Source of the DNA: Mrakia gelida
Lineage: Eukaryota; Basidiomycota; Tremellomycetes; Cystofilobasidiales; Mrakiaceae
Direction: 5' to 3'
Length of the DNA: 64,000 nt
NCBI GenBank assembly: GCA_024345305.1
Contig: BRON01000006.1
Coordinates: 496,001 to 560,000, forward strand
Below, piece after piece: positions 1 through 64,000 of the stretch. How positions within the stretch are numbered: position 1 is the stretch's first letter; every line of letters begins with the position of its first letter. The translations under genes were made by a program, and so were the position numbers. The notes under the pieces were generated by a model. That model saw nothing but the letters and a program-made list of their open reading frames with translations. It did no database searches and was not told the DNA's origin.

Positions 1-33
1 GAAGGAGAAGGGAGTCGAGCGAGCCGAATCCGT

Positions 34-1666
34 TCAACGCGTGAAGAGCGACTTCTTCCTAGTCCCACTTCCAGGTCGTTTGGCTGAGCGAGATTCTCGA
101 GCGTAGAGGCGATGAGCCTCTCTGAGGTGGAAGGGAGTCAGGGGACCTGTGTGGCCTTGGGCTTGTTGGACTTCGCGAGCTGGGGAAGGGAGGAGGGAAG
201 AGAGGGAAGAGGGGAGGCGAAGTCAGTTTGAGATTCCAGTCGGAGTGAAGGAGCTTGGGAAGGCAGATTGAAGGTGGTGTATTGGTGGGGTGGCGCTGAA
301 GTGGTTGAGGTGGTTCGAGGACGCGAAGAGGAGACGACGCGTCGACTCGAGGTGAGTCTACGCAACTCGCGGAGAGTCTTCAACGGTGTCCAGCTAGCAC
401 GACGTAGAAGAGAAAAACAGGCACGAGGAACGCGAAGAGAGATGCGACGAACCTTTCCTGATGATCAGACCGACGTAGACCTTCGAAATACCTCCCACGA
501 TCTGAGCGAGCTCGTCCGAGATGGTGTGACCCGTCGTGTGGATGATGTACTGCAAAAAGGAAGAAGGAGGAGGCTTCGGTAAGTTACTCTGATACGTGAT
601 CGAGCGGTAGGCTGAGGCGAGTGAGAGTGAAGAAGCTCGAGGAGAGGGAGGAGATGGGTCGAGGAGGATGAAGGAAGGAGGGAGGTGTTGAGCTCGAGCT
701 CCAGTCGAAGGTCACCCCGCTCGCCGTCGCCACACCTCCTCGAGAGAGAAACCATCTCGAGCAGATGTGGCACAACGTCCAGAGCGGCGACTAGTGGCAG
801 GAGTGGTTAAGAAAGGGTGGACGAGGTGGACGAACCTTCTTCATCTGAGCTCGAGGGAAGGACGAGGTCTTCCACGAGTCGAACCTCGCTCGTTGATTCT
901 TGTCCATGTGGTCGACGAGGAGCCTGTTCCAACCAGACAACAGTGAAGAGATCAGCATCGTCTACCCTTCATAGAGATTGCCTCGACACTAGGAGGGCAG
1001 CCAACGAGGGCGAGAACGAGAGCGAACGTACATCTGAGCTTCCTTGACCTCATCCAACCTCTCCTTCACCTCCTTCGCCTCTCCCGCCGCCCCACCCATC
1101 TCATCATCCTCGTCCTCCTCTTCTTCCTCCTCCTCCTCCATCCCAGTCCCACCAGCTCCAGCAGTCCCTTCCCTTCCGCCACCATCCATCGTCGACTCTC
1201 TCCTCCTCGATCCACCCATGGGCGTCCCAGCTCGACTCCCTCCCGCCACGCTCCTACTCCTGCTCCCAGCTCTCCCTTCTAGATCCTCGTCGTAGTCGTC
1301 GTCCCTGTTGAGACCTGCATCCTGATTTCCATCCCCTGCTCCATCTACGAGGTCGTCTTCGTCGATGTCGTCCTCGAGGGAGAGGGAGCGTTCCTTCTGC
1401 TTCTTCTTGGACGGTCGAACTCGTTTGGGAGCGGCTGAGGAGGGAGTGCTGTTCCGTTGGGGAGAGACGGACGAGTTGGCAGCAGCGATTTTGTTGGCTC
1501 TGGGTTTGTAGGGACCTCGTGATCCCTTCCCTGTAGGTTTGTTGGAGTTGCGATTCGTAGGAGGAGGAGGATTGGGAACTGGAGAGAAGGAGGAAGGGGA
1601 GCCGCCTCCGGGAGAGGAGTAGGGCTGGTAGGACTGCTGCTGGTCGTAAGGCTGAGAGTAGTCCAT
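34..1666 (-). CDS. TAF11: TFIID subunit TAF11 (TAFII28-like)
   Basis: TAF11 pairs with TAF13 through a histone fold inside TFIID, in the nucleus. Exon 1 (1666 down to about 1040) encodes a long disordered N-terminus with QPY repeats, a basic KKKQK patch and a Glu/Asp run, ending in a helix like the family's linker. The conserved C-terminal fold is split over small exons: a block reading RARFDSWKTSSFPRAQMKK near 900-830, then GHTISDELAQIVGGISKVYV near 520-460, then LTPFHLREAHRLYA near 130-75. The last matches the HMREA helix of the family. The stop is TGA at 34-36. The ATG at 1666 opens the only long N-terminal exon. The gene is divergent from the Zn2Cys6 factor. Family assignment is firm; exon edges were read from splice signals only. 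Confidence 0.85.
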
Positions 1667-1985
1667 GGGAGGGGTGAAGAGGAGAGGAAGGGAAGTAGGA
1701 GATCCGATAGAAGGTCAAGAGAAGATGGTGGCGATGGTTTGAAGTTCGGACGAAGCTCACCGTCTCGTCTCCTTCCCTTTTTCGCAGATTCGGAGTCAAA
1801 TCTGGACTCAGCTTCTTCCCTCGACCTCGTTCTCGTGTATATCACAGAGGTAAGCTTCCTCTCAGGTCAGCAGATATATTGATTTTTCGTTGACTCGGTG
1901 ACCCGCCGGGTTGGCCGCACGAGGCTTCATTTGAGCTCGTCTTTCCCTCAACGGCTTCCTCCTCTTCCCTCCCCTCCCTTCTTCC
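1667..1985. promoter_or_regulatory. Divergent promoter region, TAF11 / Zn2Cys6 factor
   Basis: This 319-bp interval separates two genes read outward, so it should hold both promoters and 5' UTRs. It is CT/GA rich towards both starts. No convincing TATA box or known operator is visible. Confidence 0.4.
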
Positions 1986-4900
1986 ATGCTTCCTTTCCCA
2001 GCAGGATCGTACAGCCATCAGCCTTATCCCTCCAGCTCGTCGTTTCCAGGCCTCTCTCATATTCCAGGTCCAGCAGCAGCGTCGGCGGCTCCTCCTCCGA
2101 TGGATCTCTCGATATCATCCTCGACTCCGTCCTCTTCTGAAGCAGGCCCAAGTCAAGGAAAGAAGAGGTCTAGAGCTCCCTCAACGAGTCAGAAGGGAGA
2201 CGGAGATTTCGGCAGTGGTGAGGGAGAGGACAAGAAGAAGAAGAAGGGCAAGGAGAAGGCACCAAAGAAGGAGGAAGAGAAGGATGAGAAGGAGAAGAAC
2301 CGAACCGGGCGAGCTTGTCGTGAGTGCTTTTCTCAACCTCCCTCTGCCGTCGTATCCAAGCTCGCACATCATGGAACTGACCTCTTTGCGATCGCTATCC
2401 ATCCCAGTCAACTGTCGACGGCAAAAGGTACGGCCAAGCATGAGGAACGAGCTCGAGAACGTGTTGATTGATCCCTCCTTATCTCCGCTTACCTTTCCTT
2501 CCTTTCGGTCTTTTCTTACCCTTCCTCTACCAGATGAAATGCGAAGGAGGAGACAACCCTCCTTGCGCTCGCTGTAAGGCCAGCAACTCGGATTGTATCT
2601 TTAAGCCTAGGGCGAACGTGAGCTCGACTTTCCTTCGTTCTCGTTCGCTCGCTCTCATCGAGTCCGGGAACCGAAGCTGACCTGTCTTCCTCACTTCCTC
2701 GCTCTCTTTCTTGCTTGCCGTTCCAGGCTGCCATTCTTATCGACGACGCTCAGTGGTGAGTGCTTTCTCTGAACGGGACTTAGGTTGTGGTGTGCTCGAA
2801 CGGCCGTCGTGTTGTTTCGAAGCTCAGCTCTCGTCGAGCGACCCTCGACGCGTCGCTTGGACTGACTCTCTCCCTTTCGATCCTTCGTTCATCAGGCAGG
2901 AAATGGTCGAGCGCCGTCTAGGCTCCCTCGAATCGGAAATGAGAGCAGGTCACCACCGCCCTCCATCGCCAACTCGGTCGTCCTCAGGCATGAGCATCGT
3001 CCACCCTCCCTCCTCCTCCTCTTCCTCCCATCGTCGACTCTCCCAATCCTTCCCCGACTCCCAACAACCACTCCCTTACACCGCCTACCCTCAACCAACC
3101 CCCAATCAGTCGGACGTCAAGTCGGAGATCAGATTCGTCAACTCTCCACCGTGCTCTCCCACCTTCTTTTCAACTCCTCAAACCGCCAACGCGATGCCTC
3201 CTCCGCCTCTCCCTCCTCCACGGACAGCATCGCCTCAGATGACGGAACGGTTCAGGTCAATGGCCGATACGCTAGGGCTGACTCTCGAGCAGCTGCAGGA
3301 GACTCGGACGTCGATTTTCGACGGAGGGAGGGAGGTCGATATGACGGCTTTGACTTTCGAGGGAGTCATGACTTGCTGGGAATTGTGAGTGCATCCTCTT
3401 CGGCGCTCCCGTCGTAGACATCTGGAGCGGCATTCATTCGTACTGTCGGAGAGACGGCCGACCTTCGTTTCTCTCCTCGTCCTCGTCGCTCGCGTCCTCC
3501 CACTTCAGCTTTCACACCAACCTCCTCCCTCACCTCTGGTCCTTCCCTCTTCCACCTTCACCACGACCATCAAAACTCCTCCTCGCTGCGGTCTTAGCAG
3601 CAGCAACTCTCCTTCATCCCTCTCCCCAAATCACCTCTCTCCACGTCCAGACTTCGCACCTCCTCGATCTCGCTCTCTCCGACCTCGTTCTTGCTCCCCT
3701 TCGACCACCGCCCCCGAATCGCGACGGAACCTCGAAACCATCGGAGCCTGGCGAGCTGGACGATGTAGTTGGGCTGTGTGTGACGATGACCTGGTTGGTT
3801 GGACTGGAAGCAGGAGGAGAGACCGGTGGAGGGAGGAGAGGAGAGGTGTTGATGGGTTTGGCTTGGAGGTTGGCCGCTGATAAGTGTTTGAGGGGAGGAA
3901 AGGTTGCGGAGGAACATAGGAAACGAGTTTGGGAACTAGTGCAGGTGAGTCTCGTTTCCCTCGTCGCGAAATCCTGTTTTCTCGTCCTTCGTGCGAGTTC
4001 GACTCGACGCGTCGCTGACTGCGACTCTTCTTTCCCGTCTACTCTTCTCCGACTTCCGACCACCGTCCTGCAGATAACCGAACTCTTCCACTCCTCTCTC
4101 ACTCTTTCTCGACCACTCCTACCGGCGAACCCTCCTCCAGACCTTCCCTCCCTCACCACTCTCGCAACACCACCTCTCTTCCAAGCCGTTGCTGCCCTTT
4201 CGCGGATCTTGCACGGCCTCATGTCCTCGTTCGCGTCAAGATCATTCCCTAGCGTAGTCGAGATGCTGGCTTCGAGAGCACGAGGTGCGAGAGGGGACTC
4301 GAGAAGAGACGCGCTGGGTTATCAAGACGAGGTTCTCGTCAAGAGGTTCAAGCTTGGTGAGTTTGCCGCGCTTGCCTTTCTTCAAACCCTCGAGAGGACG
4401 TTCTGACCTTGCTGCTTCGACTGTAATCGCAGAGGTCGACGAATGGGCGAAGAAATGGCTCGGAGCCATCGCTTGTGAGTTCAGCCCTGCCTCCTTCTCC
4501 CTGCGACCCGAGCTCATGACGTCCCCTCCTCTCTTCCCTCGCCTCCTCAGCTTCAAATCTTGGCACCTCGGCGTTCTCGACCATCCCAGATCCAGCGGCG
4601 CTCAAGTTCGTTCGCTTTCCTCCCCCAGCTTGCGTACGAAACCGTCACTGACTCAACCCTCGCTCTCATCTCGACTCCCTCAGCTTCCTCGTCCTCATCT
4701 ACCACAGCAGTACCCTCCTCGGATCCATCATACAACGATGCAAGGCCGACGGGCCTACGGCGGACGACGACGCGTCCTGTCTCGCGACTTCGAGAGCGTT
4801 GCTTCAAGTTTTGAACACGAACGTCGAACTTGGCTCGTCGGCTGGTAGGCTTCCGTTGGGCCTTCTCATGGTGAGCTCCCCTCTTATTTTCTCACGCCTT

Positions 4901-5731
4901 AACTCGAAGCGAATGCTGAGCTGGCTCTTCATCCCTTCTCAGTTCTTCAAGCTCGCCGCGACCTTCGTCGTCGAAGGCGTCTCGACTGGAAAGACGTCCA
5001 GAGACGGTCAGTCTTTTCTCGTCTGGCCTTACCTCGCCGAGACCTTGACTGAGCCTCCTTTGTTTCTCCCTCTCAGACCTCTCTCTCGTCCAAACTCTCA
5101 TCCAATCCATCCAACTCACCTCCCCACCGACCTCCTCCCCTCCCGCCCTTCTCCTGGCCAGCCTCCTCGAAACCTACACCGCCGCTCAGGTAACTCAAGA
5201 GAACGTCATCATCACCACTCCCACTCCCACCCTCTTCTCTTCATCCTCCTTCCCCCAACATCAGCAAAACACCGGAAACAACGACGTCGGCTCTGTTCTC
5301 TCCGCCGTCCAACTCGACCAGCACGATTTCTTCGCTTCCCTCTCCTCGCCCTCTCGGATGGGACCTGGTCTCTCGGGAGTCGCCAGTCCTATGGGCTTCG
5401 GGGATCTGAACTCTCTGGGGATGGGTGGCGGTGGTGGTGGAGGTGTGGGAGCTGGCGTTGCCGATTTTGGAGCAGGGTTCGATTTGGGAGGAGGAGGAGG
5501 AGGAGGAACGGACGCGTTCGAAGGAGACGTTGCTTTCCCTACGTCAGTCCTACCTTCCGGTCTCGGCTCTGTCTCTCATTTCGAGTCTTTGCTTGAAACC
5601 TACTGAACCCTGGCTTTCTTGATCCTTTGCACAGATATCTACATACCAACTTCTCTTCAGCACCCTCAGCCGTCGCGTCCAACGACTCATCTTGGCCTCC
5701 CTCCTTCATCCCTGGATCTGGGAGGTGGTAG
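1986..5731 (+). CDS. Zn2Cys6 fungal transcription factor
   Basis: This is a nuclear DNA-binding regulator of the fungal binuclear zinc cluster class; its target is unknown. The N-terminus is Ser/Pro-rich, followed by a KKKKKGKEKAPKK nuclear-localisation-like stretch at about 2235-2270. The zinc cluster is assembled over three exons: ACLNCRRQK across two introns (2310-2436), then MKCEGGDNPPCARC and SNSDC (2535-2618). This gives all six cysteines with CX2CX6CX6CX2CX6C spacing. A short coiled-coil-like segment follows (QEMVERRLGSLESEM, near 2900). The middle region (3500-5100) reads like the helical fungal TF regulatory domain, and the tail carries glycine runs near 5430-5510. The stop is TAG at 5729-5731. 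About ten short introns interrupt it. The DNA-binding class is certain; exon edges in the regulatory region are less so. Confidence 0.8.
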
Positions 5732-6105
5732 AACGATCTAATGACATGTCAGTCTCTAACGTAGACTCTCGTGTCATGTTGTTCCTCCTCGCTGCTGGTC
5801 ACGTCGAAGAACGACGGGCGCTTCTGCTCTCCCTCTGCCTTCCTTGACGACTCTCGACGACGCGTTTTCTTCCGTCTTTTCCTTCCTAAGTTTTTCAGCT
5901 CGTTTTCTCGTGAGCTGATCCCGTAGATATCTTGGTCATCTAGCCGACGAGCTTCTCTGCCAGCGGTCTGTGAGCAGAACAAAAAAACAAGGAATTGACC
6001 GACGCCGGTCGTTTCAATCTGGGAGGCAGGCAGCCTGACCGTTTCTGGGTTCTGCTCTTTACCGCTATCCACACCCACACCCACAACCCTCACCACACAC
6101 ACAAC
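5732..6105. other. Intergenic region, 3' UTR and DUF1479 promoter
   Basis: This 374-bp tandem intergenic interval contains the 3' UTR of the zinc-cluster gene and the promoter and leader of the DUF1479 gene. A CA-rich leader (CACAC repeats, 6070-6104) lies directly before the ATG. I see no RNA gene or repeat. Confidence 0.4.
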
Positions 6106-8584
6106 ATGCTTCGCACTACACTCTCCTCTTCCCGCGTCCCTCAGACCCTCGCCCTTCGAGGAGTTCGACACACTTCCGTTCAGCGTGAGCTCTTCTCTTC
6201 CTCCCTTCGCCTCCTCTCCTCCAACTCATCACTCACTTTCCCTTCCTTTCGACTTCCTTTCAACTCAGCAGCATCTGCCGCACCAGCAGCGGATGGTGGA
6301 TCCATCATGGACGCTTTCGCTTCCACCTCTACTGGAGCTGCAGTCCTTCCCCAGCGATTCTCCGATCTCAAGAAGCAGGTGAGCTCGGCCTCTCCTTCCC
6401 TCTTTCTTTCCCTTGGGAGTTCACGAGCTGATCATCCCTTCTTCTTCTTCTTCCTCCTCATCAGCTCTGGCACCCTTCCCTGGAAACGCGATGGAAGGAA
6501 GTCCTCGCTGAGCTTGAGGTCGAGACCAAGAGGATCGTTACCGAGAGAGAGGGAGGGAAAGAGGTGAGCTCGAACGAGAGATGATCGGCGATTCGAAGAG
6601 CTGACCGTCCTTTGTTTTCTTCGTTCGTTTTGTTTCCTCGTTCGTAAGATGATCCCGAGACTTCCCTTCTCCCAGATCCAAGCTGGGAAGATTGATCCCG
6701 AGCTTTCGGAGGGGATTTTCAAGACTGGCTCTGTGATCATCGAGGGAGCTGTATCGGAACAGGTTCGTCTCGTTTCGTTGTTGTCGATCCTCTTTGCCTT
6801 TGCGGCAGTTGTGGTATGCTCGCTGGCTCATTCGCTGACTCAGGTTTGATTCCGACCTTTAGGAGGCACTCAAGTGGAAGGCCGATATTCTGGAGTACGC
6901 GAGAGTCAACAAGGAGCATGTTCGAGGTGAGTCCGTTTCGCGTCGAGTTCGTTCGCGACTCCAGTCTGATCTCTCTCCTCCTTCAGGATTCCCCGCCGAG
7001 GAGATCCAGGTCTTCGAGTTCTACAACAGCAAGTCTCAAACCTCAGCTCGAACGCATCCCAACGTCGTCGCGACCCAACGATGGCTCCTTAACTTCCTCC
7101 CTACGTCCAACAAGGCCGAAGCGAAGGTCTCTCTCCGAACGGTCATCTCCTACTACGACCGATTGAGGATCAGGACTCCCGGAGACGCCAAGTTTGCGCT
7201 GGGTCCGCACATAGACGGCGGATCTCTTGAGAGGTGGGAAGATCCTTGTGAGTACTGTGCAAACGAGCCTCGCGACGCGACTCGCGAGCTGAAGAGCTCA
7301 TCACTTCATGGATGAGTCGCCTGAGTTGCACTCAATCTTTAGCTCGAATGCGTACGATTCGAGAGTCGGGAACTGACCTCTTCGCCTCTTTCCCGGATTC
7401 CATTCTTCCTCAGCCTACCGTTCGTGCTTCGCCGACATCCTCTCCGCCGACTCGAAAGGATGGAAAGAGCACAACCCTTACGACATTACTCCTCGAATCG
7501 ATGCCGACATGGATATGTACAAGTTAGGGAAGGGAGCCTGTGGTGTTTTGAGGCCATGGCAGGTTCGTGTCTCTCCCTTCGCCCTCGTTCAACCAACCCA
7601 ACGCGTCGCTTTCACCTTCGATCGTTCCCTCGCTTCTTCGATCTCCAGAACCTCCTTACTGATCTACTCTTCGCACTCGGTCTCGTTCATTAGGGTTGGA
7701 CCTCGCTCTCGAACACAGGACCTGGAGAGGGAACCCTTCGAGTCTTCCCTAACGTTCGACTCGCGAACGCCTACGTGATGCTTCGACCCTTCTTCTCCCC
7801 AAAACCCGACGTCGGAGGTAGCCTGAAGGCCGAGGACTGGGCTGTGGATCTCGAGAGTACCGCCTTCCCTGGGAGTGCACCTGGACTTGGTGAGCCATCT
7901 TTTCTCTTCCTTCTTACCTCGATTTTCTTGTTCGTCGAAAATCGACGTGACAACTTGATACTGACTCGTCGACCTCCTCTCGTCGGATCTACAGGTCTGG
8001 AACTCACCGACGCGTCTCATCCTCATCTCAAGTTGGAAGAGACGATGACTTCGATGCCTCGAGTCAAGCCAGGAGATCAGGTTCGTTCACTCAATTCGAA
8101 GTGAGGCGTCGACGACGCGTCTTTCCCATTTCCGCTCTGATCCTTCGCACTTTCGTTGTTTTCCCAGGTCTACTGGTTCTCCGATGTTATCCACGCCGTC
8201 GAGAAGAACCACAACGGAACGGGAGACTCGAGCGTCCTCTACATCCCCGCCATTCCTCTCACCGAACAAAAGTTCGTCTCCCTCTCAGTTTCGCTTCGCT
8301 TCGCTTCACTCCCGTCTGACCTCTCTCCCTCCCCCTTCTTTCCCTGTCTCAGCGCCACTCACCTCCGTAAACAAGCCAAGAACTTCGCCGCCGGACTCCC
8401 CTCGCCTGACTTCCCCCAGGGACAAGGCGAGTCCCTCAACGTCGGTCGATCGACTCCTGCCAGCGTCGTCTCCCTCGAAGCTAGGAGAGTTCTCGGGCTG
8501 GAGAAGTTTGAGATCCCTGCGGATGCTGAGAAGGGGGAGAGGGAGGTCCTCGAGTCCTGGAACGCGAAGTTCCAGAAGGTTTGA
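6106..8584 (+). CDS. DUF1479 family protein (YbiU-like), mitochondrial-type presequence
   Basis: This protein belongs to the DUF1479 family, with a fold related to 2-oxoglutarate/Fe(II) dioxygenases; the substrate is unknown. Exon 1 gives a presequence rich in Ser, Thr and Arg starting MLRTTLSSSRVPQTLALRG, which suggests mitochondrial import. Family hallmarks follow in order: LPFSQIQAGKIDPELSEGIF (6665-6720), the GPHIDGGSLERWEDP block (7204-7245) with a candidate metal-binding HxD, GVLRPWQ-GWTSLSNTGPGEGTL (7545-7740), AYVMLRPFFSPKPDVGG, and VYWFSDVIHAVE (8168-8203) with a candidate distal His. Length, about 430-450 residues, is normal. The stop is TGA at 8582-8584. It has about ten introns. 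It lies just downstream of, and in the same direction as, the zinc-cluster gene. The HxD...H catalytic role is inferred from the family fold. Confidence 0.85.
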
Positions 8585-8909
8585 TCGCGCCACTCAGAGG
8601 CTTCGTTCTGTTTCCTTGATGTGCTTTGGTTTGAGCTTCGTGAACGCATCGAGTTTGAACATGCTATGTACACATGTTGTCGGTCGATATTTGTCGTTGC
8701 AAGAAGAGAACGAATCAAAACGCCGGGTGAAGCGAGAAGGAAGAGCAGTGGTGGGTAACAGGAGATGGGTGAATCGACGCGTCGATCCGAGGTGTCGACT
8801 AAACTTCCGGCTCTCTTACAAGAGGTGTGTGTGAACGATATCACGCATGTGATCCCGATCAGGTCTTCGTCTAGAGCCTGCTAGTCTGGGTGTGTAAGAG
8901 CAAAATGAA
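8585..8909. other. Convergent 3' intergenic region
   Basis: This 325-bp interval lies between the stop codons of the DUF1479 gene (+) and the unknown mitochondrial gene (-). It has one ACGCGTC motif near 8776. I see no gene in it. Confidence 0.4.
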
Positions 8910-10069
8910 CTACGAACTCGTCTCTCCCTCCCTCTGCTCCTCCTCTCTCCTCTTCATCCCCCTCTCCTCCTTCCCCTTATCCATCACCTCCAACCTCCTC
9001 AACAACTCCACCCTCTCCTCCCCCTCCGGCGTCTCCTCAATCAACCTCTTCCTCGCCTCCAATCGCTTCGCGACCTTCTCCTCCTCGCTAAGCAAGAACC
9101 ACTCCGCCGACGACAACTCCCTCCTCTGCCTCTTGTTGAACACCTTCACGTATTTCGTGAACCCTTCTTCGCTCTTCTCCGTCGAGGAAGTCGTCGGTCC
9201 AGCGATCCTCCTCACGTTCCCTCCACCAGCTCGAAGAAGCACCTCCTCCTCGTCCTGCCTCTTCAAGAACTTGCTCGCGTGTTCGAGGTAAGCCGCCCTC
9301 ATGGCCGGTAAGGGTTTCGTCAGAGCTCGTCTGAGGTAAACGACTTTACGTTTGTATTCGAAGTGGGTTGGAGGATCGAGGGTTCGGAGGAGACGATTCC
9401 AGTTTGGAGGGGTGATTGTTTGGAACCAGGCGAGGGTGTCGAGGTTGAGGTTGAGGGTTCGAGGGAGTTTGGGGGATTGAGGGACCGAGGCGAGGGATGT
9501 TGGAGCGAGGTAGGGGGCTGGGGTGGAGAGGGGCTGAGGAAGCGAAGAGACAGAGGCGACAGAGTGAGTAAGAGGTCGAAGAGGGGGGGGGGGAGGAGAG
9601 GGAGGAGAGGGAAGGAAAGAGTCGAAGCTCACCGCTGAAAGTCCAAAGCTTCCTTCTACGAGCTTGTCTTGAGCACGAGCTCGTATGACCTTGCCACGAT
9701 TGGAGGGAGGGAAGGAGTTCGATGGGGGAGGAGAGGAGTTGGTGCGAGAGGAGGAGGGCATTCGACGAGGACTGCTGCTTCGAGGTCGAGAGAAGTAGGA
9801 GGAGGAAGAAGAACCGACGGACTGGAGAACGAACGGAAAGGGAGGGAATACAGGTTAGAAGAGAGAGCTCCGGGGGGGTCGAGTGTATATGTATGTATGC
9901 TTACGATGCGGTCCTCATGATCTTTACTAGTGGAGGTTGATAATGGCCGACGAGGGGAGGGAAGGAGGGAAGACGTCGAAGGGAAGGAGGAGGACGAGGT
10001 TGAAGTGAGGAGAAGCTGTCGACCGATGGAGGGACGAGCGACTCGAGAGATTGCTGAGGGGAAGGACAT
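8910..10069 (-). CDS. Unknown protein with mitochondrial presequence
   Basis: I do not recognise the family. Exon 1 (10069 to about 9905) starts MSFPSAISRVARPSIGRQ, a typical mitochondrial presequence rich in Ser, Arg and hydrophobics without acids. A GTAAGC donor leads to a second exon containing GKVIRARAQDKLVEG. An intron from about 9630 to about 9537, with a length divisible by three and a GTGAGCTTC donor, is followed by the main exon to 8910. That exon holds LAWFQTITPPNWNRLLRT, a region rich in basic and aromatic residues, and a highly charged C-terminal helix (EEEKVAKRLEARKRL then Glu/Arg repeats). The predicted length is about 275 residues. A mitochondrial ribosome or assembly factor is possible, but this is inference from size, charge and targeting only. 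Confidence 0.6.
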
Positions 10070-10620
10070 CTCACGAGGGAAGAGGGTAGGTATGAGTTGC
10101 TGTTGTTTCGATAATAGAGTCGTTGGGCGTTTAGGGAAGGGGAAGGAGAGAAGGTTGAGCTTGGAATGAAATTCGATTCGGGAGGAGAGCTTGATCGATC
10201 TCCCTCCCTTGCCTCCCTCCCAACGCTCGACACCTTCTTTTTTCGACTTCCTCTCCCTTGTTTTTCATCCTCGCCTTCTTTGATATCCCCACCCTCGACT
10301 ACTACCCGAAACCAGCTTCAAGAAGTCCTCGTTTCCTCGCCTCGCTCAACACGAGAGTCGCGCTCAGCTTCCCCTTCCCTCCCCTTCCCTCCTCGGCTCC
10401 CTTTCCCATCCTCCCCTCCTTCCACCCTTCCAGCTGGGTTATAGCAGACCAAAAGGAGACTCATCTTGATCGGACGTAGCTCGTAAAAGGTGAGGGCAAT
10501 TACATTTGCCTCCGAGCTCCTCCCTCTCCTCCCAAAGCTGACCTCTCTTTCGCACTCCCTCCCTCACCTTCCCCGCGACGAACGAACCTCAGCTTTCCCT
10601 CCCTCCCCTCCCCTCTCGCC
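10070..10620. promoter_or_regulatory. Divergent promoter region; possible upstream exon of the DMT gene
   Basis: These 551 bp separate the mitochondrial protein (-) from the transporter (+). A donor-like GTGAGGG near 10490, a CTGACC branch-like site near 10540 and CCTCAG near 10592 suggest an intron whose acceptor lies 28 bp before the annotated ATG. The transporter may therefore start in an upstream exon (open sequence 10166-10490), or this may be a 5'-UTR intron. I cannot decide from the sequence. Confidence 0.4.
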
Positions 10621-12919
10621 ATGCTCCTCCTCGTGGCTGCAGCTCAGCTCTGCTTCAGCTTCATGAACGTAACCATAGAGCTGCTCGATAGGAGTACTCC
10701 CGTACCCATCACGACCATCCAGGTCAGTCTCCCTTTCTCCTTCTCTTCATCGAGCTCGCGACGGGGACCTTCCGCCGAGAAGCTCGAGCGCTCTTCTGCT
10801 TCAACCACGACGCTCTTGCCGGGATCGAGCTAGGATCACGCTAGGCTGCCCCTTCTCTGTGCGAAGACCTGTGAGCTTCCCGAGCAGCAGCTAGGAAGCT
10901 CGAGCGCGAACACGTTCCCTCCAACAAAGCTCAACCCCTCCTCGTCCCCTTCCGCTTTAATCCGCCGATCATTGCCGTCTTTCCTTCCCAATCTTTCTCT
11001 CGTGCTGACCCTTTGGACTTCTTCTTACAGATTGTTGCCGTCCGAATGGCCATCACCTACGCCGGTAGCACCTCCTGGATGCTGTTTAGGAAGATTCCCC
11101 ATCCGTTCACTGGTCCGCCCGACGTTCGACGACTCCTAATCGCAAGAGGTGTAGCTGGCTTCTTCGGACTGTTTGCGGTCTACTACTCGTTGGGGTACAT
11201 GACGTGAGTGATATCTACCTTCTCGTATAGCTGTCGGAGCAGTGGGAGTCGTTGGAAGATGGAGGGAGGGCTTCCTCGAGAGGTGCGCGCTTCTTTTGAG
11301 CTCGAGCTGAGCTGTCGTCCTCCTTCCCGTCTTGCTTTCCCTCGACCTCCTTACCTTCTTACCCAACAGACTCTCGGACTCCACCACCCTCACCTTCCTC
11401 ACTCCCGCCCTCACGGGTCTCTTCGCCCACCTCTTCCTCGACGAAGCTTTCACAGAACGAGAACTCCTCGCATCGCTCGCGTCGCTCGTCGGCGTCATCT
11501 TCATCACCTGGCCGTCCTTCCTGTTCGGAGTCGGAGAGAGGGACATCTCAGGAGAGCAGAGGGTACTCGCATGGGAGCTGCGAGAGACCCACGTCGCATT
11601 GGGAGTCAGTCTTTTGGGAGTTACAGGAGCCGCTGCTGCTTGTGAGTCGACGCGTCTCTTTTCTCTTTGGTCTCTTCGGAGGAGGCGGACGAGGGCTGGA
11701 TCGATACACCGTTATACTGATATCTCTTTTTCTCGTGTTTTCTCGAAGACACTATCATCTCTGCCATCGGTCGACGAGCTCACGCCGTCCACATGGTCGC
11801 GTACCTCTCTGGCGCGAGTTTGATCGCTACCATCTCGTACGTCCTTCTCAAGTCCGCTCTTCCAGTCCCTCAAACGCTCGATCTGACTTCTCGTCATCTC
11901 TTCACGTCGCGTCCATATCCGACAGTGGCATGATCTTCTTCCGTATCCCTTTCGTCTTCCCCTCGACATTCCGCTCCTTCATCTACCTCATCTCCGCTGG
12001 AATCCTCGGCTGCATCGGACAGACGCTCCTCTCGCTAGGACTACAAGGAGAGAAGGCTGGAAGAGGATCACTGGTCATGTTCCTGCAGGTGAGTGGTCGC
12101 TCTGTCCTTCTTTCTCTCTCGTCGCGTCGTCGTCCGCGCTGACTTCCCCTTTTCCTTCTCTTCGCGCCACAGATCATCTTCTCAGGCCTCGTCGACCGAC
12201 TTACCTTCGTCCACCCTCATCGACTCCCCTTCTTCTCGTTCCTCGGATCCCTCATCATCGTCCTCAGCGCCTACTTCGGAACTGTTCGTCCTCCTCTTCT
12301 TCGACGTCTCTCTCCTCTCTCCATGAACCCTGCTGACTCAGCTTTTTCTTTTCACCAGTTCTACAACCTCACCCACCCCAACTCCTCCATCTCTCCAACC
12401 TCCTACTCCCCTCTCCACCCACAACACGATCTCCCTCTCCACTCTCCCAAAGTCGACCGCCGTCAAAACCAACACCACGCGTTCGCCTTCCCTCCTCCTC
12501 CCTCCAACCAACCACGTCCTCTCAGCTTCGTTGGAACTCAAGCTCAGTCGATAGCGGAGAAATTCGCTCAGACTCTCGGGATCGGGTCGAGTGCTGGAGG
12601 AGGGTCTGAGAGGGAGAAGGAGAAGCTTCGTCTTGGTGCCAACAACTCGACGAATGGGAACAGCTCGCGTCCGTTGACGGGTGGGTCGAGCTACGCTGGG
12701 GGTGGTCTGCCGACGGAGAAGGTCGGGCTGACGACGTTCGGGGTGTCAAGTTCGAGTTCGTTGAAGAATGGAGGGGGAGGAGGGCTGCCGGCGGAGAAGG
12801 AGCAGTGGGTTGTCGAGGCGGACGGCGAGAGAGGAGGTGCGTTGACGAGTGGGAGTGGGAGGAAGAGCCCGAGGTCGTTCGCTTCGGGTGGGGTGGGGGG
12901 GATGGAGAAGATCAGCTAG
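10621..12919 (+). CDS. EamA/DMT-superfamily transporter (SLC35G-like)
   Basis: This is a multi-pass membrane transporter of the drug/metabolite family; substrate and membrane are unknown. Exon 1 gives a first helix with the EamA signature (LLLVAAAQLCFSFMNVTIELL). Next come IVAVRMAITYAGSTSWMLF (11029 on), a helix with FFGLFAVYYSLGYMT, TLTFLTPALTGLFAHLFL (11390 on) and GVIFITWPSFLFGVG. The second EamA half begins YTIISAIGRRAHAVHMVAYL (11748 on) and continues with AGILGCIGQTLLSLGLQGEK and FFSFLGSLIIVLSAYFGT. The last exon (from about 12360) is a roughly 185-residue hydrophilic tail rich in Gly, Ser and Pro, presumably cytosolic. The stop is TAG at 12917-12919. The N-terminus may be longer because an intron-like signal lies just upstream of this ATG. 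Confidence 0.8.
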
Positions 12920-13352
12920 CTTTTGGGGCGCTTTGTATATGGACTGGACGCGTCGTCTTGTAGAGTTTGAGCTTTTCCTTCCCGTCGCGTTTCCTTTTGG
13001 GCTTCTTTGTTTCTTCTTCTTCTTCTTCTCTTTCGTCGACCTCCTTCGTCGTTAGTAGCGCCTAATCTCTCGAATCATGATCATGTTGTGTTTGCTCGAA
13101 GAGACCTGTCTCTCACTCTCTCTCTCTCTTCAAACTGTCGAAGATCGAGCGTCGCGTCGCGTCGAGCACACGCATGCGAAAGAACAAAGCAGAGTTTGTC
13201 TTCGTCAATGAATCAAATGGACCCGGTGCTATCTCGTCTGATTCAATTCACTTCTCGTCCGGGCTCTAGTCTAGTCCGCTGTTAAAACGCGTCGTGTTTC
13301 GTGCTCAGCCACACTTCTAGCTTTCCTTCCTCCCCCATGCCCATCTCGTCTT
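12920..13352. other. Intergenic region after the DMT gene
   Basis: This 3' UTR and convergent spacer contains T-rich runs near 13005-13030 and a short GCGTC repeat near 13150-13163. I see no gene or RNA that I can support. Confidence 0.35.
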
Positions 13353-13916
13353 TCAGTCCTGGACACGATCCCTTCGGGTGGTCCTCGTGATCATGGTGTA
13401 ATGGACGAGATCCTGGGAGTGCGACATGGACGAAGAGGAGGGAAGTTGTTGAGCTACGACGCGGGCGAGAAGGGAGTCGCGACAGGAAGAGTGAATGAAG
13501 AGAGCGAACATTAGGAGCGCGATGCAGAGAGCGGCAAGGTATCCAGGTGTTTCGCTTGACGGACGACGGGGGTAGGACCTGAGCTGGATGAGGTGGGGTT
13601 AGATAAAAAGGAATGTGAGAAACAAACGCGTGAAACGAGGGTGAGCGGAGGGAGGTTTGTGCTCACGTTCGACGGAGGTGCACGACTGATTCTTGATTGT
13701 TGTAAGGGATAGATCTGCGGTTGATGAGTGAGGTCTCCTAGGGAAGGGAGGGAGGTTGTCGAATCAAGTCGACGTCGGACGACGACCGTCTGAAGGTCGG
13801 GAAGAGTAGTTGGGTTAGGAAGACCTCAAACGCGAAAGAGAGGGAGAGATGGATCGGCTTACTCGAAGCCGAAGAAGAGGTGAAACGTATCCCGTAACGA
13901 TCTCGAGGAGGTGTCC
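13353..13916 (-). other. Coding-like spliced segment with a membrane helix, downstream of PPR-like A
   Basis: Immediately after the TAG of PPR-like copy A, the same reading frame stays open and can be spliced through two good introns (donors GTAAGCC near 13860 and GTGAGC near 13665) to a TGA at 13353-13355. It yields a peptide with LLEIVTGYVSPLLRLR, INRRSIPYNNQESVVHLRRT and then one clear hydrophobic helix (GYLAALCIALLMFALFIHSS). No ATG starts it in that frame, so it is either a C-terminal extension reached by readthrough, an unrecognised splice form, or a spliced 3' UTR. Other frames are also partly open, so the confidence is low. Confidence 0.3.
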
Positions 13917-15763
13917 CTACTGAGGTCCTAGGGAAGGGAAGCGAACGAAAGACGGAGTCGGCGAAACGAGGAGCAAACACGGTCAGAGGATCAACGAGCG
14001 TGCAGAGAGAGCTTCAAAACGAGACTCACTCTCTCGATCAGGTCTCCTACCGTTGCCAGTCTTGACGCCGCCGTCTACGAAGTGTCTAGCTGACGATCTC
14101 AGAATCTTCTCCACCTCCTCCCACGTCTCCCTCGGAACCAACCTCTTCATCTTCGCCCGTAAATCGTTGAACTCGTCCCAGTTGACCTCGCGAAGACTCC
14201 TATGGCGAGGGTGCGTGACAATCTGATTCGACAGCTTGATGTTTGCTGCCAATCCGGGAGCGATGAGGGGAGGGATGGCGGTGGGGTCGAGGAGGTGTTG
14301 TGCTTGTTGTTCGCTGAGAAAGGCGAGAAGTTCGTCCCAAGCTCCGCATCGATTGAGGCATTCTTGGTAGGCGTGGGAGTTGTTCTCGTTGAGCTCGAAT
14401 CCAGTTGCTCGAAGGTCGTTCCATGCAGCGAGAGCTCGAGGGAGGGATCCACTGAAAGGAAGAGAAGAAGGCGACGCGTCAGATCAGGCTGGGTTCTTCG
14501 CCGCTGCGTCGGAGCCACAACGCGCCTCTTTACACACCTAAATCCGCAGGAATCGAGATACTAGAAGGAGAAGAACGATGTGGGGGTCAGTACTCTGCGT
14601 CGAAGAGAAGAGGACGCGTCCAAGAAAAAACGAAGACTCACCGCCGAGACTGCCCTGTGGTCGATGCCCGCCCCTCCCTCCGACCTCATCAACTCCCAGA
14701 TACCCTGCACGTCCTCAAATGATCGACCATGGTTGTAGGCGTTCATGAGGGAGGTGTAGCTCCGGACGGTGAAGACGTTCTCCTTGAGCTGCTTCATCGC
14801 CTGATGGATCGCTCGAACGGCGTCGAGGTGTTGGAGACGAAGGGATTCCAGCTCGGCAAGGGCCTTGGGAGGGGGTGCGGCGGCTGAGGGGTCGAGTCGT
14901 CGTCGATCTTGGGTGTATAGACGAGCGTAGACCTCGAGGAGTTTGATGAGAGGGTTCTGGTTTCGGTTGAACGAGAGACGAAGTCGAAGCTGGTTGGCGA
15001 GGAGGAATCGAAGGATGTGATCCGGATGTGGTCGAGGTTGAAAGGATCCGAGGTGGAAGAGGAAAGCGTTGATGATTGCATAGCCCAACATCTTGACTCC
15101 CGCGTCTCGTTGACCTTCCTTCGTGACGCCAAGAATCCAACTCGCGACCTCGACCCCTCCCTCCAAACTGCTCGTCCTCTCCATCAACCTCCGCGCCAGT
15201 TCCTCAACCTCCTCCCTCGTACCAGTCACCTCCAGCGAGTCCTTGTTGGGGACCAGAGATGCAAGATCGGGGGGAGCCGACGAGGGGTTCCCGTCGCGGT
15301 CGCGAAGAAGGGAGAGGAGGGAGGAGGTCGTTACTCGGGCGCCAGCAGGTGTTCGTTTGGGAGGAGGTTGAGGGTTGCGAGGTGGGAAGGCTTTCTTAAG
15401 GCTAGTCTTGGACTGGATAGGTCGTAGATATGGCCGTTGCGTCGGAGGAAGGGAGGACGAGGAAGGCGTCGACCTCGTTTTGGAAGGGCGAGAAGGAGGA
15501 GTTGACTTTGTTAGAGGCAGGCGCAAGCAGCAAAACCATCAGTTCGCCTGCATCAAACTCGAAGACAGCGAGGAGAGAAGAGTGCTGAAACTCACAGATA
15601 CTGGTTTGAGTGGAGATAACCGAGAGGACGAAGGCGAGGAAGGAGTCGGTCGAGGAAAAGGTGAGCTCGAGCTCGACTGGAGTCGAAGGAGCTCTCCGAT
15701 CCTCGTCTCGCTTCCTCCTAGTCGAGCGAGGATCCTTCTTGAAGAGAGCGACGAAGATAGCAT
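13917..15763 (-). CDS. PPR-like mitochondrial protein, copy A
   Basis: The likely role is organellar RNA binding, inferred from helix-turn-helix repeats resembling pentatricopeptide repeats. Exon 1 starts at ATG 15763 with a presequence (MLSSSLSSRRILARLGGSET). A GTGAGT donor near 15598 leads to an exon with a basic, Pro-rich linker, then EEVEELARRLMERTSSLEGG, a long helical array and two PPR-like units (SYTSLMNAYNHGRSFEDVQG near 14760-14690, and a second across the next intron). Two further exons end at TAG 13917-13919. The structure matches copy B at 27259-29114 almost exon for exon, including a last intron in phase 1 followed by only a few codons. The two copies support each other's exon models. 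Confidence 0.7.
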
Positions 15764-16064
15764 AGAAGTCGGGAGGTCCAGCCAGTCGGTCGAGGCGAAG
15801 AAAGGGAGCAAGAGGTGGGGGGGGGGGAGGCTGAGCGTTGGGTGAGGGAAGAAGGAGGAAGGAGCAGCGCTTGATGAGCTCGAACTTTTCCCTTTGATCT
15901 TTGCTTGACGACGGACACGACAGCGATGCAAAAGATTGATCAAATCGACGACCACAGGCAAACGAAAATACAAGAGGGCAAACCAAGAAAGCAAGTGAAA
16001 GAAAAGGAGCAACTGGTACAAAGGTCTCGTTGGTTGTTTTTGTTTTTTGTTGGTCTCGGTGCGT
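15764..16064. promoter_or_regulatory. Promoter region of PPR-like A
   Basis: This 301-bp interval lies between two minus-strand genes and should carry the PPR-like A promoter and the SulP 3' UTR. It contains a 10-bp G tract at 15817-15826. No specific operator is visible. Confidence 0.35.
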
Positions 16065-19000
16065 TCAAGAGAGGACGGCGAGGAGATGGGCAGAGAGGAC
16101 TGAAGAAACAAAAACAAAGAGAAGGGATGCGTTAGTTCGAGACCGAGATCAAGTTGAAGGGATGAAAACGTACCATCAGACTCCTCGGCGGTAACTGAAA
16201 CGAAGGAGGATACGGGTCAGCGAGGGGAGAAAAGAAGACGGCGGGCCAGTAGCGAGCGAAACGAGGAGGTCAAAACTCACTCCTCAACAAGATCCTCGTG
16301 AACTCCCTGGCGATCTCAGGCTTTTCCCTCTCGAGCCTATCCCAGGAGTCGATGTCGAGCCTCCAGAGATGACTGCTCTGCCCAGCGACGACGGTAGCGT
16401 TCCTCTTAGTTCGAGACATCATGGAAAGCTCTCCGGCGACGGTCGCGGCGAGCATGACTTCGAAGACCTGGAGGAAAGCAAGCAGAAGAATCAGTTCGAG
16501 CTCGAGTATGAAGACGGAAGGAGATGGGTGCAGGATACGTACTTGTTGGACGTGATCGGCGTACTGAAGGAGGAAGAACGAAGAAAAGAGAAGGAGTCAG
16601 CGCTCGCTCGACGCCTCGACTTCGACTTCCTCTCCAAACTCACAATATAAGTAGCCTGCAGCTCTCCCGACTCAATCACATACAGCGCATCCGCATCGTC
16701 TCCTTGGTTCCAAACGGCCTCTCCAGCGTAGACGTGCTGAGACTGGAAGTACGGCGCGAGTTCGAACCAGAAGTCGAGTTCCTGGGACGTGTAGGAGGAG
16801 AAGGTTCGTCGAAGGATAGGCAGGGGAGCGGCGAGTTCGACGGTTTCGGGTTGAGGAGGAGCCAGTTGTAGGGGTTGGTAGCGAGCATGTTCTGTGAAGA
16901 AGAGGAGAAGGGGAGTCGAGTCAGCGAAAGCGTGAGGAATGGACGCCACGAGAAACGAGGAGGTTGCGTTGCTCACCTGAGGCCATGACGGCGTCTCCAG
17001 CTTCGGTGAGGTACTTTCGTCGAGGACTGTTCTCGAAAGTCTCTCCTTGCCCGTAGGAGGCGACGTGGGAGGTGGGGACGTCTGGAGAAGGAAGAAAGAC
17101 TCGAGTCAGCTTCCGGTCGCATCGAGGGCCAGCGAAAGGAGGAAGAACTGCTCACTTCGAGCCTTAGCCTCCTCCTTAGGAGCTCGTCCCTGGTAGAACA
17201 GAGTGCTGCAAAGAAGAAACAGAAGAAAATAAGTCAGCCAAGATTCAGGGAAGAGAAAGAAAGGCTCGTGTGCTCACAGGTACTCGTTCTCCGTCCACTC
17301 GAGAGCGGCGTTGAGGGAATCGAATGTCCAGACCGTCGAGTCCTCCTCTCCTCCCCAAAGACCAACGGATCGAAGAGCCTTATGCGACTGACTTCCGAGA
17401 ACGACTCCACAGAAGACGAGGATGACTCGCTTCGCCGACAAGAGTCGATGGATTCGAACGAAGGCTTCCGCGGCTGAAAAGTCGAGGTCGTTGACGAAGC
17501 TCATGTCGACGATCAGGAAGCTCATGGAGGCTTCGGTGGCGAGGAGCTGGAGCGAGAGAAGCGAGGGAGGATGAATCCAGTCAGCAAAGGAAGTGTGAAG
17601 AGGGGGAACGAGGACGACAGGACGACTCACATGTCGGATTCGATCCTCGACGGCAGAGACGGTTCCGAAGAACAGGAAACCCTGAAGCTTCAGAACCTGG
17701 GTGTTCTCTCCCGACCTCTTGAGGTACTGAGTCTGGACTTGAGGTCGTCGGACGGTGGATCGAGCGTCGACTCCGTTGAAGACTAAGGGGGAGCGAAGAA
17801 GTCTAAACGCGATCAGTTTCGAGCTTCAATTGTCGAAACGAGACTCGAAGCAACTCACCACTTCGGATAGCAGACCGCTTGCTCGACTGAACGACGAAGA
17901 AGATACAGGCGAGGACGATACCACCGAGCAGACCTTGCACAAAGTCCCAGACGGTCATTCCTGGAGCAGAGGAAAAGCAAGGAAGATAAGTCAGTCGCGA
18001 CTCGCTGGACTTCTTCGCGAAGGAGCGAAGTGAGGAACGAACCGAAAACGATGGCAAGGATGACGACGTATTCGTAATGGGAGACCTTGTTTCGAGTATC
18101 CCAGAGAGCCTGAGGAGGGAGACGAAGCGAGGTCAGACGAGGGGAGTGTTGGACGCGACGAGACGAGACGAGACGAGGGGAGTTGACTGACCTCCTTGAC
18201 GAGATCGAGGCCGAGAACGAAGATCAAAGCTCCCTGAAAGGATGAAGAACAGGAGAGGATGTGTGAGCAAAAGATGGCGAGAGACGAGGAAGAGAAGGTG
18301 ATGGACGTACGACGACCATGACGGCTGGACGACGGGAAGGAAGAGAAAGAAAGTCAGTCGACGATTCGACCGCAGAGACTGCTTCCTCAGAGAGACTCAC
18401 GAAGATATCCAATCGCCGATGGACCTGAAGGAAGCAAAAAGAAGGTCAGCTACAGCTTGCGATCGCACGAAACGAGACGAAAACGAGACTCACCAATCAA
18501 CATCACTCCCGCCGTCGCAGCAGCGAGCAAGATACCAGAAAGACGCGATCCTCCTCCGACTCGGTAGAACAGAACGGTGTTGACGTAGCAAAGGTAGTTG
18601 GGGACAGTTCCGAAGCATCCAGCGAGCATGCTGAGTGAAAGAAAACAGAAGTCGAGGTCAGTCAACGAACGACGAGAGCGAGCTTCGAAGAGGAAGAGGC
18701 GGGATGGACTCACTTCGAGAACCCATGAGCGACAAGCTCTCGATCCAGCTTGACGTTATCCTCGTTGAGGGAGACTCCGAGGGAAGGGACGTTGAGAGGG
18801 ACGTGGAGGATACCGAAGAAGACGAGGGCGAGTTGAGTCTGATCAAAGAAAACGCGTCGAACAAAGGTCAGTGCGGTTTTCCTCTTCTCTTCTCTCCTAC
18901 TCTCTGCTCTTCCCCCCTTCCCTCCACTCCCGTCCTCTCCGCTCCCTTCCGCCTCTCCTCCCCTCCCCTCCCCTCCCTCCAAAAAAACTCACCGGGAAAC

Positions 19001-21857
19001 AAGCCCAAAAAGCCTCCCAATCCGTCAACTTCCAATCAAACAACGTATAAAACGTCCACCACGGTTTATCCACCTCCCCCACATCAAACACCCACCCCGT
19101 CTCCCTGAGCGTCCTGAAATCCACCCCGATGATCGCAATAACGATGTAGAACAGGACGGGGATGACGAGGAAGTAGATGGGGAGGACGAGTTCGTGGTTC
19201 CAGCGCATGTTGATGAGTCTGAAGGTTAAGGCGAGGAGGAGGGGGGTTGACCAGAGGGCTATTTGATGGAAGGAACCGAAGAGGGCGAGGAAGGTGGGGT
19301 GGTCGAGTTTGATGCCTTCGCCTTCGATTCCGGCGGCGACTTCGAGGCTGTGAGGGAGGAGGGGGGGGGAGGGAGGGTGGGGGAGGGGGGAGGGGGGGAG
19401 GAAATCAGTAGGGTGGACGGTCAGCCGGGTTTGCGGAAAGGAGGGATGGAGAAGGAAGAGAGATGTACCCAGTTTCGATAAGGAAGACTCCGACTGAAGA
19501 AGAGTGAAAGGACGGGGAAGTTGAGATCAGCGTTTCGTTTCGTTTCGCGACCGAGTCTCGACGCGAGCGATGCGAATTCGACTCACCTCCTCCGATGCAG
19601 CCCACGAGGATATGCCGAGGGAAGAACCCAACGAGAACACCAAGTCTGAACCTTCCGAGGACCATGAAGACGATTCCTGAATGAGTTTTGAAGCGCGAGA
19701 GAAGGTAGGGTCAGAAATGACAAGAGAGGACGCGACGAGAACGAGAACGCAAGGAGGGCGAGCGAGCTCACCTGTCAGGATCGCAGAGAAAGCGAACGAT
19801 ACCATGGTGGTAGCGATGACAACGTCCGGCTGCGAGCGAAAGAAGGCAAGGGAAGTCAGCTTCGATCGCGTGAGGGAGGGAAGGGAGACAAGAAGACGAG
19901 ACGTGCGACTCACCTTGTCCTCTCCAACCTTCGCAGTGATCACCCCAACGATGATGTGGAAGAACGGCACCGCTTCGATCATCATCGATCCGTTTCCACC
20001 CCTGCAAGAGCAAACCAAAACAATCAGCGCTCATTCAAAAAGGACTCGAGCGAGAGAAGGGGAGGAACGCACTTGAAGATCGATCCTCCGAGCGTGTAAG
20101 TCAACTGGGAAACGATGCACGACATGAAGAACATGGACACTCCGATCGATCCAAAGTCCGTGAAGATGAGGTTCGCTGGGAAGGTGATCATCCGTGCGAA
20201 GCACCCAAACCGAAACCAAACGAAGAAGACTCAGCGACGAGAACGAAAGTCGAACGTCGAAGGGAGGTGAGCGAGAAGAGAAGGGGAACTCATCATAAGA
20301 AACTCCATCCAAGATGTTAAGCAGCAGCCCCAAGATAACAGCAGGAATGACCTTCACAGGCTCCACCACAGCATGCTGATAGATCTCCTTTCCAGTCGGT
20401 CGATGGAAGTCCTTCGGGCTGGGAACGTGTTGAACGAGACGCGACCAGATCGATTCCATCCTGGTCGGTTTCGAGAACCCGTCCTCGATGGTCTGTCCTC
20501 CTGGTCGAACGGACGAAGGAGAGTGTTTGGAGAGGAGAGGGGATCGTTCGGTTGAGTGGTGGGCGACGGTGGTGTTGGGGGAGGAACGGTTGTCGTCGTC
20601 GAGAGGGAGGGAAGAGGTGGATCTCCAAGCTGAGGGAGCCTCGTCCGAGGGTTCGTCATGGTCGTGTTCTGGTTCGTTGTCCGAGTGGTCTCGAGCGAGT
20701 TGGATGACGGAGGCTTTGGGAGTGACGGAGGAGGAGTAGATGGGACCTCCTCGTTCGAGGGAGATGGCGGAGTGAAGGGAGGCGGGAGTGGGAGTTCGAC
20801 CTGGCGAGAAAGCGACGTCCTGCTTCTTGTTCTTCGACGAACCGTCCGAGTCGTGCTTCGTCTCCTTCAACGAGCTAGGACGGGTGGACTGAGCACTAGG
20901 CTGTCCGGAGGATCCTCCATCGACGTCTGCTTGGGCGAGCATGACCGAGAGACCTGAGGGACCTCCGAGCGACCTGGAGGGAGGGGACTCTTGCTGAGTC
21001 GAGAGGGTTGGGACGGTTCCCGTCGAGAACGGGTGATGAGGGACGGAGGGAGTTGTTTTGATCGGGTGGGAGAAGGATGCAGGGTGATGGAAGGATCGAG
21101 GAGTAGGGGAGAAAGAAGCCGCTGGTTGCTGATAGTCGCTGGGTTTGTTTGCGAGCTCTGCGAATCTTGCTGCTGAGGATCGAATGGAGGAGGAGGTGGC
21201 CGAGAACGAGGCGGGTGCGAAGGTGTGTGCGGTTTGAGAGAATCTGCAGGAGGAACGAGAAGAGGGAGGACGGATAGATGTTTAGCATTGCGTGACTGAA
21301 GAGGTTCGAGAGCGATTTGGAAGAAGCTCGAAAAGATTTCGGTAGCAGTGGTTGATTCTCCGAGGAGGGGAGATGGGGGAGGGGGGGGGAGAGGGAGCAA
21401 GGGGGGAGGAGAAGGCGCTTGAGCTTGATGACGACCTCGAGAGGGAAGGGAACGACTTCCCGCCTGCTCTGAGGAGAGTGAAAACCTGCCCTTGCAGACG
21501 AGGAGAAGGGAGACGATGAGCTTACCTCCTAGCGCTCATTCCTACCCCTCTGAGGATAGCCTGATCCGGTACGAGTCTGGCTCCTCCTACCTCGCTCCCT
21601 CCGCTGAACCTGCTAAAAGCACTTCCCTCGTTCTCTCCTCCTCCTTGACCTCCTCCATGACTGCTCTCCTCATCTCCCCTTCCGAATCCTGAGAAGGATC
21701 CAAGGTGATGACTGTCGTCCGAGTAGTGCTTGCTCCTTGAGGACCCAACTCGTTGATGAAGGACGTTTGAAGGTGAGGTCGACGTCGCGGATCCTCCTCC
21801 TTCCTCAGAAGTAGAAGGCAGTTGAACGGAAGGGATCTCGTTCGTAGGCTCAGGCAT
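16065..21857 (-). CDS. SulP-family transporter with STAS and cyclic-nucleotide-binding domains (Vsb1/YGR125W type)
   Basis: This is an anion-transporter-family membrane protein. The yeast relative Vsb1 works in vacuolar basic amino acid accumulation, so sulfate should not be assumed. The start ATG is at 21857. A cytosolic Ser/Pro-rich tail of about 370 residues includes the acidic dileucine-like ERSPLLS (near 20540). The SulP core follows over many tiny exons: [18 protein letters not shown] (20370-20310), a block with [56 protein letters not shown] (18780-18720), [19 protein letters not shown] and [16 protein letters not shown]. The STAS domain lies at 17710-17280 ([34 protein letters not shown]). 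A C-terminal cNMP-binding fold lies at 16850-16280 ([40 protein letters not shown]). The stop is TGA at 16065-16067. About 20 introns. Domain order is firm. Confidence 0.82.
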
Positions 21858-22222
21858 ACGCTGGCGAGATAGCGAGGGGGTGTAGGGTGGAGGTGAAGGG
21901 AAGAGCCTGATGTCCTTGCGAAAAAACGGAAGGTCGCTGTTTGGGTCCAGGGAAGGCAAGAGCGAGAAACAAGCAAGGACAGATCAGAGAGCAGGGAGAT
22001 AGCGAAGCCTTATTTGACGTCCCGCTGCTTCCTCTATACAGGTGAAAGATCTCACATCAAAGCAGCGGGTATTTTCGTATCCTCCTAGTAGACAGACAGT
22101 CAGCTCGTAAAGGTCATCATCAAAAAATCACCCGAAGAAAAGAGCAGAACATCGCGAAGGAAGAAGCGAGCGAGAGAAGGGGTTTGTTGAGCTCGACTCT
22201 CCTCCTTCCTTCCCCTCTCTCT
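21858..22222. promoter_or_regulatory. Promoter and leader region of the SulP gene
   Basis: This 365-bp interval lies between two minus-strand genes, SUMO upstream and SulP downstream. The frame of SulP exon 1 stays open to about 21959 without another ATG, and an acceptor-like CAAACAG lies near 21938, so a 5' leader intron or a further upstream exon is possible. I see nothing else. Confidence 0.35.
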
Positions 22223-23216
22223 TCAGCAACAGGCCTCCCGTCGTCGTCGTCGTCCTCCTCCTCCTCCAATCATCTCGATCATCACATCGATGGTATCCTG
22301 AGAGAAAACAAAGAGAAGAAGACGAGATGAGCTTGGAACGTTCGCGAAGGCGGAGAAAAGGGCAAGGAGAGATGAGGAGTGAGAGGACGAAGGGAGGGAG
22401 AAGCTTGGACGTACTCCGTCTTCCATTCCCAACGATCCTGCTGTGTCCTCCGGCATGATCGTTTCTCCGTCGTACACGAACCTGCGAGAGAGACGAGCAG
22501 GTTTCAGGGTGGAGGGGAAAAGGGGGCCTAACAGAGGTTCAGCGACGAGGGAGAGGACGCGTCGGATGCGAAGAGGTTGAGGTCGGGTTGAAGCGAGATC
22601 CTGAGGTCGGGGCTGAGCCTAGACTGGCTCTGAGGGGGTCCTAGTAGCTAGCTCGATATCCTCTGGTGGCTGTAGTCGAAGATGGGATAGAACTGACCTC
22701 GTCGAAGCGACCTGTAAACGAAGAGAAAGCAATGTGAGCTCGCGTTTCCCTGGATGCAGCTCGAGCTCAACTACTCCTCCCGTCCGCATAGCATAATCGA
22801 CGAGACTCACCTCCGTTCCGACTCGAGAGCAGTAGGTAGCTTTCAGCTGTTCCACCAAAATCAAATCAAAAGAGCAAAGGAACGGACGAACGAGACGAAG
22901 ATGGAGGTGGAGTTGAGAGGTCGAGAGGTCAGCTCGCTCGTGCTCTTCTTCACTAGACCAGCCACGCGCTACGATACGAGAAGAGACGAGCTGCATACCT
23001 TTGACATCTTGGTCGAACTCTTGATCTTGAAATCCACCTCAGCTCCATCCTGGTTCACCACCTCTTTCTCACACGAAGAAGAAAGAAGGGACGCGAGGTC
23101 GAGGTGAGCTTCTCCTTTCTCTCGCTCCATCGCCCTTCCCTCGCTCCTCCCACAAACTCGCACTCGCTCAACTTCCTAATCGTAAGTCCCTCAGCTTTAG
23201 GCGCTTCGTCTGACAT
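22223..23216 (-). CDS. SMT3: SUMO, ubiquitin-like modifier precursor
   Basis: SUMO is conjugated to lysines after proteolytic exposure of a C-terminal Gly-Gly; it acts mainly in the nucleus. The start ATG at 23216 gives MSDEAPKAEG. The ubiquitin-like fold is spread over five or six short exons: EVVNQDGAEVDFKIKSSTKM (near 23080-23010), LKATYCSRVG (near 22850), a tiny exon VASTR (near 22710), FVYDGETIMPEDTAGSLGME (22480-22420), and the last exon DTIDVMIEMIGG. After the putative mature Gly-Gly the precursor continues with three more Gly, five Arg, then EACC and TGA at 22223-22225. Length is about 95-100 residues. The exon 1 / exon 2 junction (a GTGGGA donor is my best choice) is uncertain. The gene is divergent from eRF1, with 192 bp between starts. 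Confidence 0.85.
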
Positions 23217-23408
23217 CCTTTGAACGAAAAAAGCCAAAAAGAAGATGGACGTTTGAAGCTCGACGTTCGACCACAGCCCTTTCTCTCCCTCGCTCGTCCT
23301 CGTTTTTCGGCTCGCCTTGCCTGCCTCCCCTTGTCCTCTCCTCTCCTCCAACTCCCTCCCCCCTCCTTCTCCCTAAAAACACCCCCTCCTTTTCTTTCTC
23401 TTTTCAAG
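23217..23408. promoter_or_regulatory. Short bidirectional promoter, SUMO / eRF1
   Basis: Only 192 bp separate the ATGs of SUMO (-) and eRF1 (+), so the two housekeeping genes must share a compact bidirectional promoter. The eRF1 side is strongly pyrimidine-rich (CTCTCCTCCAACTCCC near 23340). Confidence 0.5.
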
Positions 23409-26404
23409 ATGGAGCGAATGCCCGTGCAGAGTCAGTTCACGAGTGCGGCGAGTACAGTCGACCCGGCCGAGCAGAACATCGCTGTGAGTACAAAAGACGA
23501 GGGAGTGAGCTTTTTGTTTGACGTCGAGGAGGTGGGGTGGTGGCGACGGAGGTGGGAGCTGGGGATGGGGGTGCTGTTGGGAGTGGTTGGGAGTGTGCTC
23601 CTGCTCTGGGAGAGAGAGGTTGAGCTCGGGGTGGAGAGGCTCTGAAGGGACGAGAGGGAGAAGGAGGAGAGGAGAGGCAAGAGGTCGCATGCTTCCGTCA
23701 TCGACGATTCCCTTCTTCGCCTCTTTCTGGCTCGAGATCCTACTCAGCACCTCGTGGGGCATACCTACGGGACGAGGTGGACTATGTCGACCATCTCGTC
23801 CGCTTTGGGAGCTCTGGGTCCAGTTTTGAACGAGCCAGCTGGGATCGAGAAAAGGAAACGAGAGCTGACCTTTGTTCCTCCTTCCTTCTCTTCTCTCCTC
23901 TCCCTTCCTCTGGCTCCTTTCGCTCTCCTAGATGTGAGTGCACAGGCTTTTCTCTCTTCTTTGGTCTCTAGACTTGACTTCCATCAGCTTGCTGACTTTT
24001 CTCCCTAATTCCCCTCCTCCCACCACCCGAATTCTCGCTCCTCTGTCCCCTCCTCCCTCCTTCACCTTCGCCTCACCTCTTCGCCACACAGCTGGAAGAT
24101 GAAAAAGCTCGTGAAGAACCTCAACGCGTGAGTCTTACATCCCCTTGAACTCACACCCTCTCCACACAAATGGTGACCGGCTCTTTGTCTACCTCCAGTG
24201 CTCGAGGAAACGGAACCAGGTTCGTTCGACTTCCGAGCTCCCGCTCCTTCGATTCACTTCTTTCGGATCACGAACAAAGGCCTGACGCGTTTTCTCCTCC
24301 AAATCCTCTTCTCTCAGTATGATTTCCCTGATCGTCAAGCCCGGAGTGAGTTTCAGTCCCTCTTGCTGGCCGGAGGAAGGCCTTGAAGCACTCAGCTCGG
24401 GTCGACCTCCCCGACGCACGACCTGTTCGCTCCGCCCTCGCCCCCAGCAGTCGCTCATCGTTCTCTTCCTCTCTCTTCTTCCCATCAGGCTGCCATCTCG
24501 GATTCAGCTGCCATGTTGACGCACGAGTACGGAACCGCCTCCAACATCAAGTCGCGTGTCAACAGGCTCTCGGTCCTTTCCGCCATCACTTCCGCTCAGG
24601 CTCGTCTCAAGCTCTACCACAAGGGTGAGGAACTCTCCTTTGACTCTCTTCGAGCGACTTATCGAGCTGACTATCCGCATCTTTCCTGTAGTCCCTCCTA
24701 ACGGTCTCGTTCTCTACGTCGGAACCGTCCTCACCGACGAAGGAAAGGAGAGGAAGGTCACTTACGATTTCGAGCCTCACAGACCTATCAACACGTGAGT
24801 ACCTCGCTTCCTTGCTGGCATTCGCTCCAGACGACTCCGCCGTAGCTCTTCGTGGCGTTTGGAAGACTCGGAAGAGCTAACGACGCGTCGGTTTGGCTTT
24901 CGTTCTCCTCCAGCTCCCTCTACCGATGCGACAACAAGTTCCAGACCGAGGCTCTTTCCGAGCTTCTCGACTCCGATACCAAGTTCGGTTTCATCATCAT
25001 GGACGGATCCGGAACTGTGAGTATCTCGCTTTGTTGACGAAGCTCCGGTTCTTCGAGAGCTCGACTGACGCGTCGACGTCCCTTCCTCTCTGCAGCTCTT
25101 CGGAACCCTCTCTGGAAACTCTCGAACCATCCTCCACAAGTTCACTGTCGATCTCCCCAAGAAGCATGGTCAGTCCTCACTTCCCTCTGCTCGCCAAGCT
25201 CAGATCCCATACTGACCCTCTCGTTTCGCTTCCTTCGCGCCTCCAGGTCGAGGAGGACAGTCGGCTCTTCGTTTCTCGCGTCTTCGTATGGAGGCCCGAC
25301 ACAACTACGTCCGAAAGGTCGCCGAGCACTCGGTTCAGCATTTCATCACTGACGACAAGGTCAACGTCCAGGGGATCGTCCTCGCTGGTTCTGCCGACTT
25401 CAAGTCCGAGCTCAACCTTTCCGATCTCTTCGATCCTCGACTCGTCGCCAAGGTCGTCAACATCGTCGATGTTTCCTACGGAGGAGAGAACGGTTTCAAC
25501 CAGGTGAGTCTAATCGAACCTTTTTGTCGCTCGTGCTGAGGAGGAGGGAGAACGAAACTGACGAGACGATTTCTTGTTCGTGACGCGACCTCAGGCCATC
25601 GATCTCGCTGCCGACTCGCTCGCCAACGTCAAGTTCGTCCAGGAGAAGAAGCTTATCCAGAAGTTCTTCGATGAGATCGCTCTCGATACTGGAAAGTTCG
25701 TCTTCGGAATCGAGGACACCCTCAAGGGACTCGACATGGGAGCCGTCGAGACCTTGATCGTTTGGGAGAACCTCGAGACCATGCGATACGTCCTCAAGAA
25801 CGCCGCCAACGGTTCGTCTCCTCCCCTGCTCCCTCTCTCCCTTAACGCGTCTTCTGACTCGAGTCTCCATCCCTCTTCGTTTCTCACAGAGGAGATCGTC
25901 GTCTTCGCCGACAAGGACCAGGCCAAGGATCGAGAGAAGTTCATGGACAAGTCTACCGGTCTCGAGATGGAGAACGCTCAGGAGCCTCAGTCCCTCCTCG
26001 AGTGGTTCACCGAGAGGTACAAGGATTTCGGAGCCACGCTGGAGTTCGTGACCAACAGGTCTCAGGAGGGAGTGAGTGTCTTGTTTCGTTTCTCTTGGTT
26101 CGACGCGACTCGACTCGCCTCGCCCTGGCTCTCCTTTCGTCGCTGACGTCTTCCTCCTTTCGCTCTTTTCTCTCCTCCAGGCTCAGTACCAGAAGGGATT
26201 CGGAGGTATCGGAGGTATCCTTCGGTGAGTCTTCCCATCCCGCTCTATCACCAACCTCGAAGGAAAGAAAGCTGACCCTCGTCGCTTCGTTCGATCGTCT
26301 CCCTCCCCAGATACCGAGTCGACTTCGCCAACCTCGCCGCCCTGGACGAGGACGAGGAGGACGAGTTCTACGACAGTGATCACTCCTCGGACTCCGACAT
26401 CTGA
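23409..26404 (+). CDS. SUP45: Translation termination factor eRF1 (Sup45)
   Basis: eRF1 reads all three stop codons in the ribosomal A site and triggers peptide release together with eRF3. The start ATG at 23409 gives MERMPVQSQ. Domain 1 carries ARGNGTSMISL (24201-24332), [13 protein letters not shown] (24530-24570) and the YxCxxxF motif as YRCDNKF (24919-24939). Domain 2 has the catalytic GGQ in [19 protein letters not shown] (25252-25305). Domain 3 ends [11 protein letters not shown] then [18 protein letters not shown] and an acidic tail [10 protein letters not shown]. The stop is TGA at 26402-26404. About 440 residues, the normal size. It has about 12 introns. The frame between exon 1 and [12 protein letters not shown] only closes if a 2-nt exon at 23932-23933 is included. 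Confidence 0.95.
23932..23933 (+). other. SUP45: Predicted 2-nt microexon of eRF1
   Basis: Exon 1 ends in phase 0 after the codons for NIA (23484). The next clear exon starts with a C that must be the third base of a codon before TGG AAG ATG (24092 on). The dinucleotide AT is preceded by a CTGACC branch-like site, a long pyrimidine tract and CTCCTAG, and followed by the donor GTGAGTG. Including it gives NIA-I-WKMKKL, matching the Sup45/eRF1 pattern N(I/V)E(I/M/L)WK. Confidence 0.6.
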
Positions 26405-27258
26405 GGATGCTGCGACCTCCTCGTCGTTCAGGACAAGAGGAGGAGCGGGGTGGAGGAGTGGGTGGAGGAAGTCGTTGTCGTTGAAGAGGAGGAAGAAGAG
26501 GAGGTCGCTGTCGTGGAGGAGGAGGAACCTCAGCAGGAGGGGAAGGAGGAGGGGATCATCAAAAGGAACGTCGCTTGTCCCAAGCGTTCCTCCCTGGAGC
26601 TCGACGCGTTCACGCGCACCACCCCCTTCCTCTCGGCTCTCTCTCCTGCTCTCCTTCGTCCGATCACGACACACACCTTCTTTCTTTCCCTCCCTCTTCT
26701 TCTTGCCTTCTCTTCTTCTCCACTACACCTTCACCTTTGTTCCCTTCCTTCTTTTTCCAGTCTTTGAGCGACTTTTGTTAAGCGTCGGTTTGGGTTTGCC
26801 TGCCTAGAGGAGCTTTTTCCTCGGCGCGTATCTAGCTAGACTTTTCTCTCTCCTCTTTTTGTAACGATCTCGCATGATGTCTCGTGTATACCCGAATTCG
26901 CGGTAAGCAGAGGGGAGCAGCCAGATGGCGAAGGAGGGAAGGGTCGGAGTGGTGAGGAGTTCGAGACGCGTCGCGAGGACTGGGAAAGGCGAGTGCTCTC
27001 TTTTTTCGCTTGGAATGACGTTTTTGCCATGGGCGTCGGAAAGGGCGAGAAGCTCCATGTACGAGCAACGGGAAGGAAAGTTTTCCGGGGGGCTTTTTCT
27101 GGGATCTGGGAGAAGACGACCCTGATCAAAGGGCAAAGTTCGAGCTCATCAAAGTCTCGCTCCTTCCTCCTCCTTCCTTCCCATCCCTTACCCTCGTTCC
27201 ATCCTTCCTTCCTTCTCCCCTCCCTCCGGACCTCGTCGTCGGGCTCAACGGCATAGCT
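26405..27258. other. Intergenic region between eRF1 and PPR-like B
   Basis: This 854-bp interval holds the eRF1 3' UTR and the promoter of PPR-like B. It includes GAG/GAA-rich sequence near 26440-26550 and CT-rich sequence near 26640-26760, which generate spurious open frames on both strands. An ACGCGTC motif lies near 26967. I see no supported gene. Confidence 0.4.
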
Positions 27259-29114
27259 ATGCTTATCTCTGCTTTCTCGTCCAAGAGGACTCTCCTCCGA
27301 CTCGCAGGAAGGACAACGAGGATCGGAGACGTCCTTCGATTCAAGTCGAGCTCAGCTCTCAGCCGACACGATCTCCTTTACCCTTCTCCGGAGGATTCGC
27401 CGCGGATGGCATCACCCAGGTCGACCTCTGTGAGCAGACCCCATAGTCTCGAGCATTTCTTACATGCCAGGAAGCTGATTCTTCGCTGCTTGCTTCGCTA
27501 TTGAAAGTCGACCTCTCCCCTCCTCCCTTCCAAACCCACCCCAACCTCCTTCTCCTCCTCCTCCTCCCTCTCTTCTGCCCAACGGCCGCTTTCAAGACCT
27601 CCCCAGTCCGAACTCACCTCGGCGAAGCCCCTTCCTCCTCGCAACACTCAACCTCCCCCCAATCAAAGCTCTGGCGTTCGAGTCCCCTCCTCCTCCCTCC
27701 TCACCCTCCTTCGCGATCTCGCTCGAAACCCCTCGTCACCTCCCACGCCTTCAGCAGATCTACTCGCCCTGTTCGCTGGAAAGGGGTCGTTGGCGACGAA
27801 TAGTACGAGGGAGGAGATCACGGAGGTCGCTAGGAGGTTGACGGACGGGGCGAATAGTCTGGAAGGAGGCGTCGACGTCGCGAGTTGGGTCTTTCTCGTG
27901 ACGGAGGACGGTCAACAAGACCAGGCAGTCAGGGATTTGGTCTACCGGACCATCCAAGAGCTAGGTGAACTGCTCCTGCGTCTTCGAGACCTCGACCACA
28001 TCCGGACGTCCTCCTCCAATTCCTCCTCAGCAACCAGCGTCGACTTCGCCTTACACTCTTCGCCGACCAGAACCCTCTCGTCAAAGTCCTTGAGATCTAC
28101 TCTCGTCTCTACATCCAAGATCAACGAAGACTCGACTCGACATCGGCATCACCTCCTCCCAACGTACTCGCCGAGTTGGAATCCCTCCGTCTTCAACACG
28201 TCGACGCCGTTCGAGCGATTCATCAGGCCATGAAGAAGGCCGACGAGGACGTCCTTGACGAGCGAAGCTACACTTCACTGATGGACGCATACAAGTGGGG
28301 AAGTGCGTACGACGAAGTGGGGAAGATTTGGGAGCTGATGACGTCCGGCGGCGGGGTGGGCATCAGTCAGAGAACAGTTTCGGTTGTGAGTCTTTTCGGT
28401 TCCGCTTCGTCGACGCGTCCTCCCTCCATCGACGCGAGAGCACTTACTTCCCGACCTCCCCCCTCTCCTTCCTCACCAGTTCTTCGACGCTTGTGGATTC
28501 AGGTCAGTCGAGAGCGACGTCCGCGGCTCCGTCGCAGCGGAGAACGAAAGCAACAACGGATCTGACGCGTCTCTCTCTTCCTCTCTCCTCTTCAAGCGGA
28601 TCTCTCCCTCACGCTCTCGCCGCGTTCCGCGATCTTCAAGCCAATGGATTCGCCCTCGACGACAACAACTACAACGCCTATCACGAGTGTCTCATCCGGT
28701 GCGGAACGTTCGACGAGTACCTGGACCATCTCAGCGAACAGCAAGCTCGATGGCTCGTCGACCCTTCATCGGCTCCCTCGGTTCACCCTGGCTCGCTGGC
28801 ACGAGTCTTTGCCCAAGGAAAGAGGGTCGTTGGTTATCCTCGACACCAGAGTCTGGGGCCGGTCGACTGGAACGCGTTCGATCGCCTGAAGGCGAGGATG
28901 CAGCAGATCGTCTCGAGGGAGACTTGGGAGGAAACGACGCGGTTGTTGGCGACGAACGGGAGCTGGGATAGTCGAGTTGTGACGAAGCAGGGGCATGGAA
29001 GGAGGGACGAACGCGCTCGTGAGTTTTGGGCTCTCTTTTCTCCGTGCTCGAGTGTTGACCGCGAGCCCTGACCATTGCGTCTCCCATTCTTTCTTTCTCA
29101 AAGGGTCGTACTGA
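27259..29114 (+). CDS. PPR-like mitochondrial protein, copy B (apparent frameshift)
   Basis: This is a paralogue of copy A (13917-15763) with the same predicted mitochondrial RNA-related role. Exon 1 (27259-27429) gives the presequence MLISAFSSKRTLLRLAGR. After an intron of about 78 nt the main exon has TREEITEVARRLTDGANSLE (27800-27860), aligning with EEVEELARRLMERTSSLEGG in copy A. Near 27965-28010 the copy-A-like sequence jumps one frame (HPDVLLQFLLSNQRRLRL continues in the other frame), so one base appears lost or two gained. Downstream the frame is intact: AELESLRLQHVDAVRAIHQA, SYTSLMDAYKWGSAYDEVG, a tiny exon FFDACGF, HALAAFRDLQANGFALDDNN, then VDWNAFDRLKARMQQIV. The stop is TGA at 29112-29114. 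It could be a recent pseudogene or a sequence error. Confidence 0.65.
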
Positions 29115-29840
29115 GGGCAGAGCAAGAGCGGGCATCAGATTGATTCGCAGTCTTATTCATCGTGAGTCCGTCTTTCTCTCGTATCTACCTCTTGTGGTGA
29201 ACGGATCTTCTCCCTCGACGATCGCGGTCCACGCTCGCTCGCTGACTCTGCTCGCTTCCCTCTTCAGACCGTCGTCGTCGGACGTCAACCTCGATTCAAC
29301 TACTCTCTCCTACCTCACACCACTCCATCATCGACTCGGACCCTCTCCTCTACAAAGTGGAGAGCTCAGCCGCCAACGTTCCCTCCTCCAATCAAAAGTG
29401 AGCCAAACGCGTCGCTTCCCCTTCTTCTCGTCGCCCTTCCAACGCTGACCCGTCTTTTCTCTCCCCTCTTCTTTTTCCAACCAGCTTAGTACCTCTCCCA
29501 TCTCTGTAAGACGGAATTACTCGCGTCTTCCTCTCTCCATCGAGCTTTCGAGGTTCGTTCTTTTCGTTCGCACTTTCCGTCACGTCGCCTCAGTTCCTCG
29601 CCCCGAAGCTCACCAACCTCCGTCGCCTCCTTATGTTTCGCAATTTCAGATGACCGATGCCCAAACTATGCGATGCAGCATGGACTTTTCGGATGGCTTG
29701 GTCCCTACGAACCTTCCTCTCAACGCAGCCTGAGAACCCTCGTCATCTCGCTCTCAGATCTCAAATCCCCAGGCCGGACGGATCAGCTGCCTCGCTTCAC
29801 CTTTGCCCCAACCATCTCCTTCCCACCTTCCCCGTTTGAG
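29115..29840 (+). other. Intergenic region with spliced, coding-like blocks
   Basis: Good intron signals recur here (donors GTGAGTCC at 29161 and GTGAGCC at 29400, acceptors near 29267, 29483 and 29594), and the blocks between them are open. One block reads PKLTNLRRLLMFRNF near 29603-29650, resembling the LPNLRTLFL stretch inside the neighbouring F-box protein. No ATG-to-stop model closes cleanly. It may be the spliced 3' UTR of PPR-like B, the 5' leader of the F-box gene, or a remnant of a further F-box copy. Confidence 0.3.
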
Positions 29841-31129
29841 ATGCCCATCCCTCAGCTCCCCGACGACGTCCTCTCCGAGATCCTCGCCCACTTCTTCCAG
29901 CCTGAGAAGGTGTCTTCTCCTGAGACTCCTCCCTCCCACTCGCAAGGCTTCTACCGCCGATCAAGCACCAGTCCTCCGCCTCCCCTCACTCCCGTCCGTG
30001 GCTCGACCTCCCTCTTCCTCACCTCGAGACGGATGAGAGACCTCGCTCTTCCTCTCTTCTGGAGGTCCATCACCATTCATCGAACTTCAAACTTCGTCTC
30101 CCTCTTCGCGCCCAAAGTCGGACTCCTTCACGCCAAAGGAAAGGTCGGAATGAACCGTCGAGAGTGGATCAGGGAGTTAAGGATTGGAGAAGAAGCCGTC
30201 GTTCCCTACGACATCGCGAAGATCGACAAGACGTTCGAGGAGGAGGGAGACGTCGACCCCGAGAGACAGTACGACTTCCACGTCAAGCTCTCTCCCGTCA
30301 AGCTTCCCAACCTTCGCACTCTCTTCCTCGCCGTCAAGAAGGAGATCGATCATCAGGGACACGGGGACGGTGCGGAGGACCACTCCTTCTCCTACCTCTA
30401 CGGCAAGATCGTCGACGCGGGAGACGAGAGGGATCGAGCTCGACGAGACGAGGATCCAGACTTCGAGCTTCCTGAGGGCATGTCGGAGGCCGAGTACGAG
30501 TACTACGGAACCGCCTTCGGGATGGCAGAAGGGGAAACCCACGATGCCTTCTTCGACTTCCTATCTCGTCGAAACATCGACATCGTCAGGTCCCTCCTCT
30601 CCCCCTTCGGAGCTCAACTCCACTCCCTCCATCTTCCCCTCGACGAGTACACTCGAACGGACCTCGGAATGAACCATGATGCTCAATTCGACCCAAGGCT
30701 TCCGTCAACCGTGAAGAACGCGAAGGATCTCGTCGTCACGCTTCAGTTCATCTCGGACAACGACTCACTCGTTTCAGCAGCAGCGTCGCTCTCGAAGCAG
30801 ATCCCGGAAGACGCTCGAGTCTTGGTCGAGATGGCAACCTCGAGGGATAGGAAACAATTCGTCTTGGGTTTGAAATCTTGGGATGGAAAGAACGAGTCCG
30901 AAAAGTACCCTCGATGGTCGCTCGTCGAGGTGGACGGATCGCTCTCTCTTCTGAGCGATTTGGCTGCAGGATCTGTGAGTCTTCGCTTTCTTACCTCTCA
31001 TCGACTGATGACTCGTCGAGGAAACTGATCCGTCTCTGCGTTCTCCAGGGAGGAGCCGAATTATCGGACGACGAAAACGACGACGCGCCGACTCATCCCG
31101 ATTCCCCCTCCTCGATCAACTCGCTCTGA
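29841..31129 (+). CDS. F-box-like protein, copy 1
   Basis: This is a likely SCF-type substrate adaptor; its target is unknown. The ATG at 29841 opens directly on the F-box-like helix (MPIPQLPDDVLSEILAHFF). After a Pro/Ser linker the second part of the motif follows (SLFLTSRRMRDLALPLFWRS), then a region of hydrophobic strands with LPNLRTLFLAVKK. A charged central part carries GDERDRARRDEDPDFELPEG, and the C-terminus has SLVSAAASLSKQIPEDARVL. One intron (donor GTGAGTCTTCG near 30977, acceptor near 31050) precedes a short acidic final exon, with the stop TGA at 31127-31129. The predicted length is about 405 residues. It is homologous to, and convergent with, the F-box-like gene at 31834-32937. 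The frame is open upstream to 29673, so an N-terminal extension is possible. Confidence 0.65.
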
Positions 31130-31833
31130 TCCATCAGTCGTCCCAGATACACTTGTGAGTCCACCTTACTCGTAAAGGCTCGACTCAGGTCATCTCCTCC
31201 GTTCAGAGCTGATGCTCGACCGTTTCGTTCCCTCAGCCGTCACGTCGCGTCTTCTCTCCTGGTCTTCAAGTTTTTTTCGCTTTCCCTTTTCCTTACTCGG
31301 TCTTCAAGTGAGTTGGGCTTCGAAATTTATTTATCTTCTTCGCACTCCTGCGCTCAGACAGAGCTGATCACTTACTTCCCCTTCTCTTCTCACCACAGGT
31401 CTTCCATCAACGACATCGACGACGTGTTTCTCGCGTCCGACCTCTACTCTCGTCACAGTACACACGATCTCGTGAGTCTATCTCCTCCTTCCTCACTCCT
31501 CCTCTTTCTCTCTTCCAATCCGACCCTTCTTCCTTGTCTCTTCCTCCCACCACCGATCCACCCTCGCTCGTCCGACTTTTTGTTCGCCCATCGGTCGTCG
31601 TTCCGGTCGCGATCTTGATGCTACTCCCCCGTTTTCGAGCTCTAACGATCCCCAAGCGAAGCGCAGTGATGATTCAGAGAGTATAGAGTTCCGTCGAGTC
31701 AAAGTATAACGGGTGCAATCTACCGAGCTAGTCTAGATGAGAGGGAGGGAGCAAAAGCGAACGAGACGCGTCGAGCCTCCCTCGTCTGTTCCCATCGAGC
31801 GAGGCGAGACGTTCGAGGTCCAACATCGTAGTC
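31130..31833 (+). other. Spacer between two F-box-like genes, with coding-like islands
   Basis: After the stop of copy 1 there are further donor/acceptor pairs (GTGAGTCC near 31155, GTGAGTTGG near 31309, acceptor near 31399). A short block with very gene-like codon use reads SSINDIDDVFLASDLYSRHS (near 31402-31460) and ends at a GTGAGTC donor. It may be an alternative C-terminus of copy 1 or a spliced 3' UTR. No complete gene can be closed. Confidence 0.3.
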
Positions 31834-32937
31834 TCACTCCTCCTCTTCCACCTCTCCACCCCAAATCACCTCCCCCGACTCTCCATCCCCCTTCGGATCC
31901 ACCCACTCCCACCTCCCCTCATCGTCGCCCTCTCCTTCTCGCTCCCTAATCCTCCTCCCTCCGCCCTTCCTCCTAATCTCCCCACTCTCCCTCAACCACC
32001 ACCTCAAATCCTCCCCCACGACCCTTTCAAAGCCCACCAACCTCACATCCATCCCCCTTATAACCCTCTGACTCGTCCAGAACATCGAGAACTCTCCGGG
32101 AGTCATCGTGTGCTCTCCCTGCTTCACGCCTGGTTCTCCCTTCCAACTCTCGCTCCTCTCGCTCGCGTCCTCCGGGTCATGAACCAGCACGAGCGTAGAA
32201 GCGACGTTCCCGTACTCGGGTGAGTAACCTAGGGGCGAACCGATCCTTGAGAGACGAAGTGAGCGGAGGAGAGCGAGGGAGGAGGAGATGACACGAGGGG
32301 TGGTGCGAGCGAGAAGGTAGATGAAGAAGGTTGTTCTTGAGAGGAGGATGGCTAGTTTGATAGAGATTCGGAGTTCGTCTGAGAGGATGGAGACGGGGAG
32401 GGAGTTGTGTTGAGTGAGGAGGGTTTGTTTGAGGGAGGGGAGGGCGAGAGGGGAGTGGGTGTTGAGGTGTTCGAAGAGGGCGTCGGAGGAGCTGAAGTCG
32501 TGCGTTTCGTTTGGGGAGAGTGGTGGAGGAAGGAGGAAGGAGAGGAGGGGGAGTTGTTTGGAAGAGGGGATTCGGAGACGATGGAGGACATCTTCGTCTT
32601 CGTCCTTCATGAGCAGACCAGCTCGCACTGGGACCTTGATCGTTTCGACCCTGAGCTCTTGAACCCACGCCCACCTCCGTTTCCCTTCCTCTCCCACCAC
32701 CAGGAGTCCCGTACGTTTATCGAAGAGGGTGATCCAGTCTTGAGGGTGAGAGATGGTTACGATGCGCCAGAAGAAGGGGAGGCAGATCTGACGAATGGAG
32801 TGGGAGACGAGGAGGAGGTGGAGGGGAGGAGGAGAGGTCGAGGCGGAGAGCGAGTAGAGAGGTGTCGAAGGGAGGAAGGCGAGAGAGAGGATTTGATGGA
32901 TGATCTCAAGAGGGAGCGAGAGGGGCGAGGAGGCCAT
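31834..32937 (-). CDS. F-box-like protein, copy 2
   Basis: This is an apparently intronless F-box-like protein. The ATG at 32937 is chosen because it opens on the motif (MASSPLSLPLEIIHQILSLA); an in-frame ATG at 33048 would add 37 Ser-rich residues. LHLLLVSHSIRQICLPFFWR and VTISHPQDWITLFDKRTGLL align with SLFLTSRRMRDLALPLFWRS and the following strand in copy 1, so the pair are paralogues. The C-terminal third is highly charged and ends in a Gly/Glu-rich tail. The stop is TGA at 31834-31836. The predicted length is 367 residues. Substrate and partners are unknown. Confidence 0.65.
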   Translation of the reverse strand: MASSPLSLPLEIIHQILSLAFLPSTPLYSLSASTSPPPLHLLLVSHSIRQICLPFFWRIVTISHPQDWITLFDKRTGLLVVGEEGKRRWAWVQELRVETIKVPVRAGLLMKDEDEDVLHRLRIPSSKQLPLLSFLLPPPLSPNETHDFSSSDALFEHLNTHSPLALPSLKQTLLTQHNSLPVSILSDELRISIKLAILLSRTTFFIYLLARTTPRVISSSLALLRSLRLSRIGSPLGYSPEYGNVASTLVLVHDPEDASERSESWKGEPGVKQGEHTMTPGEFSMFWTSQRVIRGMDVRLVGFERVVGEDLRWWLRESGEIRRKGGGRRIREREGEGDDEGRWEWVDPKGDGESGEVIWGGEVEEEE

Positions 32938-33178
32938 GGTGAGAAGGGGAAGCGGCGAGAAACCCTGCAGGGATGACTGAGCTGGTTGGGAGGAGAAGGA
33001 AGGAGAGGTTGAGCTCGACGGGAAAGTGGAGGTTGAAAACGAGCTCATCAATTCTTTTATTTTCTTTCTGTGAGAATCGAAAACTTCAGGGTCAGAAAAG
33101 TAAGACCTGCTTCTACCCTCAGGCCGACCATCGAACTACGAGCTGCCTTGTTGGGTGTCCTAAACATGGCATCAAAAC

Positions 33179-34205
33179 CTAGTCACGCTTCTCCTCCTTC
33201 GACGCGTCCTCCTCCTCGCTCGTCTCCTTCCGACTCTCCCTCTCCTCCCCTTCCACCACCTTCGACTTCCCCACCTCCATTCCCAATCCTCGATACTTGA
33301 CGTAACTTCTCTCCCTCATAGCCACCTTAACCTCCTCCTCCAACTCCCTCCTCCTCACCTCCTTCTCCTCACTCCCCTCCTCCATCCCCTCCAACTCCCT
33401 CTCCCCACTCTTCTCCCTCTCCTTAATCAACCCCATCAACCTCCTCTGCTCCACCATCATCTCCTCCCTCTCCCTCTCATCAATCCTCTCCCATCTCCTC
33501 TTCGCCTCAGGCCTCAAAAGGTACTCCTCCCGCTCCTCCTCGCTGCCCAACGAAGCAAGCTTCTCCTCCAACAGCACCCTCGCCTTCTCCACCACCCCCA
33601 GCCCGCTCAGATACTGAGAACGAGCGATCTGAGCGTAGTATTGTGAACGAGCTTCGTCGGAGTGGAGGAGGGAGGCTTTCCTACGGATTCGAGCTTGTCG
33701 TTTCCATTCGATCTGGTCTTCGACGGGGAGGGAATCGAGGTTGTCGTACCATTCCAGTTGGGTGGATTTTTGGCGGATTCGGAAGGGGGAGAGAGTGGGG
33801 TCGGGTGGGAAGTTGGGGGGGGGAGGGGTGGTAAGGCCGAAGGGGGGGGGACAGGAGGAGGAGGAGGAGGAGGAGGAGCGTTCGTCGACTTTCTTTTGTC
33901 GAAGAGGATGGACGCGAGGACCGCCGCTGGGAGAGGGAGGGGTGGAAGAAGAGTCTCCGTCTTGAAGAGCGGCTTCGGCTCGTAGCTGTTATAGAGAAGC
34001 GACACAGAAAGGGGGGAGATGGGATGGTCAGTTGAGAAGAAGCAGAGAAGAGAAGAGAGGAGTCGACGCTCGAACGAACCCTTTGGATCCTCTGTTTCCG
34101 AGCTGCTGTCCAGGAAGCGTTGGATCTGAAGCGAACTCCTACTAGCGAGGAAGGGCCTGCTACAGGTACGTAGGGAAGGGAGACTCGAAGGAGGCAGCGG
34201 GACAT
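33179..34205 (-). CDS. Unknown protein with mitochondrial presequence
   Basis: I do not recognise the family. The ATG at 34205 gives MSRCLLRVSLPYVPVAGPSS followed by FRSNASWTAARKQRIQR, a classic presequence with an RF(R)S-type cleavage context. One intron (donor GTTCGTTCG near 34080, acceptor ATAACAG near 33986) leads to exon 2: a Ser/Pro linker, then a conserved-looking block STQLEWYDNLDSLPVEDQIE (near 33775-33715) with KRQARIRRKASLL, and a long Glu/Arg-rich coiled-coil-like C-terminus (EEEREEYLLRPEAKRRWERI). The stop is at 33179-33181. The predicted length is about 310 residues. Charge and targeting would suit a mitochondrial ribosome-associated or assembly protein, but that is inference. 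Confidence 0.6.
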
Positions 34206-34588
34206 GGTGAGCGGAAAGGGAGTCGACGTTGGAGGGAAGGAAGGAAGAAAGGTGAGCTTCGAGTTCACCGTTGCTAGGGAAGTCCTTAGCCGTCGTGGTC
34301 TCGAGTCTGAGAAAATTTCGCTTCGTGGAGTCAAGAGATTAACAGATGATCTATAGATGGGTGAGACTTAAGACCAAAACATGACTTTCTACTGATGAGA
34401 TCTACTAGGTGATCTCTGAGAGTTCCCCTCCTCGTTCCGAAAAAGTCGTGAGGTGAGCTCGCGTTTTCTCTTTCCCTTCCCTTCCCTTCAAGCCATCACC
34501 CTCCTCCCTCCTCCCTTTGGATCGAGAACATCTATAGAGACCTCTCTCTCTTCCTCCTTCTCCCCTTGGTGTCCTTGGTCGCTGTTGG
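34206..34588. promoter_or_regulatory. Divergent promoter region of two mitochondrial-protein genes
   Basis: This 383-bp interval is AT-richer than its surroundings at 34330-34420 and lies between a mitochondrial protein (-) and the LFxxF-array protein (+), which also has a presequence. A shared promoter is plausible. A donor-like GTGAGCTCG near 34453 hints at a 5'-UTR intron for the plus gene. Confidence 0.4.
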
Positions 34589-37500
34589 ATGCTCCTGTCC
34601 TCTCGACGGCTCGCTCGGTCGCTTCAACTCCTCTCCTCGTCCACCTCGTCCTTCAGCTCGTCCTTCCCCTCCTCCTCCTCCTCGCCGTCTTCCCTTCGGA
34701 TCGGTCACATCGGAGTAGGAAGGAGATGGATCGGGTCGGATAGTCATCACGAAAAAGGGATGGAGAAAGTCGTAGCAGAAGAAGTGGTGAGTTTGTTGAG
34801 CTCGATTCCAAAGGGAGGAGGAGAAGGAAGGGACGGAAGTCGAGGCGAGAGATTCCAACGTGTTCCGATTCAGCTCTGGACAGCTCGCTGACTCTCTCGT
34901 TTCTACATCAACTTCCGTCTCTGGCTCACATCAGGATGCTCCCATATCCACGGAACCCTCGATACCGATCGATCCTCCCTCACCGAGGGACGGCCAACAG
35001 GAGAGCTCAACGAGTTCCCCTCCTCCTCCTCCTTCGTCCTCAGCCCACCCTTCATCTCCTCCGGACCTTTTCGCTTCTTCGTCAAAGCCAACACCACCAC
35101 CATCCTTACCTCCTCCACCACCCCTCGCATCTCTCGAACGATCCTCTCCAACCGCAACTTCAGCAGACCTCACCGCACGCAATCTCAACTCGAATCCCTC
35201 AACGTCCTCAACCTCTTCGAGCTCCTCGACGCTTCCCACCCCTCTCCCTCACCCTCCTCTCCTCTCTTCCTCACCCGACACCTGGCCTCGGAAACGGCCA
35301 TCCTTTCAACGGCCATCTGTCCTCTCCGTTTCCTTCCCCAAGGACGAAGATGCGACCTTCCTCCCACCAGCCCCTCCACCTCGTCCTCCCCTCCCGTCTC
35401 CCTCATCACCTCTCGCCTCCCTCAGCATCGGTCCTAGGGACGCGTCAGACGTCACCGCCCCAGAATCAATCTCCGCTCTCCTCGGTCTGGATCCAGCAGA
35501 GATTCGAGCAGGAATGGCCAAGAGGAGGGAGGAGTTCGTGTCGAGACCAGCTCCCCCTCCTCCTCGCTCCTCCGGCTTCGTTTCAGCAGGACTACCGAGG
35601 TCCCAAGGTCGATCTTACCCTCTCTTCGCACCCCCTACACCTCACCTGAGACCGCCCAAATCGCCCAAGGAGATGGCGGAGTCGTCACCCCTCGCGTCGT
35701 TCTTCGACACCTTCGTCGCGTCGAGGTCCAGCCGGAAGCAGGAGTTGGAACCAGTCAGGAAACCCTCCTCTCCACGTCCAAAAGTCGCAGGATTATCGCC
35801 TCGGAACCCTCTCAGCCGTCTCCCACCTCCTCCTCCCCGTCAAACCTCTCCATCACCGGATCGGTCCCCAACGCCGCCCTCCCATTTACTCTCCCCCTTC
35901 GGTAGCAAGCCCACCTCATCCCCCTTCCTACCACCATCGTCAAAATCTCGCCGTCCTCCTCCTCCTCCATCAAAACAACCCAGAGCTTCGCGGTCCTCAA
36001 CCCCGACGCGTCCACCGAAACTCTCCATCCCTCCTCCCCATCTCTCGCCTTCCAACTCCCCATTGAGTCTTCAACCTCCTCCCCCTTCCAAGCCCAAAGT
36101 ACCGAGGAAGAAGGACGTCGCACCCGAGCCGAAACAACCCTCGTCGGTTTCCCTCCTCTTTAGCGCCTTCATGAGCTCAAAGACGGCTCGCGCGAAGGAG
36201 GAGGAGCAGGTCTCGTCAACGAACCCAGCGGAGTCGGTCCCAACATCCCTACCTCCTCCGTCCTCCTTACCACTCTTCTTACCACCCTCCATCCCATCGT
36301 CTCCGCCATCTCCTCCTCCCTCGTCAAGCTCGGAATCCGAGCTCAAGTCCAAGGTCGCCGCGTCGTCGCTCAAAGCACCGAGGAAGGAGGACGTCGCACC
36401 CGAGTCGAACCAACCCTCGTCGGTTTCCCTCCTTCTCAGCGCCTTCATGAGCTCAAAGACGGCTCACGCGAAGGTGGAGGAGCAGGTCTCGTCGACGAAG
36501 CCGGCGGAAACGACTCCAGCATCACCTCCTCCTCCATCCCCCTTACCACCCTTCCTACTACCCTCCGTTCCTTCGTCTCCGCCATCCCCTCCTCCATCGT
36601 CAAGCTCGGAGTCCAAGCTTAAGCCCAAGGTCGTCGCGTCGCGGTCGAAGGTCCCCCCTCCTCCTCCGCATTTGGTCAAGAAACCGTCCCTCTCACCGCA
36701 TCAGGTCAAGAGGACAAGCCAGCCCAAGCACGTCTCCTCACCTTCGAATCCGACTCTCTTCCAGGCTTCCCAACGATCGAAGGAAATCCCCTCGTTCTTG
36801 ACCAAATCCAAACCGAAATTCGAGGTCGTCGCGTCGTCGTCGAAGGTCCCTCCCCCTCCCTCTCGCGTCGAGAAACCGTTCCTCTCCTCTCCATCAGTCA
36901 TCCTCCGTCCACCTCCATCTCCCTCGAAACCCCTACCCTCGTCGTCTACCAAGAAATCATCCAAACTCCTCTCGGAAGCGAGGACCAGGACCTCGACGAA
37001 ACCCGAGCCAGCATCGAGGCCCAGGATCTCGATCCTCTTCGAAGAGTTCGTCCGCTCGAAGAAGGACGTCTTTCCTTCCCCGAAGCCAGAGGTGGAGAAG
37101 AAGAAGCTGGTCTCGTCGTCGGTTTCGAAAAAGGACCTCGTCTCGTCGGCTCCTCCCTCCTCATCGACAACATCTCCTTCTCCACCTCCACCTGCATTCC
37201 TCCCTCCTTTCCAAGCATCTCCCCTCCCTCGACTATCACCGCCTCCTCACAACCTTTCAGCCTTAACCTCTCCTCCAACGAACGGAAACGAGGTCGAGAA
37301 GGTCGAAACGTCGTCGATAGCAGCTCTCTTCGAAGCGTTCAAGCACTCCAAGGGCCCCGAGGCGGCAGAAAAGGAGGAAGAGAACGGGAGAAGGTCGAAG
37401 CCGAAGCAGGAGAGAACGGAGGAGGAGGAGAGAAGGCGACGCGAAGAGCGGATGAAGCTTCGCGCTTCTCCCCCTGTCGCGACTCTCCCATCCGTACCGA

Positions 37501-38843
37501 AGTTCCTCTCGGCGTCGCCAGAGGAAGAGTCCCCGTCTGTTCTCTCGTCGCTCTTCGAGACCTTCGTTCGATCGGACGACACCAACACCACGGTCGCGTC
37601 GTCCCCTCCCCCACCTTCGTCACCCTCTTCACGCGTCTTCTCACCCTTCTCGCCAACGCTGTCGACTCCCCCAGCACCCTCACCCTCTCGTCCTCGTCCG
37701 ACGAACACCTCGGAGTCGAGATCGGAAGTCGAGGTCTCTACAATCCCCATCCCATCACCTCGTTCGAAACGCGAGAAGCCTCCTCCACCACGACCACCTC
37801 CCTCTTTCCTCCTCGCTCCTCTCATCGTACCTCCTCCTCCACAACCGCCCTCTCTTCCCAAGTCAAGCGGCGTCTCTCTGTGGAGGGTACCGAGCTCGGT
37901 GGAACCGGAACCTCGCTCATCGGACGTCGCGTCGCCTCCCTCCCTTCCTTCATCCTCCTCCAAACATCGACCATCCTCCCTTCCTTCGTCGAGGCCGAAC
38001 CCTCGTCCCCCTCCGACGTTTCTCACGAGGACGGCGACGCTCAAGCAGCCGAAGATCAAGATGAGGTCGAAGGTCGACCCACACTCGTCTCGTCCCAAAC
38101 TCCTCAACTCCCTCGCCCGTCCTTCCTCGACGTCGAAACTCGTTAAAGCTCCTCTCCCACCCCCTGTGGCATCGACCAATCCGCTTTCGTCATCCCCGCC
38201 ACCCTTCCTCCTTCCTTCTTCGTCGTCGACCCCTCCTCCTCCCTCGTCTGTCTCGAGGAAGCCTTCGCGAACCAGGAAGGCCAGCATCCCAGCTCCCACC
38301 ACCTCCCTTTCGGACCTCTTCAACGCGTTCGTTTCAAAGGAGGAGGATGGGCCGAAGGTCGGGAAGAAGACGTCGAAGTCGAAGAAGAAGTCGGTCGAAC
38401 AAACCAACACCTCAAGTCCTCCCCCTCCTCCCACCCCTCCCTTCGCCCCGCTCTTCGCCGCTTCCAACGTCTCAAGCTCAACTCCTCCTCCTCCCCATTC
38501 TTCCCTCGCCTCCCTCTTCGCCGCTTTCCTCCCAGAGCAGGGACCTCCTCCCTCTCCCTCTCAACGTCAACCCATCCAGCAGAGGTCGTCTTCCTCCCCC
38601 TCCTCTCCTCTCTCGCGACTCTCCATCCCTCCCCCTCCTCCCCTCCACTCAGGTCCAGGTCTCCTCCCCAAACCTTCCACTCGAGCACCTCCACCCTCCT
38701 TGATCTCATCTCGGACGGTTCGCGCAGGAGGAGAGTCAGGTTCCTCACCGACAATGACGGCGACGAGGAGTCCTCCTCCACCGCCTCTGGGGAGTTTGCC
38801 GGGAAGGAAATGGGCGACGCTTTCGGAGAAGTATTCGAGCTAG
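34589..38843 (+). CDS. 1,368-residue Ser/Pro-rich disordered protein with presequence and LFxxF motif array
   Basis: I do not recognise the family. Exon 1 (34589-34786) gives a mitochondrial-type presequence (MLLSSRRLARSLQLLSSSTS ... GVGRRWIGSDS). Intron 34787-34934 is followed by one 3.9-kb exon open to TAG 38841-38843. The body is low-complexity Pro/Ser/Lys. Against this background a short hydrophobic motif recurs: ASFFDTFVASRSSRK (35688), VSLLFSAFMSSK (36144), VSLLLSAFMSSK (36420), ISILFEEFVRSKK (37025), IAALFEAFKHSK (37310), LSSLFETFVRSD (37535), LSDLFNAFVSK (38301) and LASLFAAFLPEQ (38500). Because the motif recurs with different codons, this frame is the translated one, although neighbouring frames also look gene-like in places. 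A scaffold or multivalent binding role is inference. Confidence 0.65.
36101..36652 (+). repeat. Tandem duplication of a 92-codon unit
   Basis: Two adjacent 276-nt units (36101-36376 and 36377-36652) encode the same order of segments: PRK(K/E)DVAPE, QPSSVSLLxSAFMSSKTA, EEQVSST, a Pro-rich stretch, and PSSPPSPPPSSSSES. They differ by scattered substitutions and keep the frame, so the duplication is not brand new. Confidence 0.8.
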
Positions 38844-39767
38844 GTGGGAGGGGATGGATGCGATGGGTGAGAGTGGGAGTGGGAGGGAAGGAAGGGAAGT
38901 GGTGCGAACGAGGTGTGAGGTGGACGCGATTGGAGTGAGTTTTGACTTTCTGTCGTTCGCTTCGATTCGTTTTCCCTTCCCAGCTTCTCCTTCTTTTCGG
39001 AAGGAGACTCGAGTTGAATTCCTTTACTGATATTTCATTTCGTCTTTTCCTTCGTCTCTCATCCAGGCTTCTCTCGCCTCGTCGCTCGTCGTTGGTCGAG
39101 GCGAGGAGGAAGGTCTCGCGGTCGAGCTGGGTTGGAGTGCTGGAGAGATGGGTATGGGTGGTTCTGGTGGCTGGTGGTTGTGAGAGGATGGGCTGGGCTT
39201 CGTGGGACGGTAGCAGCGAGTGAAGTACACAAGGACCGCCTCGTGAGTCTCGTTTCCTTTCCTTCCGTTCGCTCGACGACCCGACGACGACCCTCTCTCG
39301 TTCGCTGACCGTTCGTTCTCGTTTCTGTCTTCTCTTTAATCCAAGAGCTACCTCGTTGGAGTTGGCTGGTTGCTGGGAGCATGGTGTGTTGGATCGTGAG
39401 GAAAGAAGAGGGGAGGAGGGGGTTCAAGTCGCGTCGCATTTGTTTCGTTTGGTTTTTTCGTTCGTTCTTCTTCTTTCCCTCTCCATTTCGCTCCACTGCA
39501 TTCTACGCCTCTACATCATCTTGTACCTACACGCCTTTCACATCTCTCTGCTTAGAGTCTAGTCTATCTCAACGAACTGCATTTGCTTTCCTCTCGTTCC
39601 TTCTCGCTCTCGCTCTCGCCTCCCCATCGCAAACAGCAAGGTCGTATCGTCATAAAGAAAGGTATCGGGTGCAGAGATCGAGGGGCAAACAAGGTGTGGC
39701 GAACTGATGTGGTCGAGAGAAACAGAAATAGAGAACGAACGAAAGAGAGAACGAGAGTGGACGAGAG
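38844..39767. other. Convergent spacer, with a spliced-looking segment
   Basis: This 924-bp interval lies between the LFxxF-array gene (+) and SEC6 (-). A donor GTGAGTTTTG near 38936 and an acceptor CATCCAG near 39066 frame a block that reads ASLASSLVVGRGEEEGLAVE and ends at TGA near 39180, in a frame different from the upstream stop. This may be a spliced 3' UTR. The rest, to 39767, holds no gene I can support. Confidence 0.3.
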
Positions 39768-42631
39768 CTACAAACGCGTCGAAGGGATAGAAGGGAGAGA
39801 AGGTAAGGAGGAAAACCCTAGACTAGCGAAGATGCCTTCTCCTTTGACGTTGGCAATTTTGGTCATGATGGTTCGTTCTGGGGCTGATGCGGTCGAAGGA
39901 AGGGGAGGTTAGCGAGAGCGAGAGCGAGACGAGACGAGAAGGGAAGGAGGGAGGACGAACGATCTCCGAGTTGTTCCTCTCGGATCTTGCGCTTGATGTT
40001 CTCCATGATTTCGTTAACGGAGGTACGGTCGAGGTTGTCCCTGGATCGGAGAAAGGGAGAGAGAGAAGAAGGAGGGAAGAGTAAGCGTCGCGTCGAGATC
40101 GAGATCAAGATCGAGTCGCCAACGATCGAAAGCGAGAAAGAAAAGGACGAGCACTCACCTCGCTCTCAGCAACCCTTCCACGAACGTCAAGTTCGGTCCA
40201 TGAGCCTTCGCGAACGTCCAGTAATCCAAAAACAGCATCTCCTTCGACGCCTCCAGCAACGCCAAAATCATCTCCACCACCTCGAAGTTGATCTCCAAAT
40301 CCTCCTTCTGCTTGAACTCGCAGAAGAACTTGAACGCCTCTCCTATATCGTCCCTGATCCGATCCACCGCTGCCGCCATCTTGAGTTTCGAACACTTCCT
40401 CAAAGCGGTGAGGTAGATGACGAGGAAGGTGTCGATGGTGTCCTCGAGGAGGAGGTCGAAGATGGAGGGGTTGAGATGTTCCTGGTAGTCGGAGAGGTAG
40501 TCCCTCATGGTTTCGACAACGAGGGCCATAGGACGATCCGAGTACCACGCGGGAGTGAAGAAGGTTTTGGTTGCGACTTTGACGTCGTTGAAGACGAGGT
40601 CGATGAGGGATTGGGTGCAGGTCTTCGCGACGTCGAGGTAGCCGTCGATGGCGTCGTTAATCTTGGCTGAGATGATGACCTTGTACTTCTCCGAGACGAT
40701 GGGTTCCAGGCGAGCTGAGAGAGCTTCCGCGTAATCGGCCGACTTGATCTGATCGTTGGCGAGAGCGACGACGTACTCGACAAGTCCGGGAGGTGCTTCG
40801 TCCGGCTTCTCCATGACCTTCTTGACCTCCTGTTCGACGAGGAAGATGAACCTCTCTTGGGTTTGACGCATGACTCGGTTGGCTTCGGTAACGACTCGAG
40901 CGAGGACTCCTCCTTGACCTGAGTCGGCGGCGAGATCGACCTGTTGGTTGACCATCTGGAACATGATGACGGCTCCCGACATCCCGTAGAGTCCTCCTTC
41001 CTCGATCTCGACGGGTTGATCCCTAGCGACGAAGTCGTGCTCCTCGTCCTTCATCAGGTTCTTGGTCCATTCGTCCATCTTCTTGACGATGAGTCCGACG
41101 TAGTCCTCGATGAGCTCCTGCTCCTTCCCTCCGAGGAGAGGTGGTTGGATCCATCCGGGAGGGATCTCGAGTTCCTTCATGCTGGCCTTGTACTCCTTGA
41201 TCCACATGTTGAGTTGAAGGAGGATCGAAGCCTCGGGGACGGACGCGACGATCTTCTGGAGGACGAGGTCGAGGTTCTTGTGGTAGGCTTTGACGTAGAA
41301 GGCGTGGATGTCGTAGTCCGGAGGGAAGCAAGGGACGACGTCCGACTCGATCCGAATGAGATCCTTGTAGATCCAGCCGAGGTCCTCGATGAAGTCGGAA
41401 GGGTTGTCGACGTCGGGAGAGAACGAGTTGGCGAACGTCGAAGCGACCGAGTCCGAGAGGCACTTGATGAGCTTGTGACGGTAGTGCTTGATCGTTCGAG
41501 CTTCGGCTTGCATGGACCTGAATGAAGGGAAGTGAAGAGAGTCAGAGAGAGCCTCAGGAAGTGGAGAGTCGAGAAGGAAGGAAGGACGCGTCTCGAGCTC
41601 ACTTGAACTTCGCGGCGACGTCGGATTTGGCTCGCTTGATAAGTTTCATCGCTGCAGCCTGAAGGGGGTGGGAGCTAGGTCAGTATAGAGTCAACGAGCT
41701 TCTATAGCTGAGCAAGAGACCAACCTTCTCATCCTCCCTCCCCTCAACCTCACAGATCTTCAAGATCTTGACGACCGTGTCCATCCTCCCTTCCCTCACA
41801 AGCTCGATAACCATCCCCGACAGCTCCCAAATCCAAGCGTCGAAGTCTCGAACGACCTTATCGAGCTTCTCGAAGTAGGCCTTGACGGTGATGAGATCCT
41901 CTGAGGTTCCCTTCTTGGCCTGGTGGAGGGTTTCGTTCCTGAAGGCTTCGAGACGGAGGAGTTGGAAGTGACAAGGGAGGAGGTTGGGTTGAGGAGCGAG
42001 AGGACCGTCTCTGGTTGAGTCGTTGAGGAGGGAGGAGCAGAGCGAGACTTTGGAGGAGATCTCTTGGAAGGATTGGACCATCTCTTCCGTTTGAGCAAAG
42101 TTTCGATGGATGTGCGACACCTGGGAAGAGTAAAGAGGGGAAGGAAGGGGAACGAGAGGTCAGCTCGAGGTCGTCGCTGGCTCTCCTTCCCTTCCCTTCC
42201 CTTCGTGCGATCCTTGTCGCTCCTGAATCCAGCATGTTGGACAGCGTACTTACTCGACTGATCTTCTTGAAAGCCTTGACTTCGTTCCCTGGATCCTGAC
42301 ATAGCTTCTCGACCTTGGTCATCTCCTCCTCGACGGCTTGGAGGTTCGCCTTCGCGGCCACGAGCTTCCTCAGTCCATCCCTCGTAGCGTCAAGCTGAAG
42401 ACGAGTAGATTCAGAGAGTTTCGACTGGATAGAGAGAGACTCCTTGGCGAGTTTCTTGCGAAGAGAAGGGAGTTTGTGGAGATCGTCCGGGCTGGGAGCG
42501 AGAGAGGGAGGGAAGGGAAGGGAGGAGGTCAGCTTCGAGCTCGACTCTCTCTTGAACGGGACGACGACGAGAGGAGCTGCTCACGATTTGAGAATTTCGG
42601 ATATGGCTTGAGAGGCTGTTAAGTTGGTCAT
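39768..42631 (-). CDS. SEC6: Exocyst complex subunit Sec6
   Basis: Sec6 is an exocyst subunit that tethers secretory vesicles at the plasma membrane. The ATG at 42631 gives MTNLTASQAISEILKS. N-terminal coiled-coil exons follow (KLVAAKANLQAVEEEMTKVE; NFAQTEEMVQSFQEISSKV). The large exon 41513-40155 carries conserved Sec6 blocks: NPSDFIEDLGWIYKDLIRIE, VPCFPPDYDIHAFYVKAYHK, MWIKEYKASMKELEIPPGW, MFQMVNQQVDLAADSG, TKTFFTPAWYSDRPMALVVE and AFKFFCEFKQKEDLEINFEV. Two short terminal exons give MENIKRKIREEQ and IMTKIANVKGEGIFASLGF, with the stop TAG at 39768-39770. The length of about 760 residues is near the family norm. It has about six introns. Identification is firm. Confidence 0.92.
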
Positions 42632-42929
42632 GATCAAGAGCTAAGAGCGAGAGGACCAGTCCATCTAACGTTCGAGAGGGGAGAGGAAGGAAGGAGGGAA
42701 GGGAGGGAGGGAGGAGCTCGTCTGTGTTGGCAGTCGAAGTTGAGCTCGCGTCCTTTCTCTCGACAACAAGCCTCGAAAGGGAAGGGAAATTTTCCTTGGG
42801 GGTGGCCAAACCTCTCTCTCGAGTCTTCTCCGATATGACATGAGCTCGAATCTCCATATCACGAAGTAGAACAAAACAGAGAAAACATCTAAGATCTCCT
42901 CCTCCCCTCCTCCCTTCCCCTCCCCTCCC

Positions 42930-45900
42930 TCAAATCCACCTCTCCAACGTCCCCCCACTCAGCGCTCTCACACACCTCCCCTCCCCCAACTTCTTCCCAA
43001 ACTCCAAGCACTCCCTCACCCTATCCTCCCTCCCCTCCTGCAGCTCACACACCTTCGCGAGGAAGTACCACGCCTCCGAGCAGTCCCACCCGTTTCCTTG
43101 AGTGAGCGAGTTGAGGATCCCGTGTGCGAGAGCGAGGTTGGTTTTCGGAGGGGTGAGGAGGTAGAGACGAGCGAGGTGGACTTGAGCGGGGACGGAGAGA
43201 GGGTCGAAGACGAGGGCTTTGATGAAGCACGAGATGGCGAGGTTGGGAGAGGAGACGATGTCGTGGTACAATCCGAGCTGAATTGAGAGGGCAACGAACG
43301 AGAAAAAAAACGAGGGGATCAGTACGGGTTCGAGGTGACGTCTAAAAAAAAACAAGAAAAGAGTGAAGGACTCACCTGAACCCAAACGTCAGGATTCGTC
43401 GCGTCGAGCACCTCGGCTTCCTGGATGGCTCCCAGCGACTCGTTCAGCTTCCCCCATCTCCTGAACGTCGCGGCAGTCATCAGCCAGAGCTGACTGAGCA
43501 GCCTCGTCTCTCTCGGTGACCGTCCTGAGGGTTCTTGGTCGGGAGAGGGTGCAGCGGGAGGAAGGACTGGAGGGTCGAACGATCCAGAACCTCCGTACTC
43601 CGACTGAGTTGGAGATTGGCGACGAGACCGAGAGTGGATGGAGGAGGCGTTGGAGATGGAACGACGAGGGCCGCCGTCGATTCGAAGGGAGTTGAGAGCT
43701 GAGAGACAAGAAGAACGGGAGGGAGATCAGGAGGAGGCTCGACGAAAAGGGAAAGGAACGAGAAACTCACCGAGCGACGAGGCGGACTGTCGAGCGATCT
43801 GTAGACGACTTAACGAAGCTGACCGACCGAGACCGTGGTGTCGTCCTGAAGATGGCGAGAGGAGATGCTTCGGGAGGAACCGTTGCTTCCGATGATGATC
43901 TCGATGGACGTGTTCCGACTGAGCGAGCGACATGTTGTCCGAACTCGAGCTCGACGATCCAGGAGTGTCGTTCACGACGATGGGTATCGACTTTCCATTC
44001 GGAGACTCGACGTTGACTTCTGGTGGTGGTGGTGGCGGGTTGACTGAAAGAAGAGAGAAGAAGAAGAACCGTCAGCGACGAGAAGGAGAGTGCGACGAGG
44101 AATTGACTTGACTCACTCGTGAGGTTCGCGACACCCTTCTCCAGCGGGTCCTTCGACGACGACTGTCCATTCGGTCCCTTCTCCCCGACCAGCACCTCCT
44201 CATCATCCCCATCCTGACTCCTAGGTCCATCGTAACTCCTCTTCTCGACCGCACCAAAGTCAACTCTCCTCAGCCCGGACGTTGCTGTCGACCTCGTCCC
44301 ACCAGCAGCCGACGACCCGTTCGTCTCGAGCGTATCCGACCTCGGAACCCCTCCAGCAGCTCTCGATGCGGGTGCAGGAGGTGGGAGGACCTTTCCACAT
44401 CGATCAGAGAAGAAGGCGAAGAGCTCCTGGTGCCGTTCCAACGCGACTTCTGGTCCATCGAGACGTTCGACGATGACGGTTTGGGTCATTCGAAGTTGAA
44501 GAACGGCCTCGAGACGTTCGGATTTTGTGGGGAGGAGGGAAGGGTTGGAGGAGAGGAGGGAGGACATGGGGATGAGGCGACCGTTCGAACCGAGGAGGGG
44601 AGGAAGGGAGGTGGTGGTGGGCGGTGAGGAGGGGTCTTCCGGGATTGCTGAAGAAGAAGGAGCGACGAGTGCTGCTTCCCCGAAGTCCTTCCTGCCGACG
44701 ACCGTGGCGTCTCCCTTCACGGTCTCATCTCCTCCTGCTCCGTCCTCAGCTCCTGACTCGACCTCCTCGTCTCCATCCCAGCTCTCCAATCCGATGTCGG
44801 CGATCTTTGCGGCGTCGTGCCATTTCCCTTTCGCGGTGAGGAGGAGAGTCAGGAGATGCCAGCCGTGGATGTTGGAGGGTTCGAGTTCGAGAGCGGATCG
44901 AATGGAGAGGGTGGAAGCGTCGATCTCGCGACACTCGGCTTGAGCGTAGGCGAGGTTGTAGAACGCTTTGGCGGAGGAAGGGGAGAGGAGGGTCGCGTTC
45001 GTGAGGTGCTTGAGCGCGTCGTTTTGGAGTCCAGCTCGAGCAAGAGGGTTGTGGTCTGCAGGAGGAAGCAAGATGGAGATCAGCGGGAGCTCGAACCCAT
45101 TGAAAGGACGAGAGACGCGTCGAAAGCGGGGGGGAGATCGGACTCACCCTTGATCACCCAAGCCATCTTCAGCAATCCCTTCGCTCCTTGGATCCTCGCC
45201 TTCAACTCCGTATCCTCCTTCACTACAAGACTCGTCTCGGACAGCTCCTCAGCCTTCTTCAGGAACTTCAATCCCTCCCTCGGATCTCCACACTCCTTCC
45301 CGATCAAGCTCCCTCCGAAGACCAGCGTCTCGACGAACGTCCGATCGTCGTCGCTTTCGACCGCGTCGGCTTCCTTAGGCTCGACGAGGGCGCCATTTAC
45401 GTCGGGAGTAGAGGAGGAGGGAGCAGGGGAGTCGGATGTCTCTCGAGCCTTATCGACGATCTTGACGTAGAGCTCGAAGGTTCGACGCGCGTCGGTTGGA
45501 GCGGAGGTCGCGAGGAGGAGACGAGTGAGATGACGGAGGATGGGTTGAGAGTTGAAGGTTTGAGTGGTCGCCCACCAGAGAAGCTGTAGTAAGGGAGCGA
45601 GAGATGGTCAGTTCTGAGCGAGGAAACGTGAGAGCCGAGGCGGCTAGAAGTCGAAAGGGCAGAACTCAAGCTCAAACTCACCTGGAGCAGCACTCCAGAT
45701 TGACTCCCGGCTCCCCTCTTCTCCCCACCTCTCTCCCAGAGTCCAACACACCCAACCACGAACTCCTCGACCTCCGTCCGCTTCTCTCCAGCCTTCGGGA
45801 ATCCTCTCGCTCCTCCAGCCTCCAAGACCGCCATCCCTCGTCTCATCACTCCCTCCACCTCCTTCGCCCACCCACTCCCCGAAACACCAAAGGATGATCC

Positions 45901-47634
45901 TCTCGATCGGCTGATGAGTCCTCCCGTTAAAGACGAAGCGAGTGGTAGGGCTGCCGAAGGTGTGGTGGAAAGAGGCGAAGGGAGGGGTTTCTCGAGCGCG
46001 AGAGCTCGGACGTAGAGGAGGAGGATGGAAGCTCGTCGTTCCGGTCGGAAAGAAGCTGGGTAGACGGTCTCGTAGAAGTGGTAGGTCCTGAGCCATCTGA
46101 GGGCTTCTCTCTCTCCGAGGGTGGACGAGGAGGCGAGGAGGGATCCTCGGAAGAGAGCGTGCTCTCCCCAGCGCCAAAGCTCTCGGTGAGAGGTGAACTC
46201 CTTGAGGATGGCGGAGGTAGCGAAGCTGGGAGTGGTTGGAGTTGATGTGGAGGGACTTTTGGAGGGGAAAGGGAGGGAGAGGGTTGGTAGGGATTCGAGG
46301 AGGTGGATGGCTGAGGTGTAGGAGGCGAGGGCTGAGATCTGGCTCGGAGGAGTGGAGAGTTCGTAGCAGAGACCTGTGGGAGGAAGCAAGAGTAGAAGGA
46401 CGCGATATCAGTGTCTGTGGCATGGCTTTCACGAAAAGGAAGGAGAGATCAAGCTCACCTTCGACGACCTTTCCTCTGACGCGTTCGACGAAGGCAGCCT
46501 CAGTTGATCCAGTTTCCTTCGACGACGGAGGCGAGATTTCCCATTCTACTTGAGACGAGATGTTGAGAGACTCGTGGTACCGTCCGAGAGCGAGTAGATG
46601 GAAGGCTTCCAATAGCAGAGCGGACTAAGATCGTCGAGGGAAGGAGAGGTGGTGAAGGGCGAGCACATGTCAGCAAAGAGTCCTTCTTCGCTCGAAAACT
46701 GTAAGAACAGAAACTCACATCCTTCTCTCCCTTTGCCTTCGCCTTCCCCACTAGCTCTCTAACCTCCTTGAGACCTTCCTCGACCTCTCTGACCCGCTCG
46801 TCTGGAGCTCTACAGCTCGCCCAAGGGTCTCGATTCGAGGTCGGTCGGCCTGAGCGGTCGTCGCCGTCGAGATCTCTGGGGTTGATGTCGTTTGCTGGTA
46901 CGAACGAGGCAGGGATGGGATGCTGAGTATGAAGGTGAGGTCTGTGGTAGTGACTAACCGTGGAGGGTTCTGAGGAGGAGGAAGAGGCGCCTGGAGTCGC
47001 GGAGGACTGGATGGGAGGAGCTGACGCGGAAGGTGAGGATGGTGTTGATGTTGACGAGGGAGCGAGGTAGAGAGTGAGAGTCCGAAGGCTCAGAGCGAGG
47101 GCACCAGCTGTAAAGAAGACATAGAATGGAAAAGATAGTCAGGAAGAGCTCAAAGGAAGGAGCAGCGAGGAACAGAACGAAGGAGGGCCAAAGCGGGAGA
47201 GAGGAAGGGAGAGGAGCGAGGTGTGATGCAGCTCCAGCTCGTCCCTCCTGCAAACTGAGCGTTCGAGAAGACCTTCTAGGGTTTTTTTGCCCCTATATGA
47301 CTGCGTACGGATGCTCCTGGTGTCTCTCCTGTTTGGATGAGGGAAGGAAACGAGCTCGAGGGATCGAACGTGTTCTCCGCGCAAGCTCGCAGGCTCCTTC
47401 GTCCTTCTTCCCTTTCCCGTTCCTCATCTACGCCTATTTCGCTGGCGAGACGCATACAGACAGAAGACTGGACTGACCTGTTCCTCCTACGTGCTTCTCC
47501 CACTTCCTGACGAGCTCAGCCCAAGGGAGAGCGGTCCCGTTGGGAGCTGAAGCTGGGTTGGGATCCGCCCAGGTTCCTGCGGTGAGAGCCTTGTCGAGTT
47601 GGTTGCTGTAGTGACGAGGTTTGGAGTCCGCCAT
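42930..47634 (-). CDS. YPP1: TPR protein of the TTC7/Ypp1 type (PI4-kinase complex)
   Basis: Ypp1/TTC7 scaffolds the Stt4/PI4KA phosphatidylinositol 4-kinase complex at the plasma membrane. The ATG at 47634 gives MADSKPRHYSNQLDKALTAG. The N-terminal helical region reads through several exons (ESLNISSQVEWEISP, TGLCYELSTPPSQISAL, FTSHRELWRWGEHALFRGSL). The centre has LLQLLWWATTQT-type helices, then TPR units: NATLLSPSSAKAFYNLAYAQ, ALELEPSNIHGWHLLTLLL. A long Ser/Gly-rich disordered insert follows (44700-43800). C-terminal TPRs close the protein: LGLYHDIVSSPNLAISCFIK, ALVFDPLSVPAQVHLARLYL, EAWYFLAKVCELQEGREDRV. The stop is TGA at 42930-42932. The TPR order and C-terminal signature fit Ypp1, but the assignment rests on pattern, so a related TPR scaffold is possible. 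Confidence 0.75.
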
Positions 47635-47897
47635 GACCGAGGCGTCGTATGGAGAGGAAGAAAGGGAAAGGGGGAGGAGAAGAGGAGAGACGGCGAGCGA
47701 GCTCGTGATGGTGGTTGGTGGGGGTTGAGGAAACATTACAATTCGAGTTTGTAATGAACGATTAGAAATGTGTGAGCTCGGCTGCCCGAAAGTGCGTCGA
47801 GTCGACCTTCTTCTTCTCTGCCACCAACGTCGAGGAGCTCTCGTTTTTCCATATCACCACTAGGACCCACCTTCGCCTTCCCTCCTCCCCCTCGACG
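47635..47897. promoter_or_regulatory. Divergent promoter region, YPP1-like / COQ1
   Basis: Only 263 bp separate the two starts. An AT-richer patch at 47735-47770 lies between them. No recognised operator. Confidence 0.4.
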
Positions 47898-49523
47898 ATG
47901 CTCTCTCAAATCTCTCGTTCATCTCTAACGAGATCGATACGACCTTCCTCCTCCCTCGCTTCCTCTCCGATCTCCTCCTCCCTCATCCTTCTTCCTTCCA
48001 TTCGTCGTCCAAACTCAACCACTCCCTCTCCCTCCTCTTCAACCTCATCCTGGACGGACACCCTCAAGAACGCTCTCCCCTCCTTCGCCACTCCTATCTC
48101 TCCTACGGCTCCTCTGAAACACGCGATCCCTGATCCTCTCAAACTCGTCAAAAAAGAGCTCAACCTCCTTCGATCCAACGTCGCTCATCTCCTCGGTTCA
48201 GGTCACCCTTCCCTCGATACCGTCGCCAAGTACTACTTCCAAGCCGAGGGGAAGCACATCAGACCTACCATCGTCCTCCTCATGAGTCAAGCGACCAATG
48301 GGTTGGGAGGAGCCAAATGGGACGAGCTCAAGACGAGAGGGGAGGAAGAGGTCAACAGGTCGTTAACCCAGAAGGATGACGTCTTGAACGATTACAATCC
48401 AGGAATGCCAGAGTCCACAAAGAGCTTCAACTCGATCTTCATCCCAGGAGGTCCCTCTACGTCTACTCCTACAGGAACCTCGTCCTCCCCGTCCTCCCCG
48501 TCCTCCCCAACCCCCTCGTCGTCACCATCTCCTCCTCCCACCACCACCTCCTCCTCATCACCCCCAGCCCTCACTCCAACCCCAACCCTCCTCCCAACCC
48601 AACGTCGTCTAGCTGAAATATGCGAAATGATCCATGTCGCTTCCCTCCTCCACGACGACGTAATCGACACCTCCCCGCTCCGTCGCTCCCTCCCTTCCTC
48701 CCCAGCCCTCTTCGGAAACAAACTCTCAATTCTCTCCGGCGATTTCCTACTCGGACGGTGTTGCGCCGGACTCGCTAGGCTGGGCTCGAACGAGGTGGTG
48801 GAGTTGATGGCGACGGCGATCGCGAACCTCGTCGAGGGAGAGGTCGCTCAGTTGAAGGCGACGACGAACCCAGAGAGGGAGCCCAACCAGGATGGCTTCG
48901 ATCGGTATATGCAGAAGACCTACCTCAAGACGGCGAGCTTGATGGCCAAGAGCGCTAGGTGTGCGGTTATCCTGGGAGGGTGTGAGGACGAAGGGATCAA
49001 GGACGTCGCGTACGCTTACGGTCGAAACCTCGGGATCGCGTTCCAAGTGAGTCGCGTCTCTCGGTTCTTCTCTGCTCTTTCTCGTCATCTCAGCTCTCGT
49101 CTCGTCGCCTACCGTCTCCCTCGTGCACCAGCTGACCTCCCTCTCCCTCCCCTCCCTCCTCCTCTTCTCCCCACCCAGCTCGTCGACGACCTCCTCGACT
49201 TCACTCCCACTCCCTCCCTCACCCTCGGCAAACCCTCCTCCGGCTTCGACATGTCCCTAGGTCTCGCCACCGCTCCCCTCCTCTACGCCTGGGAATCTAA
49301 CCCCTCCCTCGGTCCCCTTATCCTCCGTCGATTCGACCAACCAGGAGACGTCGAAGCCGCCAGGGACCTCGTTCTCCAGTCGGACGGAATGGAGAGGACC
49401 AGGAAACTCGCGAGGGCTTACGCTGAGGCGGCGAGGGATCTGGTGAGGGAACGGTTGCCGGAGAGTGAGGCGAGGGAGGGACTGGAGAGTTTGGCGATTG
49501 GGGTGTTGGAGCGATGTAAGTGA
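47898..49523 (+). CDS. COQ1: Polyprenyl diphosphate synthase, mitochondrial (Coq1 type)
   Basis: This enzyme elongates farnesyl/geranylgeranyl diphosphate with isopentenyl diphosphate to make the ubiquinone side chain in mitochondria. The ATG at 47898 gives MLSQISRSSLTRSIRPSSSL, a presequence. Family blocks: YYFQAEGKHIRPTIVLLMSQ (48231 on), the first aspartate-rich motif LLHDDVIDTSPLRR (48645-48684), GNKLSILSGDFLLGRCCAGL, VEGEVAQLKATT and MQKTYLKTASLMAKSARCAV. After the intron 49047-49178 comes the second motif LVDDLLDF (49179-49202) with GKPSSGFDMSLGLATAPLLY. The stop is TGA at 49521-49523. A Ser/Thr/Pro insert of about 45 residues (48450-48600) sits just before the first catalytic helix. 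Product chain length cannot be read from the sequence. Confidence 0.9.
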   Translation: MLSQISRSSLTRSIRPSSSLASSPISSSLILLPSIRRPNSTTPSPSSSTSSWTDTLKNALPSFATPISPTAPLKHAIPDPLKLVKKELNLLRSNVAHLLGSGHPSLDTVAKYYFQAEGKHIRPTIVLLMSQATNGLGGAKWDELKTRGEEEVNRSLTQKDDVLNDYNPGMPESTKSFNSIFIPGGPSTSTPTGTSSSPSSPSSPTPSSSPSPPPTTTSSSSPPALTPTPTLLPTQRRLAEICEMIHVASLLHDDVIDTSPLRRSLPSSPALFGNKLSILSGDFLLGRCCAGLARLGSNEVVELMATAIANLVEGEVAQLKATTNPEREPNQDGFDRYMQKTYLKTASLMAKSARCAVILGGCEDEGIKDVAYAYGRNLGIAFQVSRVSRFFSALSRHLSSRLVAYRLPRAPADLPLPPLPPPLLPTQLVDDLLDFTPTPSLTLGKPSSGFDMSLGLATAPLLYAWESNPSLGPLILRRFDQPGDVEAARDLVLQSDGMERTRKLARAYAEAARDLVRERLPESEAREGLESLAIGVLERCK

Positions 49524-50436
49524 ACGAGGGAGGGAGGAGGGTTTAGACTAGGTTCTTCGGCGGTTGCTTTAGTAGACTATTCAGGGGCGTAGGTCATCTT
49601 CAGTCTAGATATTTTGTTTCTATGGTAGACGCGCTCTTGAGGTTGGGAAGAGAGCAGAGCAGTGACGAGAGCGAGAGGAGTCCAGTCCCGTCGCGTCAGA
49701 ACGATCTCCCTCCCCCCCTCGTTTTGTTCGCGCTGACCGAGAGAGTTCTCTTTCCGGAGATCTTGTCTCGGGTGAGCACTGCTTTGAGGGAGGAGGAGGA
49801 GCAGGTGGGGTGAGGGAGGTGACGACTGTTGCTGGGAGGCAGTAGGGGATGGGACCAGGGAGGGGTTTGGGGAGGAGGGAAGGAGGGGAGAAAAGGGTTT
49901 GGGCTATGATCTGCTATGACTTTGCTTTGAACTGAGGAGACGATGAAGGGGGGTAAGAGAAAGAACGAGTGGGACCAGCTGTCTGTGAGTTTGGACGCGT
50001 CGCCTGCCTTTCGAGGGCAGTGTTCGAACTTGGGAGAACTTTCCGACTCTCCTCCTCTTCCTTTCTCGTTGATCGCTAGGAGAGGCAGCGAGGCGCAAGG
50101 AGAGAAGAACGAACGAAAGAAAAAGGAAAGGAAAAAGGCAGGCGGCGGAGTGAACGGGACGATCTCCTCCGAAAGCGAGGGGCTCGTCTTCGCTTTGCCT
50201 CCCTCTTCTCTGCCTACGCCTAACCTCGACCTCCCACAAGTGAGTATAGCGTCTCTACACCCTCTCAACCTCCCGCTAAACCTCAAGCCGAGAGCCCTGC
50301 GGAGGTCGAGAAACGAGAGAGCTGGCCGCGGCTCGAATCCCTCCCTTTCGGCTTTGAGGTTGACCTCTTCCTTTCTCCCTCCCTCCCTCCATCTTCAACA
50401 GCTCCCTACCTCTTCCATCAACACTTCATCCTCACC
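49524..50436. other. Intergenic region and probable 5'-UTR intron of the tautomerase gene
   Basis: This 913-bp interval holds the COQ1 3' UTR and the tautomerase promoter. A GTGAGTAT donor at 50239 and a CTTCAACAG acceptor ending at 50400, just before the ATG at 50437, suggest a 5'-UTR intron of about 160 nt. No coding gene is supported. Confidence 0.4.
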
Positions 50437-51507
50437 ATGCCTCTCATCAAGATCCACCTCATCAAGGGACGAACTCCCATCGAAGTTCGAAAGATCGCTG
50501 ATGTCGTTCAAGGTGAGCAGATCGGGAGGACGAGGGAGCGAGGAGGGAGGAGCAGGTTCTCTCCCCCTTACTCGCTCGCAGAGACCTTTCTCGGGAGCTC
50601 AACAGCATGCTGACCTTCTCTCTCTCTTATCCTTCTTCTCCTCCAGAGATCATGGTTTGTTTCCTTCCCTAGCTCCCTCCTTCCTCGCCATCGCATCGCG
50701 GCTGTTGAAACAGCGAGCTCAACCTCTCCTCCCTCCCTCCCTCATCTGACCCCCCCTCTCCTCCCTTTCACGTCCCTCCCCTCGCCTCAATAGCTCGCCA
50801 AGTTCAACGCTCCCCCTAGAGATCGATACCAGGTTCGTCTTTCGCCCCTTCTCCCTACTCTATCTCGAGACGTCGAGCTCTCATCAGGGCGGCTCTTCCC
50901 CACCTCGGTCCTCCTCCCCTCCTCAACTGACTCTTTGGTCCTTCGCGTTATCTCGCTTTTCAGATCATCACCCAGCACGAGGAGGGAGAGATCATCTGCG
51001 AGGACACCAACCTCGGATTCGAGCGAACCAACAAGATCTGTTTCATTCGTTCGTCCCATCTCTGTTCTCGTCTCGCTCTGCGTGACCTCAACGCTCAAGC
51101 TCATCCCTGACGGTTCCTCCTCTCCTCCCTCGCGTTCTTTTCGCGTCTCACAGAGATCTTCCAGCAGGGTCAGTCTGCTCTCCACTGCTCTGCTCTTGCC
51201 CTCTCTTCGTCCCTAGAACTCACACCCTCGTTCCCTCTTGTTCTCTGCAGGTCGATCCGCTGAGATGAAGAAGGCCATCTACGCCGACCTCGCTGAGCGA
51301 CTCAACAAGGAGTGCGGTGTTCCCAGGACTGATTTGATCGTTTCGTGTAACGAGAACACTAGGTGCGTCTCCCAGCTCGCAGCCTCGTTCGTTGGAGGAC
51401 GGACGCGAGAGCTGACCTTCGTTTCGTCTGCGTTTCGGTTTCGCTCGTCCAGGGCCGACTGGAGTTTCGGAGAGGGACGAGCTCAGTTCCTCGAGGGAGA
51501 TCTTTAA
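50437..51507 (+). CDS. Tautomerase/MIF-superfamily protein
   Basis: This is a small enzyme of the 4-oxalocrotonate tautomerase superfamily. After Met removal, Pro2 becomes the N-terminal catalytic proline (MPLIKIHLIKGR). The physiological substrate is unknown. Spliced exons give VVQ-EIM-LAKFNAPPRDRYQ, IITQHEEGEIICEDTNLGFE, ICFIQ-IFQQ-GRSAEMKKAI and ENTRADWSFGEGRAQFLEGD, the usual order for the roughly 130-residue fungal/bacterial form. The stop is TAA at 51505-51507. The predicted length is about 129 residues, split by seven introns into very small exons, including an 8-nt one (50647-50654) and a 15-nt one near 51153-51167. Upstream is COQ1 on the same strand; no functional link is evident. 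Confidence 0.85.
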
Positions 51508-52012
51508 ACGCTCCTTTGGGATAGAGAGAGAAGAAGAAGGTTGTAACACTATTGCATGGCTCGAAAACGAATCGAACGGAGAGGACGACGCGTCGAGTCG
51601 TGCTCAAGCCGAGGAGACGGGCGTCCACGCTTTGCAGCTTTGCGCAGGGAAATCAGAAGCTCGTAGTAAGAGCGTGGGTTTCCCTGCTGAGAGAAGGAGT
51701 GGAAGACGACTTCGAGTCGGGGCTCAAGGTCTGTTCGAAGCTTTGAATAGAGGAGGGCGAGGAACGTCGAGCTTCGAGGACCACCAGGCCTTCTGTTCGC
51801 AGAATATGAACACGAATAAGGGACAGTTCGATTAGCTCTCGATCCTCGAGAAACATGAACGCGTCCAGTCGAGCTCGCGAGCAGATTTTACTTCAAGGCA
51901 GGGGGCTGCCGCGGACGAAAGCGAAGCGAGCTCGAGCTCGTCACTTCTCCCTCCCTCGCTCTCTCCCTCTCAGCCTCCACAAGCTCTCACCACGACTTTT
52001 TCTCTCTCGGAC
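51508..52012. promoter_or_regulatory. Intergenic region before the arrestin-like gene
   Basis: This 505-bp interval contains the tautomerase 3' UTR and the promoter of the arrestin-like gene, with CT-rich sequence from 51940 to the ATG. ACGCGTC occurs near 51589. I see no gene. Confidence 0.35.
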
Positions 52013-54022
52013 ATGCAGGCTTCGTCGTCAACCCTCCCCAGCTATGCTCCCCCTTCCAAGGATGTCATCTCCGTCGTTCCTTCCCTCTCAGCCCTCCATC
52101 CGGATCCCTCCCATCCAGCGCACTCAGCCCTCCTCGCCAACTTGGATCTCAAGAAGGACTCCGTCAGAATTTTCTCGTTCTCATCAGGAGGAATAGTCGT
52201 CTGTCCGGAAGAGGTGTCAAACGGGAGTCGAACTGAGATCGAGGAGGAGGAGGTGAGTCTGTGCGAGCGAGCGATTCAAAAGGTCGAAGGAAGGAACGTT
52301 GAAGCTCACCGTCCCTTCTCCCGTCCTTCTTTGGTTCTCCCAGAGCTGGGCCAAGGTCGGAGGTTACTTACAGGTCGTCAGCACCACGAAGAAGACCGTT
52401 CCTCAGATCAGCGTCAAGATCGTCGGCCTTCAAAGTCTAGCGTTCCCCCAAGACCGCGGTGCGAGAGAGGAAGTCGACGAGGTGTTCTGCAAGGAGGTCG
52501 TGCTCAAGGACGTTCAGCTCGAGAAAGGTCTTAACCGTGAGTGCACCGTCTCTTGGCTAGTGAGATTGATCTCAATCTGACCCTCCCTTCGCCTCGTGAT
52601 TGATCGATTCAAGACTTCGAGTTCTTGCTCGCCATCCCTCACGATGCACCTACGCACGAGGACAGTTCGTTCGCGTCCTTGAAGCATCGTGCGGTTGGAA
52701 CAGTTGTCGGAGGATCTAAGGGGATCTTCGGGCTGAGGGATTTAGTTGTCGAAGAGACCGTTTGGTTAGCAGCAGCTCCCTCGACGTCCTCGGATCCAGA
52801 GAGTGAGTCTCATTTTCGTTCCTCTCTAGCAGTTCTGCACGAGCTCGTCTGACGCCCAACATCCTGTGTTCTCCCCAGGTCTGAGCTTGAACGTCCATGT
52901 CGAAGGACTCACAGAAGCTCTCGGTCCTTGCTCGTTGGACGTGTCGTCGAGCGTACGTCCCTGCTCGAGTCGTTTCTCCGGACTGTCAACGCGTCGACGC
53001 TCTCACTCCTTTCCCTGACCTGCGTCTCTCCCAAACAGCTCTTCATCGTCGCCGGCCCCTTATCCATATCCCTCACTCTCCACTCGCCACCTCCGACCCT
53101 CAAAGTCTACGCCCTCAAATGCTTCATCGACCAAACCATCGACCTCACCTCTTTCCAGTTTCCCACCAAGAAGGCCACCGTCCTTCGAACCGGAATGGTG
53201 CTAGAGGAGGGCTGGGCTGGTCCTTATGGGTCGAAGAGCTTCGCTCGACTGGTGAAGAACGGGAGAGCAGACGAGGTGACTCTTTTCGACGCGTCGGTTG
53301 GAGTTGACGAGGGAGGAAGTACGAGCTGGACGTTCGAGAAAGTTGCGAGGATAGTGGGTCCCACCATCTCAACTCTTCTTTCCCTGATCTACTTCTCGCA
53401 GGCTGATCCTCGTTCGTCTGCTTCTCGTTTCACAGCCGTCAGATCGCGTCGTTCGACCTTCAACTCATCTCAATACCAAAACCTGCATTCGCGTCACCTC
53501 AGAACTCGTCGTCGATCTTTACTTCACCTCCTCGGAACCCTCCTCTTCCCCCGACAAGGTCCTGATCGCAACAGTTCTGCGCCGGCCTGTCTCTCTCGCC
53601 TCGTGAGTTGAGCTCGAGTCTTCATCCCTTTTGGCTTCTGTCTCGTTTCCCTCATCTGATCACGCTCTTTCTCCCCTCATTCAGGTGCGGATGCCTCTCA
53701 AGTCGGATATCTCTCCCCGACTACACTCAAACGTCAAGCAAGTTCATTCCCATCACCGTGTACGTCCGAGCTCGTCTTCCGTCCCGCGTCGCTTCCTCCT
53801 TGGTCTCGCTCGCTTCGAGCTGATCCCCACTCCTCTACCTCTCTCTCTTCCAACAGGAGCGTACCTTGCAAGTGCGACGAGCCGTCCGAGAAGCTTTTGG
53901 CGGACGAGACGGAGTACGTTCGCTCCTCAAGAGCAGCGCACGCGAGTCCATCCTCGGGAGGCGAACGGCTCGATCCCGAGGCGTCGGTTTTGCTAGGACG
54001 GAAGATCGGGGAAGCTTATTGA
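52013..54022 (+). CDS. Arrestin-like protein
   Basis: Arrestin-like proteins in fungi usually link membrane cargo to ubiquitin ligases. This one is assigned by the two-lobe beta-sandwich pattern rather than by a signature motif. The ATG at 52013 gives MQASSSTLPSYAPPSK, with a PSY-type motif. N-lobe strands: SWAKVGGYLQVVSTTKKTVP, ISVKIVGLQSLAFP, DFEFLLAIPHDAPTHEDSSF, IFGLRDLVVEETVWLAA. C-lobe strands: SLFIVAGPLSISLTLHSPPP, LKVYALKCFIDQTIDLTSFQ, and STHLNTKTCIRVTSELVVDL with YFTSSEPSSS. Near the end comes ISLPDYTQTSSKFIPITVSV, then CKCDEPSEKLLADETEY, and TGA at 54020-54022. The last intron uses a GTACGT donor at 53759, the only one that keeps this frame. It is convergent with COX2A, 184 bp apart. 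About eight introns. Confidence 0.65.
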
Positions 54023-54206
54023 TAAGACGCCTCTCTCTCTGTCTGTACCCCATCCACAAGCTTGAGAAACATTATAAACAACTACTTCACGAAGGCAAAC
54101 GCAAGATCCAAAGAAACAAAGCGATCGTCCCTCCCTTCTCTTCTCCCTCCCGCCCCATGTACGCGCTCCGAATTAAACCGAAAGATCCCATCCTAACACT
54201 ATGCTT

Positions 54207-56170
54207 CTACTCGTCATCCTCCTCAGAGTTGATGAAGTCGCAGTACTCGTACGACCAGTACCTGGGATCGCGAGAGAAGGGACGATCAGCGGTCGTTTGA
54301 ATGGACGCGAGTTCGAGCTTCAGAGAGGGATGAGACTCACCACTGGTGACCCATAACCTTAAGGGTAAGAGCAGGGGAGATGACCTCGTCCATCAGGTAG
54401 CTGTGTTTTCGAATGGAGGGTAAAGCACAAGGTGAGTGGGTTGTTTCTGCGATTCGTTCGCGAGAATCGAAAGGACGCGGTGAGAGTGCACGTACAGGAG
54501 ACGGAACGAAGGGAAGGCGACGGCGACTGGAAGGGAAGGAAAGGGAGCGAGTCGTTAGCGATCTGAGCTGAGGTACATGTCGAGAGGGACGGAAGACGCG
54601 TCTGCAAGCTCGAGTTGAGTCGAGAGACGGCTCCGCGAGGCTTCGAAGTCGGAAAGGGACTCACTGAGGACGAAGGCGGGGGTGATGGTCCAGATCAACT
54701 CGATGAGGGTTCCCTGAGGGTAGGAGAAGGCGAACGAAAGGTCAGCGAGAAGAATGGGCGGTGCAGAACGACGGGAGGAAGAAGGGTGGGTGCGCGCGAA
54801 TCGTCTCCCATCAGACTCCCGCCGCCGAGAAGGACCGCAACGATCATATGAGAAGAAAGATAGTACTCACGTGGTTGAGGTACTTGGAAGAGATGGGGTT
54901 CTTGCTGATCCTGAATCGGTAGAGGATGGCTCCCATGGCGTAAACAACTCCGACCATGATGGCGACGACGAAGTACATGACGGCGTTGTGAAGCTCGGTG
55001 ATACCCTCCATGGTGACGGAGGCTCCATCCTGGAATCCAAATTGCCACGGCTCAGGCGCATCGAGGTTGATCATACCGAGTCCGGGGAGGGCCTGAGGTA
55101 GGAAGAGGGAGAGGGAGGGAGGGAGGGAAGGGAGGGATCGGGTTGAATCGAGGTGAAGGTTGAGGCGAGCGAGGAGAAGAGTTGAGAGTTTGGTGGTGGT
55201 GGGTAGGTGAATTTAGTAGTGAGTTGGTGGATAAAGAGAGTATTGACGAGAGGAGGCATATATGAACAGGCGATGAAGGAAGAGAGGATGTTCGGTGGTC
55301 AGCTCGCGAAGGAAGGGAAGAAGGAGGCAGGTCGGAGGGCTGAACGAGCTGCTGGCTTTGAAACGTACAGAGTAAGCAATCTGGTTCAACTTGGATCCGA
55401 CGACCGAGTTGGAGGGGACTCCCTTGAGAAGCTGAGCGAGAGCCTAGAGGAGCATCAAAAAAGGGACGCGACGAAAGAGAGAGAGAGAAAAGGTCAGCTC
55501 GAAGAAGGAGGAAGAAAGGGACGAGGGCTGATCATCCTCTCTTGGAGAAAACACGTACCTTCTGGTTGGCCTTAGAAGCCTGAACCGAGTTGTTGGAAGA
55601 GTTGAAGATCTCCTCGACCGAAGCGAGTCGGGTAGAGAGAGCCTAGAGGGAACGAAGAGAAGGGAAAGCAAAGGTCAGGTCAACTCGGATCGGAAAGGGA
55701 CGAGGTCAAGGTCCTCATGCTCCCTTCTCCCTCCTTCTCGTATGGGTTGGAGACTGACCTGGTTTCCAGCAACCTCAACCTTGGCAGCTTGAAGAGCCTT
55801 GCTGACGTTGGATCTGCTCAAGGACTGGGTAGGAGGACATCGAAAGAGCAGACGAGATGGAGTCAGCGTCCAATCGGGAAGGATCGTAATCCAGTCTCTC
55901 TTTCGTCCTCGTTTTCTCCCCTTATCTACTATCTCGAAGTCCTTGACGACCACCCTACATCCTCACTCGCTCCTTGACAACGACGTTACGACCAAGAAAG
56001 GAGCGAAAGAAACGAACCTTGAAAGCCGAAGCGGAGAGGAGGGAGGAAGGGGAGGGCGAAGCCTTGAGGGGGGAGGAGGTGGAAGCGAATCGAACAGAGG
56101 AGGGAGCAGCAACGACTCGTCGAGCGATAGCGGCACCCGAAGATCGAGCGATAAGAGGAGCGAACACCAT
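54207..56170 (-). CDS. COX2A: Nuclear COX2A-like gene: N-terminal half of cytochrome c oxidase subunit 2
   Basis: This encodes the two-helix membrane half of Cox2 (complex IV, inner membrane). The ATG at 56170 starts a presequence (MVFAPLIARSSGAAIARRVV). Four small exons give about 132 extra residues. The Cox2 part then follows: MINLDAPEPWQFGFQDGAS and TMEGITELHN, helix 1 (MYFVVAIMVGVVYAMGAILY), KNPISSKYLNH, helix 2 (LIELIWTITPAFVLIAVAFP) with the Glu expected at the K-channel entrance, LLYLMDEVISPALTLKVMG, and the aromatic loop HQWYWSYEY. It stops seven codons or so later with an acidic tail (SEEDDE, TAG 54207-54209). The whole CuA domain is absent. Nine exons, 264 residues. This is the COX2A layout of chlorophycean algae. 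Introns and codon use show it is a nuclear gene and not a recent mitochondrial insertion. The CuA partner must lie elsewhere. Confidence 0.9.
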
Positions 56171-56707
56171 TTGGGTTTTGGAAGGGAACGGAAGAAGGAG
56201 GAAGGTCGGAAGGGATGGTCGGTTGAGGAAGCCTCTTTCGACGCTGGCCCTTTTTCCGCCCAAGCGCGAGAGGGCGAGGGAGCTTTTATTTATTTATCGT
56301 GGAAAGATTGGCTGTTAATGCTGACAGAGTCGGAGACTGTATGAATGAGATGAGAGAAAGCCTTCAGGAGTGTGAAGTTTTTCAAAGTTGGGAACCGCGA
56401 ACGGGAGGTCGCCGTCTCCGCATCGCGTCTTCCCCTCGTTCAACAACTCGTACCGTCTCCTCGCCTTCGTCCCACGCGCGACCGAAGAGACCACGCTCAG
56501 ATGACAGCCTCCTCGGCTCAAAGATTTCTCGTCACCCAGCTGGGCGAGCGAACCAGCGACCCAAGTCCAAGCTCGACGCGTTCTTCCCTCCTCACTCCCT
56601 CTACTTCCTCCCCTTCCTCTTTCCTCATCCACTCATCCCAAAAGCACAAGCAAATTCATAACAGATCGTAACCAACCCCAGCAGACCCACACCCCTCCCT
56701 CGCCTCC
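56171..56707. promoter_or_regulatory. Promoter region of COX2A
   Basis: This 537-bp interval lies between two minus-strand genes. An AT-rich patch with TTTATTTATTTAT at 56283-56298 lies about 115 bp upstream of the COX2A ATG and is unusual for this GC-rich region; it may be a core promoter element. The rest is 5' leader and the 3' UTR of the DUF1996 gene. Confidence 0.4.
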
Positions 56708-59700
56708 CTACTGCCTCCCAGCAACAGTCATCACTTCCCTCACCCCCCCTGCTCCTCCTCCCTCCACCCCAGCCCCAGGACTCATCCTCCTCCTCTCCGC
56801 TGCACTGGTACTCCTTCCTCCACCTCCTCCAAATGTCGATCCACCCAAAGGACTGCTCGGCGAAGGACTGCTCGGCGACGATGGAGACGTGTACGTCTGG
56901 ACTCCTCCTACGACAGTGCTACTCGGAGCAGGAGAAGCGGAGGAGATGGCGTAGTCGAGGGAGGGAGCGCCGCTCGTGGGTCGATGAAGAGGATCGAGCT
57001 GGGAGGAAGGGTGAGAGGGGGAGTTCGACGACGCGTCGACGAACCCGTACGAGGAGGTCTTCCTTTCCGGGAGGGAGGGTTTGAGCTCGTATCCCTCGTA
57101 CGCGTACGGGTTCTGGTTCTGGTTGTCGTTTCCGTTGGTGGGTATGGTGAAGAGTCCAGCGTGAGAAGAGGCAGGAGGGACGTTTCGAGGGTTGTTGAGA
57201 GGCGGGAGAAGTTGGTTCTGAAGTTGTCGTTGATGTTGGACTTGACTTCTTCGTCGGAAGAAGAGGAAGAGGAAGAACGCTGAGAGGAGGGCTAGACCGC
57301 CGAGGATTCCTGGTGGGTGCGACAAGTAATCAAGGGAGGCGGGAGTGTGAGTTGAGGAAGTGAAAGGAAAGCAAAGGGGAGAGGAGAGCGGAGGGAGAGG
57401 GAGAGAAGACGAACCTCCAACGATAGCTCCCACGTTACTCGACTTCTTCTTGACGACGACGACTTAAGAGCTGGCGGAGATGTAGGGGATTTGGTTGGGC
57501 CCCCACTTTGTGAACGAACGAGCAAGGGGAGGAGGCAAGTCAGGGACGCAAAACAACGGACGCGTCGAAGGAATTGAGCAAACGAGTTGACTCACGTAGG
57601 TATCCGGCTGAGTGATGTTTGGTTGAGCTGAGGAGAGGTAGGCCGTGCTGTTACAGCCTGGGATCTGAGCGCTCGCGAAGACGGTGTTGCTAGAAGATGA
57701 AGAGTCGATGTCAGCGACGAGAACGAGGACGAGACGCGAACGGAAAAGAGAACGAACCAGCCAGGGAAGCCAGGAATGGGGGATTGAAGACCGACTTGCT
57801 CGTTGGGGATCTGGATAAGATAAGCGATCAAGGGAGCAAGTCAGCGAGGGGCGGAATGGAAAGGAAGAGAGAGAGAAGGGGAGAAGAAAGTCGAACGAAC
57901 GAACCTCAGCAGGTCTCTGAACGCAATTCCTCGCCGCCGTCGCGTCGAAGTCCTTCAGCGCTGTCGAACAATTGGTATCCCCCGTTCCACCAATCTGCTG
58001 AGCTCGACAGGCTGCTCGAGTATCGAAGACGTCCCTGTTTGCGTCGAAAGCGAAAGCGAAAGAGGAACGGAGAAACGATCAGCTCGCCGTCAAACAAAAC
58101 GCGTGTTGATCTCGTTCGAAGAACGCGAGAGAGAGAGAGAAAGAGAGATGATTAGGAGACGTACTTGAGATAATTAACAGGCCACCCATTCAAGAAATCC
58201 GCATGGAGCGAGTATCCAACTGTATCTCCCGTCGAGAGAGCGAGCGAGTTGGGTCGGTAAGGAAAGGAGGTGAGGTCGAAGGTGGTTCGGTAGGAAATTC
58301 GGGGGAGGCGGATGGGCTGGCTGGGGAGAAGAGGGTGTGGGTCGAGTCAGAAGAGAACAGAAGAGAAAGGGGGATGGTGAAAGGAAGGAAGGGAGGAGAG
58401 GCTGACGCACGAGCTGTTCGAGCATTCGACCCAATCGTCTCCTGAACTTGAGCCGCTGCGAGACGAGCGAGCGAAGAGAAGGAACGAGGTCAGCAACCAT
58501 CTGTTTACGGTCTTCGTAGTGATTGTTTAGGACGTACTAAGCGACGCTGCAAGGATAAAGAGAAAGGAACGAAAAGCATCAGCGAGAAGAACCAAAACGA
58601 AAACTCAACGCTCGCGTCGACGAAGCTTTCGACACTCACTGAGCATTCGTCGTGGGTCCATTCGCACCAGCAGGAGTCAAATCCTTTCCGTTCCAGCACC
58701 TACCAGCCCGTCCGCCAAAACCAAATCCAAAATCAGCTCGCGCCTCAACTCCCCATCTCTCTCTCTCCCTCTCTCGAACGAACAAAACACGAACCAAGGG
58801 AACTGAATCGAAGCAATCAAACTCGAGCACGCCCTCTCCGGGAAACGATACGACTGAAGGATAGCGGACCCATCGGTGGGTTGACATTCGAACCAGCTTC
58901 GCACAGACATACACACACGCAAAACGGAAAGGGCGTCAGTTCGAAGAAAAGAGAGCAAAAAGGGAAAGACGCGCCGCGAGTGGAAAAGGGAGGAAAGGGA
59001 GGGAAGAACGGACGAACATCCAAGAGTCTGCTTTCCCAGGTTTGGGATCTGAGGTATCCCTGGTTGAAGAGCCAGCGAGCATTTGGAAGTTCTTGGGACT
59101 GATGTTTTGGGTTTGGTTCGGGGTGGGTGGAGGAGAGAACACGCGGGATGGGTGAGCGCGACGCGCGAGCGACTCAGAGCGATGAGAGGGAGGACAAACA
59201 ACTCAGTGACGGATCCGTTGGCGGGAGGTCTTAGGAGATACTGCATCCCCGACGAGGTCTGGTTAGGCAGAGCATCCGAGAGAGGAAGGAAAAGAGAAAG
59301 GAGGGTGTGGTGTTTGGGGAGGGAGGGGACGCGACGTACAGTGACATTCGTCGACGACACCGGAACGGCAGACAAGCTCTGATTTTCCCAGATGTAGTAG
59401 ATTGGACCGAGCCTGTTTCCAACGCAAACAAAGCTCAGACGAGACACACTCGGGAAGAAGGGAGGGAGGGAGGGAAGAGAAGAGACAAGCTCACCAATAA
59501 TTCGACCGATCCGGACTGAACAGGCATGGTTGTGCAGTCGCTTTGAGTCGCTAGGTCCCAGGTTGTGGATTGGGAGAAGGCGGCTGCGAGGCGAGAGCGA
59601 GCGACGAAGGGCGGGAGAGAAACACATAAAGAAAAAGAGGAGGAAGAGGGAGGCGGGGAAGGAGGGATGAATTGAAAGGTCAGTCGCGCGTGAGTGAAGA

Positions 59701-60219
59701 TGGAGGGTCAGCTGCACTCGTTCTCGCACGAGGAATTGAAAGAGGTCGAAAAACTTACATCCTCCCACGACAGCGTGAGTGTGCCAGCCGACTGTTGATG
59801 GATTCACGATGGGGTCGAGGCGGGCGTAGGCTACGAGCTTGATGTCTGGAGAGGGGATGGGATTGAAGCGAGGGCGACGCGAGGGGGAGAGAGGGTCAGC
59901 TTCTGAAAGGCGCCGAGATGATCTCGAGGATTTTGTCGACTGGGAGGGAAGGGAAGGGGGAGGAGGGAGCGAGCTGTCACCTGGTTGAGGGATGAGGCTG
60001 GACGAGCAGAGGGAAGAGACGAGTCGAGGGAGGGCGAGAGAACAGCCATCATCAGCTCTCGTTCGTTCGAGTCCACCTTCCTTCGAAGATCATCTCGTCG
60101 AAAGAGATCAAGCCTACTCACTCATTCTCGACCTCAGCTGCCCTGGTTCCTTCGAGTCGCAGCAGGCAGAATATGGACGCGAGCAGCGCGTGAAGGAAGA
60201 AGAGGGAGAGAGAACGCAT
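56708..60219 (-). CDS. DUF1996 secretory protein with C-terminal membrane helix (in-frame stop)
   Basis: This is a cell-surface protein of unknown function. The ATG at 60219 gives a signal peptide (MRSLSLFFLHALLASIFCLL). A 17-nt exon (59976-59992) follows. The DUF1996 ectodomain runs over about ten exons: IKLVAYARLDPIVNPSTVGW and HTHAVVGG (59845-59757), STTWDLATQSDC, a block with YYIWENQSLSAVPVSSTNV, QYLLRPPANGSVT, FQMLAGSSTRDTS, and CWNGKDLTPAGANGPTTNAQ (58697-58638), the usual ending of the domain core. Later exons give IPNEQVGLQSPIPGFPG and NITQPDTY-WGPNQIPYISAS, then TAA at 57464-57466 in frame. The same frame continues KKKSSNVGAIVGG-ILGGLAL with a membrane helix and a Ser/Pro/Gly cytosolic tail ending at TAG 56708-56710. 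The gene is either broken, read through, or carries a sequence error. Confidence 0.7.
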
Positions 60220-61197
60220 GTCGACGAGTTGAGAAGAGAGATGGTCAGGGTTGGAGGAGAAAGGAGACATCTAGGGGAGTTTTGGGAGCCGAGGAACGGA
60301 TCAAGAACAGAAAAGCTGTCGTAAGTGGCGGTGTTCAAACACGGGAGGCAGTCCGAGGGGAAAGGGGAGAGGGGCGAGGAGGGAGGGAGGAGCTTGAGAC
60401 GCGACGAGCTGGCGCTTTGCGTTCCTGGGTTTATGAGCTTGAGAGGAACGGGGCAAGAAAGAAAGGTAGGAGGTTCATAGTTGTCAGCTGGAACGAAGGA
60501 TGAGTCGTAGAGGAAGGCTGGAGGGAGGAGGAGGAGCGAAGACAGCCCGGCGACTTGGAAGGCTGAGTCTCCGAGCCGTTCGTTGCTTCCTCGAGTGAGC
60601 TCGCTTTTGCTGTTATAGGCAGTGAGAGGAGGAGGGAGGGCAGAGCAGGAGGTGTGGCGAGGTCGACTTGATGGGAAGGTCGAGAGAGATGGGAGAGAAA
60701 GGGAGGGAGGAGCTGAAGTTGTTGAGCTCGAGAGTTTGAGCCTCCTCAATCGTCGGTCCTGTTGCGCTCGAAGGAAGAGTTTTCAGGGGTTTAATTTCGA
60801 GAGACTGAGGCGTTGGAGAAGTTGTACAGAACAGATTCGAGAGGGGGGGGGGGTGTGGTTGAGAGCGAAGAGAGAAGGAGAAGGAGGACTGAGGGAGGCG
60901 AGGGGCAGGGGCGTAGTCGAGCGTCGCGAATTCCTTCTTCCTTTCCAGCCCTGTGCTGCTTCCTCTTCTCTACCTCTCGTCCCCAAACTCTCAAGGTTCG
61001 CAAACTGAACCCTCTATAGATCACGGACGCATCCATCCGATCCTGAAACTCACGCCTTTTTTATCCCCACTCTTCTCCCTGCTCTGCCTCTCTTACGACC
61101 CTTCAAAAACTCATCCCTCCCTCCCTCCTTCGTCGACCTCACACTTCAACTCCTCCTCCCTCCCCTTCCACCAACACCTCCACCTTGGCTCTACTAG
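60220..61197. promoter_or_regulatory. Divergent promoter region, DUF1996 protein / ribosomal protein uL14
   Basis: This 978-bp interval contains GA-rich sequence and an 11-bp G tract (60843-60853), then a CT-rich block (61030-61190) leading into the uL14 start, as is common upstream of ribosomal protein genes in this group. Open frames here are low-complexity artefacts. No gene is supported. Confidence 0.4.
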
Positions 61198-62909
<1,712 letters not shown>

Positions 62910-63410
62910 ACGTCCCCACTACTTCTTCTCGAGTTGTGTGCGTTTTGGATCCGGTGGTGTGGTGGTGAGAGAGAAGGAGAAGGATGGAATGGATGAACAT
63001 GTCCTTTCGAACACTTAAACCCATACTGAATTTACTGAGAGGGGGAAAGAGTGGGGGGAGAGGGAAGGGAGAGGTGGGTGGAGGAGAGGAGGAGACGAGC
63101 GGAGAAGATGACGAGCGCGTCCTTCGGTTTGCGAGGTCAAGTTCCAGAGAGAGAGAGAGAAAGGGAGCGTGCGTACGTCATGGATGATCGTAGAGGGAAG
63201 AGAAGAGAAGGGTACGAAGCTGGTTTGGATTGAGGAACGTTAAAACGAGAATGAGAACGAGAGGGAGAAGGAAGGCAAAGAGAGTCGAGGACAGACCAAG
63301 GGCGCGTCGTCGAACGAACGGCACGCGAAACCCAAAAGAAAGGAGAACGAAGCTGATGAACGAAACGAGAAGAGCGTGGTGCCTATTGTACAGAGCGTGG
63401 AACCAACAAA
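62910..63410. other. Convergent 3' spacer
   Basis: This 501-bp interval lies between the stop codons of uL14 (+) and the DUF6534-like gene (-). GA-rich, with no supported gene. Confidence 0.4.
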
Positions 63411-64000
63411 TCAACGAGCCTGCAACGAACTCGTAAGAGGTCTTCGATAAACCTCGAGTTGCAAGACGGGGTTGGTCGCGAAGGCTGCTGGTGCGGGAGG
63501 AGGGACGAGGTAGTTTGTGCTGCTGCTGATGCTTGGGGAGGAGGGTCTGTATTCCCTCTGGGTGAGCGAGAGAAGGAGGGAGAAGGGGGTGGGGGGAGGG
63601 GGGTTAGTGAGAGGAACAGAGGGAAGGAGGGAGGGAGAGGGACGCGCGCGACGCAACGGCAAGCGAGAAGAGAGATGGGAGATGCTGCTCACCTGACTAT
63701 ACTCCATCATAGGCAACGCCGTCGCATCCGAATCGTACGTTTCTCTCCTCTCCAACCTTCTACTAGTCTCCCTCTTCTCCCCACCCCACCTCCTCTTCTC
63801 CATCCTCGCATCAACGGACGATCCATCCCACACCATCCCCGTCGAAGCCATCGCAAGAGGGTAGGAGTACCTCTTGCTTGGCCCTGCTCCTGAGTTGAGG
63901 GAAACGAGGAGTCCGATGGTGTAGATTTTGGAGAGGGGGAGGATGAGGAGGTAGCACCATGAGCCGGAGGAGGTGGTGTGTTCCGAGAGGAGTTGGACGA
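63411..64000 (-). CDS. DUF6534-like multi-pass membrane protein, 3' part (cut by the window end)
   Basis: Only the last part of this gene is present; it enters from the right edge. The sequence nearest the edge reads SGSWCYLLILPLSKIYTIGL then LVSLNSGAGPSKRYSY, resembling the last membrane helix and the xxYxxxLLxxLNxR signature that closes basidiomycete DUF6534 seven-helix proteins. A soluble Ser/Arg-rich tail follows (MEKRRWGGEKRETSRRLERR), then an intron (donor GTGAGCAGC near 63692, acceptor CACCCAG near 63561) and a final exon REYRPSSPSISSSTNYL to a stop at 63411-63413. Function unknown. The family call rests on a short stretch. Confidence 0.55.
   Translation of the reverse strand, partial: VQLLSEHTTSSGSWCYLLILPLSKIYTIGLLVSLNSGAGPSKRYSYPLAMASTGMVWDGSSVDARMEKRRWGGEKRETSRRLERRETYDSDATALPMMEYSQVSSISHLSSRLPLRRARPSPSLLPSVPLTNPPPPTPFSLLLSLTQREYRPSSPSISSSTNYLVPPPAPAAFATNPVLQLEVYRRPLTSSLQAR

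Follow-up and report, generated by a model that had tools for sequence, protein, structure and literature searches.

Mrakia gelida very probably makes subunit II of its cytochrome c oxidase (Cox2) from two genes, cox2 having been split between the first and second strands of its CuA domain, with both halves working from the nucleus. One half, COX2A, lies in the window, by which we mean the whole stretch of 64,000 nucleotides that was analysed (C6:496001-560000, within an assembly of 34.86 Mb in 25 contigs). The other, COX2B, was found elsewhere on the same contig. This reading rests on the two genes with their spliced frames, the complementary coverage of Cox2 by their products, the CuA ligands, the purifying selection on COX2A, the corresponding pair in Mrakia frigida and the published absence of cox2 from Mrakia mitogenomes. 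The initial annotation of the window had proposed that a fungal lineage fragmented cox2 and moved at least the 5' half to the nucleus; the proposal is supported and now extends to both halves and to a duplication of COX2A.

The N-terminal half of Cox2

COX2A in the window (copy 1) is a nuclear gene on the minus strand (56170-54207), the spliced frame of which is open over 264 codons and ends with the stop codon TAG. Its features, in window positions, are as follows.

54207..56170, minus strand: COX2A (copy 1), 264 aa encoded by nine exons, with TAG as stop codon
56018..56170, minus strand: exon 1, residues 1-51, with the start codon and the beginning of the presequence, which is basic and free of acidic residues; the paralogue on contig C1 has a similar exon
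55759..55824, minus strand: exon 2, presequence, residues 52-73
55559..55642, minus strand: exon 3, presequence, residues 74-101
55369..55443, minus strand: exon 4, later presequence, residues 102-126, well conserved in the paralogue
54871..55092, minus strand: exon 5, residues 127-200, with the last presequence residues, the start of the mature protein (D137APEPWQ) and the first membrane helix
54665..54713, minus strand: exon 6, second membrane helix, first part
54496..54526, minus strand: exon 7, second membrane helix, next part
54341..54400, minus strand: exon 8, remainder of helix 2 and approach to the first CuA-domain strand (LMDEVISPALTLKVMGHQW)
54207..54261, minus strand: exon 9, YWSYEYCDFINSEEDDE with the stop codon; a short acidic tail takes the place of the rest of the ancestral CuA domain

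All eight introns run from GT to AG, have a GTNNGT donor and an acceptor of CAG or TAG, and measure 79-276 bases. The tryptophan codons are TGG in four of four cases and TGA does not occur in frame, in line with the spliceosomal introns and nuclear codon use that had been described from the sequence. The description of a nine-exon gene that encodes both Cox2 helices and then stops was likewise confirmed by the splice sites, the open frame and a full match to PF02790. Every family-specific protein block listed in the initial annotation was found in COX2A, the last of them running on as YEYCDFINSEEDDE before the stop.

The transmembrane domain of Cox2 (COX2_TM, PF02790) is complete, being matched at positions 1-88 of 88 (E 2.8e-32). 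The CuA domain (PF00116) is matched at positions 1-21 of 120 only, in a stretch that includes GHQWYWSYEYCDF. COX2A is the gene of an N-terminal half with both membrane helices and without CuA ligands. The statement that it lacks the CuA domain holds for nearly the whole domain but not for the first strand, which is present, and the break comes behind this strand, not directly behind helix 2.

The mature part is preceded by a predicted presequence of 136 residues before D137, with 14 basic and three acidic residues and none of the acidic ones among the first 60. Since the database model of COX2A from M. frigida begins at an internal Met and has no presequence, exons 1-4 rest on gene prediction, which is backed by the matching introns of the paralogue and by a search with the presequence. 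This search of the genome for a donor gene gave 14 matches, six of them in the two COX2A genes, and no donor was found; the best match outside COX2A (E 0.009, contig C18) is of low complexity by eye and lies in no recognisable gene.

The window is an ordinary nuclear chromosome. Ten long reading frames of the 45 listed were given to Pfam, and the two above the cut-off belong to exocyst Sec6 and polyprenyl synthetase. The nuclear status of both halves is evident from the spliceosomal introns in both genes, the chromosomal neighbours in the window and COX2A codons that fit the standard code.

The CuA half

A search of the genome with PF00116 gave one locus with two exon matches (C6:206724-207152), and a search with the full protein added no second locus. 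The searches thus gave no PF00116 gene other than COX2B, which consists of six exons (C6:205983-207318, plus strand) and encodes 196 aa. A separate gene for the CuA domain alone had been predicted from the window, and it is present in M. frigida as well. COX2A does not continue in frame into a CuA domain, a course excluded at the DNA level by the position of COX2B 343 kb from the window copy and on the opposite strand. A missed CuA exon downstream of COX2A was also considered and rejected: CuA-motif patterns had zero matches in the six frames of the window, and PF00116 is matched only at C6:206-207 kb.

The COX2B protein starts with a basic N-terminus, presequence-like with six basic and two acidic residues among its first 60, and continues with a linker without Pfam match and then PF00116 (positions 17-120, E 1.1e-47). 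The N-terminus includes an R-A-F-S-S stretch resembling an MPP site. All six CuA ligands are present (H130 and the loop C165-S-E-L-C-G-V-Y-H-G-F-M176). A segment around residues 28-46 is hydrophobic, but too weakly so for a clear sorting signal; its windows lie outside the top three (1.18-1.30). In the structure model of COX2B (mean pLDDT 56.5) only the copper core is of good quality, residues 13-80 being under 50, and the model gives no firm indication on the N-terminal extension; Foldseek searches with the model matched Cox2 chains, including the COX2B of Chlamydomonas and Perkinsus.

The two proteins tile PF00116, with positions 1-21 on COX2A, positions 17-120 on COX2B and an overlap of five positions. 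One stretch of mitochondrial Cox2 (EDGESI in Cryptococcus) is aligned both with the acidic tail of COX2A and with the beginning of the CuA portion of COX2B, after which COX2B continues with V-S-F-D-S-Y-M. The halves are complementary, the cut follows the first CuA strand, and the match ranges of the Chlamydomonas chains agree.

The gene just downstream of COX2B (4677-7100 of its extracted locus, C6) reads like one for MIC60/mitofilin, another protein of the inner membrane.

A second COX2A gene and its selection

The genome search with PF02790 revealed a second COX2A gene on another contig (C1:3134758-3132845, minus strand) with nine exons and 255 aa. It ends with YEYCDFINSAEDDEE and a stop at the same position as in the window copy. 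The two genes have seven of eight intron positions in common and one private intron each. In the C1 protein, 126 residues stand before mature Cox2; 12 are basic and one is acidic, with none acidic in the first 60. Computed on gap-free stretches only, the two copies differ in their mature part by a dN of 0.064 and a dS of 0.945 (ratio 0.07, 123 codons), and in their presequence by a dN of 0.101 and a dS of 0.677 (ratio 0.15, 38 codons). Selection appears to have kept both copies and their early stop intact.

Relatives of both genes

The protein searches list the best 120 of 3,050 matches, of 7,437 (COX2B; those with E of 0.001 or less among 7,996 candidates scored) and of 2,587 (COX2A profile). 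The top match of COX2B is P0121 of M. frigida, a protein of 196 aa that is 95% identical over 100% of the length; two sources label it differently, as 'Cupredoxin' and as cytochrome c oxidase subunit II. The top match of the COX2A profile is P0209, also of M. frigida, which covers 50% of the query with 132 residues at 99% identity, has the same C-terminus and is labelled 'cytochrome C oxidase subunit II, transmembrane domain-containing protein'. These matches mark the genome as that of a close relative of M. frigida (Basidiomycota, Tremellomycetes, Cystofilobasidiales, Mrakiaceae). The annotations name both domains, and nothing in the rows ties them together as parts of a single subunit. The longest contig given for P0121 and for P0209 has 362,040 bases, and the genes are therefore probably linked in M. 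frigida. Fragments came from further relatives: P0001 is part of a COX2A (79% over 47% of the query) with an apparent intron right after YEYC, and P0130 resembles exon 4 of COX2B (90% over 47%).

Apart from Mrakia, the best organism-named rows among the 120 listed per search are basidiomycetes, Cryptococcus for COX2A and Rhizoctonia for COX2B. Two red algae appear lower down among the best 120 of the 7,437 COX2B matches, and two rows among the matches listed carry bacterial names. Among solved chains, COX2A matches four fungal Cox2 proteins at E values of 7.1e-41 to 1.8e-38, the unsplit Cox2 of mung bean at 4.9e-41 and the split chain of Chlamydomonas at 7.5e-29.

Trees were calculated with 28 hand-picked sequences of the 171 homologues, 29 having been chosen and one being too short for the alignment. 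The joined Mrakia chain falls among the rows of the fungal side, which separate from the red algae with a support of 99/95. Together with the long-branched P0184 it stands outside the other 22 fungal-side rows (94/95) and not beside Cryptococcus, and in the tree of the COX2A half its place among the fungi is not settled. P0184 is an unsplit, full-length Cox2, which both trees join to Mrakia (98/92 and 96/94); it may be a relative from before the split or a case of long-branch attraction. These comparisons lend no support to a transfer from an alga with split genes, and the trees place Mrakia no more exactly than on the fungal side.

The mitochondrial genome

A search for cox1 in the assembly found none, which indicates that the mitogenome of this strain lies outside the assembly. 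According to the accessible text of a report from December 2025, the mitogenomes of M. gelida and M. robertii are linear and devoid of nad3, nad4L, cox2 and atp8, and neither cox2 nor atp8 was identified in Tausonia pullulans (PMC12749792). The report considers that gene absences may be characteristic of the Mrakiaceae, and its accessible text gives no nuclear location; it also lists 'cox1 and cox6' among its results, a sign of rough edges in its annotation (PMC12749792). For the genus, this reported absence from two Mrakia mitogenomes contradicts the idea that a complete cox2 persists in the mitochondrion. The mitogenomes of Filobasidium, from another order of the Tremellomycetes, are described as having kept cox2 (PMC9059411), so that the loss in the Mrakia lineage is probably derived. 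The split nuclear genes are a possible answer to the published puzzle of the cox2 missing from Mrakiaceae mitogenomes.

The nucleus also holds a fragment of cox3 (C8:1516680-1516850) with 57 codons matched, two in-frame TGA codons and 43% GC. This is stray mitochondrial DNA which, in contrast to the adapted COX2 genes, is unadapted. Two other genes reported as missing from Mrakia mitogenomes, atp8 (PF05933) and nad4L (PF00420), had no match in the nuclear genome, in a search that short genes split into exons could escape.

Alternative explanations

Three other accounts of the two genes have to be weighed. COX2A and COX2B could be NUMTs, nuclear copies in decay, with a functional cox2 still residing in the mitochondrion, and the cox3 fragment does show that mitochondrial DNA has entered this genome; moreover, the mitogenome of this strain lies outside the assembly. 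We nevertheless consider such an origin very improbable and rejected it. In place of decayed frames, a mitochondrial code and absent selection, the genes have introns with clean splice sites, predicted presequences, no TGA and a dN/dS of about 0.07 between two COX2A copies, and M. frigida has near-identical proteins, quite apart from the two Mrakia species in which mitochondrial cox2 is reported absent (PMC12749792). The least probable account, to which we give hardly any weight, is that trans-splicing or protein splicing rejoins the halves into one normal Cox2 chain. It would suit halves that tile with so little overlap. COX2A, however, has its own stop in the last exon and COX2B its own ATG and presequence-like exons, and the split Cox2 of other lineages is described as two chains (PMC5664110, PMC5855863).

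Horizontal transfer from an alga or protist with already split genes would account for the one common cut position reported for algae, alveolates and scoliid wasps (PMC5374615), and the joined tree, with Mrakia and P0184 outside the remaining fungal rows, leaves room for it. The fungal side of the tree, the basidiomycete best matches and the stronger similarity to fungal Cox2 than to the split chain of Chlamydomonas all argue against it, with the qualification that unsplit mung bean Cox2 matches as well as the fungal chains do. Transfer was rejected on these grounds and seems to us very unlikely.

Comparison with known split and nuclear cox2

A split nuclear cox2 has been described in chlorophyceans and alveolates and a split mitochondrial one in scoliid wasps, with one reported site (PMC5664110, PMC5374615). 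As in Mrakia, both halves in the chlorophyceans Chlamydomonas and Polytomella are nuclear and give separate proteins, cut in the same region, with a soluble CuA half. The solved Chlamydomonas chains 2B and 2C (9f5x) match COX2A and COX2B of Mrakia, respectively. Long presequences are a further likeness, with 130 aa reported for Polytomella Cox2a (PMC5855863) and 136 predicted for Mrakia COX2A. The Cox2b of Polytomella, in contrast, is described as being without a cleavable presequence (PMC5855863), unlike the presequence-like N-terminus of Mrakia COX2B. Chlorophycean COX2A also carries an extension of 20 residues where the Mrakia tail has a few acidic ones, and Mrakia differs in being a fungus and in its duplicated COX2A.

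Alveolates (apicomplexans, dinoflagellates and Perkinsus) are also reported to have both halves in the nucleus (PMC5664110), and chains 4P and 4N of the Perkinsus complex IV match COX2A and COX2B; the similarity is weaker (E 9.3e-06 for COX2A against 4P) and the lineage is unrelated. The scoliid wasps Campsomeris/Dielis, compared here by description, are opisthokonts with two complementary halves and the cut position reported for protists (PMC5374615), although both of their halves reside in mtDNA and those of Mrakia are nuclear with spliceosomal introns. Two undivided nuclear versions share other traits with Mrakia. Legume nuclear cox2 resembles it in its long presequence, lowered hydrophobicity of the first transmembrane helix (TM1) and lack of Trp at W56, and the engineered allotopic yeast Cox2-W56R in the latter two; both, however, are one full-length chain and Mrakia has two.

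The nuclear atp9 of filamentous fungi is an exception to the statement that no such transfers had been described in fungi. That statement dates from 2017, when recent functional transfers were described in protists and land plants and not in animals or fungi (PMC5664110). Our search of the open-licence literature, as far as papers were listed and their texts accessible, found no fungus for which a nuclear or a split cox2 is described. What is new here is that the lineage is a fungus, its origin probably separate, COX2A doubled and the start of COX2B presequence-like, the split arrangement itself being already known. That an apparently independent fungal case has its cut in the same loop speaks for this loop as the place where Cox2 can most easily be broken and still be rebuilt.

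A probable two-piece Cox2 and its proposed assembly

The cut in the mitochondrial cox2 would lie in the stretch that links strands 1 and 2 of the CuA domain, with both halves nuclear now. COX2A, from the window copy and the C1 copy, would supply the two-helix membrane anchor and the first CuA strand, and COX2B the remainder of the copper domain. Both would be synthesized in the cytosol and imported. COX2A would enter through TIM23 by means of its long presequence, with helix 1 passing into the matrix for re-export by Oxa1 and helix 2 being held and released sideways, and COX2B would reach the intermembrane space. The chains would then assemble non-covalently, with the electron-receiving aromatic patch on COX2A and CuA on COX2B. 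The patch presumably corresponds to the region of bovine Trp104.

For allotopic Cox2, the published accounts describe entry through TIM23, a softened TM1 that reaches the matrix, re-export by Oxa1, sideways release of TM2 and a dispensable Cox18 (PMC5855863, PMC11917479, PMC12005268). Mrakia COX2A, with its long predicted presequence and lowered TM1 hydropathy, fits this route. The genome contains one match for Cox20 and one locus of the Oxa1/Cox18 family (C16:857454-858402), which reads like OXA1 with a long basic tail. A second locus of the family, for Cox18, was not found in the genome, in a search made without a fungal control and one that a diverged, intron-split Cox18 could escape. This suggests, as a lead only, that Cox18 was lost, in keeping with a Cox2 whose synthesis has left the mitochondrion.

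More tentatively, and with the balance tipping slightly towards doubt, the whole family Mrakiaceae may have lost the mitochondrial cox2 and may run complex IV on a wholly nuclear, two-piece Cox2 with two COX2A isoforms, the CuA-exporting Cox18 branch being lost too. If true, this would be the first nuclear and the first split cox2 in fungi, of independent origin and cut at the site that algae, alveolates and wasps have in common. Independently of this wider reading, the two Mrakia genes give the allotopic COX2 work done with baker's yeast in the laboratory a counterpart from nature in a fungus, with two chains, a long predicted presequence, a somewhat softened TM1 and no Trp at W56, and as these yeasts are culturable, the import and assembly of a two-piece Cox2 are open to direct testing.

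Hydropathy was compared with 170 of the 171 full-length homologues, which are presumed to be mitochondrial. By Kyte-Doolittle values, TM1 is lower in 32/170 homologues than in COX2A copy 1, in 14/170 than in copy 2 and in 3/170 than in P0001. The softening of TM1 is modest and within the range of the 170 homologues, so that a special softening is only partly supported. TM2 has no consistent shift, with 16/170 homologues lower than copy 1, 101/170 lower than copy 2 and 151/170 lower than P0001. At the position of yeast W56, human Cox2 also has a Tyr according to the yeast allotopy literature (PMC11917479, PMC12005268). The homologues carry W there in 162 of 171 cases, Y in seven, F in one and a gap in one; both Mrakia copies have Y and P0001 has H.
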